From contig JANSXP010000039.1 of the NCBI GenBank assembly GCA_024742875.1, forward strand, positions 1 to 64,000: a stretch of DNA of 64,000 nucleotides. The letters run 5' to 3'. Below are positions 1 to 64,000 of this stretch, piece by piece; within the stretch, counting starts at the first letter, position 1, and every line of letters starts with the position of its first letter. A program made the translations under genes and the position numbers. This DNA is from Planctomycetaceae bacterium (GTDB lineage Bacteria; Planctomycetota; Planctomycetia; Planctomycetales; Planctomycetaceae). The notes under the pieces are model-generated. The model was not told the origin of the DNA and made no database searches. It saw nothing but the letters and a program-made list of their open reading frames with translations.

Positions 1-378
1 GGTCAGCGTCCAGTCACCCACCTTTTGTGTCGCTCCAACCGATGTGTCGTCCAGCGTCAGCTTGAGGAAGGGCAGGGCGATGCTGTAGGGCAATTGATCG
101 TAGTTGACGAGCAGCCGGGGCCGTCGTTCGCCAGCGGGAGCAAACGTGCCAAAGCTTTCCGGCCAGGGACAGCCTTCCCGCTCGTCGTCCAGCACACAGA
201 AAAAGGGGGCCGGGCCATCCAGCAGCAGCACCTCAAAATTGCGAAGAACGGCCGATTGTTCACCGGCTGACTGCGACAGGCTGCCGGTGAAACGCACTTC
301 GGACAGTTGGTTGTCGTGGCCTGTTGCCGTGTCGAGCCACAGTCCGGCCAGCACAAGGCAGAGAATTGGTTGTCTCAT
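1..378 (-). CDS. Secreted protein of unknown function, partial (C-terminus off the left edge)
   Basis: An open frame of 126 codons starts at the ATG at 378-376 and is still open at position 1. The N-terminus looks like a Sec signal peptide: MRQP, then a hydrophobic run (ILCLVLAGLWL) and a likely cleavage site near TATG/HD around residue 20. The rest is soluble-looking, with hydrophobic beta-like stretches (residues about 47-60 and 95-110), and has no motif I can name. It is divergent from the kinase gene to its right. Function is not recognised; that it is a real exported protein is inferred from the signal peptide and the unbroken frame. Confidence 0.6.
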   Translation of the reverse strand, partial: MRQPILCLVLAGLWLDTATGHDNQLSEVRFTGSLSQSAGEQSAVLRNFEVLLLDGPAPFFCVLDDEREGCPWPESFGTFAPAGERRPRLLVNYDQLPYSIALPFLKLTLDDTSVGATQKVGDWTLT

Positions 379-713
379 GCGAATCACCCTGCTTTCCACG
401 ACTCGGTTTCCTGCCGCGTGCACGAAATCCGCCTCGTCGACGAATCACTATGTCACAATGTTCGAGGCGACGCAATCAGGGGGCACCCTCTGTACGCAGC
501 AGGCCCGCTGTCGGGTTTTGTGGCAAATTGGCAACGTTTCGTCCGGTTTTAACACGGAATAGCCTTCGCATCCCATTCGGACGGTAAGCTATACTTGAGG
601 GTGCGCCCGAGCGGTTTTTGCAGGGGCGCATGCAAAGAGCAACAGATGACGCACAGACCATACGGGCTGAATTCCCTCGTGCGGATGTGCAGGACCTGCA
701 GGAGTGGACATCG
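379..713. other. Divergent intergenic region
   Basis: This 335-bp stretch separates the partial minus-strand gene from the preferred start of the plus-strand kinase. Short frames cross it on both strands, but none has recognisable composition or a ribosome binding site. It should hold the divergent promoters. I could not identify a convincing -35/-10 pair. If the kinase starts at the ATG at 630, the gap is correspondingly shorter. Confidence 0.4.
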
Positions 714-2195
714 ATGTCAGAAGAGATGATGGTTGGCGGCTATGAGCTCCGCAACTGCGTAGCGTCCGGCAGCACCACCCAGATCTGGGAAGTTTCCGCC
801 CAGGGTTCGCCCATGCAGCTGGCGATGAAGCTGATGCTGGACGAGCATCGCAAGAACTCGGCCGAACGCGCCGTGCTTAAGCACGAGTTCAAAATCGGAA
901 AGCTGATGGAGCATCCGTCGTTTTTGCGATTTCACGAGATCGAAATCAACCGCGATCACTCGTTTTTCGTGATGGACTATTTTCGATCGCCCTCTTTGAA
1001 GACACACATCACGGCCAATCTTCCCGCTGTGCAGAGCGCTTTGCCCAAGTTGGCGGAGTCCCTGACGATGGGATTTCACTTCATGCATGAACTGGGTTGG
1101 CTGCATCGCGACATCAAGCCTGACAATGTGCTGGTTAACAAAGCGGGTGAAGCGCGGATTATTGACTTCTCTCTGTCGTGTCGTGTTGCCAGTGGGCTGG
1201 GCAAGCTGTTTGGCAAGACCAAGCAAATTCAGGGCACGCGAACATACATCGCGCCGGAAACCATCCTGAAGAAAAAGCCAACACCGCAGACGGACATGTA
1301 CAGTCTGGGCGTGACGCTGTTTGAAGTGATGACGGGCGTGCCTGTATTCGCCGGCGATTCGCCCAATGCGCTGCTGAAAAAACATTTGGGTGAGGATGCT
1401 GTGGCTCCGTCGGTATTTAACGACAACGTCACCAAAGAAGTGGACCGAGTGATCCTGCGGATGCTGGAAAAGAAACCCGAGAAGCGTTTCGAATCCATGC
1501 AGGAAGTGAATCAGGCGCTGCGCAGCTGTCGATTCTTTGAGAAGGACCCGCTGGAACTGCTGGAAGAAAAGAAGGCCGAAGCCAAGCGACTGGCGGCGGA
1601 GTCTGTGGATGTGCGTCTGGACAGTCGGGCGGATGCCGATCGTACGGCGCGGGGCATCAAAGCGCCGGCCAAGGTGAAAAAGAAAGTGAAGATCAATCCG
1701 CGTCTGCTCAAGGAAGAGGAAGAACGCAAAGCCCGCGAAGCAGGGCAGGGGGGCGCCGCTCCGCAAATGCCTGGGGCCATGCCACAGATGCCCCCCATGG
1801 GCGTTCCGCAGATGCCGATGCCACAAATGCCCATGCAGCCCATGATGCCCGGCGTGATGCCTGGCATGGTTCCCCCGGGAATGCCGCAGCCGGGGATGGG
1901 AATGCCGGGTATGCCGATGCCCGGTCAGCCCATGATGCCGGGGCAAATGCCGGGGCAAATGCCGGGGCAGGTACCGGGCCAGCCCATGATGCCCGGTCAG
2001 CCTGCCGCTTACCCTCCACAGCAGCCGGTCGCCCCGCAGCAGCCCGTTCCGCAGGCCCCGGTCGCCCAGCAGCCTGCTGCAGCGCCGCCGGCCCCCGCGC
2101 CGCCAGCACCGACTGCCGCTGAGCCGCCGAAAGAGGCGGAAAATGTCACCACCGAGGACATGATCGATTTGATGTCACAGCTCGACATCGAATAG
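714..2195 (+). CDS. Serine/threonine protein kinase with Met/Pro-rich C-terminal tail
   Basis: An eukaryotic-type Ser/Thr kinase of 493 aa from the ATG at 714, which has GGAG nine bases upstream; in-frame ATG 630 and TTG 618 are alternatives. Visible motifs are a poor glycine loop (about 17-25), the ATP-binding Lys39, the HRDIKPDN catalytic loop (Asp133), an APE motif near 180 and DMYSLG near 194. The metal-binding DFG is DFS (151-153), a glycine-to-serine change that may lower activity. After about residue 340 the protein is a basic/charged linker followed by a low-complexity region rich in MPGQ, QMP and QP(V/A), ending in an acidic helix. There is no membrane segment, so it is probably cytoplasmic. 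The tail may be a protein-interaction surface. Substrates are unknown. Confidence 0.9.
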   Translation: MSEEMMVGGYELRNCVASGSTTQIWEVSAQGSPMQLAMKLMLDEHRKNSAERAVLKHEFKIGKLMEHPSFLRFHEIEINRDHSFFVMDYFRSPSLKTHITANLPAVQSALPKLAESLTMGFHFMHELGWLHRDIKPDNVLVNKAGEARIIDFSLSCRVASGLGKLFGKTKQIQGTRTYIAPETILKKKPTPQTDMYSLGVTLFEVMTGVPVFAGDSPNALLKKHLGEDAVAPSVFNDNVTKEVDRVILRMLEKKPEKRFESMQEVNQALRSCRFFEKDPLELLEEKKAEAKRLAAESVDVRLDSRADADRTARGIKAPAKVKKKVKINPRLLKEEEERKAREAGQGGAAPQMPGAMPQMPPMGVPQMPMPQMPMQPMMPGVMPGMVPPGMPQPGMGMPGMPMPGQPMMPGQMPGQMPGQVPGQPMMPGQPAAYPPQQPVAPQQPVPQAPVAQQPAAAPPAPAPPAPTAAEPPKEAENVTTEDMIDLMSQLDIE

Positions 2196-2310
2196 CTTCG
2201 ACTTCGCGGGGAAAACAGGCAGACTCAAGTTTCCGTCGTCTCAGTTGGCGTGTATCCTTTACTCGCGCCGCTTTGCGCACTGCGTCTGTCTTGAATCTGC
2301 GAAAAAGCCC

Positions 2311-3276
2311 ATGTCGTCACCGCAACCTTTGCCGTTCGAAAAACCTATCTACGAGCTCGAAGACCAGCTTTCTCGCCTGGAATCGGAGCCCAATCCCACG
2401 CCAGCCGTTCAGGAAAGCATCCAGCGGATGCGGGTGGAAGTGACGCAGATGACGCGTGAACGGTATGAGAATCTTGACCCGTGGGAAGTGGTGCAGGTAT
2501 CCCGCCATCAGGATCGTCCGCAGACCGCCGACTACATTGAACTGGTGTTTGATGAATTTGTTGAACTGCATGGTGATAAGTCATTCGGTGATGACCGCGC
2601 TCTGATCACTGGATTTGCCAAACTGGACGGTCGCAAAGTGATGCTTGTCGGTCACCAGAAAGGGCGGACGCTTAAGGAACGCAACGAGTGCCTGTATGGG
2701 TGCGCTCATCCGGAAGGCTACCGTAAAGCGATGGCGAAGATGGAGATGGCGTCGCGTTATGGGCTTCCGATCGTGTGTCTGATTGACACGCCGGGTGCCT
2801 ATCCGGGTGTCGGTGCGGAGGAGCGTGGGCAGGCCTATAACATTGCTCTAAACCTGCGTGAGATGTCGACGCTGGAAGTTCCGATTGTCTGTGTGGTGAT
2901 TGGGGAAGGGGGCTCTGGCGGCGCACTGGGAATTGGCATTGGTGATCACGTGGCCGTGCTTCAGAACGCATACTACAGCGTGATCAGTCCGGAGGGTTGT
3001 GCTGGGATTCTTTGGAAGCATTCCGATCAGGCTCCCAAGGCGGCCAAGGCGCTGAAGTTCACCAGTCGCAATTTGATGGAACTGGGTGTGATTGACGAAG
3101 TGATTCCCGAGCCGCTGGGCGGCGCCCACCGTAACCACCGTCAGATGGCGATGAATCTGAAGGGCAGCCTTGTCGCCGCCTTCCAGGAACTGGAGTCGAT
3201 TCCGAAAGACGACCTGGTGGACCGACGCTACGACCGGTTTCGCCGCATCGGCGTATTTGAAGAAGGCGTTGTCTAA
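2311..3276 (+). CDS. accA: Acetyl-CoA carboxylase carboxyltransferase subunit alpha
   Basis: AccA, 321 aa, near the usual family length. With AccD it forms the carboxyltransferase that moves the carboxyl group from carboxybiotin to acetyl-CoA, the committed step of fatty acid synthesis. The N-terminus (PFEKPIYELE) and the core stretches DRPQTADYI, HGDKSFGDD, GHQKGR, DTPGAYPG and the glycine-rich GEGGSGGALGIG are family hallmarks. The ATG at 2311 is chosen because the family starts just before the FEKPI helix; a TTG at 2245 would add 22 unlike residues. It follows the kinase gene by about 115 bp. No accD is seen in this window. Confidence 0.97.
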   Translation: MSSPQPLPFEKPIYELEDQLSRLESEPNPTPAVQESIQRMRVEVTQMTRERYENLDPWEVVQVSRHQDRPQTADYIELVFDEFVELHGDKSFGDDRALITGFAKLDGRKVMLVGHQKGRTLKERNECLYGCAHPEGYRKAMAKMEMASRYGLPIVCLIDTPGAYPGVGAEERGQAYNIALNLREMSTLEVPIVCVVIGEGGSGGALGIGIGDHVAVLQNAYYSVISPEGCAGILWKHSDQAPKAAKALKFTSRNLMELGVIDEVIPEPLGGAHRNHRQMAMNLKGSLVAAFQELESIPKDDLVDRRYDRFRRIGVFEEGVV

Positions 3277-3376
3277 GGCACGCCTGCTGCCAGGCCAGGG
3301 GGCCGACGCCGGCACGTATCTCCCCTGGCGGGAGCCGGCGAATCGGCCTGATCCTGTCGTGGCAGTCAGGAGTCTG

Positions 3377-4471
3377 CTATTCGGTCAGCAGTTCTACCAT
3401 CGCGGCTCCCATGGCCAGTCCCACATTCATGTAGGTCTTGGCATTGCCACCGTAGTGTCCGTTAGAGGCCCCGCCCATACTCAGCGGGTTGGTGTAAACG
3501 GTCGCCACGTCGCCTTTCAGGGCCGGATATTTTGACGCATCGCTGATTGCCAGCATCGCATCCAGAATCAGCTTTTCATTCCCCGTTGCCTGCTCGCGAT
3601 CTGTTTGCCCCAGGGTGGCGCAAACGAATTTGGCATCTGGTGCGTTGAAGTCCTTTCGCAGAGCGGAAATCAGGTTGTTCAGATTGTGCTCATACATGGC
3701 CGCATGCCCTTCGTTGTAGCGGTCCTTGTCGCCCTGCCACCAGAGGAAGCCGGCAACTTCGTAGCCTTTGGCATCGGGGTAGTACTTGTCGAGATTTCTG
3801 AGTACGTCTTTAGCGCGGGCCACGTCGCCGTCGTACTGCACGCCCGCTTTCCAGCCGATTGGTTCAGGTTCCGTTCCCTTCTCCCAACTCAGTGGGCTCT
3901 CGCCGTAACCAGCATAGACGTACGTTTTTTTTTCGGTCGACTTGTTTTTCCGATTCCTCACCTCCAGTTCGTACTCGTACGAAGGGCTGCCGGGCGGCAG
4001 CAGATCCCAGCCAAGGCTGCGGTTACCGATCGAGCTTTTCAGAATCAGCACAGGTTCATCCAGCGCGTTGCCAAGCTGATGGCCGATACCCGTTTCGATG
4101 CCAATCTTATTTCCGGAGACAGTCAGCCAGTCATTGCGTTTCACACCTCCGCGGCCGCCTGGCCCCCCGCTGCCCATGACGTGAACGTTGCGAACATCGC
4201 GTCTTTCCGTCCACTTGCCGGCGTCATCCACCATGAACGGATAAAGCCCTTCGGTTCCCACGGCGTATTCCAGCGAGCCTTCCGTGTCTCCTTTGACCTT
4301 TCCCATTTCCAGTGTATTGGACTGCCCCATGATGATGAAGACTTTCACCTTTTGAGACAGATCAGCCGGTTTGCCGTCGGGATCGGGAAGCTCATCGGCA
4401 ACCGTCGTCCAGGCGAAGAGTGTCGGCAGAGCGAGAGCGAGAATGCGTGTCACAGCTGGGCGTCTTTTCAT
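3377..4471 (-). CDS. Secreted SASA-type (sialate O-acetylesterase-like) esterase
   Basis: An exported esterase of 364 aa in the SGNH/SASA carbohydrate-esterase group. The ATG at 4471 is followed by MKRRPAVTRILALALPTLFA, a Sec signal peptide. The nucleophile block is FIIMGQSN (about residues 43-50), and VLILKSSIGNRSLGWDLLPPG and FLWWQGDKDR match conserved blocks of the family; the last is the usual WQGE-type motif with D in place of E. Many planctomycetes carry such enzymes to remove acetyl groups from polysaccharides. Frames extending to 4681 lack a signal peptide at their start and are less likely. The gene converges with accA. Substrate is not predictable. Confidence 0.85.
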   Translation of the reverse strand: MKRRPAVTRILALALPTLFAWTTVADELPDPDGKPADLSQKVKVFIIMGQSNTLEMGKVKGDTEGSLEYAVGTEGLYPFMVDDAGKWTERRDVRNVHVMGSGGPGGRGGVKRNDWLTVSGNKIGIETGIGHQLGNALDEPVLILKSSIGNRSLGWDLLPPGSPSYEYELEVRNRKNKSTEKKTYVYAGYGESPLSWEKGTEPEPIGWKAGVQYDGDVARAKDVLRNLDKYYPDAKGYEVAGFLWWQGDKDRYNEGHAAMYEHNLNNLISALRKDFNAPDAKFVCATLGQTDREQATGNEKLILDAMLAISDASKYPALKGDVATVYTNPLSMGGASNGHYGGNAKTYMNVGLAMGAAMVELLTE

Positions 4472-4781
4472 CGTGGTTACCTCGACGGGGGCGAAATGAG
4501 AATCCCTCATCTTAGCAGGCTGGTACGCACGTGGAACTGATGTGAGCTGACACTCAAAGCGTCGCACACAGACCACCCCAGTGGCTGACTTTCCGTGAGT
4601 CGGACGGTCGGCGAATCGAGGGGCGTCTGGACACGGGAAATTTTCTGGAATGTTGGCGGATTGTGCGTACAAAAACGCCACCAGAGCAGATGAATAGGCA
4701 GAGCAATCCCGGACGCGGAGTTGCCCCGATTATGTGATGTGTCTCGCAGGTTGAGCCGGTTGGACTGACCGGACGGTTCAA

Positions 4782-5567
4782 ATGATGAGGCATGCTGGCT
4801 GGCCCGATATGCAGATTTCACTGGACCTGATTTACAAACTTGCCGGACTGGCTGTGGGCGTTGCGGCCATGGTGTTCGGTTACGTGCTGTACCTGCGCGG
4901 GCTCGCTCAGGCGGCCACCGGGCGAACGGCGTCGGCTCGCGGCGAGGCCTGGCCGCCATCCCGCGCTGCTCTGGGGCCTCCGCTGGTGTTTGGGCTTCTC
5001 GGGCTACTCGCCATTTTGGCTCCGTTTCTCTGGCGGGCGACAGCAGATTCGGGGACCACTTTGAGTTCTCAGACGCCGCCCACGCACCCGGAATACGAAA
5101 TCGACAGCGAGCAGATCGTGATTTCCAACCCTCAGCCAGGGGCGTCGCAGCGGTACCATTCTGTTTTCGTGTGCTACGAAGCGCCGTACCAGCAAATGGC
5201 ACAGGTCATCATTGATCGGCTGGAGCAGGAAGGCGTTCGAACCACCTATTTTCGTGACGCACCGTCCGCCTCACGCTGTTTCGATTACATGCGAACCGGC
5301 CATCTGAGTTTTGATCGCGTTGTGCTGCTGGGGCCTGATCCTTTTTCGTATTACTACGAAACCACGTTTGGCTCTGAACTTGATAAGCGACCGGGCATGG
5401 TGGTGGGCTTCGCGGGCGAAAACTCCTCTCAGGGGCCATTTCGCAACGGCATTCAGTTTGACCAGGGCTCGCTACACAGCCCGCTGTTCGACGAGAACAT
5501 GAAAAAACTGCTGCGGCGACTGGAACGTCTGATCCCTCAGGCCGCCAAAGGCGCTCCCGGACGCTAG
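4782..5567 (+). CDS. Two-helix membrane protein with a cytoplasmic domain, function unknown
   Basis: A 261-aa frame beginning at ATG 4782 (ATG 4809 is an alternative). Two membrane helices are visible at about residues 17-37 and 66-84, with a basic, Ala-rich loop between. The remaining 175 residues form a soluble alpha/beta-like domain that begins RYHSVFVCYEAPYQQMAQVI. This resembles the start of a TIR fold, but the usual catalytic glutamate region and conserved boxes are not recognisable, so no TIR call is made. The domain ends in a basic helix (LRRLERLIP). It stands alone between two minus-strand genes. Confidence 0.6.
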   Translation: MMRHAGWPDMQISLDLIYKLAGLAVGVAAMVFGYVLYLRGLAQAATGRTASARGEAWPPSRAALGPPLVFGLLGLLAILAPFLWRATADSGTTLSSQTPPTHPEYEIDSEQIVISNPQPGASQRYHSVFVCYEAPYQQMAQVIIDRLEQEGVRTTYFRDAPSASRCFDYMRTGHLSFDRVVLLGPDPFSYYYETTFGSELDKRPGMVVGFAGENSSQGPFRNGIQFDQGSLHSPLFDENMKKLLRRLERLIPQAAKGAPGR

Positions 5568-6033
5568 GTCATGCGGGCCTGTCCCAGCGCCCGTGATGTT
5601 CTACGACACAGTCGGCGTCCGCCAGTCCTGTGCCGCTCCCTTCATGCGAGCTTCAGCGTGCCTCTCTTGCGCGGATTCCGGCCGCCCAGCAGATGAAGTG
5701 GCGTCCAGAGCCCGGGGGACTGGGGCGGGTGGCGGCGATCTCCAAAAGCGATCCCCGGAGGCGGATGGTGGCGTTGCAGGAGCCGATGGCTCGGCCGTCA
5801 TAGTGCTCCGCTGTGTACCCGCCAGCGGGCTCTGTGAAAGCGATCAGCGGCGGTTCAAAAACGGTACCTGCAACGTCCGATAATGTCCGTTATGTTAAGT
5901 TAACGCCGGAAAATGCAGGGGAAATGGATACTCAATTTGCGGTGGCAATCTTTCACTGCCGTTGCAGTGGTGCAACCGTGATTCGCTCCTCTCTGCCGTA
6001 AGTTCCATTTTAGGTGAGGCAGCGGAGCTTCGT
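5568..6033. other. Gene-free intergenic region
   Basis: About 466 bp between the ends of two convergent genes. Small frames occur on both strands, but they are Arg/Ala/Pro-rich, as expected by chance in GC-rich DNA. No hairpin with a T-run, no repeat and no RNA gene was found. Around 5875-5910 there is a short AT-rich patch with the palindrome GTTAAGTTAAC-like sequence; I attach no function to it. Confidence 0.4.
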
Positions 6034-7182
6034 CTAACGCAACGATTCATTCAGGCGATTCTGAAGCTGAGAACTGAGGCTGCGCAAAGAGATGCGGGCC
6101 CGCGACAGCTGCCGCAAAATGCGTTCATCCAGGCGGGTGTCGACCGTGGTGGCCGGATCCGGATCCGACTGCATATTCAGGTCCGCGTACCAGTCCTCCA
6201 GAACGGCCCGCTGCACATCACTGGGCAGCCCCACAAAGTGCTCCTTCGTGCGCTGCACAATCATTTCGCGGTTTTGGTAGATCTCTCCAATCCGCTGCAG
6301 AATTTGGTCCTGACGGCTCTGCTCTGCCGCCTGCCGGGGGTCGGTGGTGGCCTGAGATCCTGATAGAAAGCCGCCCACAATATCGGGGATGTCATAGCCC
6401 AGAGAGCGGCCCAGTCGATCAACTATCTGCTGCCGTTCGGCCGGTGTGGTCTGTGACCATTTCTCCTGCAGCTGAGGGCCGTACTGATCGCGAATGGCCT
6501 GCGGCAGATTCCTCCACAGGGCGTGGAATTCGGGCCCCTGAACGTCCGAATCAGACGCGGGAGTGCCGCCGCCGATGCTGTCGTTGATGGATGGAAACTG
6601 AATCGTCCCCCCCTGCCCGCCTGTCTGTGTCTCCTTGAAGAAATCCACGATTGAGCCTTCGGCCCCCAGCTCTCCCCGCTGGATGCCTTCCAGTTCCGCC
6701 TCGTATTTGACCAGATACTCATGGAAATACTCAGGCGTGATCGGCTTGACGGTGTCCAGAATGTAGCACGCCGCACGACCTGAATTGGAAGAGAGCACGA
6801 CATCCTTGAGTGTGTCCGACAGCGTGAGCGCAAAGAATGTCAGCACCATCGAAAAGGCGACGCCTTTGACCAGGCCCAGTACTCCGCCCAGATGTCGATC
6901 GAAGTCTTTGAATTCGGCCTTTTCCAGCCAGGAATTCATCACTCGGGCCGCCAGAAACGACCCCAGCGAGAAGCCCAGATACAGGATAAACATGGCAATC
7001 CAGTGGCGCAGTGGCTGCTCCACGTTGATCTGCCCCTCGATGGCGGGCGCCAGTTTGTCGGCAAATTTGAAACACAGAATGATGGCGGCAATCCAGGCCA
7101 GCTGGGTCACCAGCCCCTTCTGCGCACCCTGCCATGCGGTGTATGCCAGAATCGCCAGAATGACGAAGTCGTACCAAACCAT
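6034..7182 (-). CDS. CvpA-family membrane protein
   Basis: A 382-aa protein with an N-terminal CvpA (colicin V production) domain. Helices are seen at about residues 4-22, 27-42, 62-85 and 102-127, and the family pattern of a first helix followed by A-Q-K-G-L-V (residues 20-25) is present. The C-terminal 230 residues are soluble, with Gln/Asp-rich stretches (RDQYGPQLQEKW, QQIVDRLG) and no recognised domain; typical CvpA proteins are much shorter, so this is a C-terminal extension. Start is the ATG at 7182. The family's molecular function is poorly known; it has been linked to toxin export and envelope homeostasis. Confidence 0.85.
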   Translation of the reverse strand: MVWYDFVILAILAYTAWQGAQKGLVTQLAWIAAIILCFKFADKLAPAIEGQINVEQPLRHWIAMFILYLGFSLGSFLAARVMNSWLEKAEFKDFDRHLGGVLGLVKGVAFSMVLTFFALTLSDTLKDVVLSSNSGRAACYILDTVKPITPEYFHEYLVKYEAELEGIQRGELGAEGSIVDFFKETQTGGQGGTIQFPSINDSIGGGTPASDSDVQGPEFHALWRNLPQAIRDQYGPQLQEKWSQTTPAERQQIVDRLGRSLGYDIPDIVGGFLSGSQATTDPRQAAEQSRQDQILQRIGEIYQNREMIVQRTKEHFVGLPSDVQRAVLEDWYADLNMQSDPDPATTVDTRLDERILRQLSRARISLRSLSSQLQNRLNESLR

Positions 7183-7508
7183 GCTCTGTGCTCGAATTCA
7201 TTCCGTTGAAACACGTCTGCCCGCAACCGCGAACTATAGGTGGTCTGTGGTACCCGGGGAACCCGAATTGTCTGGCTGATTCCGATTCCCCGCATCACCA
7301 GGAATTGGGAGTTGGCAAGCGATTTCTGTGGCAGTCCGTGATTCGGCCGCCATTCGGTGTGAAATGGTGCGGCTTGCTGGATCTGCCAGGTTGTCAGCGA
7401 TCCGCCAGGGCTGTCGCGTTATCGCGAATCCGCCAGATGGGAAAGTTGCTGGGGCATGTCCTTGCGACGGTGCGATGCCCCTGGGATCGGGTTGATCGGT
7501 CTGCCGGG
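7183..7508. other. Intergenic region upstream of the cvpA-like gene
   Basis: About 326 bp between the cvpA-like start and the dtd stop, both on the minus strand. It should contain the cvpA-like promoter. I saw no T-tailed hairpin, no repeat and no coding frame with believable composition. Confidence 0.4.
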
Positions 7509-7955
7509 TCACAGCCCTGGCGATTCCACAATCAGTGTGACGGGGCCGTCGTTGGTTAGCTTCACCTGCATGTCTGCCTGGAAGATGCCAGTCTCCACCG
7601 TTACGCCCAGGCCGCGAAGCTCGGCCACGAAGCTTTCGTAAAGGCTCCTTGCCTGGTCGGGGCGAGCGGCCGCCACAAAACTGGGGCGACGGCCTTTGCG
7701 ACAGTCGCCATACAGCGTGAACTGACTGACGACCAGCGCTGCGCCGTTTACCTGGCTCAGGTCCAGATTCATTTTGCCGTCGTCGTCTTCAAAGACGCGC
7801 AGGCCGGCCACTTTGCCGGCCGTCCAGATCACATCGTCCTGCGTGTCCGTTTGATTAACGCCCAGCAGGATCAAAAATCCTCGCTCAATGGCTCCGGTGA
7901 CGTCACCGTCGACGGTGACGGACGCCTGACTGACACGTTGAATGACGGCTCGCAT
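7509..7955 (-). CDS. dtd: D-aminoacyl-tRNA deacylase
   Basis: DTD, 148 aa, the standard family size. It hydrolyses D-amino acids (and glycine mischarged on tRNA-Ala) from tRNA, in the cytoplasm. The N-terminus [13 protein letters not shown] and the two active-site motifs are intact: SQFTL at residues 77-81 and TNDGPVT at 134-140, which carries the Gly-cisPro pair used for chirality checking. Start is ATG 7955. The gene lies about 100 bp downstream of the rRNA methyltransferase gene on the same strand and may share its transcript. Confidence 0.97.
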
Positions 7956-8057
7956 AGGGCGGACTCGAACAGGTGGACGTGGACCGATGGAGTTGGACAG
8001 AAGGAATCAGGGCAGAGGAAGGCAGGGGGCGGCGGCAAATCGAAATCGGCAGACGGC

Positions 8058-9278
8058 TCACATCACCCGGCAGATATAAGTCTTCAGGTATTCAGATTCC
8101 GGACAGCAGGCGGCAATCGGATGATCGGCGGGGTGACCGTGCTGCTCGAGGATCTGGATATCCCGGCGGGTCACGCGCGACACTTCGGCCAGCATCGAGA
8201 CGAAATCCGCCCGACCAACATGTCCCGAGCAACTGCACGTCACCAGAATGCCGCCGGGGCGGAGCACACGTACGCCCAACTGATTGAACCGCTGATAGCC
8301 CTTGAGTGCCCGCGACACTCCGTTGCGTGTTCGCGCCAGCTTGGGCGGATCGAGAATCACCATGTCGAACTGCCGTCCGCTCTCAATCATCTGTTCCAGT
8401 TCACTGCGGACGTCATTACGACGAAATTCGATGCGATCGCCCACTTCGTTGGCGGTCGCATTGGTTTGGGCGAGCTCAATAGCCGCGGCAGAAGAATCCA
8501 CGGCCGTCACACTTTTGGCACCGTGCTTCAGCGCCGTGATGCCGAAGCCTCCGGAAAAGCAGAAGGCATCCAGCACGTCCGCGTCTTTGGCAAACCGTGC
8601 GGCCGCCACACGATTGTCCCGCTGGTCCAGATAGCAGCCGGTCTTCTGGCCCTCCTGAATGTCGACTGCGTATCGCGCGCCGTGTTCTGCAATCATCAGC
8701 GGACGCGGGGGCGCTTCGCCAGCCGCCAGGCCATCCGTGGAATCCAGTCCTTCGGCTTCCCGCATGCCTTTCTCCGTTCGCAGCCAGACGCCTTTGGGCT
8801 GCACGAGCGACTGCAAAGCGGCAAGGATCTGTTCACGATACTGATACAGCGCCAGACTGGTGAACTGCACAACCAGGTAGCCGCCGTAGCAGTCCACGAT
8901 GAGGCCCGACAGTCCGTCGCCCTCGCTGAATACCAGGCGACAGCCTGTCTCAGGCGCAGACAGGTCAAACTGCGTTGCTCGCAGGTTGACGGCCTGCGTG
9001 ATTCTGTGTGCCAGAAGTTCGCCGCTGACCGGTGCTGACTGCTCCCACGAGTACAGACGTATGCGAATAATGCTGTGCGGATTCCACAGGCCGTGCGCCA
9101 CGAATTCGCCGTCTGCTGAGACCAGTTCGATCCGAGTGCCGGCGGGCGGCTCCTGTCCGTCGTCAGTCTCCACGCCGGCAATGGCAGATTCAAAAACCCA
9201 CGGATGACGACCGAAAAACGGCATGGCGCGGCGCGGTTTCAGAACGGCGCGAGCTGTCGGCAGAGAGTCAGTCGACAT
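8058..9278 (-). CDS. rlmI: 23S rRNA cytosine-C5 methyltransferase, RlmI family
   Basis: A class I SAM-dependent methyltransferase of 406 aa, close to the length of RlmI, which makes m5C1962 in E. coli 23S rRNA. The N-terminal part (about 10-85, with RHPWVFESAI) fits the PUA domain. A middle region with FSEGDGLSGLIVD and GCYLDQRDNR is characteristic. The Rossmann domain has VLDAFCFSGGFG for SAM binding, ILDPPK, and TCSCSGH, which contains the expected catalytic cysteine. Start is ATG 9278. The family assignment is strong; the exact modified base is inferred. Confidence 0.9.
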   Translation of the reverse strand: MSTDSLPTARAVLKPRRAMPFFGRHPWVFESAIAGVETDDGQEPPAGTRIELVSADGEFVAHGLWNPHSIIRIRLYSWEQSAPVSGELLAHRITQAVNLRATQFDLSAPETGCRLVFSEGDGLSGLIVDCYGGYLVVQFTSLALYQYREQILAALQSLVQPKGVWLRTEKGMREAEGLDSTDGLAAGEAPPRPLMIAEHGARYAVDIQEGQKTGCYLDQRDNRVAAARFAKDADVLDAFCFSGGFGITALKHGAKSVTAVDSSAAAIELAQTNATANEVGDRIEFRRNDVRSELEQMIESGRQFDMVILDPPKLARTRNGVSRALKGYQRFNQLGVRVLRPGGILVTCSCSGHVGRADFVSMLAEVSRVTRRDIQILEQHGHPADHPIAACCPESEYLKTYICRVM

Positions 9279-9633
9279 GGTTTGCTTTCAACCAGGTTGG
9301 TGAAAAAAGGCAGACGGTCTGACGCCTGCTGCATGAACACAACAGTGTCCCGTTTGGCTGGACGGGCTTGCTTAACGAAGAACATGGGCTGCGCGAGAAA
9401 GCCGGGCGCGTGAATAACGTGCATGTGGGGCACTGCCGGTGTTCGCCAACGACACCCCGCCCTGCTCTGCGACATCCTTCGCTGCTGCTTCCGTGCTGAT
9501 GCGTCGTGTGATGCGTCGTGTGATGCGGCGCATCAGGCTGGGGTTCGGGCGACACGCAATTGCCCTTGACCGACCATCGCCTGCGATAGGCGCGATGGTC
9601 CAGTCCATTCGCAGTTCACTGCCGCGCTGCGTG
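9279..9633. other. Intergenic region with a short tandem repeat
   Basis: About 355 bp between the rlmI-like gene start and the receiver gene stop, both on the minus strand. It contains a 12-bp tandem repeat (GATGCGTCGTGT) at 9498-9533, two exact copies and a degenerate third. No coding frame of believable composition and no T-tailed hairpin were found. Confidence 0.4.
9498..9533. repeat. 12-bp tandem repeat, about 2.5 copies
   Basis: The unit GATGCGTCGTGT is at 9498-9509 and 9510-9521 exactly, followed by a third unit that begins GATGCG and then diverges to GCGCAT at 9522-9533. It lies in an intergenic region. No function is evident; it could be a small slippage repeat. Confidence 0.6.
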
Positions 9634-10104
9634 TTAACCTTTGGCCTGCAGGATCTGCTGTTCCATTTCTTCCAGATAGGCCAGCAGGCGATCCCGTTCA
9701 CCGGCCAGGTGGCGGACACGCAGCAGCGAACGCACGCGTGTTTTCAGTTCCAGCTGATTGACGGGTTTGGTCAGAAAGTCATCGCAGCCCGCGTTGACTG
9801 CCTTTTCGATGTCTCCCATCTCATTCAGCGCGGTGACCATTAACACAGGGATGGCCTGGGTGTCTGAGTTGGACTTCACCTGCTCGCACACTTCGTAACC
9901 GCTCATACGCGGCATCATGATGTCCAGCAGAATCAGGTCCGGCTGACTGGCCGCCACGACATCCATTGTCTCTTTGCCGTCGTTGGCCATCAGGATTTCG
10001 TAGCCTTCGCCCGCCAGATAGGCGTCGAGAAGCTCACGGTTTTGCTCGTTGTCGTCCGCGATAAGAACTCGGGAACCCGACAGATCGATTTCATTTGCGG
10101 ACAT
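9634..10104 (-). CDS. Stand-alone response-regulator receiver protein
   Basis: A single REC domain of 156 aa from the ATG at 10104; a GTG at 10134 would add ten residues. The acidic pair is at 17-18 (IADDNE), the phospho-acceptor Asp61 is in LILLDIMMPRMSG, the Thr is in VTALNE and the Lys is in TKPVN. After the domain there is only a charged helix (RHLAGERDRLLAYLEE), a likely coiled coil, and no DNA-binding output domain. It would receive phosphate from a sensor kinase and signal by protein contact. No histidine kinase gene is adjacent. Confidence 0.9.
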   Translation of the reverse strand: MSANEIDLSGSRVLIADDNEQNRELLDAYLAGEGYEILMANDGKETMDVVAASQPDLILLDIMMPRMSGYEVCEQVKSNSDTQAIPVLMVTALNEMGDIEKAVNAGCDDFLTKPVNQLELKTRVRSLLRVRHLAGERDRLLAYLEEMEQQILQAKG

Positions 10105-10319
10105 AGCCGGCACCTTCGTTTTAAGAATATTCACTGCCTGGCAGTATAGTGTGGCCTGCCTGACGGTTGAATGGCTGCGACCATGATTCGGCGCCGATGT
10201 ATGCCGATTTTCCGTTGCGAATTGCCAGTTTCTCGGCCACGACTGGCGTCGCTCCTGTCATCACAAAGCGGACAGCGGCAGTCGGTGGATCGACAGACGC
10301 TGCCCTGCCCCGCTTCTGC

Positions 10320-11042
10320 TCAATGCTGCTGCAGTTGTGCGATCACCAGTTCGGCGTGCTGCTGCAAAGTGGCCAGCGTCCGCGGGCAATCCGCACGACG
10401 GCTGTCCGGGTGTGGCCTGTCCGCAGGAAGATGGCCAACCGCGTTTTGCAGCGGCCACAGGGTGCCCAGGTTCTGAATGGTGTCAATGTCGTACCAGGGG
10501 GCAATCAGCCGAGTCGCAAGCCCCAGCGCTGCGGCTCGTTCCAGCGTGGCTGACAGCGTGGCTGCGCTGCTCCAGGGGATGTCTTCAAACAGCGCTGTGT
10601 TCGGCTGCCGCAGGCCGATCAGGACGTATCCGCCGTCCGATGCGGGTGACAGGACCAGGTCAGATTCCTGCAGCGCAGCAAACGCTGCGGTGATGTGTCC
10701 GGAAGGCAGGTCAGGACTGTCTGAGCCGATCAGCACGATGCGGGAACCGCCCTGCTCTGCAGCCGTTCTGAAGAACCAGTCGATCCGGCCACCCAGATCA
10801 CAGTCTGGTTGTGGGAGAATCGCGGCCTCGGGAACCTGCCGCTCAAACCACGCCCGCGTTTGGGCAGAGTCAGGCGTGACTGCCAGCAGAAACTGGTCCG
10901 CCAGTTCGGGGACTCGGGCCAGCAGGTCCTCAACGAATGCGGCATACAACGCGGCAGCCAGTTCATTGCCAACAGTGGCTGCCAGTCGTGTCTTCGTTTT
11001 GCCAGGTTCCGGCCGACGGGCAAACATGCCAAGGGTCCGCAT
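10320..11042 (-). CDS. DUF2064 / TIGR04282-type GT-A transferase
   Basis: A 240-aa protein of the DUF2064 group, annotated in databases as TIGR04282 arsenosugar-biosynthesis-associated glycosyltransferase and related to the GT-A nucleotidyl/glycosyl transferases. The N-terminus MRTLGMFARRPEPGKTKTRL resembles a nucleotide-binding loop; IVLIGSDSPDLPSG and LSPASDGGYVLIGL are the other conserved blocks. The start codon directly abuts the stop of the upstream glutaredoxin-like gene (TAAATG), so the two are translationally coupled. Substrate is unknown; the arsenosugar link is only from family naming. Confidence 0.85.
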   Translation of the reverse strand: MRTLGMFARRPEPGKTKTRLAATVGNELAAALYAAFVEDLLARVPELADQFLLAVTPDSAQTRAWFERQVPEAAILPQPDCDLGGRIDWFFRTAAEQGGSRIVLIGSDSPDLPSGHITAAFAALQESDLVLSPASDGGYVLIGLRQPNTALFEDIPWSSAATLSATLERAAALGLATRLIAPWYDIDTIQNLGTLWPLQNAVGHLPADRPHPDSRRADCPRTLATLQQHAELVIAQLQQH

Positions 11043-11573
11043 TTACCGCTCCTGCTGTTCACTGACGGATCGCTGACGTCGCCGGGCCTGCATCGTCCGG
11101 TCCAGCAGAGCGGCCGAAATGCGGCCCTGAAACATGACTCGACCATCAAGTTCGATTACCGGAATCGATTCGCCAAATCGTTCCGTCAGTTCCTGGTCGT
11201 CCTCAATGTTGACGGTCTCAATCTCCGGCAGATCCTGCCGGTAGGACGTCAGCAGTTCCATGGCTTCATCGCACAGGCAGCAGCCGGGTCGTGTGTAGAA
11301 CGTCACACGGGAATATAAGGGGCCGTCCGCAAGTGTTTCATCATCGATCACTGCCGGGTCACTGGTGTTGCGAAGTGCAAGCCATCCGCCAATATAAAGA
11401 GCCACGCAAAACAGTACGTGTAGCCCCCGGGTTTCGTACCACACTCCGGGCATTCGCAGCGGCAGATTGGTCCAGCGATCGGCAAAGATCAGGCACGACA
11501 GTGCGGCCGCAGTGAACAAAAGTGCGCCGCCAATGCGTGAGTTAACTCTTTTTACAGTAATGTCTTGTGTCAT
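11043..11573 (-). CDS. Membrane-anchored glutaredoxin-like protein
   Basis: A 176-aa protein from ATG 11573 (a further in-frame start at 11684 adds 37 unlike residues). Two membrane helices are seen at about 14-31 and 50-67. They are followed by a DUF836/glutaredoxin-type thioredoxin fold with TFYTRPGCCLCDEA; Cys98 and Cys101 form the CxxC pair. The cis-proline region is ESIPVIELDG. It probably performs thiol redox chemistry at the membrane; partner is unknown. It is the first gene of a two-gene unit with the DUF2064 gene, with no gap between them. Confidence 0.8.
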   Translation of the reverse strand: MTQDITVKRVNSRIGGALLFTAAALSCLIFADRWTNLPLRMPGVWYETRGLHVLFCVALYIGGWLALRNTSDPAVIDDETLADGPLYSRVTFYTRPGCCLCDEAMELLTSYRQDLPEIETVNIEDDQELTERFGESIPVIELDGRVMFQGRISAALLDRTMQARRRQRSVSEQQER

Positions 11574-11799
11574 TTTCTGTGTCCGCAGCCGGGGCACGCA
11601 TGATTTGAACAGATTATTCCCGCCTGTCGTCTGGAATGTCGACACGTACCAGCAGGATTCCCTGATTCGCAGTGGATTCGACAAGCCAATTTCTTAACCT
11701 TGGCCCCTTGCGGTGATGACGGAACGTCCTTTGCAGCGTAGTACCGTCAATACCCGAAAGTAAGTGGATCGAAGTACCTGCTGCCCAATAGCACCCTGT

Positions 11800-13395
11800 A
11801 TGTCCGACGTTCAAGTCAGAAACTCACTGCCCCAACTCCTGGTCGAAAGTGGCCTGATGAGCGAGGGAGATGTTCGTGAATTACTGCGCAACAATCGCGA
11901 CCGGGTGACGTCCGCCGAAGACTTTGCCGCTCTTCTGGTCGAGCAGGACTATCTCACACCGTGGCAGGCCAACAAGCTGCTGCAGGGCAAACATCGGGGC
12001 TTTCAGCTGGGCCCATATCGGCTGCAGCGGCATCTGGCCAAAGGTGGCATGAGTTCTCTGTATGTCGCCCGCCATCGCGACTCCGATGAGCTCTGCGCCC
12101 TGAAGGTGCTGCCGCCGGCGAAAGCCGAACAGAGCGATGCCTCCTATCTGCCCCGATTCTTGCGGGAGGCCAAACTGGCCTGTCGTCTGAAGCATCCCAA
12201 CATTATTCGCGTTGATGAGGTCCTGTCCGCCGACGAGGAAGAAGGCGGCGTGCATTTCATGGCCATGGAGCTGCTGGAAGGCCATGACCTGTTCAATAAG
12301 GTGGCTCGGCAGGGACCACTCGCTGTACGGGAGGCGGCCGAAATCATGCGCCAGGCAGCGCTTGGACTGGAGCATGCCCACAATGAAGGCCTCGTGCATC
12401 GTGACATCAAACCGGGCAATGTGTTTGTCACCAAAGACGCACGCGTGAAGATTCTGGATCTGGGGCTGGCGGGGCTGATTGAGGATGCCTATCAGGAAAA
12501 TCTGACGCGGGAATACAACGAACGTGTGCTGGGCACCGCAGATTATCTGGCCCCCGAGCAGGCTGTTGACAGTCATCGCGCCGACGCGCGGGCTGACATC
12601 TATGCTTTGGGGTGTACGTTTTACTTCGTGCTTACAGGCCAGCCGCCATTCACGGAAGGCACCCTGCCCCAGCGCATCCTGGCTCATCAGACGAAGCAGC
12701 CAAAGTCGGTGACCGCGTTTCGCCGGGACGTTCCTGAGGAACTGCTGTCCCTGCTGGATCATATGCTCGTGAAAAAACGAGTCGATCGCGTGCAGACGGC
12801 TCAGGAAGTTTCCGACCGTCTCCAGCAGTGGCTGAACGCCAATGCTGGCGCTGCTCAGTTCGACAGTGTTGCCCTGGTTCCGTCACAGGACGACGAGGCT
12901 GCCGCTGGTCGACCACTGCAGAAAATTCAGCCGTCCCGTAAGAAGGTAACGGAAACACCAACCGATTCGATTCGCTCACCCGAGGCGCAGACCACCGTGT
13001 CGGTCGACCAAATACCGGTCGCAGATTCCGACACCAGTATTCTGAAGCAGCCCGCCGCAGAATACAGTCCGGAGTTTGCCGGATTCCTGCGAGCTCTCGA
13101 CAAAGCCTGGAAGGTGGACACGGTGATGGACGCCGGCTTTCGGGAACAGCAGGTGCAGCGGATGAGTGTCATCGAGCCTGTTGCGGACGGCGATTTCGAG
13201 GTGCCAGCCGTTGAGGTGACAGACAACGAGTCGCCCGGTGTTTCCCGAACTGACCACCCCGATGCTGATTCGACCCGCCGTTCTCTGGCCTGGTCGGCCG
13301 GTCTGCTGGCGACATGCGGACTGGTTATCTTCGTGGCATCTTCCGCCGCCCTGCCTGCCCTGCGCCCTCTGTTTGACGTTTTGTTTGGTCGGTAG
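11800..13395 (+). CDS. Planctomycete-type Ser/Thr protein kinase with C-terminal membrane anchor
   Basis: A 531-aa kinase. The N-terminal 70 residues (LPQLLVESGLMSEGDVRELL, then LTPWQANKLLQGK) are the helical extension often seen before planctomycete kinases. Kinase motifs are the glycine loop LAKGGMSSLYVA (79-90), Lys102, HRDIKPGN (Asp202) and a DLG in place of DFG (220-222), common in bacterial kinases. GTADYLAPEQ is the activation-loop end. A long Gln/Asp-rich linker leads to one membrane helix near residues 497-517, placing the kinase domain in the cytoplasm. ATG 11800 is preferred; GTG 11764 is an upstream alternative. It diverges from the glutaredoxin-like gene. Confidence 0.92.
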   Translation: MSDVQVRNSLPQLLVESGLMSEGDVRELLRNNRDRVTSAEDFAALLVEQDYLTPWQANKLLQGKHRGFQLGPYRLQRHLAKGGMSSLYVARHRDSDELCALKVLPPAKAEQSDASYLPRFLREAKLACRLKHPNIIRVDEVLSADEEEGGVHFMAMELLEGHDLFNKVARQGPLAVREAAEIMRQAALGLEHAHNEGLVHRDIKPGNVFVTKDARVKILDLGLAGLIEDAYQENLTREYNERVLGTADYLAPEQAVDSHRADARADIYALGCTFYFVLTGQPPFTEGTLPQRILAHQTKQPKSVTAFRRDVPEELLSLLDHMLVKKRVDRVQTAQEVSDRLQQWLNANAGAAQFDSVALVPSQDDEAAAGRPLQKIQPSRKKVTETPTDSIRSPEAQTTVSVDQIPVADSDTSILKQPAAEYSPEFAGFLRALDKAWKVDTVMDAGFREQQVQRMSVIEPVADGDFEVPAVEVTDNESPGVSRTDHPDADSTRRSLAWSAGLLATCGLVIFVASSAALPALRPLFDVLFGR

Positions 13396-13573
13396 TGGTG
13401 CCGCACACCAGGCCAGTCGTAACGATTCTTCGGGTTAGTCGGCGGACAGCATCAGCAAAGGTCCCAACAGGTCAGCAGCAGCACAGACGAACGTCTCCGC
13501 TGCGAGCGGCTGACCTAGCTTTCGGTACCCTCTGTTTCGCTCCCAAACGCAAACCCCTGTTTCGTTTGAGATT

Positions 13574-14731
13574 ATGCAACCTTCCATCCTTTGCGGCCGA
13601 CTGCGCGCCTGCCTGTCGATCGCTGCCTGCCTTCTGGCCACCTTCCTGACGTTGCCCACCGCTGCTGCGGCTGGGCACATTCGCGTCAGTGATGGCAAAA
13701 AAGGGTATGAAGGCAAGGTCGTGAGTTTGTCGCGGACGAAGTGTTCGCTGCAGGATCGCCAGGGCAAACTGATTCACCTGGACGTCAAAGACCTGAAGAC
13801 CTTTGAGAAGGTCAGCACGCGCTATCAGCCCTATTCGCAGAGTGCGTTTCGCCAGGAACTGCAGAAGGAGTTTCCGGCGTACGAAGTGGTGGGGGCAACG
13901 CACTATCTGGTCGTCGGACCCAAAGGACGCGCGTCAGCTTTTGCGAAGCTGTTCGACACCATCTATCGAGATGTCGAGCAGTTCTATCGGGTCCGTGGCT
14001 TTCGCGTGCAGACGCCTGAAGTGCCGCTGGTGGCCATCGTGTTTGGATCTCAGCAGGAGTTTGTGAACTACTGCGTGAAAGACCGCGTCCCCCCTGCCCC
14101 GACACTGCTGGGGTACTATTCACTGTTATCCAACCGAGTGGCTCTGTTTGACGACGGTCGACGCATTTCTCACGTAGAGACTCCCGACACTGCCTGGCCC
14201 AAACGTTATCAAAGCGTGCTGGCGGCTGCCGGCATTTCCGGAGACACGGCCAACACCATCATTCACGAGACGACTCATCAGGTGGGGTACAACATTGGCG
14301 TGCATTCGCGACTGGGCACCACACCGCTGTGGCTGGTGGAAGGTTTGGCGACCGTGCTCGAGCCGGATGCCATGCGGTCCACTCGTGGCCGCAATCTGCT
14401 CAGTGAGCGGCTGAATCCAGAGCGGTCTCACTGGTTTGCCCAGGTGCATCGTCCTTCACGCCGCAATGGCAACCTGGCGATGCTGGTGGCGTCTGATGAG
14501 TACTTCCACAAGAACGTGCTGGATTCCTACAGCGAGTCGTGGGCGTTCACCTTCTTCCTGCTGGAGAACGCGGCTCGACGTCAGCAGCTGGTAAAGTACA
14601 TTCAGATCGTGACCGCCCGTGATCCACAGGCGGCTTACTCGGCCAGAGAGAGGCTGCAGGATTTTCAGAAAGCGTTCGGCGACATCAGCCGTCTGGAAGT
14701 GGAATTCATCAGGCACATGGATCGCATGTAG
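13574..14731 (+). CDS. Secreted DUF1570-type metallopeptidase-like protein
   Basis: A 385-aa exported protein. A signal peptide (residues 1-33, ending PTAAAA/GH) is followed by a short SH3-like stretch resembling SHD1-type domains (KGYEGKVVSLSRTKCSLQ). The DUF1570 region follows, with the zinc-peptidase motif HETTHQ (His231, Glu232, His235) and a downstream WLVEGLA whose Glu256 could be the third ligand. This gluzincin-like arrangement suggests peptidase activity outside the cytoplasm, though the family has not been well characterised. Start is ATG 13574. It follows the kinase gene by about 180 bp on the same strand. Confidence 0.8.
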   Translation: MQPSILCGRLRACLSIAACLLATFLTLPTAAAAGHIRVSDGKKGYEGKVVSLSRTKCSLQDRQGKLIHLDVKDLKTFEKVSTRYQPYSQSAFRQELQKEFPAYEVVGATHYLVVGPKGRASAFAKLFDTIYRDVEQFYRVRGFRVQTPEVPLVAIVFGSQQEFVNYCVKDRVPPAPTLLGYYSLLSNRVALFDDGRRISHVETPDTAWPKRYQSVLAAAGISGDTANTIIHETTHQVGYNIGVHSRLGTTPLWLVEGLATVLEPDAMRSTRGRNLLSERLNPERSHWFAQVHRPSRRNGNLAMLVASDEYFHKNVLDSYSESWAFTFFLLENAARRQQLVKYIQIVTARDPQAAYSARERLQDFQKAFGDISRLEVEFIRHMDRM

Positions 14732-14789
14732 CCAGGACCGCAGCCAACGATCTGATCGGAAGGGTCGCGTTCCGCCCCGTGCGGACTGA

Positions 14790-15818
14790 TCAGGCAGCGC
14801 GTGTTGCGGTCAGCTGTTCCAGTTCGCCCTGAATCATCAGACCACGTACCACACAGGTTTCCGCGTCTTCCACCACTCGCAGCGTGGTGATGCGACCGGC
14901 GATGTCGTGTTCTACGAGACGGTCGGTCAGGGCGGGAATGAATCCGTTAATCAGTGCAGCGCCGCCCGCACAGGCGACCGACAGTCGTTCGCCGGCGAGC
15001 ACGGAGTCGACGGCCATGGATCCCAGTTGCTCGCGGATGCTGCGGGCAATGCGACCAAGAACGACGTCGTACAGCCGTCCCAGTGTTCGCTCGCGTTCGT
15101 TGCCGGCGCTGCGGAGATTGACCGACGGATCATGCTTCCAGTCACGAACGGCTTCCAGATCAAGATAGCAGTCGCCGGACGGTGCCCATGTCTTCATTTC
15201 GTGCTGAGAAGCCAGTTCGTTGTCGATCCAGTTCGAACCCACATTCAGAGTTTCCGAAGAGAGTTCCTGGCCAAATCGCGCGATGGCAATGCGCGTGGAC
15301 TCTGCACCCACAATGACAGAGATACCCGTGAAGCGATTTTCGCTGCCACTGGCAAGAATGACGGCATTGCCCGGTGACCCCTGAATGGGAATCCAGCCAT
15401 GCATGCGGATCAGACGTGACAGGAATTCTTTGTTGTCATCTTCCGCTGTGCCACCCGGTCCGGTGTAAAAGCAATAGCCAACTGTGTCGACCGCCGGGAG
15501 CAGTGCGCGCGTGAGGATACTCAGGATCTGACGCGCCGGGGCGTCTTCACGAGGCACACTGCCGTCTGTAAACAGCGGAGCGGACGGTGTTTTGCTGAGC
15601 CACCGTACACTGGCCGCCTGGTTGCCGAACACCACGAGACTGTCTTCACACGTGGCGTAGGAGATGTGATTGTCTGCCAGTGCCTGCAGGTGCGTGTGAG
15701 TGTTGGGCAGTACGGTGTACTGCGCCCGTTCACTGAACAGACTGATCTGACGTCGATTTTCCATGCTGCGGAAAGCCGACCGAATCGCGTCACATCCGAA
15801 GTCGATGGCCGTAATCAT
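14790..15818 (-). CDS. Actin-like (ASKHA-fold) ATPase-like protein
   Basis: A 342-aa protein with the pattern of actin/Hsp70/ParM/PilM relatives. The phosphate-1-like loop is AIDFGCDAIRSAF (4-16), the phosphate-2-like strand is VIVGAESTRIAIA (168-180) and the adenosine-binding glycine motif is ACAGGAALINGF (282-293). No closer subfamily is recognised. Its start overlaps the stop of the upstream envelope protein gene by 4 nt (ATGA), so the two are made together. The partner has a long cytoplasmic tail, which is a natural docking site. The role is unknown; polymer formation or switch-like ATP binding are both possible. Confidence 0.65.
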   Translation of the reverse strand: MITAIDFGCDAIRSAFRSMENRRQISLFSERAQYTVLPNTHTHLQALADNHISYATCEDSLVVFGNQAASVRWLSKTPSAPLFTDGSVPREDAPARQILSILTRALLPAVDTVGYCFYTGPGGTAEDDNKEFLSRLIRMHGWIPIQGSPGNAVILASGSENRFTGISVIVGAESTRIAIARFGQELSSETLNVGSNWIDNELASQHEMKTWAPSGDCYLDLEAVRDWKHDPSVNLRSAGNERERTLGRLYDVVLGRIARSIREQLGSMAVDSVLAGERLSVACAGGAALINGFIPALTDRLVEHDIAGRITTLRVVEDAETCVVRGLMIQGELEQLTATRAA

Positions 15819-17842
15819 TTGTCCAACTGCTCGTCAATGTAGTTCAGTGCTTTGTCCAGCCCGGCCGTCTCGGAAGAGTCGGTCGGCTTTGTGACCGGTG
15901 CGGTCGTTGATGCGCTCTTCACCGACTGTGCGGGCCGCCGGCCCCGACGTGAACGCGACATCATGTGTGGCGGTGCGATTTCTGTGTGAGCTGCATCGAT
16001 TCGCAGTCGTTTGGGACCGGACGGCTTGCCATACAGGCTCACGCTCAACGGCAGGCTGGCCTGCTGCAAATTGACGGGAATGCGGTTTTCGATCAGATCC
16101 TCGACATCCTGTCGTTCCTGAGAGACGGGTTGCGGCTCGGAATAGCCAGGCACCTCGGGTTGAGGAAACGATGCCAGCACTTCGGCAGGAGGCGCGGCCT
16201 GTCGCTGTCGCAGGACTTCGATCTCGGTGTCGTCGATGTCGTCTTCGACGGCAGGCACCATGTCCGTAGCCGGCCGTGATTCAGCCACGTTTGCCACCTC
16301 TGCCGCGGCGGCCACAGCGGAGGTCGGCAGTTCTTCTGCGATTGGGGAACTCGTGTCAGCGATCGGAGAACCGTCTTCAACGATCCTGTCGGCGGCCGTT
16401 TCTTCTGGTTCTTCGACAATCGGCTTGCGCCAGTCTTCTCCAAACCACTCGGTCGGAGCCACCAGTTGTGCTCCGGCTGTCTGCGCCGCGAGGCTGCTGG
16501 ACGGAGGGTTCTCCAATGTATCAACCTCAACAGACGCGATCGCTTTGGGCTCAATTTTTGTGTCGCCGCCGGTGACCTGCCGGTTGTCCGCTTCCTCGCC
16601 AGGTTGGGACGGCTCAATGCCGGCTGACAGAACCGGGCAGTCTTCGTCTACCTGAGCGTCGTGTGGCGGAGAAACCTGATTCGACGCCTCAACAGACTGC
16701 GGGATAAAGGCCGACAGTTCGAACTCAGTGTTGCTGGCCGGTGCATCGGTCGTGGTGGCGTCCGCAAGCGACGGGCCGTCCACGATCCCGGGGACGGTGA
16801 CAGAATCGATGTCGGACATGGCCGGCTGTGTGTCGATCTGCGGGTGGCCCGCTGACAATCCGTCCTTCATGCGAGCGGCCGCTTCCTGCTCCAGACGCTG
16901 TTCCTGCTGCGTCTTCACCCAGCCAATCGTGATCAGACCCAGTGCCAGGACAATGCCCAAAACGAACAAACCATTCCACAGAGATTCGGCATTCGCCGTG
17001 CCCTGCTCTGCGGGTTCCGGTTCGGTCAGCGATGCAATCTGTGCGTCTGTTTCTTCGGCTGTGACTGTCGGAGCAGGCGGCTCGTCCGCAGCGATGGCGG
17101 GGGGCACCGTGTCAAACGGGCTGACGTCAAACGGTGTTCCCGTACTCGATGGTTCTGTGGGGGCAGACACGGACTGCACTTCGCCCGGCGCTGCTGCCAT
17201 TCCGGGAATGGTCAGGAAGTTGGAGCCTTCAATCGTCACGGGGCTGGACGCCGGGCGGACATCCAGGCCGCCAGCCGACGCTGGACCCGCCGCAAGGGGC
17301 GTGGTGAGTGCAGTGGGTCTGCCAAGAATCACCACGTCACCGTGCTGAATGATGTCGCCGGGAGCGACACTTAACTGGGTGGACCGGCCAAACTCAGAGC
17401 GAAAAACAAAGGCGGGACTTTCATCACCCGTTGAGAGTTGGCCTGCCGTGACTGGCCGGGTCAGATTGTGCACATCCACACTGCTGGAGGACACCCGGAC
17501 GACGTTCTGCGGTCCGTTCCATCCCTGCAGGGCTCGAAAAATCACGATGTCACCAGGCAGCAGTGCGGCGCTCGATGTAGAAGCTGGTGGGCACAGTTCT
17601 GTCGCAGCCACGGTCAGTGGCTGTCCACGCAGGACGGTGGCGGTCCCCTGAACGCCCGCCTGACGAGCGTCCATCAGCAACCTCTGAACAGTCATCTGCG
17701 TGCCTGTGGGATACGGGCGGACCTCTGGAGTCTGAACGTCCCCGGCAAGCAGATAAGAGTCCTGAGTGATCTGCTGCGCGTTGACACTGCTGGTGGACAG
17801 GCAAAGGCAGGCAAATAGAAAAAGGCGGGTGAGCCGTTCCAT
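15815..17842 (-). CDS. Membrane protein with periplasmic SLBB-like region and long acidic cytoplasmic tail
   Basis: A 675-aa protein. Residues 1-22 form a signal peptide (SVNA/QQ). The exported part (about 28-180) has YLLAGDVQTPEVRPYPTG, then a helix LLMDARQAG and LLPGDIVIF, which resembles the SLBB/beta-grasp fold of polysaccharide-export proteins; a second related stretch ends in APGDIIQHGDVVIL. A Pro/Thr-rich linker leads to one membrane helix at about 290-308, then some 365 residues that are Glu/Asp/Ala-rich, low in hydrophobic content and probably disordered, ending in a basic patch and a short helix. The actin-like gene is translated directly after it. The SLBB call is by pattern only. 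Confidence 0.65.
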   Translation of the reverse strand: MERLTRLFLFACLCLSTSSVNAQQITQDSYLLAGDVQTPEVRPYPTGTQMTVQRLLMDARQAGVQGTATVLRGQPLTVAATELCPPASTSSAALLPGDIVIFRALQGWNGPQNVVRVSSSSVDVHNLTRPVTAGQLSTGDESPAFVFRSEFGRSTQLSVAPGDIIQHGDVVILGRPTALTTPLAAGPASAGGLDVRPASSPVTIEGSNFLTIPGMAAAPGEVQSVSAPTEPSSTGTPFDVSPFDTVPPAIAADEPPAPTVTAEETDAQIASLTEPEPAEQGTANAESLWNGLFVLGIVLALGLITIGWVKTQQEQRLEQEAAARMKDGLSAGHPQIDTQPAMSDIDSVTVPGIVDGPSLADATTTDAPASNTEFELSAFIPQSVEASNQVSPPHDAQVDEDCPVLSAGIEPSQPGEEADNRQVTGGDTKIEPKAIASVEVDTLENPPSSSLAAQTAGAQLVAPTEWFGEDWRKPIVEEPEETAADRIVEDGSPIADTSSPIAEELPTSAVAAAAEVANVAESRPATDMVPAVEDDIDDTEIEVLRQRQAAPPAEVLASFPQPEVPGYSEPQPVSQERQDVEDLIENRIPVNLQQASLPLSVSLYGKPSGPKRLRIDAAHTEIAPPHMMSRSRRGRRPAQSVKSASTTAPVTKPTDSSETAGLDKALNYIDEQLDK

Positions 17843-18224
17843 GGCTTCATTGTTCCTGTGAAAGATTCATCCGGCGGTCATCCCTGACCGCTCACAGCCG
17901 CAGCGCAACCGGTAACGATTCGCTGGTACCGCGTTGTCTGCTTAATCGGCATATCTGGGGTTCGGTTTGACCAATTCCCGGAGCCTGTGAATTTAACAGT
18001 GTTTTTGCTGATTAGCGAAGGTCAATGCCCCCACCGTCGCAGGAAGGAAGCCGCAGGTTTCCTATTTTGACTGATCGTTGCAACCCGGATTTTAGATGAA
18101 GACGACCGAGCCGCTGTCCGATAAACCCTTCACGAAGAAGATGAAGTAATGCTGGTGCACGTTACTGGCCCGTTCGTCGGGTCACGCGTTTGCCGGCAGT
18201 GGACAGCGCTGAGAAGGGGTAAGA
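17843..18224. other. Divergent intergenic region
   Basis: About 382 bp between the minus-strand SLBB-like gene and the plus-strand 73-aa gene. It should contain two divergent promoters. An AT-richer patch lies near 17935-18010. I cannot assign promoter boxes with confidence, and I found no RNA gene or repeat. Confidence 0.4.
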
Positions 18225-18446
18225 ATGCGCCCACGTTTAAGACTGTTCGTTGGAGACGACGAACAACTGCCAGCTCCTGTGAACCCGGAAGTGGCGATGA
18301 GCCTCAGCGAGTTCTCGGCAATACTGGCAGATGCGATTATCTGGGACCGAACCTGGCTTTCCGACCTTGGGGACGAAAAGGTGAAGATCTCAACTGACCT
18401 GTACGAGGTGCTGCTGGCTTATTCGCAGATGAGACCCAGCGCCTGA
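18225..18446 (+). CDS. Small protein of unknown function (73 aa)
   Basis: A compact frame with a good ribosome binding site (AAGGGG six bases before ATG 18225) and a strong intrinsic terminator 55 bp after its stop. These flanking signals support it as a real gene although the protein is short. It is acidic and helical in the middle (LSEFSAILADAIIWDRTWLS), with no Cys, no signal peptide and no membrane segment. No family is recognised. The terminator separates it from the glycerate kinase gene. Confidence 0.65.
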   Translation: MRPRLRLFVGDDEQLPAPVNPEVAMSLSEFSAILADAIIWDRTWLSDLGDEKVKISTDLYEVLLAYSQMRPSA

Positions 18447-18500
18447 AATCCGGCCTGCGGGCAGATTTCTGACACGCTGCCTGATGGCAGCAGACCAAAG

Positions 18501-18526
18501 ACTCCTGCTCCGGCAGGAGTTTTTTT
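18501..18526 (+). terminator. Intrinsic terminator after the 73-aa gene
   Basis: A perfect 8-bp stem ACTCCTGC / GCAGGAGT with a TCCG tetraloop is followed at once by six T residues. This is a textbook rho-independent terminator on the plus strand. It lies between the small gene and the glycerate kinase gene and rules out a kinase start upstream of it. Confidence 0.92.
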
Positions 18527-18582
18527 GTGCACTCACTAACATACGGCACTCTGGTTCCCGCCTTCCTGTCGCTGAGTTTCTC

Positions 18583-19923
18583 ATGTCCGATTTACGTGAA
18601 CACGCTCTTTCCATCTGGCAGGCTGGCGTGTCTGCCGTGGACTCAGAACACCTTGTCCGCAGTCATGTGGCTGTGGATGAGCAGGGCCTGAAAATTTGCG
18701 GTCAGACCATTTCGCTCAACGCAGCCCGCCACATTGAAGTGGTGGGCGCTGGCAAAGCGGGTGCGGGAATGGTGCGAGGGCTGGAGCAGGCGCTGGCCGG
18801 ACTTCCGCATGGCACTACGCTGGGCGGCTGGGTGAACGTGCCGGAAGACTGCGTTGGGCCCACGCAGCACATCAGGCTGTTTGGCGCTCGTCCGGCTGGA
18901 GTGAACGAGCCCACCATCACCGCCGCTGAGGGAACGACCGAAATTCTGCGCCGCGTTGGTCAATTGGACGAGCAGGACATCTGCGTGGTGCTGATTTCCG
19001 GTGGAGGCAGTGCCCTGCTGCCAGCGCCGGTGCCTGAGATCACGCTGCAGGACAAACTGACCGTCACGCGCACCCTGGCGGCCGCCGCAACGCCCATCGA
19101 TGAACTGAATCTGGTGCGACGTGAACTGAGTCTGGTCAAAGGAGGGGGCCTGCTGGCGGCATGCCGCGCCCAGAAAGTCGTGGCTTTGATCATCTCTGAT
19201 GTGATCGGCGATCCGCTGGCCGCCATCGCCTCAGGTCCCACAGTGGCTGCGGCATCAGAGCCACGTCGAGCGCTGGACATCCTTTGCCGCTGTGACCCGG
19301 ACCGTCAGAAAATCGATGAACGTGTGTTCCGTTATCTGGAGCAGAAGCCGGAACGGGATCAGGTTCGGGACGTGGCAGTGACCAATCATCTGCTTGGAGC
19401 CAATGCCGTTGCAGTCGCTGCCGCCCATGCTCGGGCAACAGAACTGGGTTACGACGTCGTCAGTCTGGGATCCGAAAACAGCGGCCATGCGGCCGCACTG
19501 GGCTGCCGCATGCTGGATCAGCTGCGGGCTCACCGGAATCCGCACATGCAGCGACCGCTGTGTGTACTGGCAGGCGGTGAAACCACGGTGGAACTGACGG
19601 CTTATGACGGTCCGCGAAAAGGCGGTCGCAATCAGGAAATGGTGCTGGCGGCCGTCAATGCCTGCCCTGCCCCGGCGGAATGGTCGGGGCTGGTGTTGCT
19701 GTCCGGGGGCACGGATGGCGAAGATGGTCCCACCGATGCAGCCGGTGCTGTGGCCGATCAGCAATTGCTGGAGCGACTTTCCGAATCACGGCTGCAAGCC
19801 GCCGATTTTCTGGCGATCAATAACTCGTATCCGTTTTTCGAACGGCTGGACGGGCTGATTCGTACCGGACCCACTCACACCAACGTGATGGATCTGGCCG
19901 TGGGACTGGTGGCTGGGAAATGA
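18583..19923 (+). CDS. Glycerate 2-kinase, MOFRL family
   Basis: A type-II glycerate kinase of 446 aa that phosphorylates D-glycerate to 2-phosphoglycerate in the cytoplasm. The N-terminal DUF4147 domain has VVGAGKAGAGM (near residue 50) and LISGGGSALLPAP. The C-terminal MOFRL domain has LAGGETTVELT, KGGRNQEMVLA and LSGGTDGEDGPTDAAGA, all hallmark blocks. The ATG at 18583 is chosen because an upstream frame start at 18484 would lie before the terminator hairpin. The gene converges with ruvA, 23 bp away. Confidence 0.95.
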   Translation: MSDLREHALSIWQAGVSAVDSEHLVRSHVAVDEQGLKICGQTISLNAARHIEVVGAGKAGAGMVRGLEQALAGLPHGTTLGGWVNVPEDCVGPTQHIRLFGARPAGVNEPTITAAEGTTEILRRVGQLDEQDICVVLISGGGSALLPAPVPEITLQDKLTVTRTLAAAATPIDELNLVRRELSLVKGGGLLAACRAQKVVALIISDVIGDPLAAIASGPTVAAASEPRRALDILCRCDPDRQKIDERVFRYLEQKPERDQVRDVAVTNHLLGANAVAVAAAHARATELGYDVVSLGSENSGHAAALGCRMLDQLRAHRNPHMQRPLCVLAGGETTVELTAYDGPRKGGRNQEMVLAAVNACPAPAEWSGLVLLSGGTDGEDGPTDAAGAVADQQLLERLSESRLQAADFLAINNSYPFFERLDGLIRTGPTHTNVMDLAVGLVAGK

Positions 19924-19946
19924 CGCCCATTGTGCCGACGTGAGCG

Positions 19947-20564
19947 CTACTGCCGCGTGGACTGGTAGATCTGCGCCAGCACGTCTTCCACCGTTTTGAA
20001 CTTTCTGCCCGTCTCTTTCACTGTCTCGATGCGGGCCATCGCATCCTGCGAGGAATGCCCCACGCTGATGAGCGCATCGTAGGCATCGGTGAAGACATCG
20101 GCCGCCTGATCGGCCGGCAGGTCCGCCGAGACCATCAGAGCGAACTTGGCCATCTTGCGTCGCAGCTTGGCGACAATGCGTTCGGCCACCGCCGCTCCAA
20201 TGCCGGGCAGTGTGCTGAGCTGCTTGATGTCCTGCTCTTCAATCGACGTGGCGAATTCGCGCACCGGACGCACCATCGCCCGCAGCGCCTTCTTGGCACC
20301 CACGCCGTCGACCGAGCAGACGAGTTCGAAAAACTCGCGTTCTGCCTCGTTGGCGAATCCAATAATGCGCGGCGTCAGGCGTCCCTTTTGCGGGTTGCCT
20401 TCCAGATATTCCAGAGTCCGCAGGCTGACGTCTTCACCAATGCGACTTTGCAGCTGGCGTCGCACCATATCGGGAACCAGCACTTCGTACTCCAGTCCGC
20501 CGACCTGGACAAACGCACAAACATCTGTGAGTGAGACGAGTGTCCCCGTGATTCGCGATATCAA
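19947..20564 (-). CDS. ruvA: Holliday junction branch-migration protein RuvA
   Basis: RuvA, 205 aa, binds four-way junctions and loads the RuvB motor. The OB-fold N-terminus, two helix-hairpin-helix motifs ([10 protein letters not shown] and [13 protein letters not shown]) and the C-terminal RuvB-contact domain are all visible. The TTG at 20564 gives MISRITGTL, which matches the universal MI-x-R-(I/L)-x-G start; another TTG at 20603 would add 13 unconserved residues. It is the last gene of an ispF-ruvC-ruvA unit. RuvB is not in this window. Confidence 0.95.
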
Positions 20565-20627
20565 AGCTGGCTCTTTCTGTGTCGGTCTCTGCGCGTGCGA
20601 CAATCCGTCCGCCGCGCTGCCGACACG

Positions 20628-21206
20628 TTATATCGCGAACTTCACCGAATGGTAAAGACAAAGCGCCATGGCGGCCGCGTCAGCCACGTCGTTGGGTTCC
20701 AGCACGGACTGCAGTCGCAGTTCGGCTTTGACGGCATGCTGAATCTGCTCTTTGGAGGCCCGACCGCTGCCAGTGAGCAGTTTTTTGACCTGTGTGGGTG
20801 AGTAGTCGATGACGGGCAGTTCAGCGTCGGCCAGCGTAAGCAGAATGCCGCCGCGGGCGTGGGCCATCATCAGGGCTGTGCGGGGGTTCTGCGCGTGGGT
20901 AAACACCTGTTCGAGGGCCACGATTTCCGGACGGCAGTCATCGATGACTTCCCGCAGGCCCTGCGCCAGTTCCTGGACCCGATGATGCAGGGAATTCTCT
21001 CGCGTGGATCGCAGGACGCCCCCTTCGATCAGACGCGGCCCCTGCGGATGGCGTTCCAGAATCGCATAGCCCGTGCGATTCAGGCCTGGATCGATCCCCA
21101 GATAGCGATCATGCTGGGCCGTGGTTCCCTGTGCGTGAACGGAAAATGACATCGACTCTCCACGCAAAGACAAAACGCGGTTACTGGGATCCGGCACGTC
21201 ATCCAT
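20628..21206 (-). CDS. ruvC: Crossover junction endodeoxyribonuclease RuvC
   Basis: RuvC resolves Holliday junctions as a dimer with an RNase H fold. The acidic active-site residues are visible in YLGIDPGLNRTG, VALEQVF and the C-terminal NDVADAAAMAL; family blocks NPRTALMMAHARG and YSPTQVKKLLTG are intact. The frame gives 192 aa from ATG 21206; ATG 21152 gives 174 aa, closer to the family length, and is a plausible true start. It sits 11 bp downstream of ispF and just upstream of ruvA. Confidence 0.95.
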   Translation of the reverse strand: MDDVPDPSNRVLSLRGESMSFSVHAQGTTAQHDRYLGIDPGLNRTGYAILERHPQGPRLIEGGVLRSTRENSLHHRVQELAQGLREVIDDCRPEIVALEQVFTHAQNPRTALMMAHARGGILLTLADAELPVIDYSPTQVKKLLTGSGRASKEQIQHAVKAELRLQSVLEPNDVADAAAMALCLYHSVKFAI

Positions 21207-21217
21207 TGAGGCCAGCC

Positions 21218-21736
21218 TTACTTTGAGTCTTTCGGCATTCGCGTCATCAAAACCACAGCCGATGCCGTGATTGCTTCTCCCCGCCCCACAGGGCCCACCG
21301 CTTCTCCCGATTTTGCCTTCACGTTTATGTCAGCCGACGAAACGTTCAGCAAATCGGCCAGTCGCCTGCGGATCTGCGGCTTCCATTCGCCCAGTCGGGG
21401 GCGTTCTGCACAGATCGTACAATCCAGGTTTTCCAGCTTCCACCCGTCTTTGACGACCGAATCGGTCACGTGCTGCAGCAGCTCGACAGAGTCAGCGTCT
21501 TTCCACTCTGCGGCCGTATTGGGGAACCACTCGCCAATGTCGCCCTGCCCTGTGGCCCCCAGAATGGCGTCAATCACCGCGTGCAGCAGCACATCTGCGT
21601 CACTGTGGCCATCCAGGCCAAATTCGGCCGTCACGTGCACACCGCCCAGCATCAGCGGGCGTCCGCTGACCGTTCGATGCGTGTCATGGCCTTCTCCGAC
21701 TCGATAAACCGGCAGTTCCTGCATGTGTGCGTCCAT
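21218..21736 (-). CDS. ispF: 2-C-methyl-D-erythritol 2,4-cyclodiphosphate synthase
   Basis: IspF, 172 aa, the fifth enzyme of the non-mevalonate isoprenoid pathway, converts CDP-ME 2-phosphate to MEcPP with loss of CMP. Metal ligands are Asp18 and His20 in GHDTH and His52 in HSDADVLLHA. The following DAILGATGQGDIGEWFP and the C-terminal KAKSGEAVGPVGRGEAI are family blocks, although KAKS replaces the commoner KATT. Start is ATG 21736. First gene of an operon with ruvC and ruvA. Confidence 0.96.
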   Translation of the reverse strand: MDAHMQELPVYRVGEGHDTHRTVSGRPLMLGGVHVTAEFGLDGHSDADVLLHAVIDAILGATGQGDIGEWFPNTAAEWKDADSVELLQHVTDSVVKDGWKLENLDCTICAERPRLGEWKPQIRRRLADLLNVSSADINVKAKSGEAVGPVGRGEAITASAVVLMTRMPKDSK

Positions 21737-21831
21737 TCCTGGGGTCCAAAGGCAGCATTTGGCAGAATCGCGCGGAATCCCGACGTCAGCCTGTCTTTGC
21801 GGCGGCGGTCTGCCGTTGACGCCTGTCCGCG

Positions 21832-22794
21832 ATGTTCCGTACGTTTCCGGCAGCGTTCGTGACGGACGCTTCCAGCTTATCAGATTCCGTTTGCATCAGG
21901 CTATCGTCTGTGGTTGCCCGCGCCGTTCTTTCGCTGCTCGCTCTGCTGCCCCTTTGCCTGGGAGGCTGCGCGCTGTTTGCACCGGGAGCCAGTCGTATTA
22001 TGAACAAGCCGGAAGCCCTCAATCCGGCTCAAATACAGGACTTTGAAAAGGCCGTGCCCGTTCGGCGTGTGGTTCGCCTCCAGACTTCCATCATGTCGGC
22101 TCTGGATACGGACAAACGCATTCGTGGGTTGATCTGGGAAGAACTGGATGAAAGTGGTCTGATGTCGCCCAGCGATCGTCGACGCCTCAACCAAAGCGGC
22201 ATTCGAGTTGGCGTTGCGGGCGGCAGTCTTCCGTGGTCGCTCGAAACGCTGCTGCGTGGTGAGCAGTCGGGTTCCGGCAGCCCAGGCTCTGGACGTCCAT
22301 CCAGCTTTGGTATGAATGTCGCCATTCCTGAAGGCAGCCCCTCGATTTTGGAACTCCCCATTCAGGGAGCTTCTCTGTTTGTCCCGCCCAATCAAATCGC
22401 CGGCATGAAGCGAGGTGGCGAACTGAACGACGCTCGCACCGTGATTGAAATGCGGGCCGTGGAATACGGCGACGGCTGGGTGGTGATTCGATTCCTCCCT
22501 CAGATCCACCACGGCAGCATGACTCGGCGATACAGCGTGTCACAGGGGGCCGGCCAGATGCCCGTCCGTCAAAATATCCAGCCACTCTATGAACAACAGT
22601 TCGAGCTGAAACTGCACACGAACGAGACGGTGGTGATTGGCTACTACGAGCAGGATGACTGGACGGTCGGCCGCATGCTGATGCAGTCAGACAATCTGTC
22701 CTACCGCACGGAAAGACTGCTGGCGTTGCGACTGACGTCTTTGGAGGAGGTTGCGGGACAGCAGGAGTTGTCAGTTCAGTACAGCAAGTATTGA
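21832..22794 (+). CDS. Putative lipoprotein, function unknown
   Basis: A 320-aa frame whose lipobox LCLGGC (Cys46) follows a hydrophobic stretch LSLLALLP. With the ATG at 21832 the signal would be 45 residues, longer than usual; a GTG at 21910 would give a normal 19-residue signal and may be the true start. The mature part is mixed alpha/beta, with a Gly/Ser-rich loop (GSGSPGSGRPSS) and a final beta-rich region. No family is recognised. It diverges from ispF and converges with the TPR gene. Confidence 0.65.
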   Translation: MFRTFPAAFVTDASSLSDSVCIRLSSVVARAVLSLLALLPLCLGGCALFAPGASRIMNKPEALNPAQIQDFEKAVPVRRVVRLQTSIMSALDTDKRIRGLIWEELDESGLMSPSDRRRLNQSGIRVGVAGGSLPWSLETLLRGEQSGSGSPGSGRPSSFGMNVAIPEGSPSILELPIQGASLFVPPNQIAGMKRGGELNDARTVIEMRAVEYGDGWVVIRFLPQIHHGSMTRRYSVSQGAGQMPVRQNIQPLYEQQFELKLHTNETVVIGYYEQDDWTVGRMLMQSDNLSYRTERLLALRLTSLEEVAGQQELSVQYSKY

Positions 22795-23003
22795 TTGCGG
22801 CAAAAGTTCATGGCGGCCGGAATCACGGCGACAACACGATCGCCCGGCAAGAAGTCCTGTGCACGGATGATGGCTCTGTGTAAATGCCGGATACAGCACA
22901 CAAGACACGGCACACCGCCTGAAGCCAGGTGGCCGACTCTCGAAACAGGCGGCAGCAATTGTCGGCTCCCATTAAGCCTGAGTGTCGCGTCTGAGTGTCG
23001 AGC

Positions 23004-25157
23004 CTAACTGTCCCCGTCTTTGCGTTCGGCCAGCAGCTTGTCCAGAATCCGCTGGTGCTGCTCGGCGATTCCCGGTTCCCCTAACTCGGTGAACACCCTG
23101 ACGAGCAGGCCACGCGTGACGGGGTTGTCTTTGGTCTTGCTGATACTGGACTCCAGGTCGGCACGCGCTTCTTCCCACCTCTCCAGCGCGATCAGCACCT
23201 CACCGCGCGTGGACAGCGCGTCTTTGTTCCCCGGCACCAGGTCCAGCACCTCATTGGCCAGTCCCAGAGCACGTTGGGCGTCCTTGCGGGATACGGGCTC
23301 GTCTCGCACGATGGCCAGCGCCAGATTGTTAAGAACCACGGGATTGCCCTGGTCCAGCGACAGTGAGCGATCCAGCAGCACACGAGCGCGGGCATGGTTT
23401 TCCAGTTGCAGCGCCTTCAGCCCCAGCATGTTGTAGATCTGCGAATTGGCCACACCATTCGCCAGCATTTTGTTGATGAACTCATCGGCGATGGCAGAAA
23501 ATCGGCCGTCTCCGACAATCTGTTCCGCCAGTCGATCGACCACAAATGCTCCGTTAGTGTTGGTGGCCAGTGCTTCAGTAAGCAGCCCCATGGCTGATTC
23601 CGCGTCGTTGAATGACTCGTCTTTGAGCAACTGATCGTACTGAGCGATGCAGGCGCGGCTGAGGGCCTGCTGCATCAGTCGCGTCTGGCTGGCGGCTTCC
23701 CGTTTCTCCGCGTTCGTCATGGTATCGACATCGTAAGACTCCATGATGCGTGACATGGCCTGCTTGACCACCCGGCGAGCATCATCAAACTGTTCCTTGA
23801 GCGCGAAACAGTTGGAATAGATGGCAACGTCCGTGGGAGACAGTGATTGCTCACGTGCGGCGAACTTTGTGATCAGATTGTCGATCACACGCAGGGATGC
23901 CTCGATGTTGCCGGCACGGTACATCCCTTTCGCCCGAACAATCTCTGTTTGATTGCTGCGATGCGGCGAGTCGGCCAGTACCTGTGCGGCTTTCTCATGC
24001 TGCCCTGACACACTGAGCATCCGCGAAAGTGCAATGTCCTGCTGGACACTGCGCTGCTCCTGATTTTGCAGATATTCGATGCTGGCATCGTAAGCACCAT
24101 CTGGTACGTCGGAATCCTGCTCGTGCAGAGCCATCAGGTTGACAGCCACATCGAGCGAATCCGGTCGCCAGTGCAGTGCCTGTGTGAGAATCATGGCGGA
24201 CTTGTTGCGATTGGCCGGGGTCTCTGCGATGAGTTTCTGAGCCAGTTCCATCAGCATGTCAGTGAGAGCCAGTCGCAGTTCAGGCGTGTCCCTGGCGGCG
24301 ATGCCTTCGCGGAGAATGCGTTCGGCATCTTCGGGCTTGTTTCCCAGCACCAGACTTTTGGCCAATAAAATGCGAGCCTGCTGATCGTTGGGTTCCTGCA
24401 CCAGACGCTGGCGAAAGTGGCTGATGCCGTTGATCAGGTGCTTCTTGTACTGATCCGGCTGTCTTCCCAGGCGTTTCTTGACGACCACGAGTGTGTAATT
24501 CAGCGCTGGCAGATGCTCGACAATCTGCTCCAGGCGATCTTCCGCGGCTTTCAACTGATTCGTGCGCAGGTAATAGTCCGACAGCATCCGGCTGGCGTCC
24601 AGATTGCGAGCATCATCTTTCAGAACAGCCAGCAGTGCCGCTTCATGTTCAGCGGCAGAAACCGGAACCAGTGGCTCTTTTTCCAGATGCTGTTGAGCAA
24701 GCCACAATCGAGCTTTGTTGTAGCCCAGCGGTCCGGTGGCGGTCAGTGGTCTGAGCGCTTGCAGCCCCTGCTCCTTTTCCTCATTGTTGATTAGGTGCAT
24801 GGCGTGGTTGAAGCGAAATAGCTTATCGGCCGGACGCAGTCTGACAAGTCCCGCCAAATAGATGCCCACCGCCTCGGTATCGCCCTGCTGATCTGCGTCC
24901 ACCACGGCCTGCTTGTACGCTGCGACAGTATCCGTGCGCGGCGCTTCCTTCAGCCACCAGACAAATGCAGGGCCGCCGATTGCCAGCACAACAAAAGGGC
25001 TGGCCAGCAGAAGCGCTCCGTAGTTTCTTGAGAAGATGAATCGTTCGAGGAAGCCGAAGAACCAGCCTGTCAGATTTCGCGGGCGGAGCAGATCGTGTAA
25101 TTCGGGAACGGCGCGTTTGCCGGTCGATTCGTCGTAGTGTGTGTCTTTGCCGGACAT
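23004..25157 (-). CDS. Membrane-anchored TPR protein of exosortase module A
   Basis: A 717-aa protein from ATG 25157. A cytoplasmic N-terminus (residues 1-45) precedes one membrane helix (about 46-69), then tetratricopeptide repeats run to the C-terminus. The last repeats (NNLALAIVRDE, LSTRGEVLIALERWEEARADLES) share their layout with the two other TPR proteins of the region. It starts 20 bp after the exosortase A stop. TPR partners are a known part of PEP-CTERM/EPS loci, where they are thought to scaffold envelope assembly; that role is inferred here. It is some 200 residues longer than its paralogs. Confidence 0.88.
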   Translation of the reverse strand: MSGKDTHYDESTGKRAVPELHDLLRPRNLTGWFFGFLERFIFSRNYGALLLASPFVVLAIGGPAFVWWLKEAPRTDTVAAYKQAVVDADQQGDTEAVGIYLAGLVRLRPADKLFRFNHAMHLINNEEKEQGLQALRPLTATGPLGYNKARLWLAQQHLEKEPLVPVSAAEHEAALLAVLKDDARNLDASRMLSDYYLRTNQLKAAEDRLEQIVEHLPALNYTLVVVKKRLGRQPDQYKKHLINGISHFRQRLVQEPNDQQARILLAKSLVLGNKPEDAERILREGIAARDTPELRLALTDMLMELAQKLIAETPANRNKSAMILTQALHWRPDSLDVAVNLMALHEQDSDVPDGAYDASIEYLQNQEQRSVQQDIALSRMLSVSGQHEKAAQVLADSPHRSNQTEIVRAKGMYRAGNIEASLRVIDNLITKFAAREQSLSPTDVAIYSNCFALKEQFDDARRVVKQAMSRIMESYDVDTMTNAEKREAASQTRLMQQALSRACIAQYDQLLKDESFNDAESAMGLLTEALATNTNGAFVVDRLAEQIVGDGRFSAIADEFINKMLANGVANSQIYNMLGLKALQLENHARARVLLDRSLSLDQGNPVVLNNLALAIVRDEPVSRKDAQRALGLANEVLDLVPGNKDALSTRGEVLIALERWEEARADLESSISKTKDNPVTRGLLVRVFTELGEPGIAEQHQRILDKLLAERKDGDS

Positions 25158-25177
25158 GATTTCTATTTCCGTCAGAA

Positions 25178-26263
25178 TCAGCTGAGCGACGCGTAAACAA
25201 TTCGGATCTGCAGGCCAAGAGCGACAAGGCTCAACCCACCAAACATGATGGCTGCTCTGGGGAGCCACGCTGCTGCCGGCAGACTGACATCTGGTTGTGT
25301 TTTGCGAGTCTTCAGATGGAAAAAATTGTTCCACGCAATGATGAACGGATTTCGGAACAACTGGCTGATACCAGTCCCTCGCGTGTCGGGGACCTTACCG
25401 AAAAACATCTCCCAGAATGCGTCTGCACTGAAGACCAGAAAACCCGCCAGGCCCAGAGTGATGTATCCCAGCGTGTCGTGTCTCCAGCCTGTTGACAGGT
25501 CATAGTCAAAGTCGGCCCACGCCACGGAGATGGCACAGATGCGGGCAACGTTCATTACGCCTGCGAATCCTGCAGCGCTCACCAGCACCAGCAGAGAATG
25601 CAGCCAGCGACGCCGGTACCCGCAGATGATCAACGCGGCCAGGAACATCACGGCAAAGAATGACTGCACACCACTGCATGCTTCTTCGACAAGAAATCGC
25701 TTGCCGGGAAACTCCAGCACGTTGCCTTCCCGGAAATGCAGATAACCGAAGAACTCGAGGATACGGCTGCCGACCTTAGTGGTGAGGGTCTGTAGCTCCT
25801 GAATCAGTTTCCCATCCATGCCGACAGGCAGGCGAATGGTGATGGCCAAAAGCAGCCCCAGATAGCCCAGGCTCGTCTCGTACTCCGCATCAAGGCATGA
25901 TCGAGCCACGTTGAAGCAGAAAATGATGAAACCCGCATAGACGCACCAGCGACTGCCGGCAAACGAGCCCCAGGTGAGCAGCGTTAGGTCCATTCCTGCA
26001 AGGATGGCCGTCCATCGATCAAGTCGGATCTCGCCCGGTAGACGTCGACCCCGCAACATCATGCCGAAGGCGATAAACGCGAACGGGAAGAACTGGTAGT
26101 ACTCCAGTTGCCACAGCACCGCGAACTGCTTGAGAACAAACGGCAGGTGGGCAACGCCCAGCAGGCCGGCGCCGATCAGAACAGGCCGCGGAATGCTGCT
26201 GGATTGCTCAGTCGTCACCGGTTGTGGCGATGGCGTTGCTGATTCAGAAGTCTTTTCAGACAT
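25178..26263 (-). CDS. Exosortase A (short form, no fused EpsI domain)
   Basis: A polytopic exosortase of 361 aa. The transpeptidase-like triad is complete: Cys196 in VEEACSG, Arg241 in MNVARI and His262 in TGWRHD. About eight hydrophobic helices are visible between residues 28 and 350. Exosortases cut PEP-CTERM proteins at their C-terminal signal. Unlike the two paralogs in this window it ends after the last helices and has no EpsI-like periplasmic domain. Start is ATG 26263; TTG 26278 is an alternative. Its probable substrate gene lies upstream at 26661. Confidence 0.9.
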   Translation of the reverse strand: MSEKTSESATPSPQPVTTEQSSSIPRPVLIGAGLLGVAHLPFVLKQFAVLWQLEYYQFFPFAFIAFGMMLRGRRLPGEIRLDRWTAILAGMDLTLLTWGSFAGSRWCVYAGFIIFCFNVARSCLDAEYETSLGYLGLLLAITIRLPVGMDGKLIQELQTLTTKVGSRILEFFGYLHFREGNVLEFPGKRFLVEEACSGVQSFFAVMFLAALIICGYRRRWLHSLLVLVSAAGFAGVMNVARICAISVAWADFDYDLSTGWRHDTLGYITLGLAGFLVFSADAFWEMFFGKVPDTRGTGISQLFRNPFIIAWNNFFHLKTRKTQPDVSLPAAAWLPRAAIMFGGLSLVALGLQIRIVYASLS

Positions 26264-26660
26264 GAGGCCTTCCGGCAAAGGACATCAGGAATTTGTGCGG
26301 TCAACGCTGGGATCAGCAAACAACGCACCAAAGTGTTGAAACGTGCGGGAGCCATTGATGGGGGAAGGAACGATGCCACCAAGCCCCGATTTTCCATATT
26401 CGGTAGTCAGTCACGCACGCTCACGACAGAGAAATCGGCATCCGGCCCTCTGCCCCGTCGATTTCGTATCAGACCGCTCCCCTGCCCCCGTTTCCATCAC
26501 GGAAATCCAGTTTAGAGCGTAATTTGCCAGAGCAATGCCGAACTTGCCGAATCTCAGGGAATCACCCGCAGGGGCATCACGTAAACCTAAGTTGCAGCGC
26601 AGCAAAAAGGGTGAACGACCTGTGTCGTTCACCCTTGAAATGTTCTTCACTGCACTCCGA
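26264..26660. other. Leader region of exosortase A with a terminator
   Basis: About 397 bp between the PEP-CTERM gene 1 stop and exosortase A. A strong minus-strand hairpin terminator is at 26604-26637. The remaining 340 bp hold no credible coding frame and probably contain a separate promoter for exosortase A. No promoter boxes can be named with confidence. Confidence 0.4.
26604..26637 (-). terminator. Intrinsic terminator after PEP-CTERM gene 1
   Basis: On the minus strand a 13-bp perfect stem AAGGGTGAACGAC / GTCGTTCACCCTT with an ACAG loop is followed by a short T-run. It begins about 23 bp after the PEP-CTERM gene stop. It should limit read-through into exosortase A. Confidence 0.88.
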
Positions 26661-27215
26661 CTAAGCGGCTCGCTTGCGGCGAATCCGCCATGCAGCCAGA
26701 CCGCCGACCAGGAACAGAGCACAGCTGGATGGCTCTGGAATAGCAGCAGGAGTGGAAAAATTGGTCGTGATGTCAAATACGTAAGAATAGATGCCATCCG
26801 GAGACTCATCCGGAGTGTCGATAAAGATGAAATCGACACCGTCGTCGATTAGTGCCGCGCCCCCATTTCCGCCGGTTCGGGTGACGTCAGTGATGACCTC
26901 TGTAGGGTCGTTTGTGAAGTCAATATTTGAAAAGTCCCAAGCAACGGCAGTACCTAAGGAAGTGAGTCCATTCAGGTTCACGGTCAACGTTAGAACGTCG
27001 CCTGTGAAGTCGAATGTGTATCCAGCCCCAAAACTGTCTGTGTCTGAAAAGTCTGGATTCAACAGAGAAACATCAGCCACTGTTCCTGGCATTCCGCCAA
27101 TCGTCTCTGCGCCACCATCGACCGTTATGTTGTAGTCAACGGACATGATGGTTGCGTTCGCCACCGACGCGATAAGGCAGGCTGAGATAAATTTAATTAC
27201 CGGCCCAAATTTCAT
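26661..27215 (-). CDS. PEP-CTERM protein 1
   Basis: A 184-aa exported protein with both ends of a sorting substrate. There is an N-terminal signal peptide (MKFGPVIKFISACLIASVANA). The C-terminus has PEP at 160-162, a hydrophobic helix (CALFLVGGLAAW) and a basic tail (RIRRKRAA). The central part is Asp/Thr/Gly-rich and beta-like with no recognised domain. AAGGA lies eight bases before ATG 27215. It is followed by a terminator and then exosortase A, its probable processing enzyme. It lies 25 bp downstream of the DUF1559 gene and may be co-transcribed with it. Confidence 0.9.
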   Translation of the reverse strand: MKFGPVIKFISACLIASVANATIMSVDYNITVDGGAETIGGMPGTVADVSLLNPDFSDTDSFGAGYTFDFTGDVLTLTVNLNGLTSLGTAVAWDFSNIDFTNDPTEVITDVTRTGGNGGAALIDDGVDFIFIDTPDESPDGIYSYVFDITTNFSTPAAIPEPSSCALFLVGGLAAWRIRRKRAA

Positions 27216-27240
27216 TTGAATATCCTTGTAAAGAAGCTGG

Positions 27241-28371
<1,131 letters not shown>

Positions 28372-28393
<22 letters not shown>

Positions 28394-28509
28394 TTCTGCA
28401 CCTGCTCCTTGATGAAATCTCGTGAGGCCTTGTGGTACATGATGGTACCACCGGGGATTCTGACCATCACTTCAGGCGATGCAGTAGCACGAACCTTAAA
28501 ATTGCCCAT
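28372..28509 (-). CDS. Possible small protein (45 aa) overlapping the DUF1559 start
   Basis: A frame from ATG 28509 encodes a short protein with a basic-hydrophobic pattern (FKVRATASPEVMVRIPGG, then YHKASRDFIKEQVQKC). Its stop overlaps the DUF1559 start by 22 bp, as expected of a coupled upstream gene. The ribosome binding site is weak (GGCGGA). No family is recognised; it could be a chance frame. Confidence 0.3.
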
Positions 28510-28671
28510 ATTCCGCCAAAATTTCACAATCCGTACAGGTGTTTGATCTTGCTCAAATTTTTGAACACCACTAGATGCCCCACCTGTTTGTATGCATCTG
28601 TACACGCCGGCTGCAGGTGGCCAAAAAAGGGAGCGCGCAGCATTGCGGTGCCACGACACGGTGGGAGCGCT

Positions 28672-29235
28672 CTAACGAGGCTTGTTGACGCTGCTGGCGG
28701 TCTCAGAATCGTTCCGCTGAGAATACACCTGATTGGCGGACACGATTTCAAGTCGAGGCACGTCTGAGCCACCCAGCACGACGGCTCGGCAGCAGATCCA
28801 CGCTCCGTGGCGGACGGTGATGGGGCCAGTCTTCAGCTCAAACGTAGGCGATCGATGGTCGTGGCTGCCTGTGCACAGGTATGCCCCCTGAGACACACAG
28901 ACGTCAGATTCCAGCACCACATTGTCGAGGTTGTCGATCCAGGCTTCGCGACCGATCCAGCAGTGATCTCCGACGGTCAGACGCCAAGGATACTTGATAC
29001 GCACATTGGGGTGCATCACCACGCCCTGCCCGACTTTTGCACCAAACAGCCTCAGCAGGCGTAACTTGAGGCCGTTGAAGGGAAACCAGCCACTTTCAAA
29101 CACCATCAGGCTCAGATAATACCAGACTGTCCGCACAACAAAGCCGCGGCCCGGGTGGTAGAAATCGTTTTGGTAGGCTCCCAAATTCCGCTCATCCAAA
29201 GCGGGACGGGAAACCGGTGGTTTGACGGTCGACAT
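28672..29235 (-). CDS. WcaF-type hexapeptide acetyltransferase
   Basis: A 187-aa left-handed beta-helix acyltransferase similar to WcaF (colanic-acid acetyltransferase). The N-terminal part has RGFVVRTVWYYLS and WFPFNGLKLRLLRLFGAKVG, typical of this subgroup. The hexapeptide core carries the catalytic histidine region GSHDHRSP (His125/His127). The C-terminal coil, usually GVTIGEGAVVGA-like, is much diverged here (SDVPRLEIVSANQVYS) and lacks the glycine pattern. ATG 29235 lies one base after the stop of TPR protein B (TGATATG), so the genes are coupled. It probably O-acetylates a surface sugar. Confidence 0.85.
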   Translation of the reverse strand: MSTVKPPVSRPALDERNLGAYQNDFYHPGRGFVVRTVWYYLSLMVFESGWFPFNGLKLRLLRLFGAKVGQGVVMHPNVRIKYPWRLTVGDHCWIGREAWIDNLDNVVLESDVCVSQGAYLCTGSHDHRSPTFELKTGPITVRHGAWICCRAVVLGGSDVPRLEIVSANQVYSQRNDSETASSVNKPR

Positions 29236-29236
29236 A

Positions 29237-30772
29237 TCAGTTTGTGTCCTCTGCAGCCAGGCTGCGGTGCTGGTCTGCAATTCCCTGCATCCCCAGATTT
29301 TCATACACCGTCGCCAGGTTGCGATGAACGGCCGCCTTGTTGGGGACACCTTTCAAGGCTTTCTCCAGATCATTCAGCGCTAGCCGCCAGCGTTCCAGTT
29401 TCACCAGAATCGTACCACGCGTATCCAGAAATCTTGCGTTCTCGGGATCTGCTTCCAGAGCTGACGTCACCATTCCCAGCGCCCGTTCCAGATCCGGGTC
29501 GCTTTCATCGTGTGCCAGCATCCACGCCATATTGTTGAGCATGATGGGCACATCCGTTCGCTGGCTCATGGAAATGTCGAAGTGGATCCGTGCCTGGTCA
29601 TGGTCACCTTCGAGCCAGCACAGGTTTCCAATCGCCATATGCGCCAAAGCTGGCTCTTGTGCTTCAGAGACGACGCGTTCCAGGATCTCTCGAATTTCCA
29701 CATTCCCCTCAACAGTGGCCTCCGCGTACGACATCAGTCGTTTCAGTGATGCCGCGTGGTTGGGATCAAACGTCAATGCTTTTGCCAGTTGCGAAAGCAG
29801 CAGCGAGATCGGGCGCCCTTCTCTTTGCAGGATGTCGTGATAATTCTGGTACACACCAGCCAGCATCCAGTTCCAGTTCCCGTTGTATTCCGGAGAGACA
29901 ATCAGCCCTTCCTGCAGGACCTGTTCAGCCTTTTGGAATTCGCCCAGCTTCACGAAACTCTGTGCCAGATCGGCCCGAGGCGCATACTCTTTCGGCGATT
30001 CTTTAACCTCCTCGGTAAAGTGATCCACGGCCTTGCGAAACGTAGCCCGTGCGACTTCGACGTCGCCCAGCCCGGCTTCAATATTGCCAAGGGGGATCAG
30101 TACCTCCGGATGCTGCACCACAGACATTGCCAGGTATCGTCGGGCTTCTTCGAAGTTCCTGACAACAATGGAGTAGCGGCCCCATGCCATGGCGAGACCA
30201 GGCGATCTGACAGTGCCGGCGCAGTCGAGATGCCAGCGAAACTCCTCCAATTCCGCTGCCGAAGTCTGCTCGTTGATTCGGGGCGCGAGCAAAACGACAA
30301 GTCGCTCATGCGCTTTGGGGAAGCCCTTTTTTTGGCGGGGAGCCAGCGTGCGGAAAAGCGCCTCGGCTCGGTCCGTGTTCCCGCTGTTCTCCCACTGCCG
30401 AGCAAGCTCAAACTTGGCTTCCTGCACGTGGGTGAAGTCGTCCTGAATCACGCGGTTCAGCATCAACCGGGCAGTCTCTGCGTCTTCACTGAGGATCGCA
30501 CTCGTGGCACGTTGCCAGTAAGACTCGGCCGTTTTCTCTGCATTGCTTCGCGCGAGAACAGCCAGCGTGACGACGCCGGCGAAAACCAGCATCGCTGGAA
30601 GACCCAGCAACAGGTTTCTTACTCGGCCTTTCTTGAATCCGCTGGTGACGGAAGAAAACAGCCACTTGAAGAACTTCGCGTAGAAGGCAAACGTCAGAAA
30701 CTTTGGCAGCTTGATTTTTCTGCCTGACGATTTCCAGCGGCGTCGATAGCGTTTGAGCAGTGATTCACTCAT
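29237..30772 (-). CDS. Membrane-anchored TPR protein of exosortase module B
   Basis: A 511-aa protein: a strongly basic N-terminus (RYRRRWKSSGRKIK), one membrane helix near 53-74 and then TPR repeats. It is clearly paralogous to the module C protein (shared LLxGLPAxL before the helix, YW near 80, a LAHMAIGNLCWLEGD-like block and a DTRGTI block at the end). ATG 30772 overlaps the exosortase B stop by 8 nt. A scaffold role for polysaccharide or PEP-CTERM protein assembly is inferred from context. Confidence 0.88.
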   Translation of the reverse strand: MSESLLKRYRRRWKSSGRKIKLPKFLTFAFYAKFFKWLFSSVTSGFKKGRVRNLLLGLPAMLVFAGVVTLAVLARSNAEKTAESYWQRATSAILSEDAETARLMLNRVIQDDFTHVQEAKFELARQWENSGNTDRAEALFRTLAPRQKKGFPKAHERLVVLLAPRINEQTSAAELEEFRWHLDCAGTVRSPGLAMAWGRYSIVVRNFEEARRYLAMSVVQHPEVLIPLGNIEAGLGDVEVARATFRKAVDHFTEEVKESPKEYAPRADLAQSFVKLGEFQKAEQVLQEGLIVSPEYNGNWNWMLAGVYQNYHDILQREGRPISLLLSQLAKALTFDPNHAASLKRLMSYAEATVEGNVEIREILERVVSEAQEPALAHMAIGNLCWLEGDHDQARIHFDISMSQRTDVPIMLNNMAWMLAHDESDPDLERALGMVTSALEADPENARFLDTRGTILVKLERWRLALNDLEKALKGVPNKAAVHRNLATVYENLGMQGIADQHRSLAAEDTN

Positions 30773-32459
30773 TCCCCGACTCCTTAACAGCGGTAAGAAT
30801 TCGGCTGCGGAGATCGACAAACAGGTGTTTGGCTGATCGCAACTCGTGAGGCATGAATGATGTTTGCTGACTGGTCATCAACTGAATCTGAAAGACGGGG
30901 GGCGAGACGGGCTGTGCCCTTTCCGCCATCAGGCTGCCGGCTCTGAGGCGGTCCAGGATCTTGCGGATGCCGGTGCCGTTCGGGTCTTTGGGTTCGATCG
31001 CCGCCTGCTGGCTGTCGTAGCAGGAAAACAGACTGACTGCGTAGTCGCCAGAGTCACGGTACAGCCCCAACTGGCAGACGGGGGCACCGGCATCCGTGTT
31101 TTCGTTAAACGCAGATTCAATTTTCCACCCCAGTGCTGCATAGCAGTAACTCAGGTCATGCCATTCTGAATAGAAGCCATCCAGCGAAAACTCGACTTCC
31201 ATACCTTCACCTGCAAACGTCCAGATAATGGAGTTGGCTCCCAGCGGGTCATCCGGGTTTCGATTGACCACACGGACGCCTGTTTGCTGCCATTGCCCGA
31301 TCTGCTGCGGCAGGGCGTCTTCGCCGATCAGATTGGTGATTGGCTCATCGAAGTTCACCGTTGCAGCGCTTTCGGGAGCGGCTCGCAGAGCACCAATCGC
31401 CGAGTATCCCGTCAATCCCAGGTAGATCACAAGTACCGAAGCGAGAGCCGCCCGTGTGCCGGTTTTCGAAGTGCGTCCATCGTTGAAGAAAGAAGCGACA
31501 GACTTTCTGACCTTCTTCAGCCGGTAGGCAAATGAGTCGTCCATTGCACCCGCAGTCTTCTTCTTAAAGACGCTTTGGCTGTCGGCATCGATGGGGACCA
31601 CAAATCGCAGGATCTGGTCGGTGCTGAGCGACATTAATAAGCCCAGTGCGTAAGTGCAGACACCGAGGAACTCATGCGGAAAGCCGGTTTCCAGATCCAT
31701 GCCCCAGCGTTCGCGGGCAAACACAATCGTGAAAACTCGCAGGCAGTTGGCGACGCAGACCCAAAAGGCGGTCTGGAGCAAAGTCAGGCCGATGCGAATG
31801 CCGCCATAGTGCCCTAACGCTGCCAGCATCGACATCGCGGCTACTGAGCTGAACAGCGAGTGAATCCCGCTACATGCTTCCTCCACCATGTAGTCACGAG
31901 ACGCTGTCTGAATGGCCACTCCAGAGATGGTGTGGCCAATGCCGGCAAGGTCCAGTAGTTGCCCGGCGGATGCCGTTGCCAGTTTCTGCAGCTCCAGAAT
32001 GAGCCTCAGGTCAAGGTTGAGGGGAAGCGGAACGGCAAGCAGAAGCAAAGCGACAGGTCCTCGCAGTTCGTTTGCCAGTTCGGTGCCTCCGACAAACCAG
32101 ATGGCCGTCCAGCAGGCAAGGATCGCTGCCAGAACACCAAGCCAGTGGCTCGATGTGATATGCGCCAGGATAAACAGAGACATCGCCAGAACAGCGTAAC
32201 ACGCGACCCGCACGGAGATTTGGCAGACTGGCGACCAGTCCCTTCCGTTCAGCCGAAACCACGCCAGGGCAGCACTGCCGATCAGAACAAGTGGGAAGAA
32301 CTGATAATGATCCCGTCCCCAGAGCCACTGAGAAAGCGAGATCAGGAAAGGGGAATGCAGCAGCAAAACTGCGACGATTGACACCGCCACCAGTTTCAGA
32401 CCACGTTTTTCTTGTTGCTCCACTCGTTTCGCTCCGGGCCCGCAGAATTTGAGGCGCAT
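30765..32459 (-). CDS. Exosortase B with fused EpsI-like domain
   Basis: A 564-aa fusion. Residues 20-290 form the polytopic exosortase with Cys196 (VEEACSG), Arg241 (ANCLRV) and His262 (TGFPHE). After a soluble loop there is another helix (about 336-356), then an EpsI/DUF3485-like periplasmic domain containing QIGQWQQTGVRVV and FYSEWHDLSYCYAALGW. EpsI is often a separate neighbour of exosortases; here it is joined. ATG 32459 lies 59 bp after the PEP-CTERM 2 stop, with a terminator in between. Confidence 0.92.
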   Translation of the reverse strand: MRLKFCGPGAKRVEQQEKRGLKLVAVSIVAVLLLHSPFLISLSQWLWGRDHYQFFPLVLIGSAALAWFRLNGRDWSPVCQISVRVACYAVLAMSLFILAHITSSHWLGVLAAILACWTAIWFVGGTELANELRGPVALLLLAVPLPLNLDLRLILELQKLATASAGQLLDLAGIGHTISGVAIQTASRDYMVEEACSGIHSLFSSVAAMSMLAALGHYGGIRIGLTLLQTAFWVCVANCLRVFTIVFARERWGMDLETGFPHEFLGVCTYALGLLMSLSTDQILRFVVPIDADSQSVFKKKTAGAMDDSFAYRLKKVRKSVASFFNDGRTSKTGTRAALASVLVIYLGLTGYSAIGALRAAPESAATVNFDEPITNLIGEDALPQQIGQWQQTGVRVVNRNPDDPLGANSIIWTFAGEGMEVEFSLDGFYSEWHDLSYCYAALGWKIESAFNENTDAGAPVCQLGLYRDSGDYAVSLFSCYDSQQAAIEPKDPNGTGIRKILDRLRAGSLMAERAQPVSPPVFQIQLMTSQQTSFMPHELRSAKHLFVDLRSRILTAVKESGNE

Positions 32460-32464
32460 TAAAA

Positions 32465-32490
32465 AAGCCGCAGTGGAAAACCACTACGGC
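32465..32490 (-). terminator. Intrinsic terminator between PEP-CTERM gene 2 and exosortase B
   Basis: On the minus strand the stem GCCGTAGTGG / CCACTGCGGC (one mismatch) with a TTTT loop runs into six Ts. The T-run ends two bases before the exosortase B start codon, so any read-through transcript has almost no leader between terminator and start. This suggests strong substrate expression and low enzyme expression. Confidence 0.88.
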
Positions 32491-32518
32491 TCTATTGTTT
32501 TTCGCGATGAGGCTAATC

Positions 32519-33193
32519 TCAAGCGATTTCTTTTTTCGCTTTGCGTCGACGGACAATGACAGTGCCGCAAAGTCCGGTCAGACCGAGAAGAGCGATCGAG
32601 GCAGGCTCAGGAACGGCAGCGATGGACGCAGCAGTGTTGCCGAACGTCGCGACGCCGCCTCCACCGATCGCCGTTGCTGTAAAGACCAGATCTACGCTGT
32701 CGACTGTCGAGGCGAGCAATCCATTGCCCAAGTCACGGCCGTCGAGGCCAATCACGGTTGGCGCGGTGATTGCGATTGGGGCGAAGCTGGCGGAAGCACC
32801 TGCCGTTGAACTTGTGTAAGTCGCGACAAGTTCCCAAGCTCCTTCGACAGTGTCGAAAAGATCCAACACGAGTGGGTTCGCCGCCAGCCCCGAACCAGTG
32901 CTGTGCAGGTCAAATGGTGTCGCGAAGTCATAGGTCATGGTGAAGACCGACCCGATCGCGGTTCCAGTCGCGTTAAAATTACCACCGCCAGTGGAAATCG
33001 TCGTGAATGGTGCGGGCAGTGGCGGGGTGGTGATCGTCCGGTCCACGCCCGGAGCAGTCGTCACTGTTCCCCCGGTGACCGGAAGTGTCTGGACTGTTTG
33101 GGCGATTGCGAAATCGTCGAGAACAAAGTCTGCTTTTGATTCGGCTGCGGTCGCCAGAACCAAGGCGGACGCCACAAGAAGAAGTTTTTTCAT
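32519..33193 (-). CDS. PEP-CTERM protein 2
   Basis: A 224-aa exported protein from ATG 33193. The signal peptide is MKKLLLVASALVLATAAESKA. The C-terminal sorting signal is VPEPASIALLGLTGLCGTV followed by the basic tail RRRKAKK. The body is Thr/Gly/Ala-rich and includes DLHSTGSGLAANPLVLDLFDT and GLDGRDLGNGLLAS, which are closely matched in PEP-CTERM protein 3. It lies upstream of exosortase B and ends in a terminator. Confidence 0.92.
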   Translation of the reverse strand: MKKLLLVASALVLATAAESKADFVLDDFAIAQTVQTLPVTGGTVTTAPGVDRTITTPPLPAPFTTISTGGGNFNATGTAIGSVFTMTYDFATPFDLHSTGSGLAANPLVLDLFDTVEGAWELVATYTSSTAGASASFAPIAITAPTVIGLDGRDLGNGLLASTVDSVDLVFTATAIGGGGVATFGNTAASIAAVPEPASIALLGLTGLCGTVIVRRRKAKKEIA

Positions 33194-33310
33194 GTTGCAC
33201 CGTGCTGTAAAAAAGGGAGTCGAGATACGGTAATCCGGCCAACAAAGCAGAGTCAAACAAAAAGCAGGAAAAAGTTTCAGAACCAACACAAACTGCCAAG
33301 GTTGCCAGGT

Positions 33311-34858
33311 TTATCGCCCGAGGAGCTTCTTCGCCTGGTCGCGGAAGCCATCTGCGATTTCATGCATCTTCAACGCTTCATAGATCTCTGCCAGGCGATT
33401 CAGGATGTCCGGCTTTTCACGGTCTGGCATCTGCGGTAGAGCGGCTTCAAGGTCAATGATCGCCTTCTTGTTGTTGCCCATCTTCATATAGATGGTGCCC
33501 CGAGTGTCCAGAAACTCGGGTCGCCCCGGGGCCTGCTCTAGGGCAGACTCCACGAACGCTAGGGCACGGGGAAGGTCAGGCGGATCGTCATGGGAGATCA
33601 ACCAGGCGAGGTTATTGAGAACGATGGCCATGTCTTTGCGAATCGACACCGCGAGTTCAAAATGGAAAGAGGCCGTTTCACGGTCCCCTTCCAGCCAACT
33701 GAGATTGCCCAGAGCCAGATGAGCCAGTGCAGGCTCATTTCCCTGTGATATCGCCCGCTCAAGAATTCTCCTTAGCTGTTCGTTGTTCCCCGACCCAGTT
33801 CTCGCGTAACTCATGAGACGATTTAAAGCAGAGGGGTGGTTCGGATCGCATTCCAATGCACGCCCGAGCGGTTCGAGCAGTTCAACGATCGTTGCACCGT
33901 CTGCCTTCAATACATCGTGGAGATACACAGCCAGTGAGGCTTGCAGAGACGACCAGTTCTCCTCGGGGTTGATAGCACGTCCGGCCTCCAGAATCACGTA
34001 TGCATCGTCGAGTCGACCGAGTTTCATCAACACATTCGCATAGTCGACTCGGGCTCGATAATTCTCCGGGGACCGCTCAAGCTGTTTCTGAAGGTGATCA
34101 GCAGCTTTCTCGTAGTATTCCCGCGCAGGGGTTGGATTGCGAAGTCGTACCTCAATTTCGGCAAGTGTCTGATACACATCTGGAAATCGGTCGACCGCCT
34201 TTAGCAGTTGTTTTCGAGCTGTTAGTAAATCACGATTGGCGAGAGAGTATCTCGCCCATGCAAGTGCCATTTCAGGGCTGTCTGCGTCTCGCGCAGCATC
34301 AAGATGCCAGAGTAGGCGACGCTTGTCCTCTGACGAACTTTCCGGCGAAATCTGGTCGGCGAGGATAATGGCAAGACGACGGTGAGCTTCCGAATAGCCT
34401 TCGGAGGCGTCTGGTGCGAGTATTTCGAACAATGATTCCGCTCGATCTACTTGCCCTGTATCGCTGTATAGCTCGGCGAGCGCAAAGCGAGCTTTGTTTT
34501 GGAATGCTGATTGGTCTCTCAGGATCCTTGTCAGGAGCAATTCTGCCTTTTGGTATTGCTGGCTGGCCAGAGCGGATTCAGCTTCTGTCCAATAGGTGCC
34601 CGCGGCGTTGTGTCCCTGTAGCCCCGCATTGCCCAGCATCATCCCTGCTAAGACGCTGAAGAGAATTGCGGGCAACCCAAATAGGAGATGCCTGAACCGC
34701 TGACCTGTTTTCCAGTTCTCATACAGCCAATGAAAAGGGAAAGTGAGCAGGTGCCACCAGAATTCGAACCTCAGCAGGTCCGGCAACTGGATACTTCGGA
34801 GCGTGCCCCAGAAACGTCGTTTCTGGAAACTCCACCATTCTCTCAGACGTTCCATCAT
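33311..34858 (-). CDS. Membrane-anchored TPR protein of exosortase module C
   Basis: A 515-aa protein with an aromatic, basic N-terminus (LREWWSFQKRRFW), a membrane helix near 58-76 and TPR repeats to the end. Paralogous to the module B protein along its whole length. ATG 34858 overlaps the exosortase C stop by 4 nt (ATGA), so translation is coupled. Probable scaffold partner of the exosortase, by context. Confidence 0.88.
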   Translation of the reverse strand: MMERLREWWSFQKRRFWGTLRSIQLPDLLRFEFWWHLLTFPFHWLYENWKTGQRFRHLLFGLPAILFSVLAGMMLGNAGLQGHNAAGTYWTEAESALASQQYQKAELLLTRILRDQSAFQNKARFALAELYSDTGQVDRAESLFEILAPDASEGYSEAHRRLAIILADQISPESSSEDKRRLLWHLDAARDADSPEMALAWARYSLANRDLLTARKQLLKAVDRFPDVYQTLAEIEVRLRNPTPAREYYEKAADHLQKQLERSPENYRARVDYANVLMKLGRLDDAYVILEAGRAINPEENWSSLQASLAVYLHDVLKADGATIVELLEPLGRALECDPNHPSALNRLMSYARTGSGNNEQLRRILERAISQGNEPALAHLALGNLSWLEGDRETASFHFELAVSIRKDMAIVLNNLAWLISHDDPPDLPRALAFVESALEQAPGRPEFLDTRGTIYMKMGNNKKAIIDLEAALPQMPDREKPDILNRLAEIYEALKMHEIADGFRDQAKKLLGR

Positions 34859-36507
34859 TTGACGCCCTTTCGCATGTCACTCACGGCGGCGCGCGTGAGT
34901 TCGACAAACAGTTCTTTGGCCTGATCCAATTCGTGGGGCAGCAACTCGCCTTCACTGGCCACCATCAGTTGGCACTGATAGACGGGCGGAGTGATGGATT
35001 GACTGCTCTGCTCCTGCCTAAATCGATTAAGCAGTGTGCGTAGGGTTGAGCCGCTGGGGTCCGGTGGCTCCACAGAAGTGTGCTGGCCGTCAAAGCAACT
35101 GAACCAGCTGACCGCGTTTTCGCCCGATTCCTTGTAGAGATCCAGCACCGTGCCGTGATTGCCGTCAAGAGTCACATTGCGGGCTTCGTTGAGCTTCCAG
35201 TCCAGGGCCGTGTAGCAATAGGCCAAATCGTGCCACTCTCCGTAGTAGCCATCCACAGAAAACTGCGCCAGCATTCCGTTGCCTTCATAGGTGTAAACTA
35301 CAGAGTTCGTTCCCAATGGGTCGTCAGCAGATCGCTCGACTTTATCCACAGCCGTCCGTTTCCATTGCCCATATTTTGCAGGGGTCGACGACTCCGTTAC
35401 GCTTTCCAACACAGATGTTTGAAAGGCCGCTCCGCCGGTACCCGCGCTTGCTGAGGGAAGCAACTGATACAGGCTCAGCACGCACAGCGGCAGCATACAC
35501 AGTGCGAGGGTGCCGTTGACGATTCGACCTGATCCGGCTTCATCCAGTCGTGGGCGATCCAGGAACTGCCGAATCTTTTGTCGCACAGTGGGATCATTCT
35601 CACCACCGTAGTACTGATCACCGGGCTTGCCCTTTCCGGTGGGGGAATCAGAGAGTTTGCCCCAAACAACTGGCACGAAAAACTCGAGCAGTTGTGCTGT
35701 GCTAAGTGAGCAGATCAATGCGCCCACGTAGGTGCCAATTCCGAGCAGGTCATGCCGCCAGCCCGTGTCGAGATTCTGCTGCCACGCGGCATTGGCGTAC
35801 ACAACCAGAAATACGCGAAACACGTTGGCCAGCACGACCCACCCCATGGAAAACAACAGCACCAGCAGACTGCGAAACAGACCGTACCGTTGAAACACAC
35901 AGAAGAACGCGACAGCCGTAACACAGGAAAACAGAGAATGAACGCCACTGCACGCTTCTTCCACCATGAAGTTGCGATCAAGTGTCGTGATAGCAACTCC
36001 TGAGACCGTGTGCCAGATGCGTCGGTCGTCCAGCATGTTGCTCGCCAGGCGTGTGGCCAGTTTCTGAAGTTCAATGACGAGCGTAAGGTCCAGATTCAGC
36101 GGCAACGGAATCGCCAGAAACAGAAAGGCCACGGGGCCACGTAACCTGCGGGCGATGGCTGGCCCGCCCACGTAGCGGATCGCGGTCCACAGGCTGATGA
36201 TGGCCCCAATCGACCCGATCCAATTACTGTTGAACCAGACGGCCACAGCGAATACGGCGACAGAGAGCATTCCCAGGCCGACAACTCGGACTGTCAGCAC
36301 AGGAGCGTGATTCCATTTGGTGTCTGCCAAACGCAGCCACGCCAGCAGTCCGGATCCCATCAGCACCAGCGGAAAAAACTGGTAATGCTCGCGTGACCAC
36401 AGCCAGATGGCCATGGAAATGAGAAAGGCGGCGTGTGCGGCGACCACTGCCGCAACGATCCATTGCGGGCGTTTTTGAACATCGGTTGACATCTTTTCGT
36501 TCTGCAT
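34855..36507 (-). CDS. Exosortase C with fused EpsI-like domain
   Basis: A 550-aa paralog of exosortase B. The triad is complete: Cys186 in VEEACSG, Arg231 in ANVFRV and His252 in TGWRHD. The C-terminal EpsI-like domain has KYGQWKRTAVDKV and YYGEWHDLAYCYTALDW. Start is ATG 36507, only 33 bp after the stop of PEP-CTERM gene 3. The close match to exosortase B in both halves indicates duplication of the whole module. Confidence 0.92.
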   Translation of the reverse strand: MQNEKMSTDVQKRPQWIVAAVVAAHAAFLISMAIWLWSREHYQFFPLVLMGSGLLAWLRLADTKWNHAPVLTVRVVGLGMLSVAVFAVAVWFNSNWIGSIGAIISLWTAIRYVGGPAIARRLRGPVAFLFLAIPLPLNLDLTLVIELQKLATRLASNMLDDRRIWHTVSGVAITTLDRNFMVEEACSGVHSLFSCVTAVAFFCVFQRYGLFRSLLVLLFSMGWVVLANVFRVFLVVYANAAWQQNLDTGWRHDLLGIGTYVGALICSLSTAQLLEFFVPVVWGKLSDSPTGKGKPGDQYYGGENDPTVRQKIRQFLDRPRLDEAGSGRIVNGTLALCMLPLCVLSLYQLLPSASAGTGGAAFQTSVLESVTESSTPAKYGQWKRTAVDKVERSADDPLGTNSVVYTYEGNGMLAQFSVDGYYGEWHDLAYCYTALDWKLNEARNVTLDGNHGTVLDLYKESGENAVSWFSCFDGQHTSVEPPDPSGSTLRTLLNRFRQEQSSQSITPPVYQCQLMVASEGELLPHELDQAKELFVELTRAAVSDMRKGVK

Positions 36508-36540
36508 AAGTCAGAGGTTCTTCGGCCGTTGCCCCTAAGG

Positions 36541-37269
36541 TTATCTTGATGTCTGGTAGGTGCAGAACAAAAAAAAATCGCAGTGAACTGAGTTCACTGC
36601 AATGACACCACCAATACCCGTCAGGCCCAACAGGGCGATGGAGGTTGGTTCTGGTACAGCTGTCACCATAGCGCTCGTGCTTGAAAGCTGTGCTCCAATG
36701 CCAGCGTCGATGGTGCCGAGTGACAATGCTCGGAAGTCAATCGTGATGTCGTCGACGCTCGAAGCAAGTGCCCCGTTGCCGAAATCACGACCGTCAACGG
36801 CCAGACTGCCAATGTCGCTGCCATCTGCAATTGCAATCCAGCCCGTGTCAACTGAACCGAACAAGTCACTTGCGTAAGTGATCATGACTTCCCAGTCGCC
36901 GATCACCGTGTCAAAAAGGTTGAACAGAACTGGGTTGTTGGCAATGCCCGATCCGGTGGAATGCAGGTCAATCGCCGTGTCGAATGCGTATGCGAGGCGA
37001 GTTTGTACTGCGCCCATCATTGAGGTTGAAGTCACCTGGTTCAGGAAACTGCCACCACCTGCCGAAGTAGCGCCAAAACCGCTGCCAGCAAAACGTGTCA
37101 AGGTTCGAGTACCGGAGACATCACCAGTCAACGCAACGCTAGGACCAGTGCTTGGAGCCAGTAGCGTCTGTGCAGGGATGTTCCCAAAGTCATCGATGAC
37201 CATGCTGGCAGTTGATGGCGACGCCATCAGACCGACTGCCACGGCTGCGAGAGCCAAGTGTTTAATCAT
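36541..37269 (-). CDS. PEP-CTERM protein 3 with aberrant C-terminus
   Basis: A 242-aa exported protein: signal peptide (MIKHLALAAVAVGLMASPSTA), a body paralogous to PEP-CTERM protein 2 (DLHSTGSGIANNPVLFNLFDT and VDGRDFGNGALAS), PEP at 206-208 and a hydrophobic helix. The expected Arg-rich tail is missing. From residue 226 the frame instead reads NSVHCDFFLFCTYQTSR, which is the DNA of the gene's own terminator hairpin and T-run. A deletion that removed the tail and original stop is the simplest explanation. Neither other frame restores a basic tail. Sorting by exosortase is therefore uncertain. Confidence 0.85.
   Translation of the reverse strand: MIKHLALAAVAVGLMASPSTASMVIDDFGNIPAQTLLAPSTGPSVALTGDVSGTRTLTRFAGSGFGATSAGGGSFLNQVTSTSMMGAVQTRLAYAFDTAIDLHSTGSGIANNPVLFNLFDTVIGDWEVMITYASDLFGSVDTGWIAIADGSDIGSLAVDGRDFGNGALASSVDDITIDFRALSLGTIDAGIGAQLSSTSAMVTAVPEPTSIALLGLTGIGGVIAVNSVHCDFFLFCTYQTSR
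36571..36600 (-). terminator. Intrinsic terminator lying inside the PEP-CTERM 3 reading frame
   Basis: On the minus strand a perfect 9-bp stem GCAGTGAAC / GTTCACTGC with a 3-nt loop is followed by GA and nine Ts. The stop codon of the gene (36543-36541) lies beyond the T-run. Transcripts ending here would carry no stop codon. Confidence 0.88.
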
Positions 37270-37460
37270 TGTTCCACCTGCTGTTTTGAATCTTGTGGGG
37301 GAGATAAGGGATGGCTTTTCTCGCCAATACCCCGCCCAAACTACCGACTCACCTCCACTGCGGTCAAAGTTTGCTCAGAGAAAACCCCCAATTTAACCCA
37401 AACTATGGAATCGGAAAGTTCTGTACAGCTGGGCTTTGCCTTCCATGTAGGCACAGTTGT

Positions 37461-38651
37461 TCACTGAATCGGCATTGATGGGGGGCGTTTGTTCACCGCT
37501 ATGCTGTAGTGGGCTGCGACACTGGCCGCTGAATTTGGCCACGTATAACGGGATTCTGCCAGCTCTCTCCCGGCATCACCCATAGCCTGTCGATTCGCCG
37601 TTGAGCTGAGCAGTCCGCCGATTTCTTTGGCGACCGAGTGCTGATTCAGCTCACAGTGAATCGCGGCACCGGCATTCACGAGGTCCTGCCAGATATTGAT
37701 GCGATTGCTGATGACGGCTGGGGTTCCCATTCTTAAGGCTTCGACCAGCGCAATGGCGAAATTCTCCTGATACGAAGGGAGTGCGAACACGTCTGCCGCC
37801 GCCAGGGCGCCCCATTTCATGTCACCCGCCAGTGGCCCGGTGAAGACGGTGCGTTCGGCGATTCCGTTTGTCAGACACAATGCTTTGAGCTCTTCCAGGT
37901 ATTCTGGCTCGCCAGGGCCCACCAGAATCAGTCTTCCGTCCATAGTGCCATTCATGACCTGACGTGCTGCCGGGATAAGCAGATCCAGTCCCTTTTTGGA
38001 GTGCAGCCGGCTCAACAGCATGATGCGAGGACCGCTGGTGCACTCAGGGAATCTTTCGAGAAAAGCGGCCGCCAGTTCTTCTCGTGACCGTGCTGGCGGA
38101 GCTTCCACTCCCAAGCTGGCAATGAATCCCTCTGGCAAATCGACACACGTCTGATGTGCCAGGCGTTCCTCTTCCGTATGGGTAAAGAAGAGACCGCGAG
38201 CTTTCCGCAGCGACGGCCATTCGACCAGCCTTCCATACAGCCGCTTTTTCCAGGGTTTGCGACCCATGGAGTTCGGATCCAGCATGCCATGTGTGCTGAC
38301 CACAAAAGGCACGTTGAACCGGGGGCAGAACTTAGCCGCCAGTTGATTGCAGTAGCTCCACACATTGTGGACGTGGACCAGATCGAATTCTGGCAGTCTT
38401 CTGACAAACTCCCGTTTCAATTCAGGACTGTAGCCAAAGCCTCGGGGACCTTTGAAATTGCAAACGGTAATGGGATACCTGGCAGAGTAGTCCTGTTTCC
38501 AGTCGGGGCTCGATCCGTCGTCATACGAATCGGTTGTGAGGACCTCTGCCTCGATTCCCTGCTTCCGCAGTTCAAAACACCACTGGTCGACGACGACCGG
38601 AGGGCCGCCGGCCGATGGATGCATGTAGGGAATCAGGTGCAGGACCTTCAT
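37461..38651 (-). CDS. Glycosyltransferase family 4 (GT-B)
   Basis: A 396-aa retaining GT-B enzyme that moves sugar from a nucleotide donor. The N-terminal acceptor domain begins MKVLHLIPYMHPSAGGPPVV; the C-terminal donor domain has MLLSRLHSKKGLDLLI and the EX7E motif in SYQENFAIALVEAL. The start ATG 38651 overlaps the previous gene's stop by 4 nt. It is the last gene of the polysaccharide cluster, and the 190 bp after it lead to PEP-CTERM gene 3 without a visible terminator. Confidence 0.92.
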   Translation of the reverse strand: MKVLHLIPYMHPSAGGPPVVVDQWCFELRKQGIEAEVLTTDSYDDGSSPDWKQDYSARYPITVCNFKGPRGFGYSPELKREFVRRLPEFDLVHVHNVWSYCNQLAAKFCPRFNVPFVVSTHGMLDPNSMGRKPWKKRLYGRLVEWPSLRKARGLFFTHTEEERLAHQTCVDLPEGFIASLGVEAPPARSREELAAAFLERFPECTSGPRIMLLSRLHSKKGLDLLIPAARQVMNGTMDGRLILVGPGEPEYLEELKALCLTNGIAERTVFTGPLAGDMKWGALAAADVFALPSYQENFAIALVEALRMGTPAVISNRINIWQDLVNAGAAIHCELNQHSVAKEIGGLLSSTANRQAMGDAGRELAESRYTWPNSAASVAAHYSIAVNKRPPSMPIQ

Positions 38652-39871
38652 GCGGATGTCACCTGCTCCGCCTGGCACTGGAATTTCTGAAGCACGTCTT
38701 CGTAAACGGCGATCGTGCGGCTCGCCATCGCTTCCAGACTAAATTCGTCGTGATATCGCTGCTGTGCCTGCACGCTCATTTGCTCAACAAGCTCTGGGCT
38801 GGCCATCAATTGCTGCAGTTTTTCCGACCACGCCGGCACGTCATTCACCGGACACAGAAAGCCCGTCTGGCCGTCGAGCACCGCATCTCGCGTTCCATCA
38901 ACGTCGGAAACCACGGTGGGAATGGCAGCCGACATAGCTTCCAGAATCGCCAGCGGCAGGCCTTCGTAAAGAGACGGCAGCACAAAAGCGTCAAATGCGC
39001 CCATCCGATCGGTGGCATCAGAACGCCAGCCGTCAAAGGTGATTCGATCCGAGAGTCCGGCTTCACGGCACGCTTGTTCGGTCTGCTCTCGAAGTCGGCC
39101 GTCTCCAATCCAGACCAGATGTGCGTTCGCGGGCAGTTGCTGCATCAGCGGAACGATGAATCCAGGATTTTTCTGTGCTTCCAGCCGCGCGATGCACCCC
39201 AACAGAAAAGTGTAGTCAGCGATTCCCCATTCTGCACGAAATTTCTGTCGGTTGTCTCTGTTAGCTGCGGCGACTCCGTTGGGTACCGAGTGAACTCGGT
39301 TGGGGCGGTCGGCGACCAGGTCGTCACGGCCTGACGCCGACAAACTGCCGCCGATGTAAGTGGCGAGATCGCTGGCGGACACCTGGGAGATGCCAACCAG
39401 TGGCAGTCCAGAGCGGACAATGGCCCTGCGAGCGATGCGATCACGCAGCCATCCCAGGCTGGCACCCAGTTCCTGCATGGAGCGTGTGACGTGGATCGTC
39501 GCTACACAGGGCAACCCGCAAAGCCGTCCCGCTTCCAGCAGATCCAGTCCGTCTTCCACACACTGCAGATTAATATGCACGATGTCGGGCTGGAATGCCC
39601 GGAGGCTCTCAGCGGCCGACCGCGAGGCGGCGTGGTCCCAACTGGCTCCCAGCACACGCAGGCGACGATGATAGGTGTTGCGGTAGGCGAAGCGTTCGAC
39701 GGACACACCGTCCGCTGCACATGACTGTGCGAACTCATCCATGATGGGATGACGGCTCATCAGGATCTGAACGTCATGCCCCAGTTGGCTGAGTCCTTTG
39801 GCCAAACCAAGCAGATAGAACTCGCCGCCGCCCCGGGATCCTGAGGAGGATGAAACAAGCAATATCTTCAT
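38648..39871 (-). CDS. Glycosyltransferase family 4 (GT-B)
   Basis: A 407-aa GT4 enzyme. The start MKILLVSSSSGSRGGGEFYL contains the usual glycine-rich loop; the donor domain has GCIARLEAQKNPGF, LVWIGDG and an intact EX7E motif in SLYEGLPLAILEAM. It is coupled on both sides by 4-nt overlaps. It adds one sugar to the polymer made by this cluster; donor and linkage cannot be read from sequence. Confidence 0.93.
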   Translation of the reverse strand: MKILLVSSSSGSRGGGEFYLLGLAKGLSQLGHDVQILMSRHPIMDEFAQSCAADGVSVERFAYRNTYHRRLRVLGASWDHAASRSAAESLRAFQPDIVHINLQCVEDGLDLLEAGRLCGLPCVATIHVTRSMQELGASLGWLRDRIARRAIVRSGLPLVGISQVSASDLATYIGGSLSASGRDDLVADRPNRVHSVPNGVAAANRDNRQKFRAEWGIADYTFLLGCIARLEAQKNPGFIVPLMQQLPANAHLVWIGDGRLREQTEQACREAGLSDRITFDGWRSDATDRMGAFDAFVLPSLYEGLPLAILEAMSAAIPTVVSDVDGTRDAVLDGQTGFLCPVNDVPAWSEKLQQLMASPELVEQMSVQAQQRYHDEFSLEAMASRTIAVYEDVLQKFQCQAEQVTSA

Positions 39872-40992
39872 GACGGCTGCCCCGCAGGCTGGAGACAGTC
39901 CAGGAAGAACGCAAACCAGTCGGCAACGGCCGCGGGCAGAGAAATTTTTTCCGCGCGTTCGGCCGACGCAGTTCCAAACTGCCGCACGAGCGCTCGATCA
40001 CTGGCCAGCTTGCGCAGGCTTTCGTAGATGGCGTGGCTGTCTTCCGTGGGAATCACAAAGCCATTTTCACCGTCCACAACAAGATCGTTTCCTGCGCCTA
40101 CGGCGCTGGTCACAATGGCTGGCATGCCGGCTCCTATGGCCTGATTCACGACCACTCCCCACCCATCATGGCGGGAGGGCAAAATGAAAACGTCGTGGTC
40201 TTTGAACACTTCGGGCAGCTGGGCGACTTCCACGAATCCCCGGAAGTCCACATGACGGGCGACTTCTGGCGACAGCCGTTCTGCGAGGTCCTGTCGCAGC
40301 GGACCTTCTCCGGCGAATGTAAGCTGCGCTGACGTGCCTTCTTTGATGAGCCGCTCAAAGGCCGTGCACAGCAGATCCACTCCCTTGCGTTCAATCAGTT
40401 GGCCGCAGTACAGAAATCGGACAACGTCGCCTGGCTGGCGATGCTTTGAGGCCTCTGCGTACGTGGCAATGTCGCAGTGGTAGGGAATGTTGTGGACACG
40501 ATCTGTGGCGTTCAGTTGATGGAGAATGCGACGGTAGGCCTCCACCGCGTGCGACCCCACGGCAGCAATTCCTCGCGTGTGTCGCAGCGGCTTTTGGGCC
40601 ATACTTCTCAGCCACGAACCAACCATTCCACGTTTGTGAAGTCCCGGAACTTCTCCCCAGAACGCCCATGCCCTGCCCTGTCGGTTGAGGTGGCGAATGG
40701 CAATCTGGTTCGTCAGTCCGACGTATCCCACAATGATGACCAGGTCAGCAGGATGCGCGTCCAATTCCTGACGCACGGTGGGATTGATGTGGATCCGCGC
40801 CCCGCTGAAGCCGATCCAGCGGCCTGGCAGCACTTTGGCGTACTCCGGCATCGCCTGTTCGCCCCAGTACGTATCCGGGGCAACCTGTTCCATGTAAAGC
40901 ACCCTCAGATCGATCCGCGGGTCGGCAGCCATCGCACAGAACAGATCCTGAATATAAGGCGAAGGCATAACCGTCAGGAACGTGATTTTCAT
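39868..40992 (-). CDS. Glycosyltransferase family 4 with altered EX7E motif
   Basis: A 374-aa GT-B protein from ATG 40992. MKITFLTVMPSPYIQDLFCA begins the acceptor domain; FLYCGQLIERKGVDLL and LTFAGEGPLR mark the donor domain. Where GT4 enzymes have E-x7-E this one reads SRHDGWGVVVNQAI, so the first Glu is Asp and the second is Gln. This pattern is known in some GT4 subgroups but may affect donor binding. Its stop overlaps the next gene by 4 nt. Confidence 0.88.
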   Translation of the reverse strand: MKITFLTVMPSPYIQDLFCAMAADPRIDLRVLYMEQVAPDTYWGEQAMPEYAKVLPGRWIGFSGARIHINPTVRQELDAHPADLVIIVGYVGLTNQIAIRHLNRQGRAWAFWGEVPGLHKRGMVGSWLRSMAQKPLRHTRGIAAVGSHAVEAYRRILHQLNATDRVHNIPYHCDIATYAEASKHRQPGDVVRFLYCGQLIERKGVDLLCTAFERLIKEGTSAQLTFAGEGPLRQDLAERLSPEVARHVDFRGFVEVAQLPEVFKDHDVFILPSRHDGWGVVVNQAIGAGMPAIVTSAVGAGNDLVVDGENGFVIPTEDSHAIYESLRKLASDRALVRQFGTASAERAEKISLPAAVADWFAFFLDCLQPAGQPS

Positions 40993-41031
40993 ACTCTTAA
41001 CAGCTGTCTCCGCTTCAACTACAAATGCCAC

Positions 41032-41862
41032 TTAGCTAGGCGAGTCACCACGCCGCCTCAGCCTCTGCTTGAGGCTGCTGTATCGATCATATGCAGGGCC
41101 GAACCACCGATTGAACCGGCTATTGCTGATTCTGAATTCTTCTAGCCGCGCCGCAGAGCCGTTTTGAGCCCATTGTTTTGAATGCAAGTCTATCGCGTAT
41201 TGATAAAGTTGTACGTCAAGTTCATTGGCGTCACGTAGCCGCTGCTTAATCTGCTCGTCTACGTCACATCTGGATGCTCGCGACGAGTTTCGTCGTAGGT
41301 AATTTGGGCGACGGACTCCCAAGAAGTCGCTCATCAGCAAGAATGATTCGTCGAATCGTTCCATGATGCCCACACATGCAAACGAACTGTCAATGTTTGC
41401 AACCGCTTGGTCTAGTAGTCCGGCATCGCATTGTCGAAATGGCGTCCTGTTAATGAACCGATCGTCTTCGCTTCCTGCGATCATGCGTGTCATTCCATTG
41501 TCGAGTTCATGAAGCTCAGTGTTAAGAAGAAACTCTTCTATGGTTTTACCCTTGGCAATCCGGTGATAGTAAGCACTCCGATTCTGTTTCGAGTACTTAT
41601 ATAGTGATATAAGTCGTGAGATCGGCTCGCGCAAGAACGTCATGTAGGTGAAGGGAGCGGTGAAATCCTTGTGGATTCCGTAACAGTTGTGACCTGCATA
41701 GTACTGAGGTTCAATTGTTTGCTGCTTTTTCTGATTCTTGAATGCCACGGATGTGGCCCTTGAAAATAGACTGGGGCCGAGATTACGCCGCAAGAATCGC
41801 TGCAGTGTAATTCCACCAGTCTTTTGTATATGGAGAAAGATTACAAACGGAAATTTATGCAT
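41032..41862 (-). CDS. Sulfotransferase
   Basis: A 276-aa PAPS-dependent sulfotransferase. The phosphosulfate-binding loop is HIQKTGGITLQ (residues 11-21), and the 3'-phosphate site is TFLREPISRLISLYKY, with the expected Arg and Ser. ATG 41862 is preferred because it gives a short 8-nt overlap with the upstream gene; ATG 41913 would overlap by 59 nt. It likely sulfates a sugar of the polymer. The gene is visibly richer in A+T than the glycosyltransferases to its left. Confidence 0.88.
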   Translation of the reverse strand: MHKFPFVIFLHIQKTGGITLQRFLRRNLGPSLFSRATSVAFKNQKKQQTIEPQYYAGHNCYGIHKDFTAPFTYMTFLREPISRLISLYKYSKQNRSAYYHRIAKGKTIEEFLLNTELHELDNGMTRMIAGSEDDRFINRTPFRQCDAGLLDQAVANIDSSFACVGIMERFDESFLLMSDFLGVRRPNYLRRNSSRASRCDVDEQIKQRLRDANELDVQLYQYAIDLHSKQWAQNGSAARLEEFRISNSRFNRWFGPAYDRYSSLKQRLRRRGDSPS

Positions 41863-43081
41863 GAATCTGCTGAATCGAATTGATGAGCCGAGCGAGTCGC
41901 TCACGATGAGCATCCCAGGAGAAGCTTTGGGCTCGCGAATGCGCGGCGACGCCCATCTGTACTAGTTGTTCTCGATTCTCCGCACACCAAGTAATTCGGT
42001 CCGTCAGTCCATCCACGTCATCCGGCTCCAATACGAATCCATCAGTGCCTTCGCGGACGACCTCCGGAGCGCAGCTATGAGTACTGGCAATTACCGGCAT
42101 TCCGGTGGCCATCGCCTCAACAATTACCAGCCCAAATCCCTCAAACACTGATGGCAGGACGAGGATATCTGCCTCGTGCATGTGTTTGACGACGCCTTCC
42201 TGATCGGTGCGGCCTAGGTACTCAAAGCAGTGGTTCCAAGCTCTTAGCGGGGTTTCATCAACCGGAAGCGGCCCGAGCAGCTTCAGCTTTACATTGGTAG
42301 ATTTCACGCGTTCGATGGCTTCGAACAGGTACTTGATGCCTTTTCTCTGTCCGATGCCGCCGACAAACAGGACATTCAGCGGACCGCTGGCAGACCGTCT
42401 GCGAAATTGAAACTGTTCAATGTCTGATGCCAAAGGAAGCAGGCGAATGTTTTCGAGGGGCACACCAACTTCCATGAGCGAACGCTGGGTGAATGAACTA
42501 GCAGCAACGCAGATATCCGCGACTTTGGGCTCTGCTTCCAGGCGTTCCCTATACCAGTCAGGAAAATGTAGGTTGCTGATCGTTCCTGCCCATTCGGGGT
42601 GTCTTTCGCACTCTTCCTTCAAAATCATAACAGCTGAAGTGACGTGGGCGGTTGCGAATTCGCAAACGGCTATTCGCCCTGCCGTCTTGGCCGCCATCAA
42701 GCTCTTAAGACAGCTGCCCTGAAATCCCCAGAATAGGTCACTCTCGGTGGCAAATTTGCGAGCAACCCATCTGTCGAACTTTGCATCTCGGTTAAACATG
42801 GCCGCCTCAGCAGCGGCCCTGTTACCGCGGAAATTCCTGTGCCAAATCTCCGGTAGTTCAAGCAAAGGACGACGAATCACACGCGTTGGGTCGAGGCCGT
42901 TTAGGCATCGTTTTTGAAGTTCGATGTCGAGGCGGGGGATTCGTGAAGCCCATCGATCGGGCCATGCGTCACGCTTATAGTACGTGCTGGTGACGAACCG
43001 CTCTAAAACCCCAAGTTGCTGAAGCGAATATGAGTGTTGGTAGGCATGTTGCTTTCCCGAATGTGCGACTAGTACATTCAT
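41855..43081 (-). CDS. Glycosyltransferase family 4 (GT-B)
   Basis: A 408-aa GT4 enzyme. MNVLVAHSGKQHAYQHSYSL starts the acceptor domain; LFVGGIGQRKGIKYLFEAI and the EX7E motif SVFEGFGLVIVEAM are in the donor domain. It begins two bases after the stop of the polymerase gene. Confidence 0.93.
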   Translation of the reverse strand: MNVLVAHSGKQHAYQHSYSLQQLGVLERFVTSTYYKRDAWPDRWASRIPRLDIELQKRCLNGLDPTRVIRRPLLELPEIWHRNFRGNRAAAEAAMFNRDAKFDRWVARKFATESDLFWGFQGSCLKSLMAAKTAGRIAVCEFATAHVTSAVMILKEECERHPEWAGTISNLHFPDWYRERLEAEPKVADICVAASSFTQRSLMEVGVPLENIRLLPLASDIEQFQFRRRSASGPLNVLFVGGIGQRKGIKYLFEAIERVKSTNVKLKLLGPLPVDETPLRAWNHCFEYLGRTDQEGVVKHMHEADILVLPSVFEGFGLVIVEAMATGMPVIASTHSCAPEVVREGTDGFVLEPDDVDGLTDRITWCAENREQLVQMGVAAHSRAQSFSWDAHRERLARLINSIQQIHA

Positions 43082-43082
43082 C

Positions 43083-44432
43083 TTAGAGCTCCGAGCGCGT
43101 TGACTTGAGTTCTCTCCAAACCTGATGGTTGCCTCGTCTACGTTTTTGCCTGCGGCTGAATAGTATCAACAACGCTCCTAGCGCTATGAGCCCATACAGT
43201 GTTGACATGTTAAAAGAGCGGCCGGAAAGAAAGATGATTGCCAGGCCCGCTGCAAATACCGTGAACGCCAGCACTGACTGACCGGCCATCGCGCGAACTC
43301 GGTCCCACGACTTTGCAATATATCCAAGAAATGCACTGATAAGCAAAATGCCAGATATGCCACCATTCCAGTACATCTCGCCAATGAGCCCTGGGGAGAC
43401 CGTTAGGAATGCTTGGCCGTTGCTGGTCATTCCTTTAAATCTCGCCAGTTCAAGTCCCGCATCATTGTCTGGTTTACCGGGCCATATGGCTCTAGGGATT
43501 GGATTAACCGCTTGCACATAATAGGTGTGGCCATACTTGAAGTCAGCTTTCTCGGGGACCGCATTCGTGATAAAGAGCAATTCGCGAAACATCTCAAACC
43601 CAACGTAGTCAGCGTCCAGTGCTGCTGACCAATCGAACTTCCCACTGTTGCGGGTCACGACTGATGCTGCCGACCATGCTAACCCGAGAATCAGGAGTGA
43701 CGGCAATCCAACCAAGAGAGCTCTGCGTTTCCAGGAGGGGGAAAGTCTCCAGTAAATGGCGGCTGCCATTGGTAAGAAAACCTCTGCAACCTTGGATCGT
43801 GTGCCGCTGTTGAGTGCGCGAGCGAAACTGTAGGCCAAGAATGCGGTTACAACGAGTCGCCGGGCCTGGCTCTGTCGTTTCGTAACAAGAATGGCCGCCG
43901 CGAGGGGCACGGCTGCTCGCAGAAACATCTGTAATTCAAGAAATGCATCACGAACACCTCCGTAGCGCCCTCGCCGAAAGATACTGCTCCACCTCGCTTT
44001 GGGTAGAAATGCGTCCTCTAGGATTGGAATTGGGTTTCCCTCGGTGACGTAGAATAGCGGCAGGAAGCCGATAAGGCAGGCCGCAATGAACACATTCCAC
44101 AGCAGACGCGGGCTGTCGATTCCCCCGAGCCTTCGAAATACGGTATCGAAGATACCCCCCTGGCTGTTGTGATAAACGGCAAGGAAGCTCATCACACATA
44201 GTAGTACGCAGAAGAGGCCGTGGTGGTAGGTTGTCTGTGTAAAGACTCTCAGCTTTTCTGGAGCTAGACAGGCTTCCAACAGGTACCACGCTGCAATCGT
44301 AATCAGAAACACGTTTCGGGCAGACACTAATCGTCTGAGATCCTTACTGCAATCCAGGCCAATAAGGCCAAAAACGATGATCAGGATGACATAGGAAAAG
44401 CCATTCGAGATTTCGGATTGAAGCGTTTCCAT
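43083..44432 (-). CDS. Wzy/O-antigen-polymerase-like membrane protein
   Basis: A 449-aa polytopic protein with about ten to twelve helices and a large external loop. The loop motif NPIPRAIWPGKPDND followed by SPGLIGEMYWNGG resembles the signature of oligosaccharide repeat-unit polymerases. Such enzymes join repeat units on the outer face of the inner membrane. The C-terminus is basic (RRQKRRRG) and cytoplasmic. Its presence beside an ABC-type exporter is unusual. Start is ATG 44432, one base after the upstream gene's stop. Confidence 0.8.
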   Translation of the reverse strand: METLQSEISNGFSYVILIIVFGLIGLDCSKDLRRLVSARNVFLITIAAWYLLEACLAPEKLRVFTQTTYHHGLFCVLLCVMSFLAVYHNSQGGIFDTVFRRLGGIDSPRLLWNVFIAACLIGFLPLFYVTEGNPIPILEDAFLPKARWSSIFRRGRYGGVRDAFLELQMFLRAAVPLAAAILVTKRQSQARRLVVTAFLAYSFARALNSGTRSKVAEVFLPMAAAIYWRLSPSWKRRALLVGLPSLLILGLAWSAASVVTRNSGKFDWSAALDADYVGFEMFRELLFITNAVPEKADFKYGHTYYVQAVNPIPRAIWPGKPDNDAGLELARFKGMTSNGQAFLTVSPGLIGEMYWNGGISGILLISAFLGYIAKSWDRVRAMAGQSVLAFTVFAAGLAIIFLSGRSFNMSTLYGLIALGALLILFSRRQKRRRGNHQVWRELKSTRSEL

Positions 44433-44433
44433 G

Positions 44434-45315
44434 CTAATTCTCAGCCTCCTGTTTCAGGCGTCTTAGGTCACGGATCGTCGAGGCCTTGACAGGGGAGTGA
44501 TGCCTACGATACCGCCAGCACGTTGCGGGAATCGAGGCGATCCCAGAAATAATGCCCCTCAGGCGACGCTTCCGTATGGCAAACCGGACACGGTTGATCA
44601 CCTGCATCAGGCCGTAAGGCCATTGGGACACAGGGTATCTTAGAAATGCCAGCAGGCCAGTGTTTGTGATCTGGGCCCCATTGATCCGTGGATTGCGGTG
44701 GTGTGTCTCCCGCGGGCAGTCATGAAAAACACTCAACGCAGCACTCTTTTTGATCTGATACCCAAGATTCAGCAACTGCAATGACACATCGGCTTCTTCC
44801 ATTCCGTAGGCATATCGCAACGGCAGGTATCCGGCAGTCTTTAGGAAAGCACTACGTCGGATAATCGCGCCGCAGCCTACAAAACTGAAAGTTGACGTCA
44901 GGCTGTCTTCTGGCGACTCCTGCTGCTGCGGTTCAGGCTGACTGTCCTGTTCCACTATGTGGCAGGCGATTGCCGCGGTTGACGTGTGGCATTCGATCAG
45001 GTGCCTGGCAACACCCATAAAATCGCCACAAATGGGCCACGAATCATCATCAAGACTGATAACGGTTTCATGGCCGGAAGCATTCATCAACTTGTTCCTG
45101 CCGCCTCCAGGTCCCTGCCGCGTGTCACTGCAGATCAGCTCAACCATGGGAAATTCGACTGCGAGCATCGCCGGAGTTTCCTGATCGCCTGCATCCACGT
45201 GCACAAGGATCTCAGCCGCCGCCGGGTCGCACTGCAGCAGCTTGTTGAGGGTGCCGCGCAGCGCATCGACTCGTTTGAATGTCGGTATGATGACCGACAC
45301 AGGAGCCTCAGCCAT
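44434..45315 (-). CDS. Glycosyltransferase family 2 (GT-A)
   Basis: A 293-aa inverting GT-A enzyme. VSVIIPTFKRVDALRGTL and VISLDDDSW hold the nucleotide-sugar and metal sites; GPGGGRNKLM is typical. A second acid region is YGMEEADVSLQL. Arg-rich helices at the C-terminus may contact the membrane. ATG 45315 overlaps the acetyltransferase stop by 8 nt. Confidence 0.9.
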   Translation of the reverse strand: MAEAPVSVIIPTFKRVDALRGTLNKLLQCDPAAAEILVHVDAGDQETPAMLAVEFPMVELICSDTRQGPGGGRNKLMNASGHETVISLDDDSWPICGDFMGVARHLIECHTSTAAIACHIVEQDSQPEPQQQESPEDSLTSTFSFVGCGAIIRRSAFLKTAGYLPLRYAYGMEEADVSLQLLNLGYQIKKSAALSVFHDCPRETHHRNPRINGAQITNTGLLAFLRYPVSQWPYGLMQVINRVRFAIRKRRLRGIISGIASIPATCWRYRRHHSPVKASTIRDLRRLKQEAEN

Positions 45316-45850
45316 TTTTCTGCTCTTTTCGGTGTCCCAGCACTTTTGCGGGAACGCCTCCAACAATCGTGTATGGATCAACACTGCGCGTCACCACAGC
45401 TCCCGCAGCGACGACGGCCCCCTCGCCGATGGTGACTCCTTTAAGGATGGAGGCGTGTGCGCCAATCCAGACATCATCGCCAATGGCGACCGATGATTCG
45501 ATCAGCGACTGGTCTTTGATCAGGGACTCCGGAGCCATGCCGTGATCATGATCGGTGATGTACACAAAGGGGCCGATCATGCAGTCACTACCCAGTTCAA
45601 CGCTGCAGGACGCGTCAATCATTGTATGACGATTGACGTATGTTCCCCGGCCAATCTGAATTGCAAGGTCCCGGTTGTCACCGCTGACAAGAAGTGTCAC
45701 GCCCCGGTCGAGTGCTGCACCGTCTCCCAGCTGAATTCTGCCAGGATGTCGTGGGATATCCACTTGCTGAACCCATGCCCTGCCCGCTGTCCGCAGCCCG
45801 CGGAACTTCAGCCAGGCCAGCCGGGCCCGTCTTAGTATTGCATTGAGCAT
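45308..45850 (-). CDS. Hexapeptide-repeat acyltransferase
   Basis: A 180-aa left-handed beta-helix O-acetyltransferase of the maltose/galactoside (LacA/WcaB-like) type. The catalytic His region is ITDHDHGM; the coil repeats include IGDDVWIGAHASILKGVTIGEG and AVVAAGAVVTRSV, and VGGVPAKVLG is the typical end. It likely adds acetyl groups to the polymer. ATG 45850 is preferred over a start at 45865. Confidence 0.92.
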   Translation of the reverse strand: MLNAILRRARLAWLKFRGLRTAGRAWVQQVDIPRHPGRIQLGDGAALDRGVTLLVSGDNRDLAIQIGRGTYVNRHTMIDASCSVELGSDCMIGPFVYITDHDHGMAPESLIKDQSLIESSVAIGDDVWIGAHASILKGVTIGEGAVVAAGAVVTRSVDPYTIVGGVPAKVLGHRKEQKNG

Positions 45851-45896
45851 GATGATTACCCGCAAGCCAAGCTCTGACCTGCCTCATCCCGGCAGG

Positions 45897-46973
45897 TCAC
45901 CCTACGGACAGACTGTCGTAAACGTTCTGAGTCGCCGCTGCCACCAGCTTCCAGTTCAGCGACAAAGCGTGCTTACGTGCTGCTCTGCCCATCGCGGCGA
46001 CTGTCTCCGGCTCGCGGGCAAGCTCGCGAATGGACCTGATGAGCGCGGTCGCATCACCAGGGGGGCACAGCACTCCACAGTCAGACGGCACGTATTCCGG
46101 AATACCGCCGACGAGCTGAGAGACCACAGGCAGTCCACAGGCCATCGCTTCAAGAATTGCATTGTTGGCAGTGGCGCCGGTTGCCGTCATCAGCAGGCAG
46201 TCACTGGACTGGTAAGCAGCCAGCAGTTCTTCATCGGTAAGCCGAGGGAGAATCTCGACGTTCGGAAGTGCTTTAAAGCGGTGTGCGATTGATGGAGAGG
46301 TTAACAGCTGGATTTGAATATCGTCTTCGTCTTTCAGCGCGGAACAGACCTCAAACAACACCTCGAAGTCTCTGCGGTAACTGCCCACATGGAGCAGGCG
46401 AAACGAGCCCTCTGTCGTCGTCTGGGCGGGCCGAAAATGGTCAGTGTCGATGCCGTGGTGGATTACGTGGATCCGAGCGGGCTCCACGCCTGCATCAACG
46501 AAGTTCTGCTTCTGACTCTCACTCATCAAAATGACGGCGTCAAACCGCTTCAGCCGGTGTCGGCCTGAAATAACACCTGGGAAATCATCGTCGCAGGCGT
46601 GGAACGTGCCGACGAGCCGCTTATCTGCCGGAAGCAGGCGGTCGATGACGCACCAGTCTCTGTCAGCCCATAACAGATGGACGGTATCAAATTGACTCCA
46701 GCAGCGGCGGGCAGCCAGTTCAAGTCGCAGTGAGCTGGTGCTCACCCATGAAGAAGCGGACAGGCTTCTGAGAAGTTTCTGTCCGATTCTTTGCATCAGA
46801 GACGCCGTGCGGTCCCGCGGAATGTTGACTTCCACAGCTCCCTTTAATTCTGTCGCAATTGCCGGGTAACCAGACCGCCCCGTTTGCTGCTGGTCAGAAC
46901 TATTTAACAGCAGGACTTTTGCTGCACCACCTGCTCGCTGTTGACCAGTTGATGGTAGGGGTGTCAGCGTCAC
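45897..46973 (-). CDS. Glycosyltransferase family 4 (GT-B), GTG start
   Basis: A 358-aa GT4 protein. The frame extends to 47066, but a GTG at 46973 overlaps the upstream stop by 4 nt (GTGA), as in the rest of the cluster, and is followed closely by KVLLLNSSDQ. The donor domain has LLHVGSYRRDFEVL and ATGATANNAILEAMACGLPVV; only the second Glu of EX7E is kept. HHGIDTDHF is also typical. Donor and acceptor are unknown. Confidence 0.88.
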   Translation of the reverse strand: MTLTPLPSTGQQRAGGAAKVLLLNSSDQQQTGRSGYPAIATELKGAVEVNIPRDRTASLMQRIGQKLLRSLSASSWVSTSSLRLELAARRCWSQFDTVHLLWADRDWCVIDRLLPADKRLVGTFHACDDDFPGVISGRHRLKRFDAVILMSESQKQNFVDAGVEPARIHVIHHGIDTDHFRPAQTTTEGSFRLLHVGSYRRDFEVLFEVCSALKDEDDIQIQLLTSPSIAHRFKALPNVEILPRLTDEELLAAYQSSDCLLMTATGATANNAILEAMACGLPVVSQLVGGIPEYVPSDCGVLCPPGDATALIRSIRELAREPETVAAMGRAARKHALSLNWKLVAAATQNVYDSLSVG

Positions 46974-47914
46974 GGTTTCTGCCGACCTCGCGCCATGGCT
47001 GCGACCGACTCCGCGAATGTAAACCCAAACGTGTGAAACAGCGTCCGATACAGTCGAGGAAACCATGGCTCGGCAGGAAGTCTGAGCTTCCTGCCGTGTT
47101 GCCTGGCCAGTTGTGCCAGTGACCTGGCGAACTGCGCATCGTTATTGAAGACAGAACGAGCGCATTGCATCCGGGTTGCGAAGGCTGCCTCTTTTCTGTC
47201 CTGCGTCAGGAGATCGTTACCTTCGAGAAATCTCTCAGCCGCGGTCACAATCTCCATGCGTGTCCGAGTCGTGAGGGTTGGATCTTTTCGGCAGACGGTA
47301 TCCAGAGACCATTGCCGATAGTAGGACAGTGCTGACGGGCAAAATTGAAAATTCGCACCGTGCATCAGCAGACGCAGATACAGTTCGTGCTCCTGACAGC
47401 GCGGCTGATCGGGCTTCCACCCGCCAACCGCTCGCAGGGTCGATGCCTTCCAAAGTGACGCACCAGTCTGGGAGAGTCGCCAGCGGATCAGCGCGACCCA
47501 TGGATCTTCGTCTTCAAGATCCTGAGTGACATGTTCCGAGACTTGATCATCTTCCCAGTACTCATAAACGCTGGGCGACCAGAGCACATCGGCAGAATTC
47601 AGGTTCCTTGCCTCATCCAACTGACGCGAAACTTTTTCTTTGTCCAGATAGTCATCGGCATCCAGATACTGCAGCCATTCTCCAGAAGCCAGTTCGAGCA
47701 GGCGATTGCGGGCCACATTGCCTCCCTGGTTAGGCCCGCTCTCAAACTGAATTGCGTCACCGAAGGCTCTAATTTCCTCGAGGCTGCTGTCTGTCGATCC
47801 GTCATCGACGACGATTACCTCGGCGTTGATCGAATCCTGCCCCAAAGCCGATTCGATTGCTTCTGAAATCCATTGCTCTGCATTGAAGCAGGGAATCAGG
47901 ATTGACACATTCAT
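46970..47914 (-). CDS. Glycosyltransferase family 2 (GT-A)
   Basis: A 314-aa GT2 enzyme. MNVSILIPCFNAEQWISEAI, EVIVVDDGSTDSS and LQYLDADDYL carry the donor site and DxD. Downstream, TGASLWKAS and CQEHELYLRLL fit the acceptor side. Four-nt overlaps couple it to both neighbours. Confidence 0.93.
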   Translation of the reverse strand: MNVSILIPCFNAEQWISEAIESALGQDSINAEVIVVDDGSTDSSLEEIRAFGDAIQFESGPNQGGNVARNRLLELASGEWLQYLDADDYLDKEKVSRQLDEARNLNSADVLWSPSVYEYWEDDQVSEHVTQDLEDEDPWVALIRWRLSQTGASLWKASTLRAVGGWKPDQPRCQEHELYLRLLMHGANFQFCPSALSYYRQWSLDTVCRKDPTLTTRTRMEIVTAAERFLEGNDLLTQDRKEAAFATRMQCARSVFNNDAQFARSLAQLARQHGRKLRLPAEPWFPRLYRTLFHTFGFTFAESVAAMARGRQKP

Positions 47915-48996
47915 TGCGCGAACTCCATCTGGTGGAGCTTCGAATGAATCCTTCCAAACCGCACGTTCTCAACAAATCTCCCCAGTTCGGAAGTGTCGCC
48001 CCAGTAAAAATGCGCCTGCTCTTCCAGGAATCGGCTTCGCACGATACCTGGTTCCCAATCCCTGACGGCGGTTGCGAGTTGTTCTTCCAGTAATGCCCGC
48101 TCGTTCTGGTATACCCTGAAATTTTCGGTAAGACGCCCTTCACCGGCTGCGTGTATATCGTCCTTTAACCAGTGCGAAGGACACCAGTTGTTGTACGGAG
48201 TGAAGACCAGAGAGCCGCATGCCTGCAACTCGCAGATAGGTACACCGAAGCTCTCCCTGTGGGCGACAAAGTAGCATGAGGTGCTCCTGTAGATCTCCCT
48301 GATCTTGTGACGGGGATAATAGCCCTCGAGAACTGTAGCTGGTATCCGCAGCTTGCTGAGCGTGGAATTGACCATCTCTCGCTCTTCCTTGTGTGCATTG
48401 CGAGGAAAATCAACCAACGCCCGAAATTCCTGTTGTTGTGGAAGCAGCTCTGGAGAAGCGAGACGCAGGCCGATTCGGCTGCATCTTTGAGGCTCCCGAG
48501 GGAATGGATCTTCACTGACAGTCGATGTGCAGAGGTACCAGTCGTAGCGTTCCATTCCAAACTGCCCCGGCGACGGAATCCCTAGACGGACGTTACCAGA
48601 TTTCAGATGAGACGCCCACTTGCCGCGAGTTGGCAGGTAGTAGTTCTGGTAGAGAATTAGTGGCGTTCCTGGAAGGCTTGATCGCAGCCAACGATCATTG
48701 AAGTAAGAATTGAGGAATGCGGTGGGTATGTTTGAGACAAATATTACAGCATCAACAGCCTTGAGGCGATTGATAATCCGCCGGGCATTCATGCGGTAGA
48801 TACCATCAGCGATCCGACGCTTAACCGAGAGATGCTCGGATGGGTTGGTCAGCCACCGTGCGGCGCCATGCATCAACGCGCTCTTCCCGCCAAAATAAGT
48901 CAGTGATGTGGCCAGTGATTCTGCGAGAATAGGCTGAAATCCTGTCGTGGACGTCGTTAAGATGGCAAACGTCGGGTCTCTGAGGTGTTTGCTCAA
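47911..48996 (-). CDS. GT-B glycosyltransferase-like protein, TTG start
   Basis: A 361-aa protein. The start is a TTG at 48996 overlapping the upstream stop as TTGA. Most of the sequence is not a textbook GT4, but YYPRHKIREIYRSTSCYFVAHRESFGVPICELQACGSLVF contains an EX7E-like motif and the fold pattern of GT-B donor domains. I therefore call it GT-B-like; the exact family is uncertain. Confidence 0.7.
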   Translation of the reverse strand: MSKHLRDPTFAILTTSTTGFQPILAESLATSLTYFGGKSALMHGAARWLTNPSEHLSVKRRIADGIYRMNARRIINRLKAVDAVIFVSNIPTAFLNSYFNDRWLRSSLPGTPLILYQNYYLPTRGKWASHLKSGNVRLGIPSPGQFGMERYDWYLCTSTVSEDPFPREPQRCSRIGLRLASPELLPQQQEFRALVDFPRNAHKEEREMVNSTLSKLRIPATVLEGYYPRHKIREIYRSTSCYFVAHRESFGVPICELQACGSLVFTPYNNWCPSHWLKDDIHAAGEGRLTENFRVYQNERALLEEQLATAVRDWEPGIVRSRFLEEQAHFYWGDTSELGRFVENVRFGRIHSKLHQMEFAQ

Positions 48997-49736
48997 CTGA
49001 GACGGCTCCAGCCTCGATCGCCTTCACGGTCATTCAGTCCTCGGGAAACGCTGCGGAAGTGGTAAACAAAACTCTTCAATGCTACGTAGGACCGGATTCC
49101 CCGCTCTTCGGCGAGGCTCTGCAACTGATATTCGTTTCCGATCATTAGATTGGAAGGGTCATAGACGAACTCAGCTGAGAATCTGGACCGGTCAAAACTT
49201 TCTGCACTACCAGCCACAAAAAAACCACTGAGTCGTCTCTGGATCGAGTTCCGCAGTCTCCAGCGATTCAGTCGTCGCTGTGTTTCGTCGACGTCTGCTT
49301 GCTGGTGCCCTTCGTTGTAACCTCTCTGCCATTTGCGAATGTCCTGGTGTGCTTCGCAGCCAGGCGCGTTTGTCAGAGGGCCAACAAGTCCTCCTGAATG
49401 CTCCAGGACTGCCTTCATCGGTTCCCACCATCCCATCGGAAATCTCAGGTCTGCATTGCCTGCTGCAATGTACCGCGCCCCATCCTGAATCCCCTTGGCG
49501 ACACCAAAGTTCCACGACCGCGTGAGGCCGCCATTTGTTGGAAAGCGGTGAAAGTCTACTCGAGGCCCTAGCTCGAATAGCGCCGCTTCAAAAGAGGTGT
49601 CCCAGTCAGGGCTGGCATCATCCACGACTAGGACTCGTGCTTTGGAAGTAGATTGAAGTGCTGTTTCAATCGTAAGCAACGCATAATCGAGTGCGTTATA
49701 GGTCGGGATGACCAAGGTGATTTCGGAGGTCATCAT
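48993..49736 (-). CDS. Glycosyltransferase family 2-like (GT-A)
   Basis: A 247-aa GT-A protein. ITLVIPTYNALDYALLTI and RVLVVDDASPDW form the donor site, but the metal motif is unusual: AAGNADLRFP where DxD is expected. FVAGSAESFDRS lies in the acceptor region. It may still be active, as many GT2 proteins vary here. Start is ATG 49736. Confidence 0.85.
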   Translation of the reverse strand: MMTSEITLVIPTYNALDYALLTIETALQSTSKARVLVVDDASPDWDTSFEAALFELGPRVDFHRFPTNGGLTRSWNFGVAKGIQDGARYIAAGNADLRFPMGWWEPMKAVLEHSGGLVGPLTNAPGCEAHQDIRKWQRGYNEGHQQADVDETQRRLNRWRLRNSIQRRLSGFFVAGSAESFDRSRFSAEFVYDPSNLMIGNEYQLQSLAEERGIRSYVALKSFVYHFRSVSRGLNDREGDRGWSRLS

Positions 49737-49740
49737 ACAA

Positions 49741-50514
49741 TTAGCCCTGTGTTGTTCTCAGAAAGCAAAACTCTAGTCCCCTCGGGGAACGATAGAATAG
49801 ATTGTATCCAGCCTGTTTTAGTAGCTCCAGTGCACGGCGAGTTTGGCTCAATCCGTCAGTTCCCATGAGGCGATGGTGGAACTCTATTAGGATCTGATCT
49901 ATCCGAACGTGCGACGTCAAAATACTACTCAGCACGTCGTATTCGGCTCCTTCGATGTCCATCTTCAGGATGTCGATCGAAGTGTGACCATGCCTCCGCG
50001 CTAACGTTTCAAACGTGGCAACAGAGCATTCCACTTTACGTTTCGAGTCGGTCTTGTGGTTTAATGAAAATGAAGTTCCATGCGTGACAGGCAGTGAGAA
50101 CGTTGCGGTGCCGTCGTAATCTCCGATGCCTGTAGGGTCAAACACAAATCCAGATGGTAGCTCTTGGTCCTTTAACCACTCTCTAGATATCGGAGTGGGG
50201 TCGAATGCAAATACTCTTGCATGGAAGTTTTCGACCATGGCCAAATCCCACGATATGTCACGTCCGACGCCAAACGAGTAGACAACCGGATTCTTTGGTG
50301 TCTCATCACCTGCAATACACCATTCACCATCGCCCGCACCAAGTCTCAGGCATTTTACGCGAACTGATGGTCGTATAAGTACATCTTTTCCTGCAAGGCA
50401 ATTGGCAAAATAGTTGGCATGCTCAAGAGATTCTGCAGCCAGTCTTCTTCCAGACCGCATGAGGGTGTAGAGTTGTGGCGTGTTCTGTTTTAGAAAAGAG
50501 CGAATTCTTGTCAT
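49741..50514 (-). CDS. FkbM-family methyltransferase
   Basis: A 257-aa SAM-dependent methyltransferase. VYSFGVGRDISWDL and VFAFDPTPIS are in the SAM site, and IDILKMDIEGAEYDVL is the family signature; LIEFHHRL follows. In polysaccharide clusters these enzymes usually O-methylate a sugar. ATG 50514; a 152-bp gap upstream is the only sizeable break inside the cluster and could hold an internal promoter. Confidence 0.9.
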   Translation of the reverse strand: MTRIRSFLKQNTPQLYTLMRSGRRLAAESLEHANYFANCLAGKDVLIRPSVRVKCLRLGAGDGEWCIAGDETPKNPVVYSFGVGRDISWDLAMVENFHARVFAFDPTPISREWLKDQELPSGFVFDPTGIGDYDGTATFSLPVTHGTSFSLNHKTDSKRKVECSVATFETLARRHGHTSIDILKMDIEGAEYDVLSSILTSHVRIDQILIEFHHRLMGTDGLSQTRRALELLKQAGYNLFYRSPRGLEFCFLRTTQG

Positions 50515-50666
50515 CGGTGTGGTCTATGTAGGCACTGCTTGTGAAGTAGGAGTAGTGTTAGCCACCAGAAGGTCGAGGCAGGTGCTATTTGGATCCCAGC
50601 GAAATACGGCAAACTTCTTCCCGTATCGAGGGAGTGTGAGGTTAAGGCGATATATCTGTTGTCACT

Positions 50667-51740
50667 TTACGGCAACGTGGAAACACAGGAATTGTAACTG
50701 TTGATGATTAGCGAGGACGTGAGTTCTAGGTCGGCTCGTCTGCTGGCCTGCTCAGCGAAGTCAATTAGGGTCGGGATTGAGGAAATCGAGCTGCTAGCTG
50801 TTGCGATGCAATCCGCAAGGGTGCATTCGGTGTCATAAAGCCATCCAGCATTACCTACGTGTTCTGGGATGCAGCCTTCATGAGGTGCGATCACCGGGGT
50901 GTGAAAGGTCAATGCGAGAAGTACGCTGCCGGAGGTCAAAATTCCTTCGGAGGGGCAAATGCAAACGTCGATGCCGTCAAAAAAGGCAGGGATCTCCTCG
51001 TCGTCCACGTAGCCTTCGTTGAGGGTCACGCGGTTGTCGTCGGATGCTAGTTGTGCAAGCTCCCTGTAGTAAGTCGGGTCATCGCAACGCCCACGTATGA
51101 CAAGGGAGTCCTTGGTGCCGCCAGCTTGTTTAAACTGCTCTATCAGCTGCTCAACGCATTTGTATCTTGCCAAACGGCCGAGGAATCCAAAACGAAGATG
51201 ATTGCTGCCCGCTGCGTCCGTTCTTTTAGGCGACCAGTTGGGGTACTGGCAACTGTAGTTGGGGTGTGGGATTACGTGTAATTTGTGTTCGAGGTGGTCC
51301 CCGAATGTGTCAAGCACCAATTGCTTCGCAGCGCTGCCGTGCACGAATAGCACATCACACTGCTGCATGAATTGTCTGGCAAACCTCTGTTCGAGCGCTG
51401 TGTTACATTTGGAATGGTTCGTCATGTTGTGAATTGTATGGACAATCCTTGCGCCAGTTAGTCGAAGGATGCGGACTTCTACGAGGAATCGAAAAGCCCT
51501 AAGAATCGTTCCATACCGCGACTGCCGGACAAGATACGGGTGCAGCCAGTGGAAATGGTAGATGTCGGCTTTCCAGCGCCGAATTGCCGTTCTGAGGAAG
51601 TTGCCACCTCCACCGCCTTGGATGGTTGTCCAGCCTTGCTCAGTCTGCGAACGCATAATCATCGTTTGGTATGGATTGTCGTCGTAGAACGGCAGGTGAA
51701 CTACGACTGGATGCGGCTCGTTCTCTGTTGACACCGTCAT
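50667..51740 (-). CDS. GT-B glycosyltransferase (GT4/GumK-like)
   Basis: A 357-aa GT-B enzyme. The acceptor domain has IYHFHWLHPYLVRQSRYG and RIVHTIHNMTNH; the donor domain has LRFGFLGRLARYKCVEQLI and VCICPSEGILTSGSVLLAL, a variant of the EX7E region also seen in GumK/GT70-like and some GT4 proteins. Its start overlaps the upstream gene by 4 nt. Confidence 0.85.
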   Translation of the reverse strand: MTVSTENEPHPVVVHLPFYDDNPYQTMIMRSQTEQGWTTIQGGGGGNFLRTAIRRWKADIYHFHWLHPYLVRQSRYGTILRAFRFLVEVRILRLTGARIVHTIHNMTNHSKCNTALEQRFARQFMQQCDVLFVHGSAAKQLVLDTFGDHLEHKLHVIPHPNYSCQYPNWSPKRTDAAGSNHLRFGFLGRLARYKCVEQLIEQFKQAGGTKDSLVIRGRCDDPTYYRELAQLASDDNRVTLNEGYVDDEEIPAFFDGIDVCICPSEGILTSGSVLLALTFHTPVIAPHEGCIPEHVGNAGWLYDTECTLADCIATASSSISSIPTLIDFAEQASRRADLELTSSLIINSYNSCVSTLP

Positions 51741-52636
51741 TTCGTGATCAGGCTGTTTTGTAGTTTGGAAATTCCCTCCGTATACATCAGATGCCGGATA
51801 GCGCCAACATAGTGACGTGATGGTCGCGCAGCCAATGGCCCCGTTAGGAAGACGTCATACTCTTGTGGCAGGAGCTCTACTCCGAATCGGGAGCTGCACA
51901 GGGCGTAGATGGTTTGTTCGATCCGCCATGGATGCCCATGAATCTCGGGCGCGGCAAGAAACTCCTCAATCCAGTCGAAGTTCAATGATTGACGGTGTAT
52001 CACTCCAAGACCGCTGTTGAAGCGTTCGATCAGGTGGACTCCAAACTGTGATTTTGCCTCTTCAGGTGACATCGTATACGCCGATGCGACATCACCATTA
52101 ACGCTGTTGCTCGTCCATTTCGGATTTTCAACGCGATTGATCAGTTCTTCGGGCATTGAGAAGAAAAGAACGTCGCTGTCGAGGAGTAACATTCGGGGGG
52201 CGTTCAGGAAGTGTCGGAAATCGAAAACTTTGGGGGAGAGTTGGTTGGTGAGCCGAAACTTGCGGCAGTTTGGGTGATCTTGTAGTTCTCCCAGGACTAC
52301 TTCCTTCGAAACGTCAGCAGGTATAATTCGCGCTTGGACAAAGTGTTCACACAACGTTATTTTCGCATCATTAGTCAGTGTGCCGTCGTCGTGAATGCAC
52401 AGCGCGTAGTGTTTCCCCGTCGATGAATAGAACGACTTGAGGGCCCACATGAGATTGAGCCAATCCTGATTTGAAGTGAGTACATGAATCTCGCAGTGCG
52501 AGTTGTCGGCCGCTTCAACAGGGGGGGAGCCCAGTATTCGCTTTCGGATTACGTCCCGGTACCACGCTGTGCGGGGCCCGTGACGAAACGTCTGTCGTAG
52601 CCTAAGCCATGTGCGTCCAATCACCAGATTCGCCAA
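51737..52636 (-). CDS. GT-A-fold glycosyltransferase with DxD motif
   Basis: A 299-aa protein. CEIHVLTSNQDWLNLMWALKS starts the domain and RMLLLDSDVLFF contains a clear DxD metal site, followed by FNSGLGVIHRQ, as in GT8-like or related families. Start is a TTG at 52636 or a GTG at 52624; both are weak. A gap of about 80 bp separates it from the GT4 gene upstream. Confidence 0.8.
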   Translation of the reverse strand: MANLVIGRTWLRLRQTFRHGPRTAWYRDVIRKRILGSPPVEAADNSHCEIHVLTSNQDWLNLMWALKSFYSSTGKHYALCIHDDGTLTNDAKITLCEHFVQARIIPADVSKEVVLGELQDHPNCRKFRLTNQLSPKVFDFRHFLNAPRMLLLDSDVLFFSMPEELINRVENPKWTSNSVNGDVASAYTMSPEEAKSQFGVHLIERFNSGLGVIHRQSLNFDWIEEFLAAPEIHGHPWRIEQTIYALCSSRFGVELLPQEYDVFLTGPLAARPSRHYVGAIRHLMYTEGISKLQNSLITK

Positions 52637-52716
52637 TCTATATGGTTACATTACCGGAAATTCGCCGACCTGTCCGGCCAATCGGCAGATCAGGCATCAA
52701 CTTCTCTTCGGCTCGA

Positions 52717-53958
52717 TTACTTTGAGCGAAGAATGGTTGCATAGAGTGATTCGTGATCATCGACGAATCGTTCGACGTTAAAGTGCTGCACCACCCGCTG
52801 AGCTGCCCTTTGTGCGAGTTGCTCCAAGAGTTGAGGGTTGGCCCTTAAGGCTTCTGTTTCCGCTGCTAGTTTGGCGGCGTCTTCTGGTGGAATGAGGATA
52901 CCTGCGTCACCGATGACCTCTGGTACGCCGCCAACAGCTGCCGCAATCACGGGCGTGCCACATGCCATTGCTTCCAGTGAAACCATCGACGAGGTGTCAG
53001 CACGGCTAGGATGCCAGACGAGGTCGGCCGCAGAATAGTAGGTGCTCAATTGCTCTGGCGTGTCCAGGTGTTGGGGGGTTCTAACCTGTGAGAGCTCGCT
53101 GAGACGGGACTGCAACTGACTGGTCCCACTCCCGATTGCCATTGGCATGAATGCGTACGATTGCTTGTCTCGGAGAAGCGCAGCCGCTTCGACGACAATA
53201 TCCATCCCTTTTCTGCTGTCATTCGGATTTGAAGACGTCGCGAAGGCAATTGCGAACTGGTCGTCCCTCAGGCCGATGGCCTTTCGGGCCGACTTACGCT
53301 CGGATTGGAAAAACGCCTGAGTGTCGACTGCATTCTGTATCGTCGCCACGGGGTGGCTTGAAAAAATACTCTCTCGGATCCGGTCAGAAATCCAATTGGA
53401 AACACCTACCGCTGTCAGACGAGTCTTGTTGTAGCTCCATTTCTTCAATCTCAACATCCAGGAAGAGGCGTCGCGGTGGAGCCAGTCAAGAGGCCAATTA
53501 CCGAATTGCGGACAGTGTCCGCACCCTGCTTTCCACTTCTCACACTCAAAAGGATATATGCAATTACCAGTAAGCGGGGCCATACTGTGAATTGTCCAAA
53601 CCAATGGGCATTGGCGTGAAAGCCAAGGCAGTGATACAAGGTCGAGCGCCGGAGGGTCGTGGATATGAAGAAGGTCGTATTCACTGAAATTGACATTGGT
53701 GACTCTTCGCGGGAAAGATGCGAGAAATCCGCTGTTGTTCATCCCGGATCGGTGAATGCACTTCTGTGCGATTCCCTGCAGTAGCCCTGTGGCATTAGAT
53801 TTGCCTTCCAACTCTCGAGAAGGGACGGTGCCTCCGTCGTTGTGCCCTACGAGAAAGTCAACTGAGTGCCCGCGTGCACGGAGTCCCTTCGTAAGTGTTT
53901 CGGCGATTCGAGCTGCGCCTCCCTTGCTGTCACTGGCACTTACGATGGCGAGCTTCAT
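52717..53958 (-). CDS. Glycosyltransferase family 4 (GT-B)
   Basis: A 413-aa GT4 enzyme from ATG 53958 (a frame to 54093 adds 45 unrelated residues). MKLAIVSASDSKGGAARIAETL begins the acceptor domain. PLVWTIHSMAPLTGNC and CGHCPQF resemble the GT4 subgroup with conserved cysteines. The donor domain ends with RADTSSMVSLEAMACGTPVIAAAVGG. Its start overlaps the upstream stop by 4 nt. Confidence 0.93.
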   Translation of the reverse strand: MKLAIVSASDSKGGAARIAETLTKGLRARGHSVDFLVGHNDGGTVPSRELEGKSNATGLLQGIAQKCIHRSGMNNSGFLASFPRRVTNVNFSEYDLLHIHDPPALDLVSLPWLSRQCPLVWTIHSMAPLTGNCIYPFECEKWKAGCGHCPQFGNWPLDWLHRDASSWMLRLKKWSYNKTRLTAVGVSNWISDRIRESIFSSHPVATIQNAVDTQAFFQSERKSARKAIGLRDDQFAIAFATSSNPNDSRKGMDIVVEAAALLRDKQSYAFMPMAIGSGTSQLQSRLSELSQVRTPQHLDTPEQLSTYYSAADLVWHPSRADTSSMVSLEAMACGTPVIAAAVGGVPEVIGDAGILIPPEDAAKLAAETEALRANPQLLEQLAQRAAQRVVQHFNVERFVDDHESLYATILRSK

Positions 53959-54842
53959 TGAATCGGCCCCCGAGACATTCCAAGCAGTCGTTTGAGCCGC
54001 GATCCTAATCGCCAAATGGCCGGACAGACTTCTCTCCAGTTCTTTCTTAAAGATTTCGACCAGACTTCTTTCTGCCACTGAAACGTCACACACTCAATAT
54101 CGTCTGGCAGAGCGTTCGCAAAGCGAATGTCCCAGTCTGCTCCATACTTCTTGCGGAGATACTGGCTGGCGAATTTATTAGCCCGCCGCTGATATTCATG
54201 GCGTGAGATTGGTACGACTTTGCCGTAAGTGCTTCCAGACTTGTCGTGAGTGACAGTCACACGGTCGGCATAGGCCATCCACCAGCCGTTGCTGTAGAGC
54301 TTGTAGCTGTACTCTGAACCAGCACCCTGCGAGTAGTGGAATGCCGGATTCATATAGCCGATGTTTTGAATGACTTCGCCACGGATCAGGTGTGCCAGCC
54401 CATGCACCGTAGCTGCTTTGTGCCATCTCCGTTTTTCCGGCTGTGGAGCGGCCCCCCGATAATCATCGGCTTCAAGTTCACACGGGCCAATGAGACCAAT
54501 CTGGGGTTCTTCCTCCATGCACTCGATCAGTTCGGTCAGGCAGTCTTGCTCCTCCGAAAACTCAATGTCGTTAACGACAAACCAGTAATAGTCGAATTCG
54601 CCAAGCTCGGCAGCTCTCTTGAGCCCCTCATTAAACGCAAAATATCGACCGCGATATTTTGGGTCGGAAAACCAGTGCGTCATATATTGACTGCAGCCAC
54701 TCTGCCTTTTGCTTCCGGCCTCTATTACGATAAGCGTCTTCTGGATGTCACTGCGGCACCCAAGCAGGCTGATCTGTTCGACAACTCGATCTGTGATCTC
54801 CGGCCGATCACGATTCATGACAATGATGGCTACGGTAGGCAT
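53955..54842 (-). CDS. Glycosyltransferase family 2-like (GT-A)
   Basis: A 295-aa protein. VAIIVMNRDRPEITDRVVEQI begins the Rossmann-like half; WFVVNDIEFSEEQD occupies the place of DxD, with Asn-Asp in place of the usual pair. YSQGAGSEYSYKLYSNGWW lies in the acceptor part. It follows the HAD gene by 4 bp. Family GT2 is likely but distant. Confidence 0.8.
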   Translation of the reverse strand: MPTVAIIVMNRDRPEITDRVVEQISLLGCRSDIQKTLIVIEAGSKRQSGCSQYMTHWFSDPKYRGRYFAFNEGLKRAAELGEFDYYWFVVNDIEFSEEQDCLTELIECMEEEPQIGLIGPCELEADDYRGAAPQPEKRRWHKAATVHGLAHLIRGEVIQNIGYMNPAFHYSQGAGSEYSYKLYSNGWWMAYADRVTVTHDKSGSTYGKVVPISRHEYQRRANKFASQYLRKKYGADWDIRFANALPDDIECVTFQWQKEVWSKSLRKNWREVCPAIWRLGSRLKRLLGMSRGPIQ

Positions 54843-54846
54843 TCGA

Positions 54847-55782
54847 TTACCCAGTCAAGCTCAAGTTGCGCTGCAATAGCGGAAGGTAGTATGGGTCTTC
54901 GATGATTACTTCTTCTTCCCTACTGAGCTCTCTCTGAACCGCCGAGTTACTTATGGGCTCCGCGTCTTCGGCGCCCAGCCTGTCGTGGATTCTGCGCAGT
55001 GTGTCGATCATCAGGTGGGAGTCATAAGCCGTGTGCCCATGAACATGTATCAATTTACCGGACAGGCCAGATGCCGCGAAGGCTCTTTGCGTATCCTTGC
55101 TGTCATCCACTAAGAGACGGAACTCCGAGGCACCGCGCAATGCTCGCTGTACAACATCAGGGAACTTGTGGGCGAGGGATGCCGAAGGTGTCTTCATGTC
55201 GCGTAAAGAGGCGCTGAGGTCTTCCGCACAGGCGATTAGCTCTTTGTTCGCCGTAGTAAATAGTCGCATAAGACCGGGAAGGCGTCTGCGCAAGTAGTCA
55301 ACACGTCGCCTCCGACTTGCGGTGACAAGCGCCAGGGCGAAGCCTTCACTTCTTAGGCGGTTTAACACCGAAACGGCGCAGTGTCGCACCCGAACTTGCA
55401 CCGTTTGTCTAATTACGTCAAGCACCGTAGGGTTCAGTTCAAGCAGTGGGCGAATGAACCGCTGCCCACGTGCGCGCGACAGCATGCTTACCACACGGTA
55501 GATCGACAATGGCTTCCACGCCGAAACAAGAGGGGCCCTGGGTTGCTTGTCAAAACATTCAGGGCTGATCCAGGAATTTACGAGCAGTGTCTCATCAAGG
55601 TCAAAGGCAATGATTGGAGCATCAGTCCGAAGCGGCGGAAGTTCATGGCAGGTTGCAACAGGCGAACGGTCGACGCAGGCTTCCCATTGAAATTGCAAAC
55701 GATTTCCCTGCGGGCTCTCGCGATTGCTTGCTGGAAAGAAGCTTGGTGGCAACTTAGTGATCCGTTCGGTCCATAGGGTCAT
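54847..55782 (-). CDS. HAD-superfamily hydrolase-like protein
   Basis: A 311-aa protein with HAD motifs: I in IIAFDLDETLL (both catalytic Asp present), II in ALVTAS, and a motif IV-like DDSKDTQRAF. It may dephosphorylate a sugar phosphate or another intermediate. ATG 55782 overlaps the end of the sulfotransferase by 29 bp. The N-terminal 50 residues before motif I are of unclear function. Confidence 0.75.
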   Translation of the reverse strand: MTLWTERITKLPPSFFPASNRESPQGNRLQFQWEACVDRSPVATCHELPPLRTDAPIIAFDLDETLLVNSWISPECFDKQPRAPLVSAWKPLSIYRVVSMLSRARGQRFIRPLLELNPTVLDVIRQTVQVRVRHCAVSVLNRLRSEGFALALVTASRRRRVDYLRRRLPGLMRLFTTANKELIACAEDLSASLRDMKTPSASLAHKFPDVVQRALRGASEFRLLVDDSKDTQRAFAASGLSGKLIHVHGHTAYDSHLMIDTLRRIHDRLGAEDAEPISNSAVQRELSREEEVIIEDPYYLPLLQRNLSLTG

Positions 55783-56816
55783 CGCCTGTAGGATAGAAAA
55801 AGCTTCTGATATCGGCTGTTCTTTCCATGACGTGTTCTACTTCTTGTGGGTCAAGGCGGTCTTGCCACGACTTTAGTACAGACAACGCCCCTCTGGGCTT
55901 GAAACTCGGACTGTCTGTGTCACGTATGGAGTATGACTTCGAGGTGTTGGTCGACGTGTCGATTCGGTCCCTGTCAGCCTGGGTCATGCGTAACGCCAGA
56001 TCACGGTACAGGGATTCAAATTCCAAAATCGGGGACATGACGATGTCCTCGTGTCGACGGTATATCCACTGAGGATATTCTGATTTGTAAGTTCGAATAA
56101 CGTGGTGAAACAGATTCCATAGCAAAGTGGCCTGTTCGACATAGCTGTGTCGTGTCTTCGCGAGTGCCTCTATCTCCGGTCGGAAACCTGGGAAAAGGTT
56201 ATCTACGAGGCAAGGCTGCGACAGGAAATGGTCAAACGGAAAGTCCCATTTCCACCGTTTGATGCTGCTGACGAAAGGTAGTGGGTGCCGGATCATGCAC
56301 ACGACAGACATATTGAATACTTCTGCAAGTCTTGGTGCCGCCAACAAGGCTATAGGGTCCTTGACGAGGGGGGCGCGTCCGCCTTACTCGATTGGAGAGA
56401 TTGCTAAGCGATCGGGAGAATTTGAGTCGGGCAGAAAAGTGCCTTGCGAAATGATCCGGAATCGGCGGCTGGTAGCGAAATGACAGGCAGTCCGAAAGGT
56501 CGCTCAGCAGTTTGGCTCTTCTGGCCTCGCTAAGGCCATCGATGTAGGTGAACCAAAACTCCAGGGGGAATGCGTGCAATTCGCTGGCGTTCTCGATGTT
56601 GAACGGTTCAAAGATGTACGTTGTACCCTTCGTTGCAAGCATTTGCCCGACCCATGTGGTGCCAGATCGGTGCGATCCTGTCACAAGGATTGGGTGTCTC
56701 TCCTTTATGCTTGCAAATGTTGATGGCAACTGCTGATGAATCCTGTCAAGAGATTGGGGCGGTTGGGTGTGGGGCCCTGAGTTCGGTAGTCCGGCGGCCG
56801 TGGCGGGCCACCGCAT
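55754..56816 (-). pseudogene. Sulfotransferase, frameshifted in a C6 tract
   Basis: The N-terminal half (from ATG 56816) has the PAPS loop GSHRSGTTWVGQML. It leaves frame near 56368-56373, where the coding strand has six Cs. The C-terminal half, in the next frame, restarts as LAAPRLAEVFNMSVVCMIRHPLPFVSSIKRW, holding the 3'-phosphate site, and runs to 55754. With five Cs the two halves join into one sulfotransferase of about 353 aa. Sequencing error or real slippage are both possible. An ATG at 56861 is an alternative start that overlaps the upstream gene. Confidence 0.85.
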
Positions 56817-56820
56817 ACGA

Positions 56821-57843
56821 TCAAGGTCGGGTGCTTTCGCGACCGAGCCTTCGCGTCGCATTGCGAATTGCCCAGCGAATTCGTGTGGGCCAGGAAAACT
56901 TGCACTCGAATGCAGGTTTCAGGCTGATTTGCTGCTTCTTTTCTGATGGATTGGAGAAAAGCAAATTGCAGAGTGTGCCATAGAGGTGGTATTCACTCAG
57001 CACCCTCGCTCTGGCGTCGCGAATCCATTCAAGTGATTCTTGCCATCTGTCTTCCTCAATTGCGGCGCGGATCGCGGAGATGGCCTCGCTGGGGCGATCT
57101 GGATCCACAATGATGAGGCTGCGCTCATCGAAATACTCAAGAATGTTTGGGGCGCCAACGTAGATGGGCATAGACCAGCCGAGATAAGCGTCTGCCAATT
57201 TCTCAGTCCAGTAATGAGGCCATGCTCCATTCTCCATCACAATATGGTATCGATACGGAGCTATCGCGTCCCATTTGTTTGATATCTCCTTGACTCCACG
57301 GCCGAACCAATCAAGGTCGGTCTTGAAATGGCCCTTAAGCTTTTCTGCGAACTCAAATCGACGTTTCTGCCCCTCTGTGGCCACCTTCGCTGACACAACA
57401 GTTGACAGATGTCGTGGCTTCGAAGGAGGTGGCATTTCGATCAACTCGCCATAGTCTTTCTCGACGTGCCAGTTTTGTCCAAACTGAGAAAAACAGTGCC
57501 CCTTGTGCCACTGCATTCGTGCGTCCGGTGCAAGGATCAGGGCAAATTGACGCAAATACTCGCGTGGTAGTTCGAGTATGTCGGGCGGCTCGCGTGTTAC
57601 CAGAATTGTCTTGTTCGGAGGGCAGGTGCGCGTCTCTGTTTTTCTTAGTCCTTTGTGGCTCTGCCAGACAACCCAGGCGTCGCATTCTTCATGCTCTGGG
57701 GGGTTGTAGACAAAATCAACATTGTTCCAGCGATGCCTTCTGTCAGGCGCGGTATGGTCTAGATGCCATTTGTATGTTTCTTCATAAGGGAAGGAAATGG
57801 CAACTCGTCGACTAAGCGGCTGCGAATAATTAGCGTTCGTCAT
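56821..57843 (-). CDS. GT10-type (alpha-1,3-fucosyltransferase-like) glycosyltransferase
   Basis: A 340-aa enzyme. The C-terminal donor domain has the GT10 signature YRYHIVMENG, then YWTEKLADAYLGWSMPIYVGAPNILEYF and SLIIVD, characteristic of alpha-1,3/1,4-fucosyltransferases. The N-terminal half has ILVTREPPDI and FGRGVK. It likely transfers fucose or a related sugar from a GDP donor. Start is ATG 57843. Confidence 0.88.
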   Translation of the reverse strand: MTNANYSQPLSRRVAISFPYEETYKWHLDHTAPDRRHRWNNVDFVYNPPEHEECDAWVVWQSHKGLRKTETRTCPPNKTILVTREPPDILELPREYLRQFALILAPDARMQWHKGHCFSQFGQNWHVEKDYGELIEMPPPSKPRHLSTVVSAKVATEGQKRRFEFAEKLKGHFKTDLDWFGRGVKEISNKWDAIAPYRYHIVMENGAWPHYWTEKLADAYLGWSMPIYVGAPNILEYFDERSLIIVDPDRPSEAISAIRAAIEEDRWQESLEWIRDARARVLSEYHLYGTLCNLLFSNPSEKKQQISLKPAFECKFSWPTRIRWAIRNATRRLGRESTRP

Positions 57844-57914
57844 GGATGTAGGCTGCTGACGGCTCGTGACCGCGGGCAGAGTGAGAAAGGATGAATGACT
57901 TACGTCATGTCGAG

Positions 57915-58826
57915 TTAGCCGATCACAAATTGACCGCTGGAGTGGTCAAACGTTATTCCGCGAGGGATTTCGTAGATCGGCTCCACGAGTTGCCGGTAGA
58001 TTGCGGACGCATTCAGGAGCCTTGTGAGTCTTGTCGCTTTCCAGATGAGTTTGCGGTTGCGAATCCGTCTGAGGGTTTGCCTGTCTGCAGATGATGCTCG
58101 GTCTTGAAAAGCGTGGAGTACCTGTTGCGCCTCCAGGTGATACTCTTGCGGAAACCGGCTGGACAATTGCCGGCCTGGCAGGATCCGCATTCCGCCGATA
58201 GGAATGGGAGCCGAATAAAGTTGTGCATGGTCGAAGAAGCGGCACCAAAGTTCGAGGTCTCCCGCCAACTTCAGGTTGGTCGCCATCTTGCCCCCGGCTC
58301 TCTCCCATAGAGACCGGCGCCAAAACACACCTTCTTGAGGGATCCACTTATAGTCCCCCTCGAGCATGCGGTATCGACTCCACTGCGGAGGGGGCGATAC
58401 TGACGCGAGCGTACCATCGGCCGCATAGGTTGATGAGCATCCGATGAGCCATTCGACGCTGGGCAGGTCATTAAAGATCCTGGCGACAACGGATAGGGCC
58501 TTGGGGTGAATCATATCATCCGCGTTAATCCAGCCCATGACCTGTCCAGTAGAGAGATCGAATCCTTTCTGGATGGCTGCATACATGCCGTCGTCCTCCT
58601 CCGAGATCCACGTTGCAAGGTGGCCATCTTGCTCTCTGATGATCTCAACGCTCCCGTCATCTGACCCGCCATCGATGACGATATGCTCAATCGACGTGGT
58701 GCCCTGATACCTTACGGAAGCAATTGTGTCGGCGATGGTCTTCTTTGCGTTGTAGCAGGGAGTTATGACTGATATTGTCAGTGAGGGTTCACTGATCGCT
58801 TCGTGATCAACTGTAGGTTCATTCAC
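57915..58826 (-). CDS. Glycosyltransferase family 2 (GT-A), GTG start
   Basis: A 303-aa GT2 enzyme. The frame extends to 58892, but a GTG at 58826 overlaps the upstream stop by 4 nt (GTGA). ISVITPCYNAKKTIADTI, IVIDGGSDDGS and MGWINADDMIHP carry the donor site and metal motif; SEEDDGMYAAIQKGF is typical of the subgroup resembling WcaA/WbbD. EGVFWRRSLWERAGG is in the acceptor domain. Confidence 0.92.
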   Translation of the reverse strand: MNEPTVDHEAISEPSLTISVITPCYNAKKTIADTIASVRYQGTTSIEHIVIDGGSDDGSVEIIREQDGHLATWISEEDDGMYAAIQKGFDLSTGQVMGWINADDMIHPKALSVVARIFNDLPSVEWLIGCSSTYAADGTLASVSPPPQWSRYRMLEGDYKWIPQEGVFWRRSLWERAGGKMATNLKLAGDLELWCRFFDHAQLYSAPIPIGGMRILPGRQLSSRFPQEYHLEAQQVLHAFQDRASSADRQTLRRIRNRKLIWKATRLTRLLNASAIYRQLVEPIYEIPRGITFDHSSGQFVIG

Positions 58827-59917
58827 GATGACTGATGGTCCCTGTGGAGGTCCAGATAACACTGCAGCATGGCCTCTGCGGTTTGTTCCCATGAGAATCC
58901 AGAGACATTCTTGAGTGCTTCGCTGTGATACTGCAGTTGCAGTTGTCGATCGCCCTCAAGCATCATGAGAGTCCTTGCCAATGTTGAAGGGGCATTCCCA
59001 TCAAAGTAGGCTGCTCCCGCACCGGCGACCTCCCGAAATACTCTGATGTCATTGAGGACTGGTATGCAGCCAGCATGCTGGGCTTCCAGAGTTGGAATGC
59101 CAAAGCCCTCGGCGAGGCTGGGGAACAGGAAATACCTTGATTGCTGGTATTGGCCTGAGAGTTCAAAGTCCGACAGTCTGCCGAGGTGCTGAACGCGGGC
59201 TTCGGCTTGATAGTAACTGATCAAGGCCTTCTCGTGCGAATCGAATGCAGATCCTACCACGTGCAGTTTGAGGTTCGGCGGCCAGTCTGGCTGTGCGATC
59301 GCCTCAAGAACGCATCGGAAGTTCTTGTATTGTGTTCGGCTGCCGACATAGAGGCATGAACTGCTTCGATCAGAAGGAGGCAGGACGGGTTCACGCCGAG
59401 TTAGGTGCTCATGCCCCAGGTGCGCTACCACAGAGGTTGCCTCAGTCTCTGGGAACAGGCGGGCAAGGTCGGTCTTGCAATCATGTGAGATGCAGACAAG
59501 ACGATTGGCCCGTGTTATTGCAGCGGCCTTAAAGTCGATCTGGGCCTTCAGATTCGGTGCTGAGTGAAAGCGCAATTCTGCGATCATATCATAAACGGAT
59601 GTAACGACGCGCTGTTCGTTCCAGAGCGGTGGCGTGTAAAACGTGGAATGCCAGATGGCTAGAGGATGCTCTTTCTGCAATAGCCTGATGCGGCGTCGAT
59701 ATCGCGAGTAAGCAAGGACATTTCTGCGTCGAGGGCGATTTAAGAGTATCTGCGCCACATCTTTGGGTACAGATTGCAGTGGTGGCCTGGCGGTAATGAG
59801 GTAGTAATCTATCAGGTGGCTAGTACGTGCCATCACTTCGTGAAAGATTCGCCAAATTCCGATCTGAAATTTATTCTCAAATGCACAGCCATCGAGGAAT
59901 ACTGTGGGCTTGGTCAT
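58823..59917 (-). CDS. Glycosyltransferase family 4 (GT-B)
   Basis: A 364-aa GT4 enzyme. VFLDGCAFENKFQIGIWRIF starts the acceptor domain; LYVGSRTQYKNFRCVLEAI and the EX7E motif SLAEGFGIPTLEAQHAG are in the donor domain. It shares the type seen in mannosyltransferases of O-antigen clusters. Its start overlaps the upstream stop by one base (TAATG). Confidence 0.93.
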   Translation of the reverse strand: MTKPTVFLDGCAFENKFQIGIWRIFHEVMARTSHLIDYYLITARPPLQSVPKDVAQILLNRPRRRNVLAYSRYRRRIRLLQKEHPLAIWHSTFYTPPLWNEQRVVTSVYDMIAELRFHSAPNLKAQIDFKAAAITRANRLVCISHDCKTDLARLFPETEATSVVAHLGHEHLTRREPVLPPSDRSSSCLYVGSRTQYKNFRCVLEAIAQPDWPPNLKLHVVGSAFDSHEKALISYYQAEARVQHLGRLSDFELSGQYQQSRYFLFPSLAEGFGIPTLEAQHAGCIPVLNDIRVFREVAGAGAAYFDGNAPSTLARTLMMLEGDRQLQLQYHSEALKNVSGFSWEQTAEAMLQCYLDLHRDHQSS

Positions 59918-60843
59918 TAGCGGAAGAGCCTTGTTAGTGCTCTGCGGATGTCTCCAATCAGGAATCTAATACGCTGTGCAAGCGTTGGGAAGTAAATTCC
60001 GTAGTGACTTTTGGCGACGTATAAGTCTGCTTCGTGGTTTCTTCCTACCGTTTTGGGGTGCGTATGGACGTGGAGTGATCGCGACGGCACGGAGTCGCCT
60101 GTCGAAGTATGTGTGGCTCGTTCATCAAAGCCGATATTGGAGACCAGGTTTACGTTTGGCGTTGCTACAAGACCCTCATGCAGCCAGATGCTATAAAGCC
60201 ATCGGGTCGCCCATGTGTTTATTGTGTTGGCCTTGACACGCTTAAATTTGTCGGCCCAGTATGCCTTTTCAGCAGCTCCTGCTGAGTACTTTGCAGCCAC
60301 CGACTCAATGCTGCTGCCTGATAGGTCGTGGTCGTACCGTGCCCACGCACGACTCCAAGTGGCCCATCCCCAGCAATGTAGGTACTTGGAGAAGTAGTAG
60401 TCGCTATTCGTCGCCGATCGACCATCTTGGAAGTTATTGCCCGTGATTGCCATCACGTCTTGTGCTGATGCATAGCGGCTGAGTAGTTCGCCGCAGTAGT
60501 TGAAAAAAGAAACGTCAGGCACACAGTCATCCTCCAGTATGATGCCCGAGTCGACTTGCTTTAGAAACCATGTGATGGCTTGGCTTACCGCAAGCTCACA
60601 ACCAAGGTTCTCTTCCCTGAAGAGAGTCTTGACCTCGCACTCCCAGTCGACCTGGCTAGCAGCTTCTCTGGTGCGACCACACAATTCGTCTTCTCCTGGC
60701 ACCTCCTCCCGCGGACCGTCGGCTGCAATAAAAAGCTGCTTGGGTTGAGCCTTTCGGATGGCGGATAGGGTGCGAGAGGTTAAGTCCGGCCTGTTAAATA
60801 CAAGAAACAGGACAGGCGGTGAGTCCGTCGGTTTTTTTTTCAC
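59917..60843 (-). CDS. GT-A glycosyltransferase, HlpA-like
   Basis: A 308-aa protein of the group often annotated as hemolytic protein HlpA-like or GT2-like. PPVLFLVFNRPDLTSRTL and LFIAADGPREEVPGE start it; SGIILEDDCVPD contains the acidic metal motif, and HCWGWATWSRAW is a strong family block. The start codon is GTG at 60843. It follows the methyltransferase by 13 bp. Confidence 0.88.
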   Translation of the reverse strand: MKKKPTDSPPVLFLVFNRPDLTSRTLSAIRKAQPKQLFIAADGPREEVPGEDELCGRTREAASQVDWECEVKTLFREENLGCELAVSQAITWFLKQVDSGIILEDDCVPDVSFFNYCGELLSRYASAQDVMAITGNNFQDGRSATNSDYYFSKYLHCWGWATWSRAWARYDHDLSGSSIESVAAKYSAGAAEKAYWADKFKRVKANTINTWATRWLYSIWLHEGLVATPNVNLVSNIGFDERATHTSTGDSVPSRSLHVHTHPKTVGRNHEADLYVAKSHYGIYFPTLAQRIRFLIGDIRRALTRLFR

Positions 60844-60856
60844 AATAACTCATTGG

Positions 60857-61558
60857 CTACTTAGTGTGTCTGGCGAACAGGACGTCACAATAACTGTCGC
60901 TCACTGTAAGCGTCGCCACTTCTTTGTGTGTTGCCGTGAGGATGTCGTTGATGAGGTTACGATTCTGTTGGCGGATTTCCACCAGTATGTGGTGAGGCGA
61001 GTGTCGAGTCAGGTCCAAGCCGGTCAACGCCTCGATCTCGGCTCCTTCTACATCCAGGGACAGGAGGTCAATTTCGTCGTATGGTGATTCGTCAATGATC
61101 TCTGATAACTGCATGCCCTTGGCCGACAACTTGTATGGTTTTTCATCCGGTGCAAGAAACTGCACGCCATTTTTGATGTGGAGATCTCGTGCCTGGTCCG
61201 TTTTCATCGCGCCGTCTGTGGTGGTCATCAGCCCGCAGTACGTAAGCTCCACGGTCGGTTGCGCTCTGGAGTCACCCACGAGAGCGGCGTTCACGTTGTA
61301 CGCGTGAGGTCGGTTCTTGACGCAGGCCCTGTAAAGTTCAGGGACCGGCTCGACTAGAATGCCCTTCCAGCCAAAGTATTTTTCGTAGTATTTCGTGTTC
61401 GATTGTCGGAGCCCGTCATATCCGCCTGCTTCAAGGTACACGCCGCGTTTCTTGCCAACAAATGCCTCCAGTTTCTTGTCTAGGTCATTTAACGCAAAAC
61501 TCTGGCGGTATTGCATTGCCGGGACTGATGCCAGTCGTCTCTTTATTGCTGCTAGCAT
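60857..61558 (-). CDS. FkbM-family methyltransferase
   Basis: A 233-aa SAM-dependent methyltransferase. GVYLEAGGYDGLRQSNT and GILVEPVPELYRAC form the SAM pocket; IDLLSLDVEGAEIEAL is the family signature. It probably O-methylates a sugar, perhaps at a chain end. ATG 61558 overlaps the wzt stop by 7 nt. It is quite unlike the other FkbM protein at 49741, which suggests a different target. Confidence 0.9.
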   Translation of the reverse strand: MLAAIKRRLASVPAMQYRQSFALNDLDKKLEAFVGKKRGVYLEAGGYDGLRQSNTKYYEKYFGWKGILVEPVPELYRACVKNRPHAYNVNAALVGDSRAQPTVELTYCGLMTTTDGAMKTDQARDLHIKNGVQFLAPDEKPYKLSAKGMQLSEIIDESPYDEIDLLSLDVEGAEIEALTGLDLTRHSPHHILVEIRQQNRNLINDILTATHKEVATLTVSDSYCDVLFARHTK

Positions 61559-62847
61559 ATTTGCTTCTCCTCAGACCAAGTTGACTTCAGTAGTACTTTT
61601 CCGGTCCCAGAGTTGATTGGCCTCCCAAATCCGAAGAAATCACCTGAGGCTGAAGTCAGTTCTCCTATGGGTGATTTGATCCAGTCCGATTCCGAGTGCC
61701 CGACGACGACTCGGGCCCCGACTGGATACTTCCCCGGTGGGAAGGGAAGGTCGGCGAGCCGGCATCGCACGTTGAATTCGGTGTCCCCGGAAAAAAACTG
61801 GTTCTGTCGGCCGCTGTAGAGGATCGTCAGGGGGCTTAGGTCCTGTGGATCATGGATGGAAAAGCCTACGTCGACGTTACTAACAGAGTCGGAGTTTACC
61901 ACCAGACGCACTGCGAGTATCGCGTCTGAGCCGACAGGGATTGCTGTGTCGCGTTCTCCGTGTTGATTTTCTATCCAGAATTCAGCAATCTTTACTTGGC
62001 CGTCACCTGAGCGGTCAGTTCGATCAAGCAAATTCTGCCCAGTTGTAGCGCTCGGTTGTGTGTGTCTCACATATTTTGCGACGGCGTCTTCTACGGGCTC
62101 GTCAGCAGCCACCCCACCCTCGGCTAGAACTATGCCTCGTTGGCAGAGAGTCTTGACTGAGCCGAGATTGTGGCTGACAAACAGTATTGTCCGCCCCTCC
62201 GAACGGCTGACCTCCTTCATTTTGCCGATTGCCTTCTGCTGAAAGTCCGCGTCTCCTACTGCAAGCACTTCGTCAACGATAAGTATTTCCGGCTCGAGAA
62301 AAGCCGCGACGGCGAATCCCAGTCGCACCCTCATTCCACTGCTGAACCGTTTGACCGGGGTGTCGATAAACATTCGGCACCCGGCGAAATCGATGATGTC
62401 GTCGAGCTTTCGGGTAATCTCGTGCCGGCGCATACCCAGAATCGCGCCGTTCATGTAGATGTTCTCACGGGCAGTCAGTTCAGGGTGCATGCCAGTGCCA
62501 ACTTCCAGGAGGCAGGCGATGCGTCCTCGTGCTTTGATCGTGCCAGTGGTTGGTGCGGTTATTCGAGAGATCAACTTGAGTAAGGTGCTCTTTCCGGCGC
62601 CGTTGGCTCCGATAATTCCAACAACCTCGCCCTTTTCAATCGTCAGGTTGATGTCCTTGAGAGCCCAAACGTATTCACCATCGGCCGCCTGGTCCCGTTT
62701 GTTGGTCTGGCCCACTGTAGAATATGGGTCTTCTTTGCCGCGCAGTTTCGCCCACCAGCGGTTCAGGTCATGAGATATCGTCCCCGTCCCGACTTGGCCG
62801 AGTCGATATTGCTTTGAGAGATCGTCTATGCTTATTGCAGTGGTCAT
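61552..62847 (-). CDS. wzt: Polysaccharide ABC exporter, ATP-binding protein with C-terminal sugar-binding domain
   Basis: A 431-aa Wzt-type ATPase. The nucleotide-binding domain has Walker A GANGAGKST (80-88), a signature of FSSGM (168-172), Walker B ILIVDE (188-193) and the switch His226. After about residue 270 a beta-rich region (VKIAEFWIENQHGE, ILAVRLVVNS, FSIHDP, FFSGDTEFNVRCRL) fits the Wzt carbohydrate-binding domain, which in known systems recognises the finished, often capped, polymer. It pairs with Wzm upstream. Confidence 0.93.
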   Translation of the reverse strand: MTTAISIDDLSKQYRLGQVGTGTISHDLNRWWAKLRGKEDPYSTVGQTNKRDQAADGEYVWALKDINLTIEKGEVVGIIGANGAGKSTLLKLISRITAPTTGTIKARGRIACLLEVGTGMHPELTARENIYMNGAILGMRRHEITRKLDDIIDFAGCRMFIDTPVKRFSSGMRVRLGFAVAAFLEPEILIVDEVLAVGDADFQQKAIGKMKEVSRSEGRTILFVSHNLGSVKTLCQRGIVLAEGGVAADEPVEDAVAKYVRHTQPSATTGQNLLDRTDRSGDGQVKIAEFWIENQHGERDTAIPVGSDAILAVRLVVNSDSVSNVDVGFSIHDPQDLSPLTILYSGRQNQFFSGDTEFNVRCRLADLPFPPGKYPVGARVVVGHSESDWIKSPIGELTSASGDFFGFGRPINSGTGKVLLKSTWSEEKQIC

Positions 62848-62901
62848 TGGAGCGAGTAGATATACTTCTTCAATCAGATTTCTGGCATAGCTGGACAGCG
62901 T

Positions 62902-63789
62902 CTAAACGGTATCCATAAATGTCTGTTCGGTCCGATTAAAAACGACTATGCCAAAGCTAAGGCTCAGCACGGTGAATGCCGTGGCGTACAGCAGGCCGGC
63001 AACAGAAGCTTCACCTGATCCGAGAAAGCCGTACTTGAACGCCTCAATGATGTGGGCGATAGGATTCCACCAGAGAATGCTGCGCGCTGTGTCGCTCAAG
63101 ATACTCATGGGATAAATAATCGGTGTCGCATACATTGCCAATTGCACGCCGAATTGAATGAGAAACGTAAGATCTCGGTATTTCGTGGTGAGCGAACTAA
63201 ACAGGATACCGAAACCAAGTCCCATGCCAGCCATCAGCGGAAGCAGCCAGATTGTGGAGTATGCCCAATAATTCGGTCGGACGGCGTCTGTTGTTGCCAC
63301 GAACCACAGCCAAATGGTGATAAACAGTCCGGCCTGAATGAAGAACTTGATGATTCCAGAGATGACTTGAGACAGGGGGACGATGAGCCGAGGGAAGTAA
63401 ACCTTGCCGAAGATTTCTGCATTGCTTCGAAATGTCCCGGAAGTCTTGTTGAAGCAGTCGGCGAAATAGTTCCACATTATGATCCCGGACATGTAGAACA
63501 GGATTTGGGGCATCCCGTCGGTGCTAACCTTTGCCACTCTTCCGAACACGAATAGGTAGACGATTGTCGTCATGATGGGCTGAACGACGAACCAGATCGG
63601 CCCGAGGATAGTTTGCTTGTAGACGGTAATGATGTCCCGCTTGACGAACATCAGCAGCAGATCGCGGTAATTCCAGATCTCCCGGATGTTGACGTCCAGC
63701 AGGTGCCGACGAGGCTCAATAACCAGATCCCAGTCGCCGGCGGATTCCTCAGGCTGTACGGGGGGCGCGGAACGTTCTGCAGTTGGCAT
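62902..63789 (-). CDS. wzm: Polysaccharide ABC exporter, permease
   Basis: A 295-aa ABC-2 type permease with six hydrophobic helices. WNYRDLLLMFVKRDI and TILGPIWFVVQPIM are typical N-terminal blocks; YATPIIYPMSI and NPIAHIIEAFKYGFLG are typical C-terminal ones. The N-terminal 30 residues are Pro/Glu-rich and cytoplasmic. It is the first gene of the cluster; ATG 63789. Confidence 0.95.
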   Translation of the reverse strand: MPTAERSAPPVQPEESAGDWDLVIEPRRHLLDVNIREIWNYRDLLLMFVKRDIITVYKQTILGPIWFVVQPIMTTIVYLFVFGRVAKVSTDGMPQILFYMSGIIMWNYFADCFNKTSGTFRSNAEIFGKVYFPRLIVPLSQVISGIIKFFIQAGLFITIWLWFVATTDAVRPNYWAYSTIWLLPLMAGMGLGFGILFSSLTTKYRDLTFLIQFGVQLAMYATPIIYPMSILSDTARSILWWNPIAHIIEAFKYGFLGSGEASVAGLLYATAFTVLSLSFGIVVFNRTEQTFMDTV

Positions 63790-64000
63790 GTTTGGGGTGA
63801 GGCCCTTGGATTGTGACTGTGGGCTGTGTCGCTGGAGGGGCCGTCAGCGCGGACTCCGTCCCTCTGGGTGACAGGATTTCTGTCCACCACAAAGGGAAGG
63901 CGGAATGGAAATGGCCCGTCGTGGCGACGGACAGATCACGTTGGATCAACGTACCCCCACACGGTTGTGTGTGCAGGTAAACTTTTGACGAATAACGGCA
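63790..64000. other. Region upstream of wzm
   Basis: About 210 bp with no credible gene. It should carry the main promoter of the polysaccharide cluster. It contains two short inverted repeats: ACGTTG-GAT-CAACGT (63938-63952) and CACAC-GGTT-GTGTG (63958-63971). Either could be an operator or a small RNA hairpin. Promoter boxes cannot be named with confidence. Confidence 0.4.
63938..63952. promoter_or_regulatory. Inverted repeat upstream of the polysaccharide cluster
   Basis: A perfect palindrome with 6-bp arms and a 3-bp centre (ACGTTG GAT CAACGT), about 150 bp upstream of wzm. Symmetry and position fit a dimeric regulator's binding site, but that is inference only. Confidence 0.3.

Follow-up and report, generated by a model that had tools for sequence, protein, structure and literature searches.

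A PEP-CTERM gene that runs in frame into its own terminator: a probable local deletion in a planctomycete XrtU cassette

Non-stop genes and PEP-CTERM systems

In Bacillus subtilis, a rho-independent terminator lies within the coding region of brfA and yields non-stop transcripts and tmRNA tagging (PMC6881298). According to the same report, brfA encodes a factor that rescues ribosomes and is active in its truncated form. For arfA from Escherichia coli, the stop-less mRNA is reported to be repressed by trans-translation and to act within a feedback loop. For pepA-prsT of Aquincola tertiaricarbonis, a putative stem-loop terminator has been noted between the PEP-CTERM gene and the gene that follows it in the system (PMC9850573). 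The basic region of PEP-CTERM was taken as a likely cytoplasmic anchor in the original description (PMC1569441). Our literature search found nothing that links PEP-CTERM with trans-translation and, among the matches listed, no paper that names XrtU.

Here we analyze a PEP-CTERM gene (gene 3) from a Planctomycetaceae bacterium. As in brfA, an intrinsic terminator lies in its coding frame, before the stop codon, so by analogy a non-stop outcome would be expected mechanically, and repression by trans-translation may be shared with arfA. Gene 3 differs from brfA in that no use is evident for its truncated product, and its protein is unrelated to that of arfA. The arrangement is also seen in no relative, so it is not kept among homologues. 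The pepA-prsT terminator is intergenic and follows the ORF (PMC9850573), whereas the terminator of gene 3 is inside the frame.

The stretch of DNA that we analyzed (the window) is 64,000 nucleotides long and contains two tandem PEP-CTERM - XrtU - TPR cassettes, at 37269-33311 and 33193-29237 on the minus strand. The features that we refer to are:

36541..37269, minus strand: PEP-CTERM gene 3, 242 amino acids (from the sequence, the ORF list and partial PEP-CTERM model matches)
36541..36594, minus strand: terminator-derived tail NSVHCDFFLFCTYQTSR*, 17 codons plus the stop, in the place of the RRR tail
36577..36603, minus strand: intrinsic terminator hairpin of gene 3, 12 bp (from terminator scans and folding)
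36569..36577, minus strand: run of nine T; RNA that ends here has no in-frame stop
36591..36600, minus strand: candidate deletion junction, where GCAGT (36600-36596, helix codons) abuts GAACT (36595-36591, 5' arm of the terminator)
34855..36507, minus strand: exosortase XrtU of the gene 3 cassette, open over 550 amino acids, with its start 33 nt past the stop of gene 3
33311..34858, minus strand: TPR protein, third gene of the gene 3 cassette (from the ORF list and model matches)
32519..33193, minus strand: PEP-CTERM gene 2, the tandem copy, with an intact tail (VRRRKAKKEIA) and stop
32464..32493, minus strand: terminator of gene 2, 25 nt past the stop, which is the ordinary arrangement
30765..32459, minus strand: XrtU of the gene 2 cassette (from the ORF list and the XrtU model)
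29237..30820, minus strand: TPR protein of the gene 2 cassette
26661..27215, minus strand: PEP-CTERM gene 1, tail intact (RIRRKRAA)
26607..26636, minus strand: terminator of gene 1, 24 nt past the stop, with too few T for the rule of our survey script

A preliminary description of this locus gave gene 3 as 36541-36640, which covers only the 3' end of the full ORF, and it named the enzyme downstream exosortase C. That enzyme is instead XrtU (NF033780, 130.5 bits with a cut-off of 40), and the gene 3 locus has the order of an XrtU cassette (substrate, XrtU, TPR). This XrtU is 50% identical to the XrtU of a relative, G003, and 44% identical to that of the neighboring cassette; unlike these identities, the tree of the substrates puts gene 2 with G003. 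Gene 1 precedes another exosortase-like gene (26278-25178). The genome has a tmRNA gene (148.3 bits, tag ATPQYSLAA) and 32 PEP-CTERM matches at E ≤ 1, 21 of which are above the cut-off.

The C-terminus and terminator of gene 3

Like other planctomycete PEP-CTERM substrates that are adjacent to XrtU (TIGR02595/PF07589, NF033780), gene 3 has an N-terminus that resembles a signal peptide (judged by eye), a PEP motif and a hydrophobic helix, and it precedes xrtU and a TPR gene. The near-invariant Pro-Glu-Pro is found at the expected place (AVPEPTS). The helix has a mean Kyte-Doolittle hydrophobicity of at most 2.31 over 15 residues, versus 2.29 in gene 2, to which gene 3 is 42% identical. Unlike those substrates, gene 3 lacks the basic cluster, and its stop lies past the terminator. 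The translated C-terminal end is AVPEPTSIALLGLTGIGGVIAV-NSVHCDFFLFCTYQTSR, with a single R/K residue C-terminal to the helix, and the net charge after the helix is 0, versus +5 in its sister gene 2. The last 17 codons are the terminator hairpin, the nine T and bases beyond. The in-frame TAA ends at 36541, which is 28 bases past the T-run (36577-36569); the frame is otherwise free of stops. The preliminary description had noticed that PEP and the helix are present without the Arg cluster, that the terminator is translated instead, and that the stop codon lies past the T-run; the sequence, the ORF and the charge bear this out.

Both PEP-CTERM models stop at position 19 of 24 in gene 3. The Pfam model (PF07589) gives 16.4 bits in a whole-protein scan (positions 1-19 of 24, cut-off 20.7). 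In the genome search, the same site scores 20.4, or 21.1 with its neighbors, which is just above the cut-off. The NCBIfam domain (TIGR02595) scores 17.6, with a cut-off of 16.

The hairpin stem (36603-36577 in the terminator scan) has 12 pairs, five of them G-C, with a loop of 3 and the T's after it, and its 5' arm doubles as the I-A-V codons at the end of the helix. The folded RNA has a predicted energy of -15.9 kcal/mol and a z-score of -4.41, and just one of 200 shuffled sequences folded as well or better. A stringent scan found four strong terminators in the 64-kb window, and three of the four are at PEP-CTERM genes 1, 2 and 3. A simpler scan, covering 28-44 kb, gave 18 sites, versus 15.8 in shuffled sequences, so only the strong sites carry much meaning. 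We found no Rfam match at the gathering score in 32000-38000. A sigma-70 scan gave nothing promoter-like in the interval from gene 3 to xrtU, but this carries little weight (4 sites, versus 7.8 in shuffles); the scan gave a weak site (9/12) at 32522-32494, between the stop of gene 2 and the gene 2 terminator.

We considered two other accounts of the altered end. Slippage on the nine T does not provide an Arg tail: the frames with one T more or fewer are long and open, and neither has an RRRK-type tail directly after the helix. We also set aside a mobile-element origin of the palindrome, as relatives carry an ordinary terminator at the matching position.

Tails, stops and terminators in other substrate genes

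We surveyed 80 PEP-CTERM genes, 30 from this bacterium's own genome and 50 from relatives. (Two of the 32 Pfam matches in its own genome have no locus and were left out, as were the duplicates L024 (the same as L065), L098, L102 and L113 and many lower-scoring matches. The L058 substrate is outside the 80, and four of the 80 rows, L050, L051, L112 and L114, have no exact PEP.) At least three R/K residues follow the helix in 78 of the 80, a count that is biased toward tail-bearing genes because the survey was drawn from the best-scoring matches; only gene 3 and L049 have fewer. A script detected 26 terminators, and 25 of these start 23-93 nt past the stop; only that of gene 3 starts before it (-63). 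The other 54 genes have no terminator by the script's rule, which misses the one at gene 1.

L049 (G000:C106:3369-3416) is a short tail-less ORF from the same genome as gene 3. It ends in FGAIQELGS, no terminator fusion was detected there, and it is perhaps a decayed fragment.

A comparison among neighbors of XrtU is less dependent on the score bias of the survey. We compared gene 3 with 11 substrate-XrtU pairs from three genera: gene 2; one pair each from G003, G066, G143, G156, G145, G151 and G159; and three from G004. The XrtU-like genes of G066, G143, G156, G145, G151 and G159 came from tblastn of the window's XrtU against the downstream DNA (35-48% identity). The model of the XrtU C-terminal domain matches the enzymes of gene 2, G003, G143 and two of the three G004 pairs. 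In G156 it gives 20.9 bits (cut-off 40), on a piece of sequence that ends inside this domain, and the pairs from G066, G145, G151 and G159 were assigned by tblastn only. The first G004 enzyme (L056 6979-7974) has 331 amino acids and no match to the XrtU C-terminal domain; a substrate gene and a TPR-like gene flank it.

A basic tail and a stop are present in all 11 of these pairs. In nine of them a terminator lies past the stop: eight were found by the script, starting +25 to +66 nt from the stop, and that of G159 by sequence and folding (a bulged hairpin with a T-run, -20.9 kcal/mol). The script detected no terminator in the more distant G004 pairs (L058 and L059), nor in a pair at G000:C76, where the exosortase fails the XrtU model. 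The gap between substrate and XrtU in the 11 pairs ranges from 59 to about 770 nt.

We also found a homologue in G006 (L053 1078-1356) that has 92 amino acids and lacks its N-terminal part, with the tail, stop and terminator intact; this member of the family is damaged too. In G006, the two XrtU genes (L054 and L055) are on contigs other than that of L053, and no PEP-CTERM gene was found near them in the stretches scanned.

Thus, none of the 12 other substrate genes (the 11 adjacent to XrtU and the truncated G006 gene) has a terminator before its stop. The peptide that the terminator encodes in gene 3 was found in no relative examined. The preliminary description had named as a test a relative with an in-frame RRRK-type tail and a stop before the hairpin; this test came out positive, as all 11 pairs and the truncated G006 gene have a basic tail and a stop, and every terminator detected among them lies past the stop. 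In a comparison of ten genes, identity to gene 3 was 24-43%. An alignment of the substrates (A1) has matches (E ≤ 1e-4) in six of the eight genomes of the genus, including its own, some in the C-terminal signal only, and in 47 of 170 genomes of the family, many by short C-terminal stretches.

No genome of the same species was found, either by searching genome contigs with XrtU and alignment A1 or in a search over the own genome and 57 relatives, in which two others matched. The XrtU pattern search of genome contigs gave 11 pattern matches and no relative. The alignment A1 search of genome contigs, covering at least 596 stretches, gave one locus, L064 (from a metagenome-assembled Planctomycetaceae), which is apparently the G003 contig.

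Counting gene 3, ten pairs have the order substrate - terminator - XrtU. The terminators of this layout are:

32464-32493 and 36577-36603 in the window, and at L052, L056, L068, L070, L071, L072, L073 and L074: terminators between substrate and XrtU, from three genera

As two G004 pairs (L058 and L059) have no detected terminator, the layout marks a subgroup. The XrtU start is 12 bases past the T-run in G004 (L056), and in G145 a candidate start is about 22 bases past it (counted). This tight spacing leaves hardly any room for a promoter, so read-through seems the likely source of xrtU mRNA there. Elsewhere the gap is long, about 330 nt in G066 and about 770 nt in G151, and a promoter could sit in gaps of that length. 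We suggest, for the tight cases only, that read-through keeps the exosortase scarce. The terminator-less G004 pairs and the long gaps weaken the generality of the layout, but not the case for a deletion in gene 3.

Origin and consequences of the fusion

We think it quite likely, judging from the sequences compared here, that gene 3 was once an ordinary substrate of an XrtU cassette, and that a local deletion of some 60-70 bp removed its tail, stop and spacer and fused the helix in frame to the terminator. Aligned by MAFFT with no hint given, six 3' ends show a single gap in gene 3, between GCAGT and GAACT. Gene 2, G003, G004 (L056) and G006 have 58-62 nt (counted) between the first codon of the tail and the hairpin, which together with the flanking helix and hairpin bases points to a loss of some 60-70 bp. 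A short repeat was probably the site of the deletion. Judging by the 3' arm of the hairpin, the expected 5' arm is ATCGCAGTGAACT, and gene 3 has ATTGCAGTGAACT, which differs by one base and leaves a G.T pair. At the position of this pair, the letter would come from the helix codon ATT instead of from the terminator. The G.T pair would be explained if the deletion ran from GCAGT in the helix codons to GCAGT in the terminator arm, with the second copy of the repeat presumed to have been in the lost sequence. The pair could also be a simple point difference.

In relatives, wherever a terminator is seen, it lies past the stop. This supports decay of gene 3 by a local deletion, or else an artefact that mimics such a deletion, and speaks strongly against conserved control. 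The deletion itself is inferred from the relatives, no intact copy from the same species having been found. The preliminary description had offered a decayed substrate or a read-through control; the tails and stops of relatives favor decay, and control, which is seen in no relative, is unlikely. The stop-free frame, the NCBIfam domain cut-off that is still passed and the branch length are points against decay. In a tree of the proteins the terminal branches are 0.65 for gene 3, 0.30 for gene 2 and 0.57 for G003; these sequences are distant, and gene 3 is not clearly decayed. Overall, gene 3 gives the impression of a gene damaged locally in an ordinary way, and not of a control switch that has been conserved.

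It is unlikely, although it deserves to be taken seriously, that the real gene has its tail, stop and spacer and that the deletion exists in the consensus only, through a wrong join at the hairpin or a strain that is in the minority. The assembly has 168 contigs and a contamination of 2.05%, and the tail is kept in 78 of the 80 PEP-CTERM genes. Hairpins are difficult spots for short reads, and the break is at one. However, the junction shares about five exact bases, which is probably too few for an ordinary k-mer join, and the hairpin is complete, whereas skipping by a polymerase would remove it. That the altered C-terminus is a working feature of a tail-less variant, either as an anchor (with the extra hydrophobicity of FFLFC) or through release that does not depend on the exosortase, strikes us as the least probable account of all. 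The frame is intact, PEP and the helix are conserved, and the NCBIfam cut-off is passed, but the T-run encodes the FFL residues, so no selection is needed to account for them, and those same 78 genes keep the basic tail.

We regard it as very unlikely that the terminator was recruited in frame as a working control, in which a ribosome translating the frame sets whether transcription terminates or continues into xrtU, protein is released from read-through mRNA only, and tmRNA clears the rest, as in brfA and arfA. A strong hairpin with nine T lies in frame, a tmRNA gene is present, and the frame stays open until a stop codon 33 nt ahead of an open xrtU; BrfA shows that real control by an in-frame terminator does occur (PMC6881298). 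But none of the 11 other substrate-XrtU pairs, nor the G006 gene, has this arrangement, a feature that defines the sorting signal is missing from the new tail, and no relative seen shares the terminator-encoded peptide. Less probable still is that the deletion itself turned a stoichiometry terminator into a translation-sensed switch, with ribosomes blocking the hairpin and tmRNA clearing the non-stop rest. If it were true, exosortase output would follow the translation of the substrate.

If gene 3 arose by local deletion, the terminator may originally have been a partial stop between abundant substrate mRNA and scarce exosortase mRNA. Slippage or recombination between short GCAGT repeats would then have removed the tail, stop and spacer, joining the end of the helix in frame to the gene's own terminator. 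Most transcripts would now end in the T-run, with no stop codon, and on the terminated RNA translation would come to a halt near ...NSVHCDFF. Given the tmRNA gene in the genome, these non-stop products should be tagged, and then degraded. The 242-residue protein would come from rare read-through mRNA; it has the helix but lacks the basic anchor in the cytoplasm, and is probably a poor substrate for XrtU. Read-through would also reach xrtU, unless it has its own promoter. The XrtU and TPR genes behind gene 3 are open and could serve other PEP-CTERM proteins of the cell. With 32 PEP-CTERM matches in the genome and XrtU open, the loss of one substrate would be tolerable.

Gene 3 would thus be a clean natural case of a short deletion at a terminator that makes the terminated mRNA stop-less while the operon behind it can still be reached. 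More widely, a subgroup of XrtU cassettes in three planctomycete genera has an intrinsic terminator between the substrate and the exosortase, in some cases with next to no room for a promoter behind it, which suggests that the enzyme may be made from read-through mRNA.
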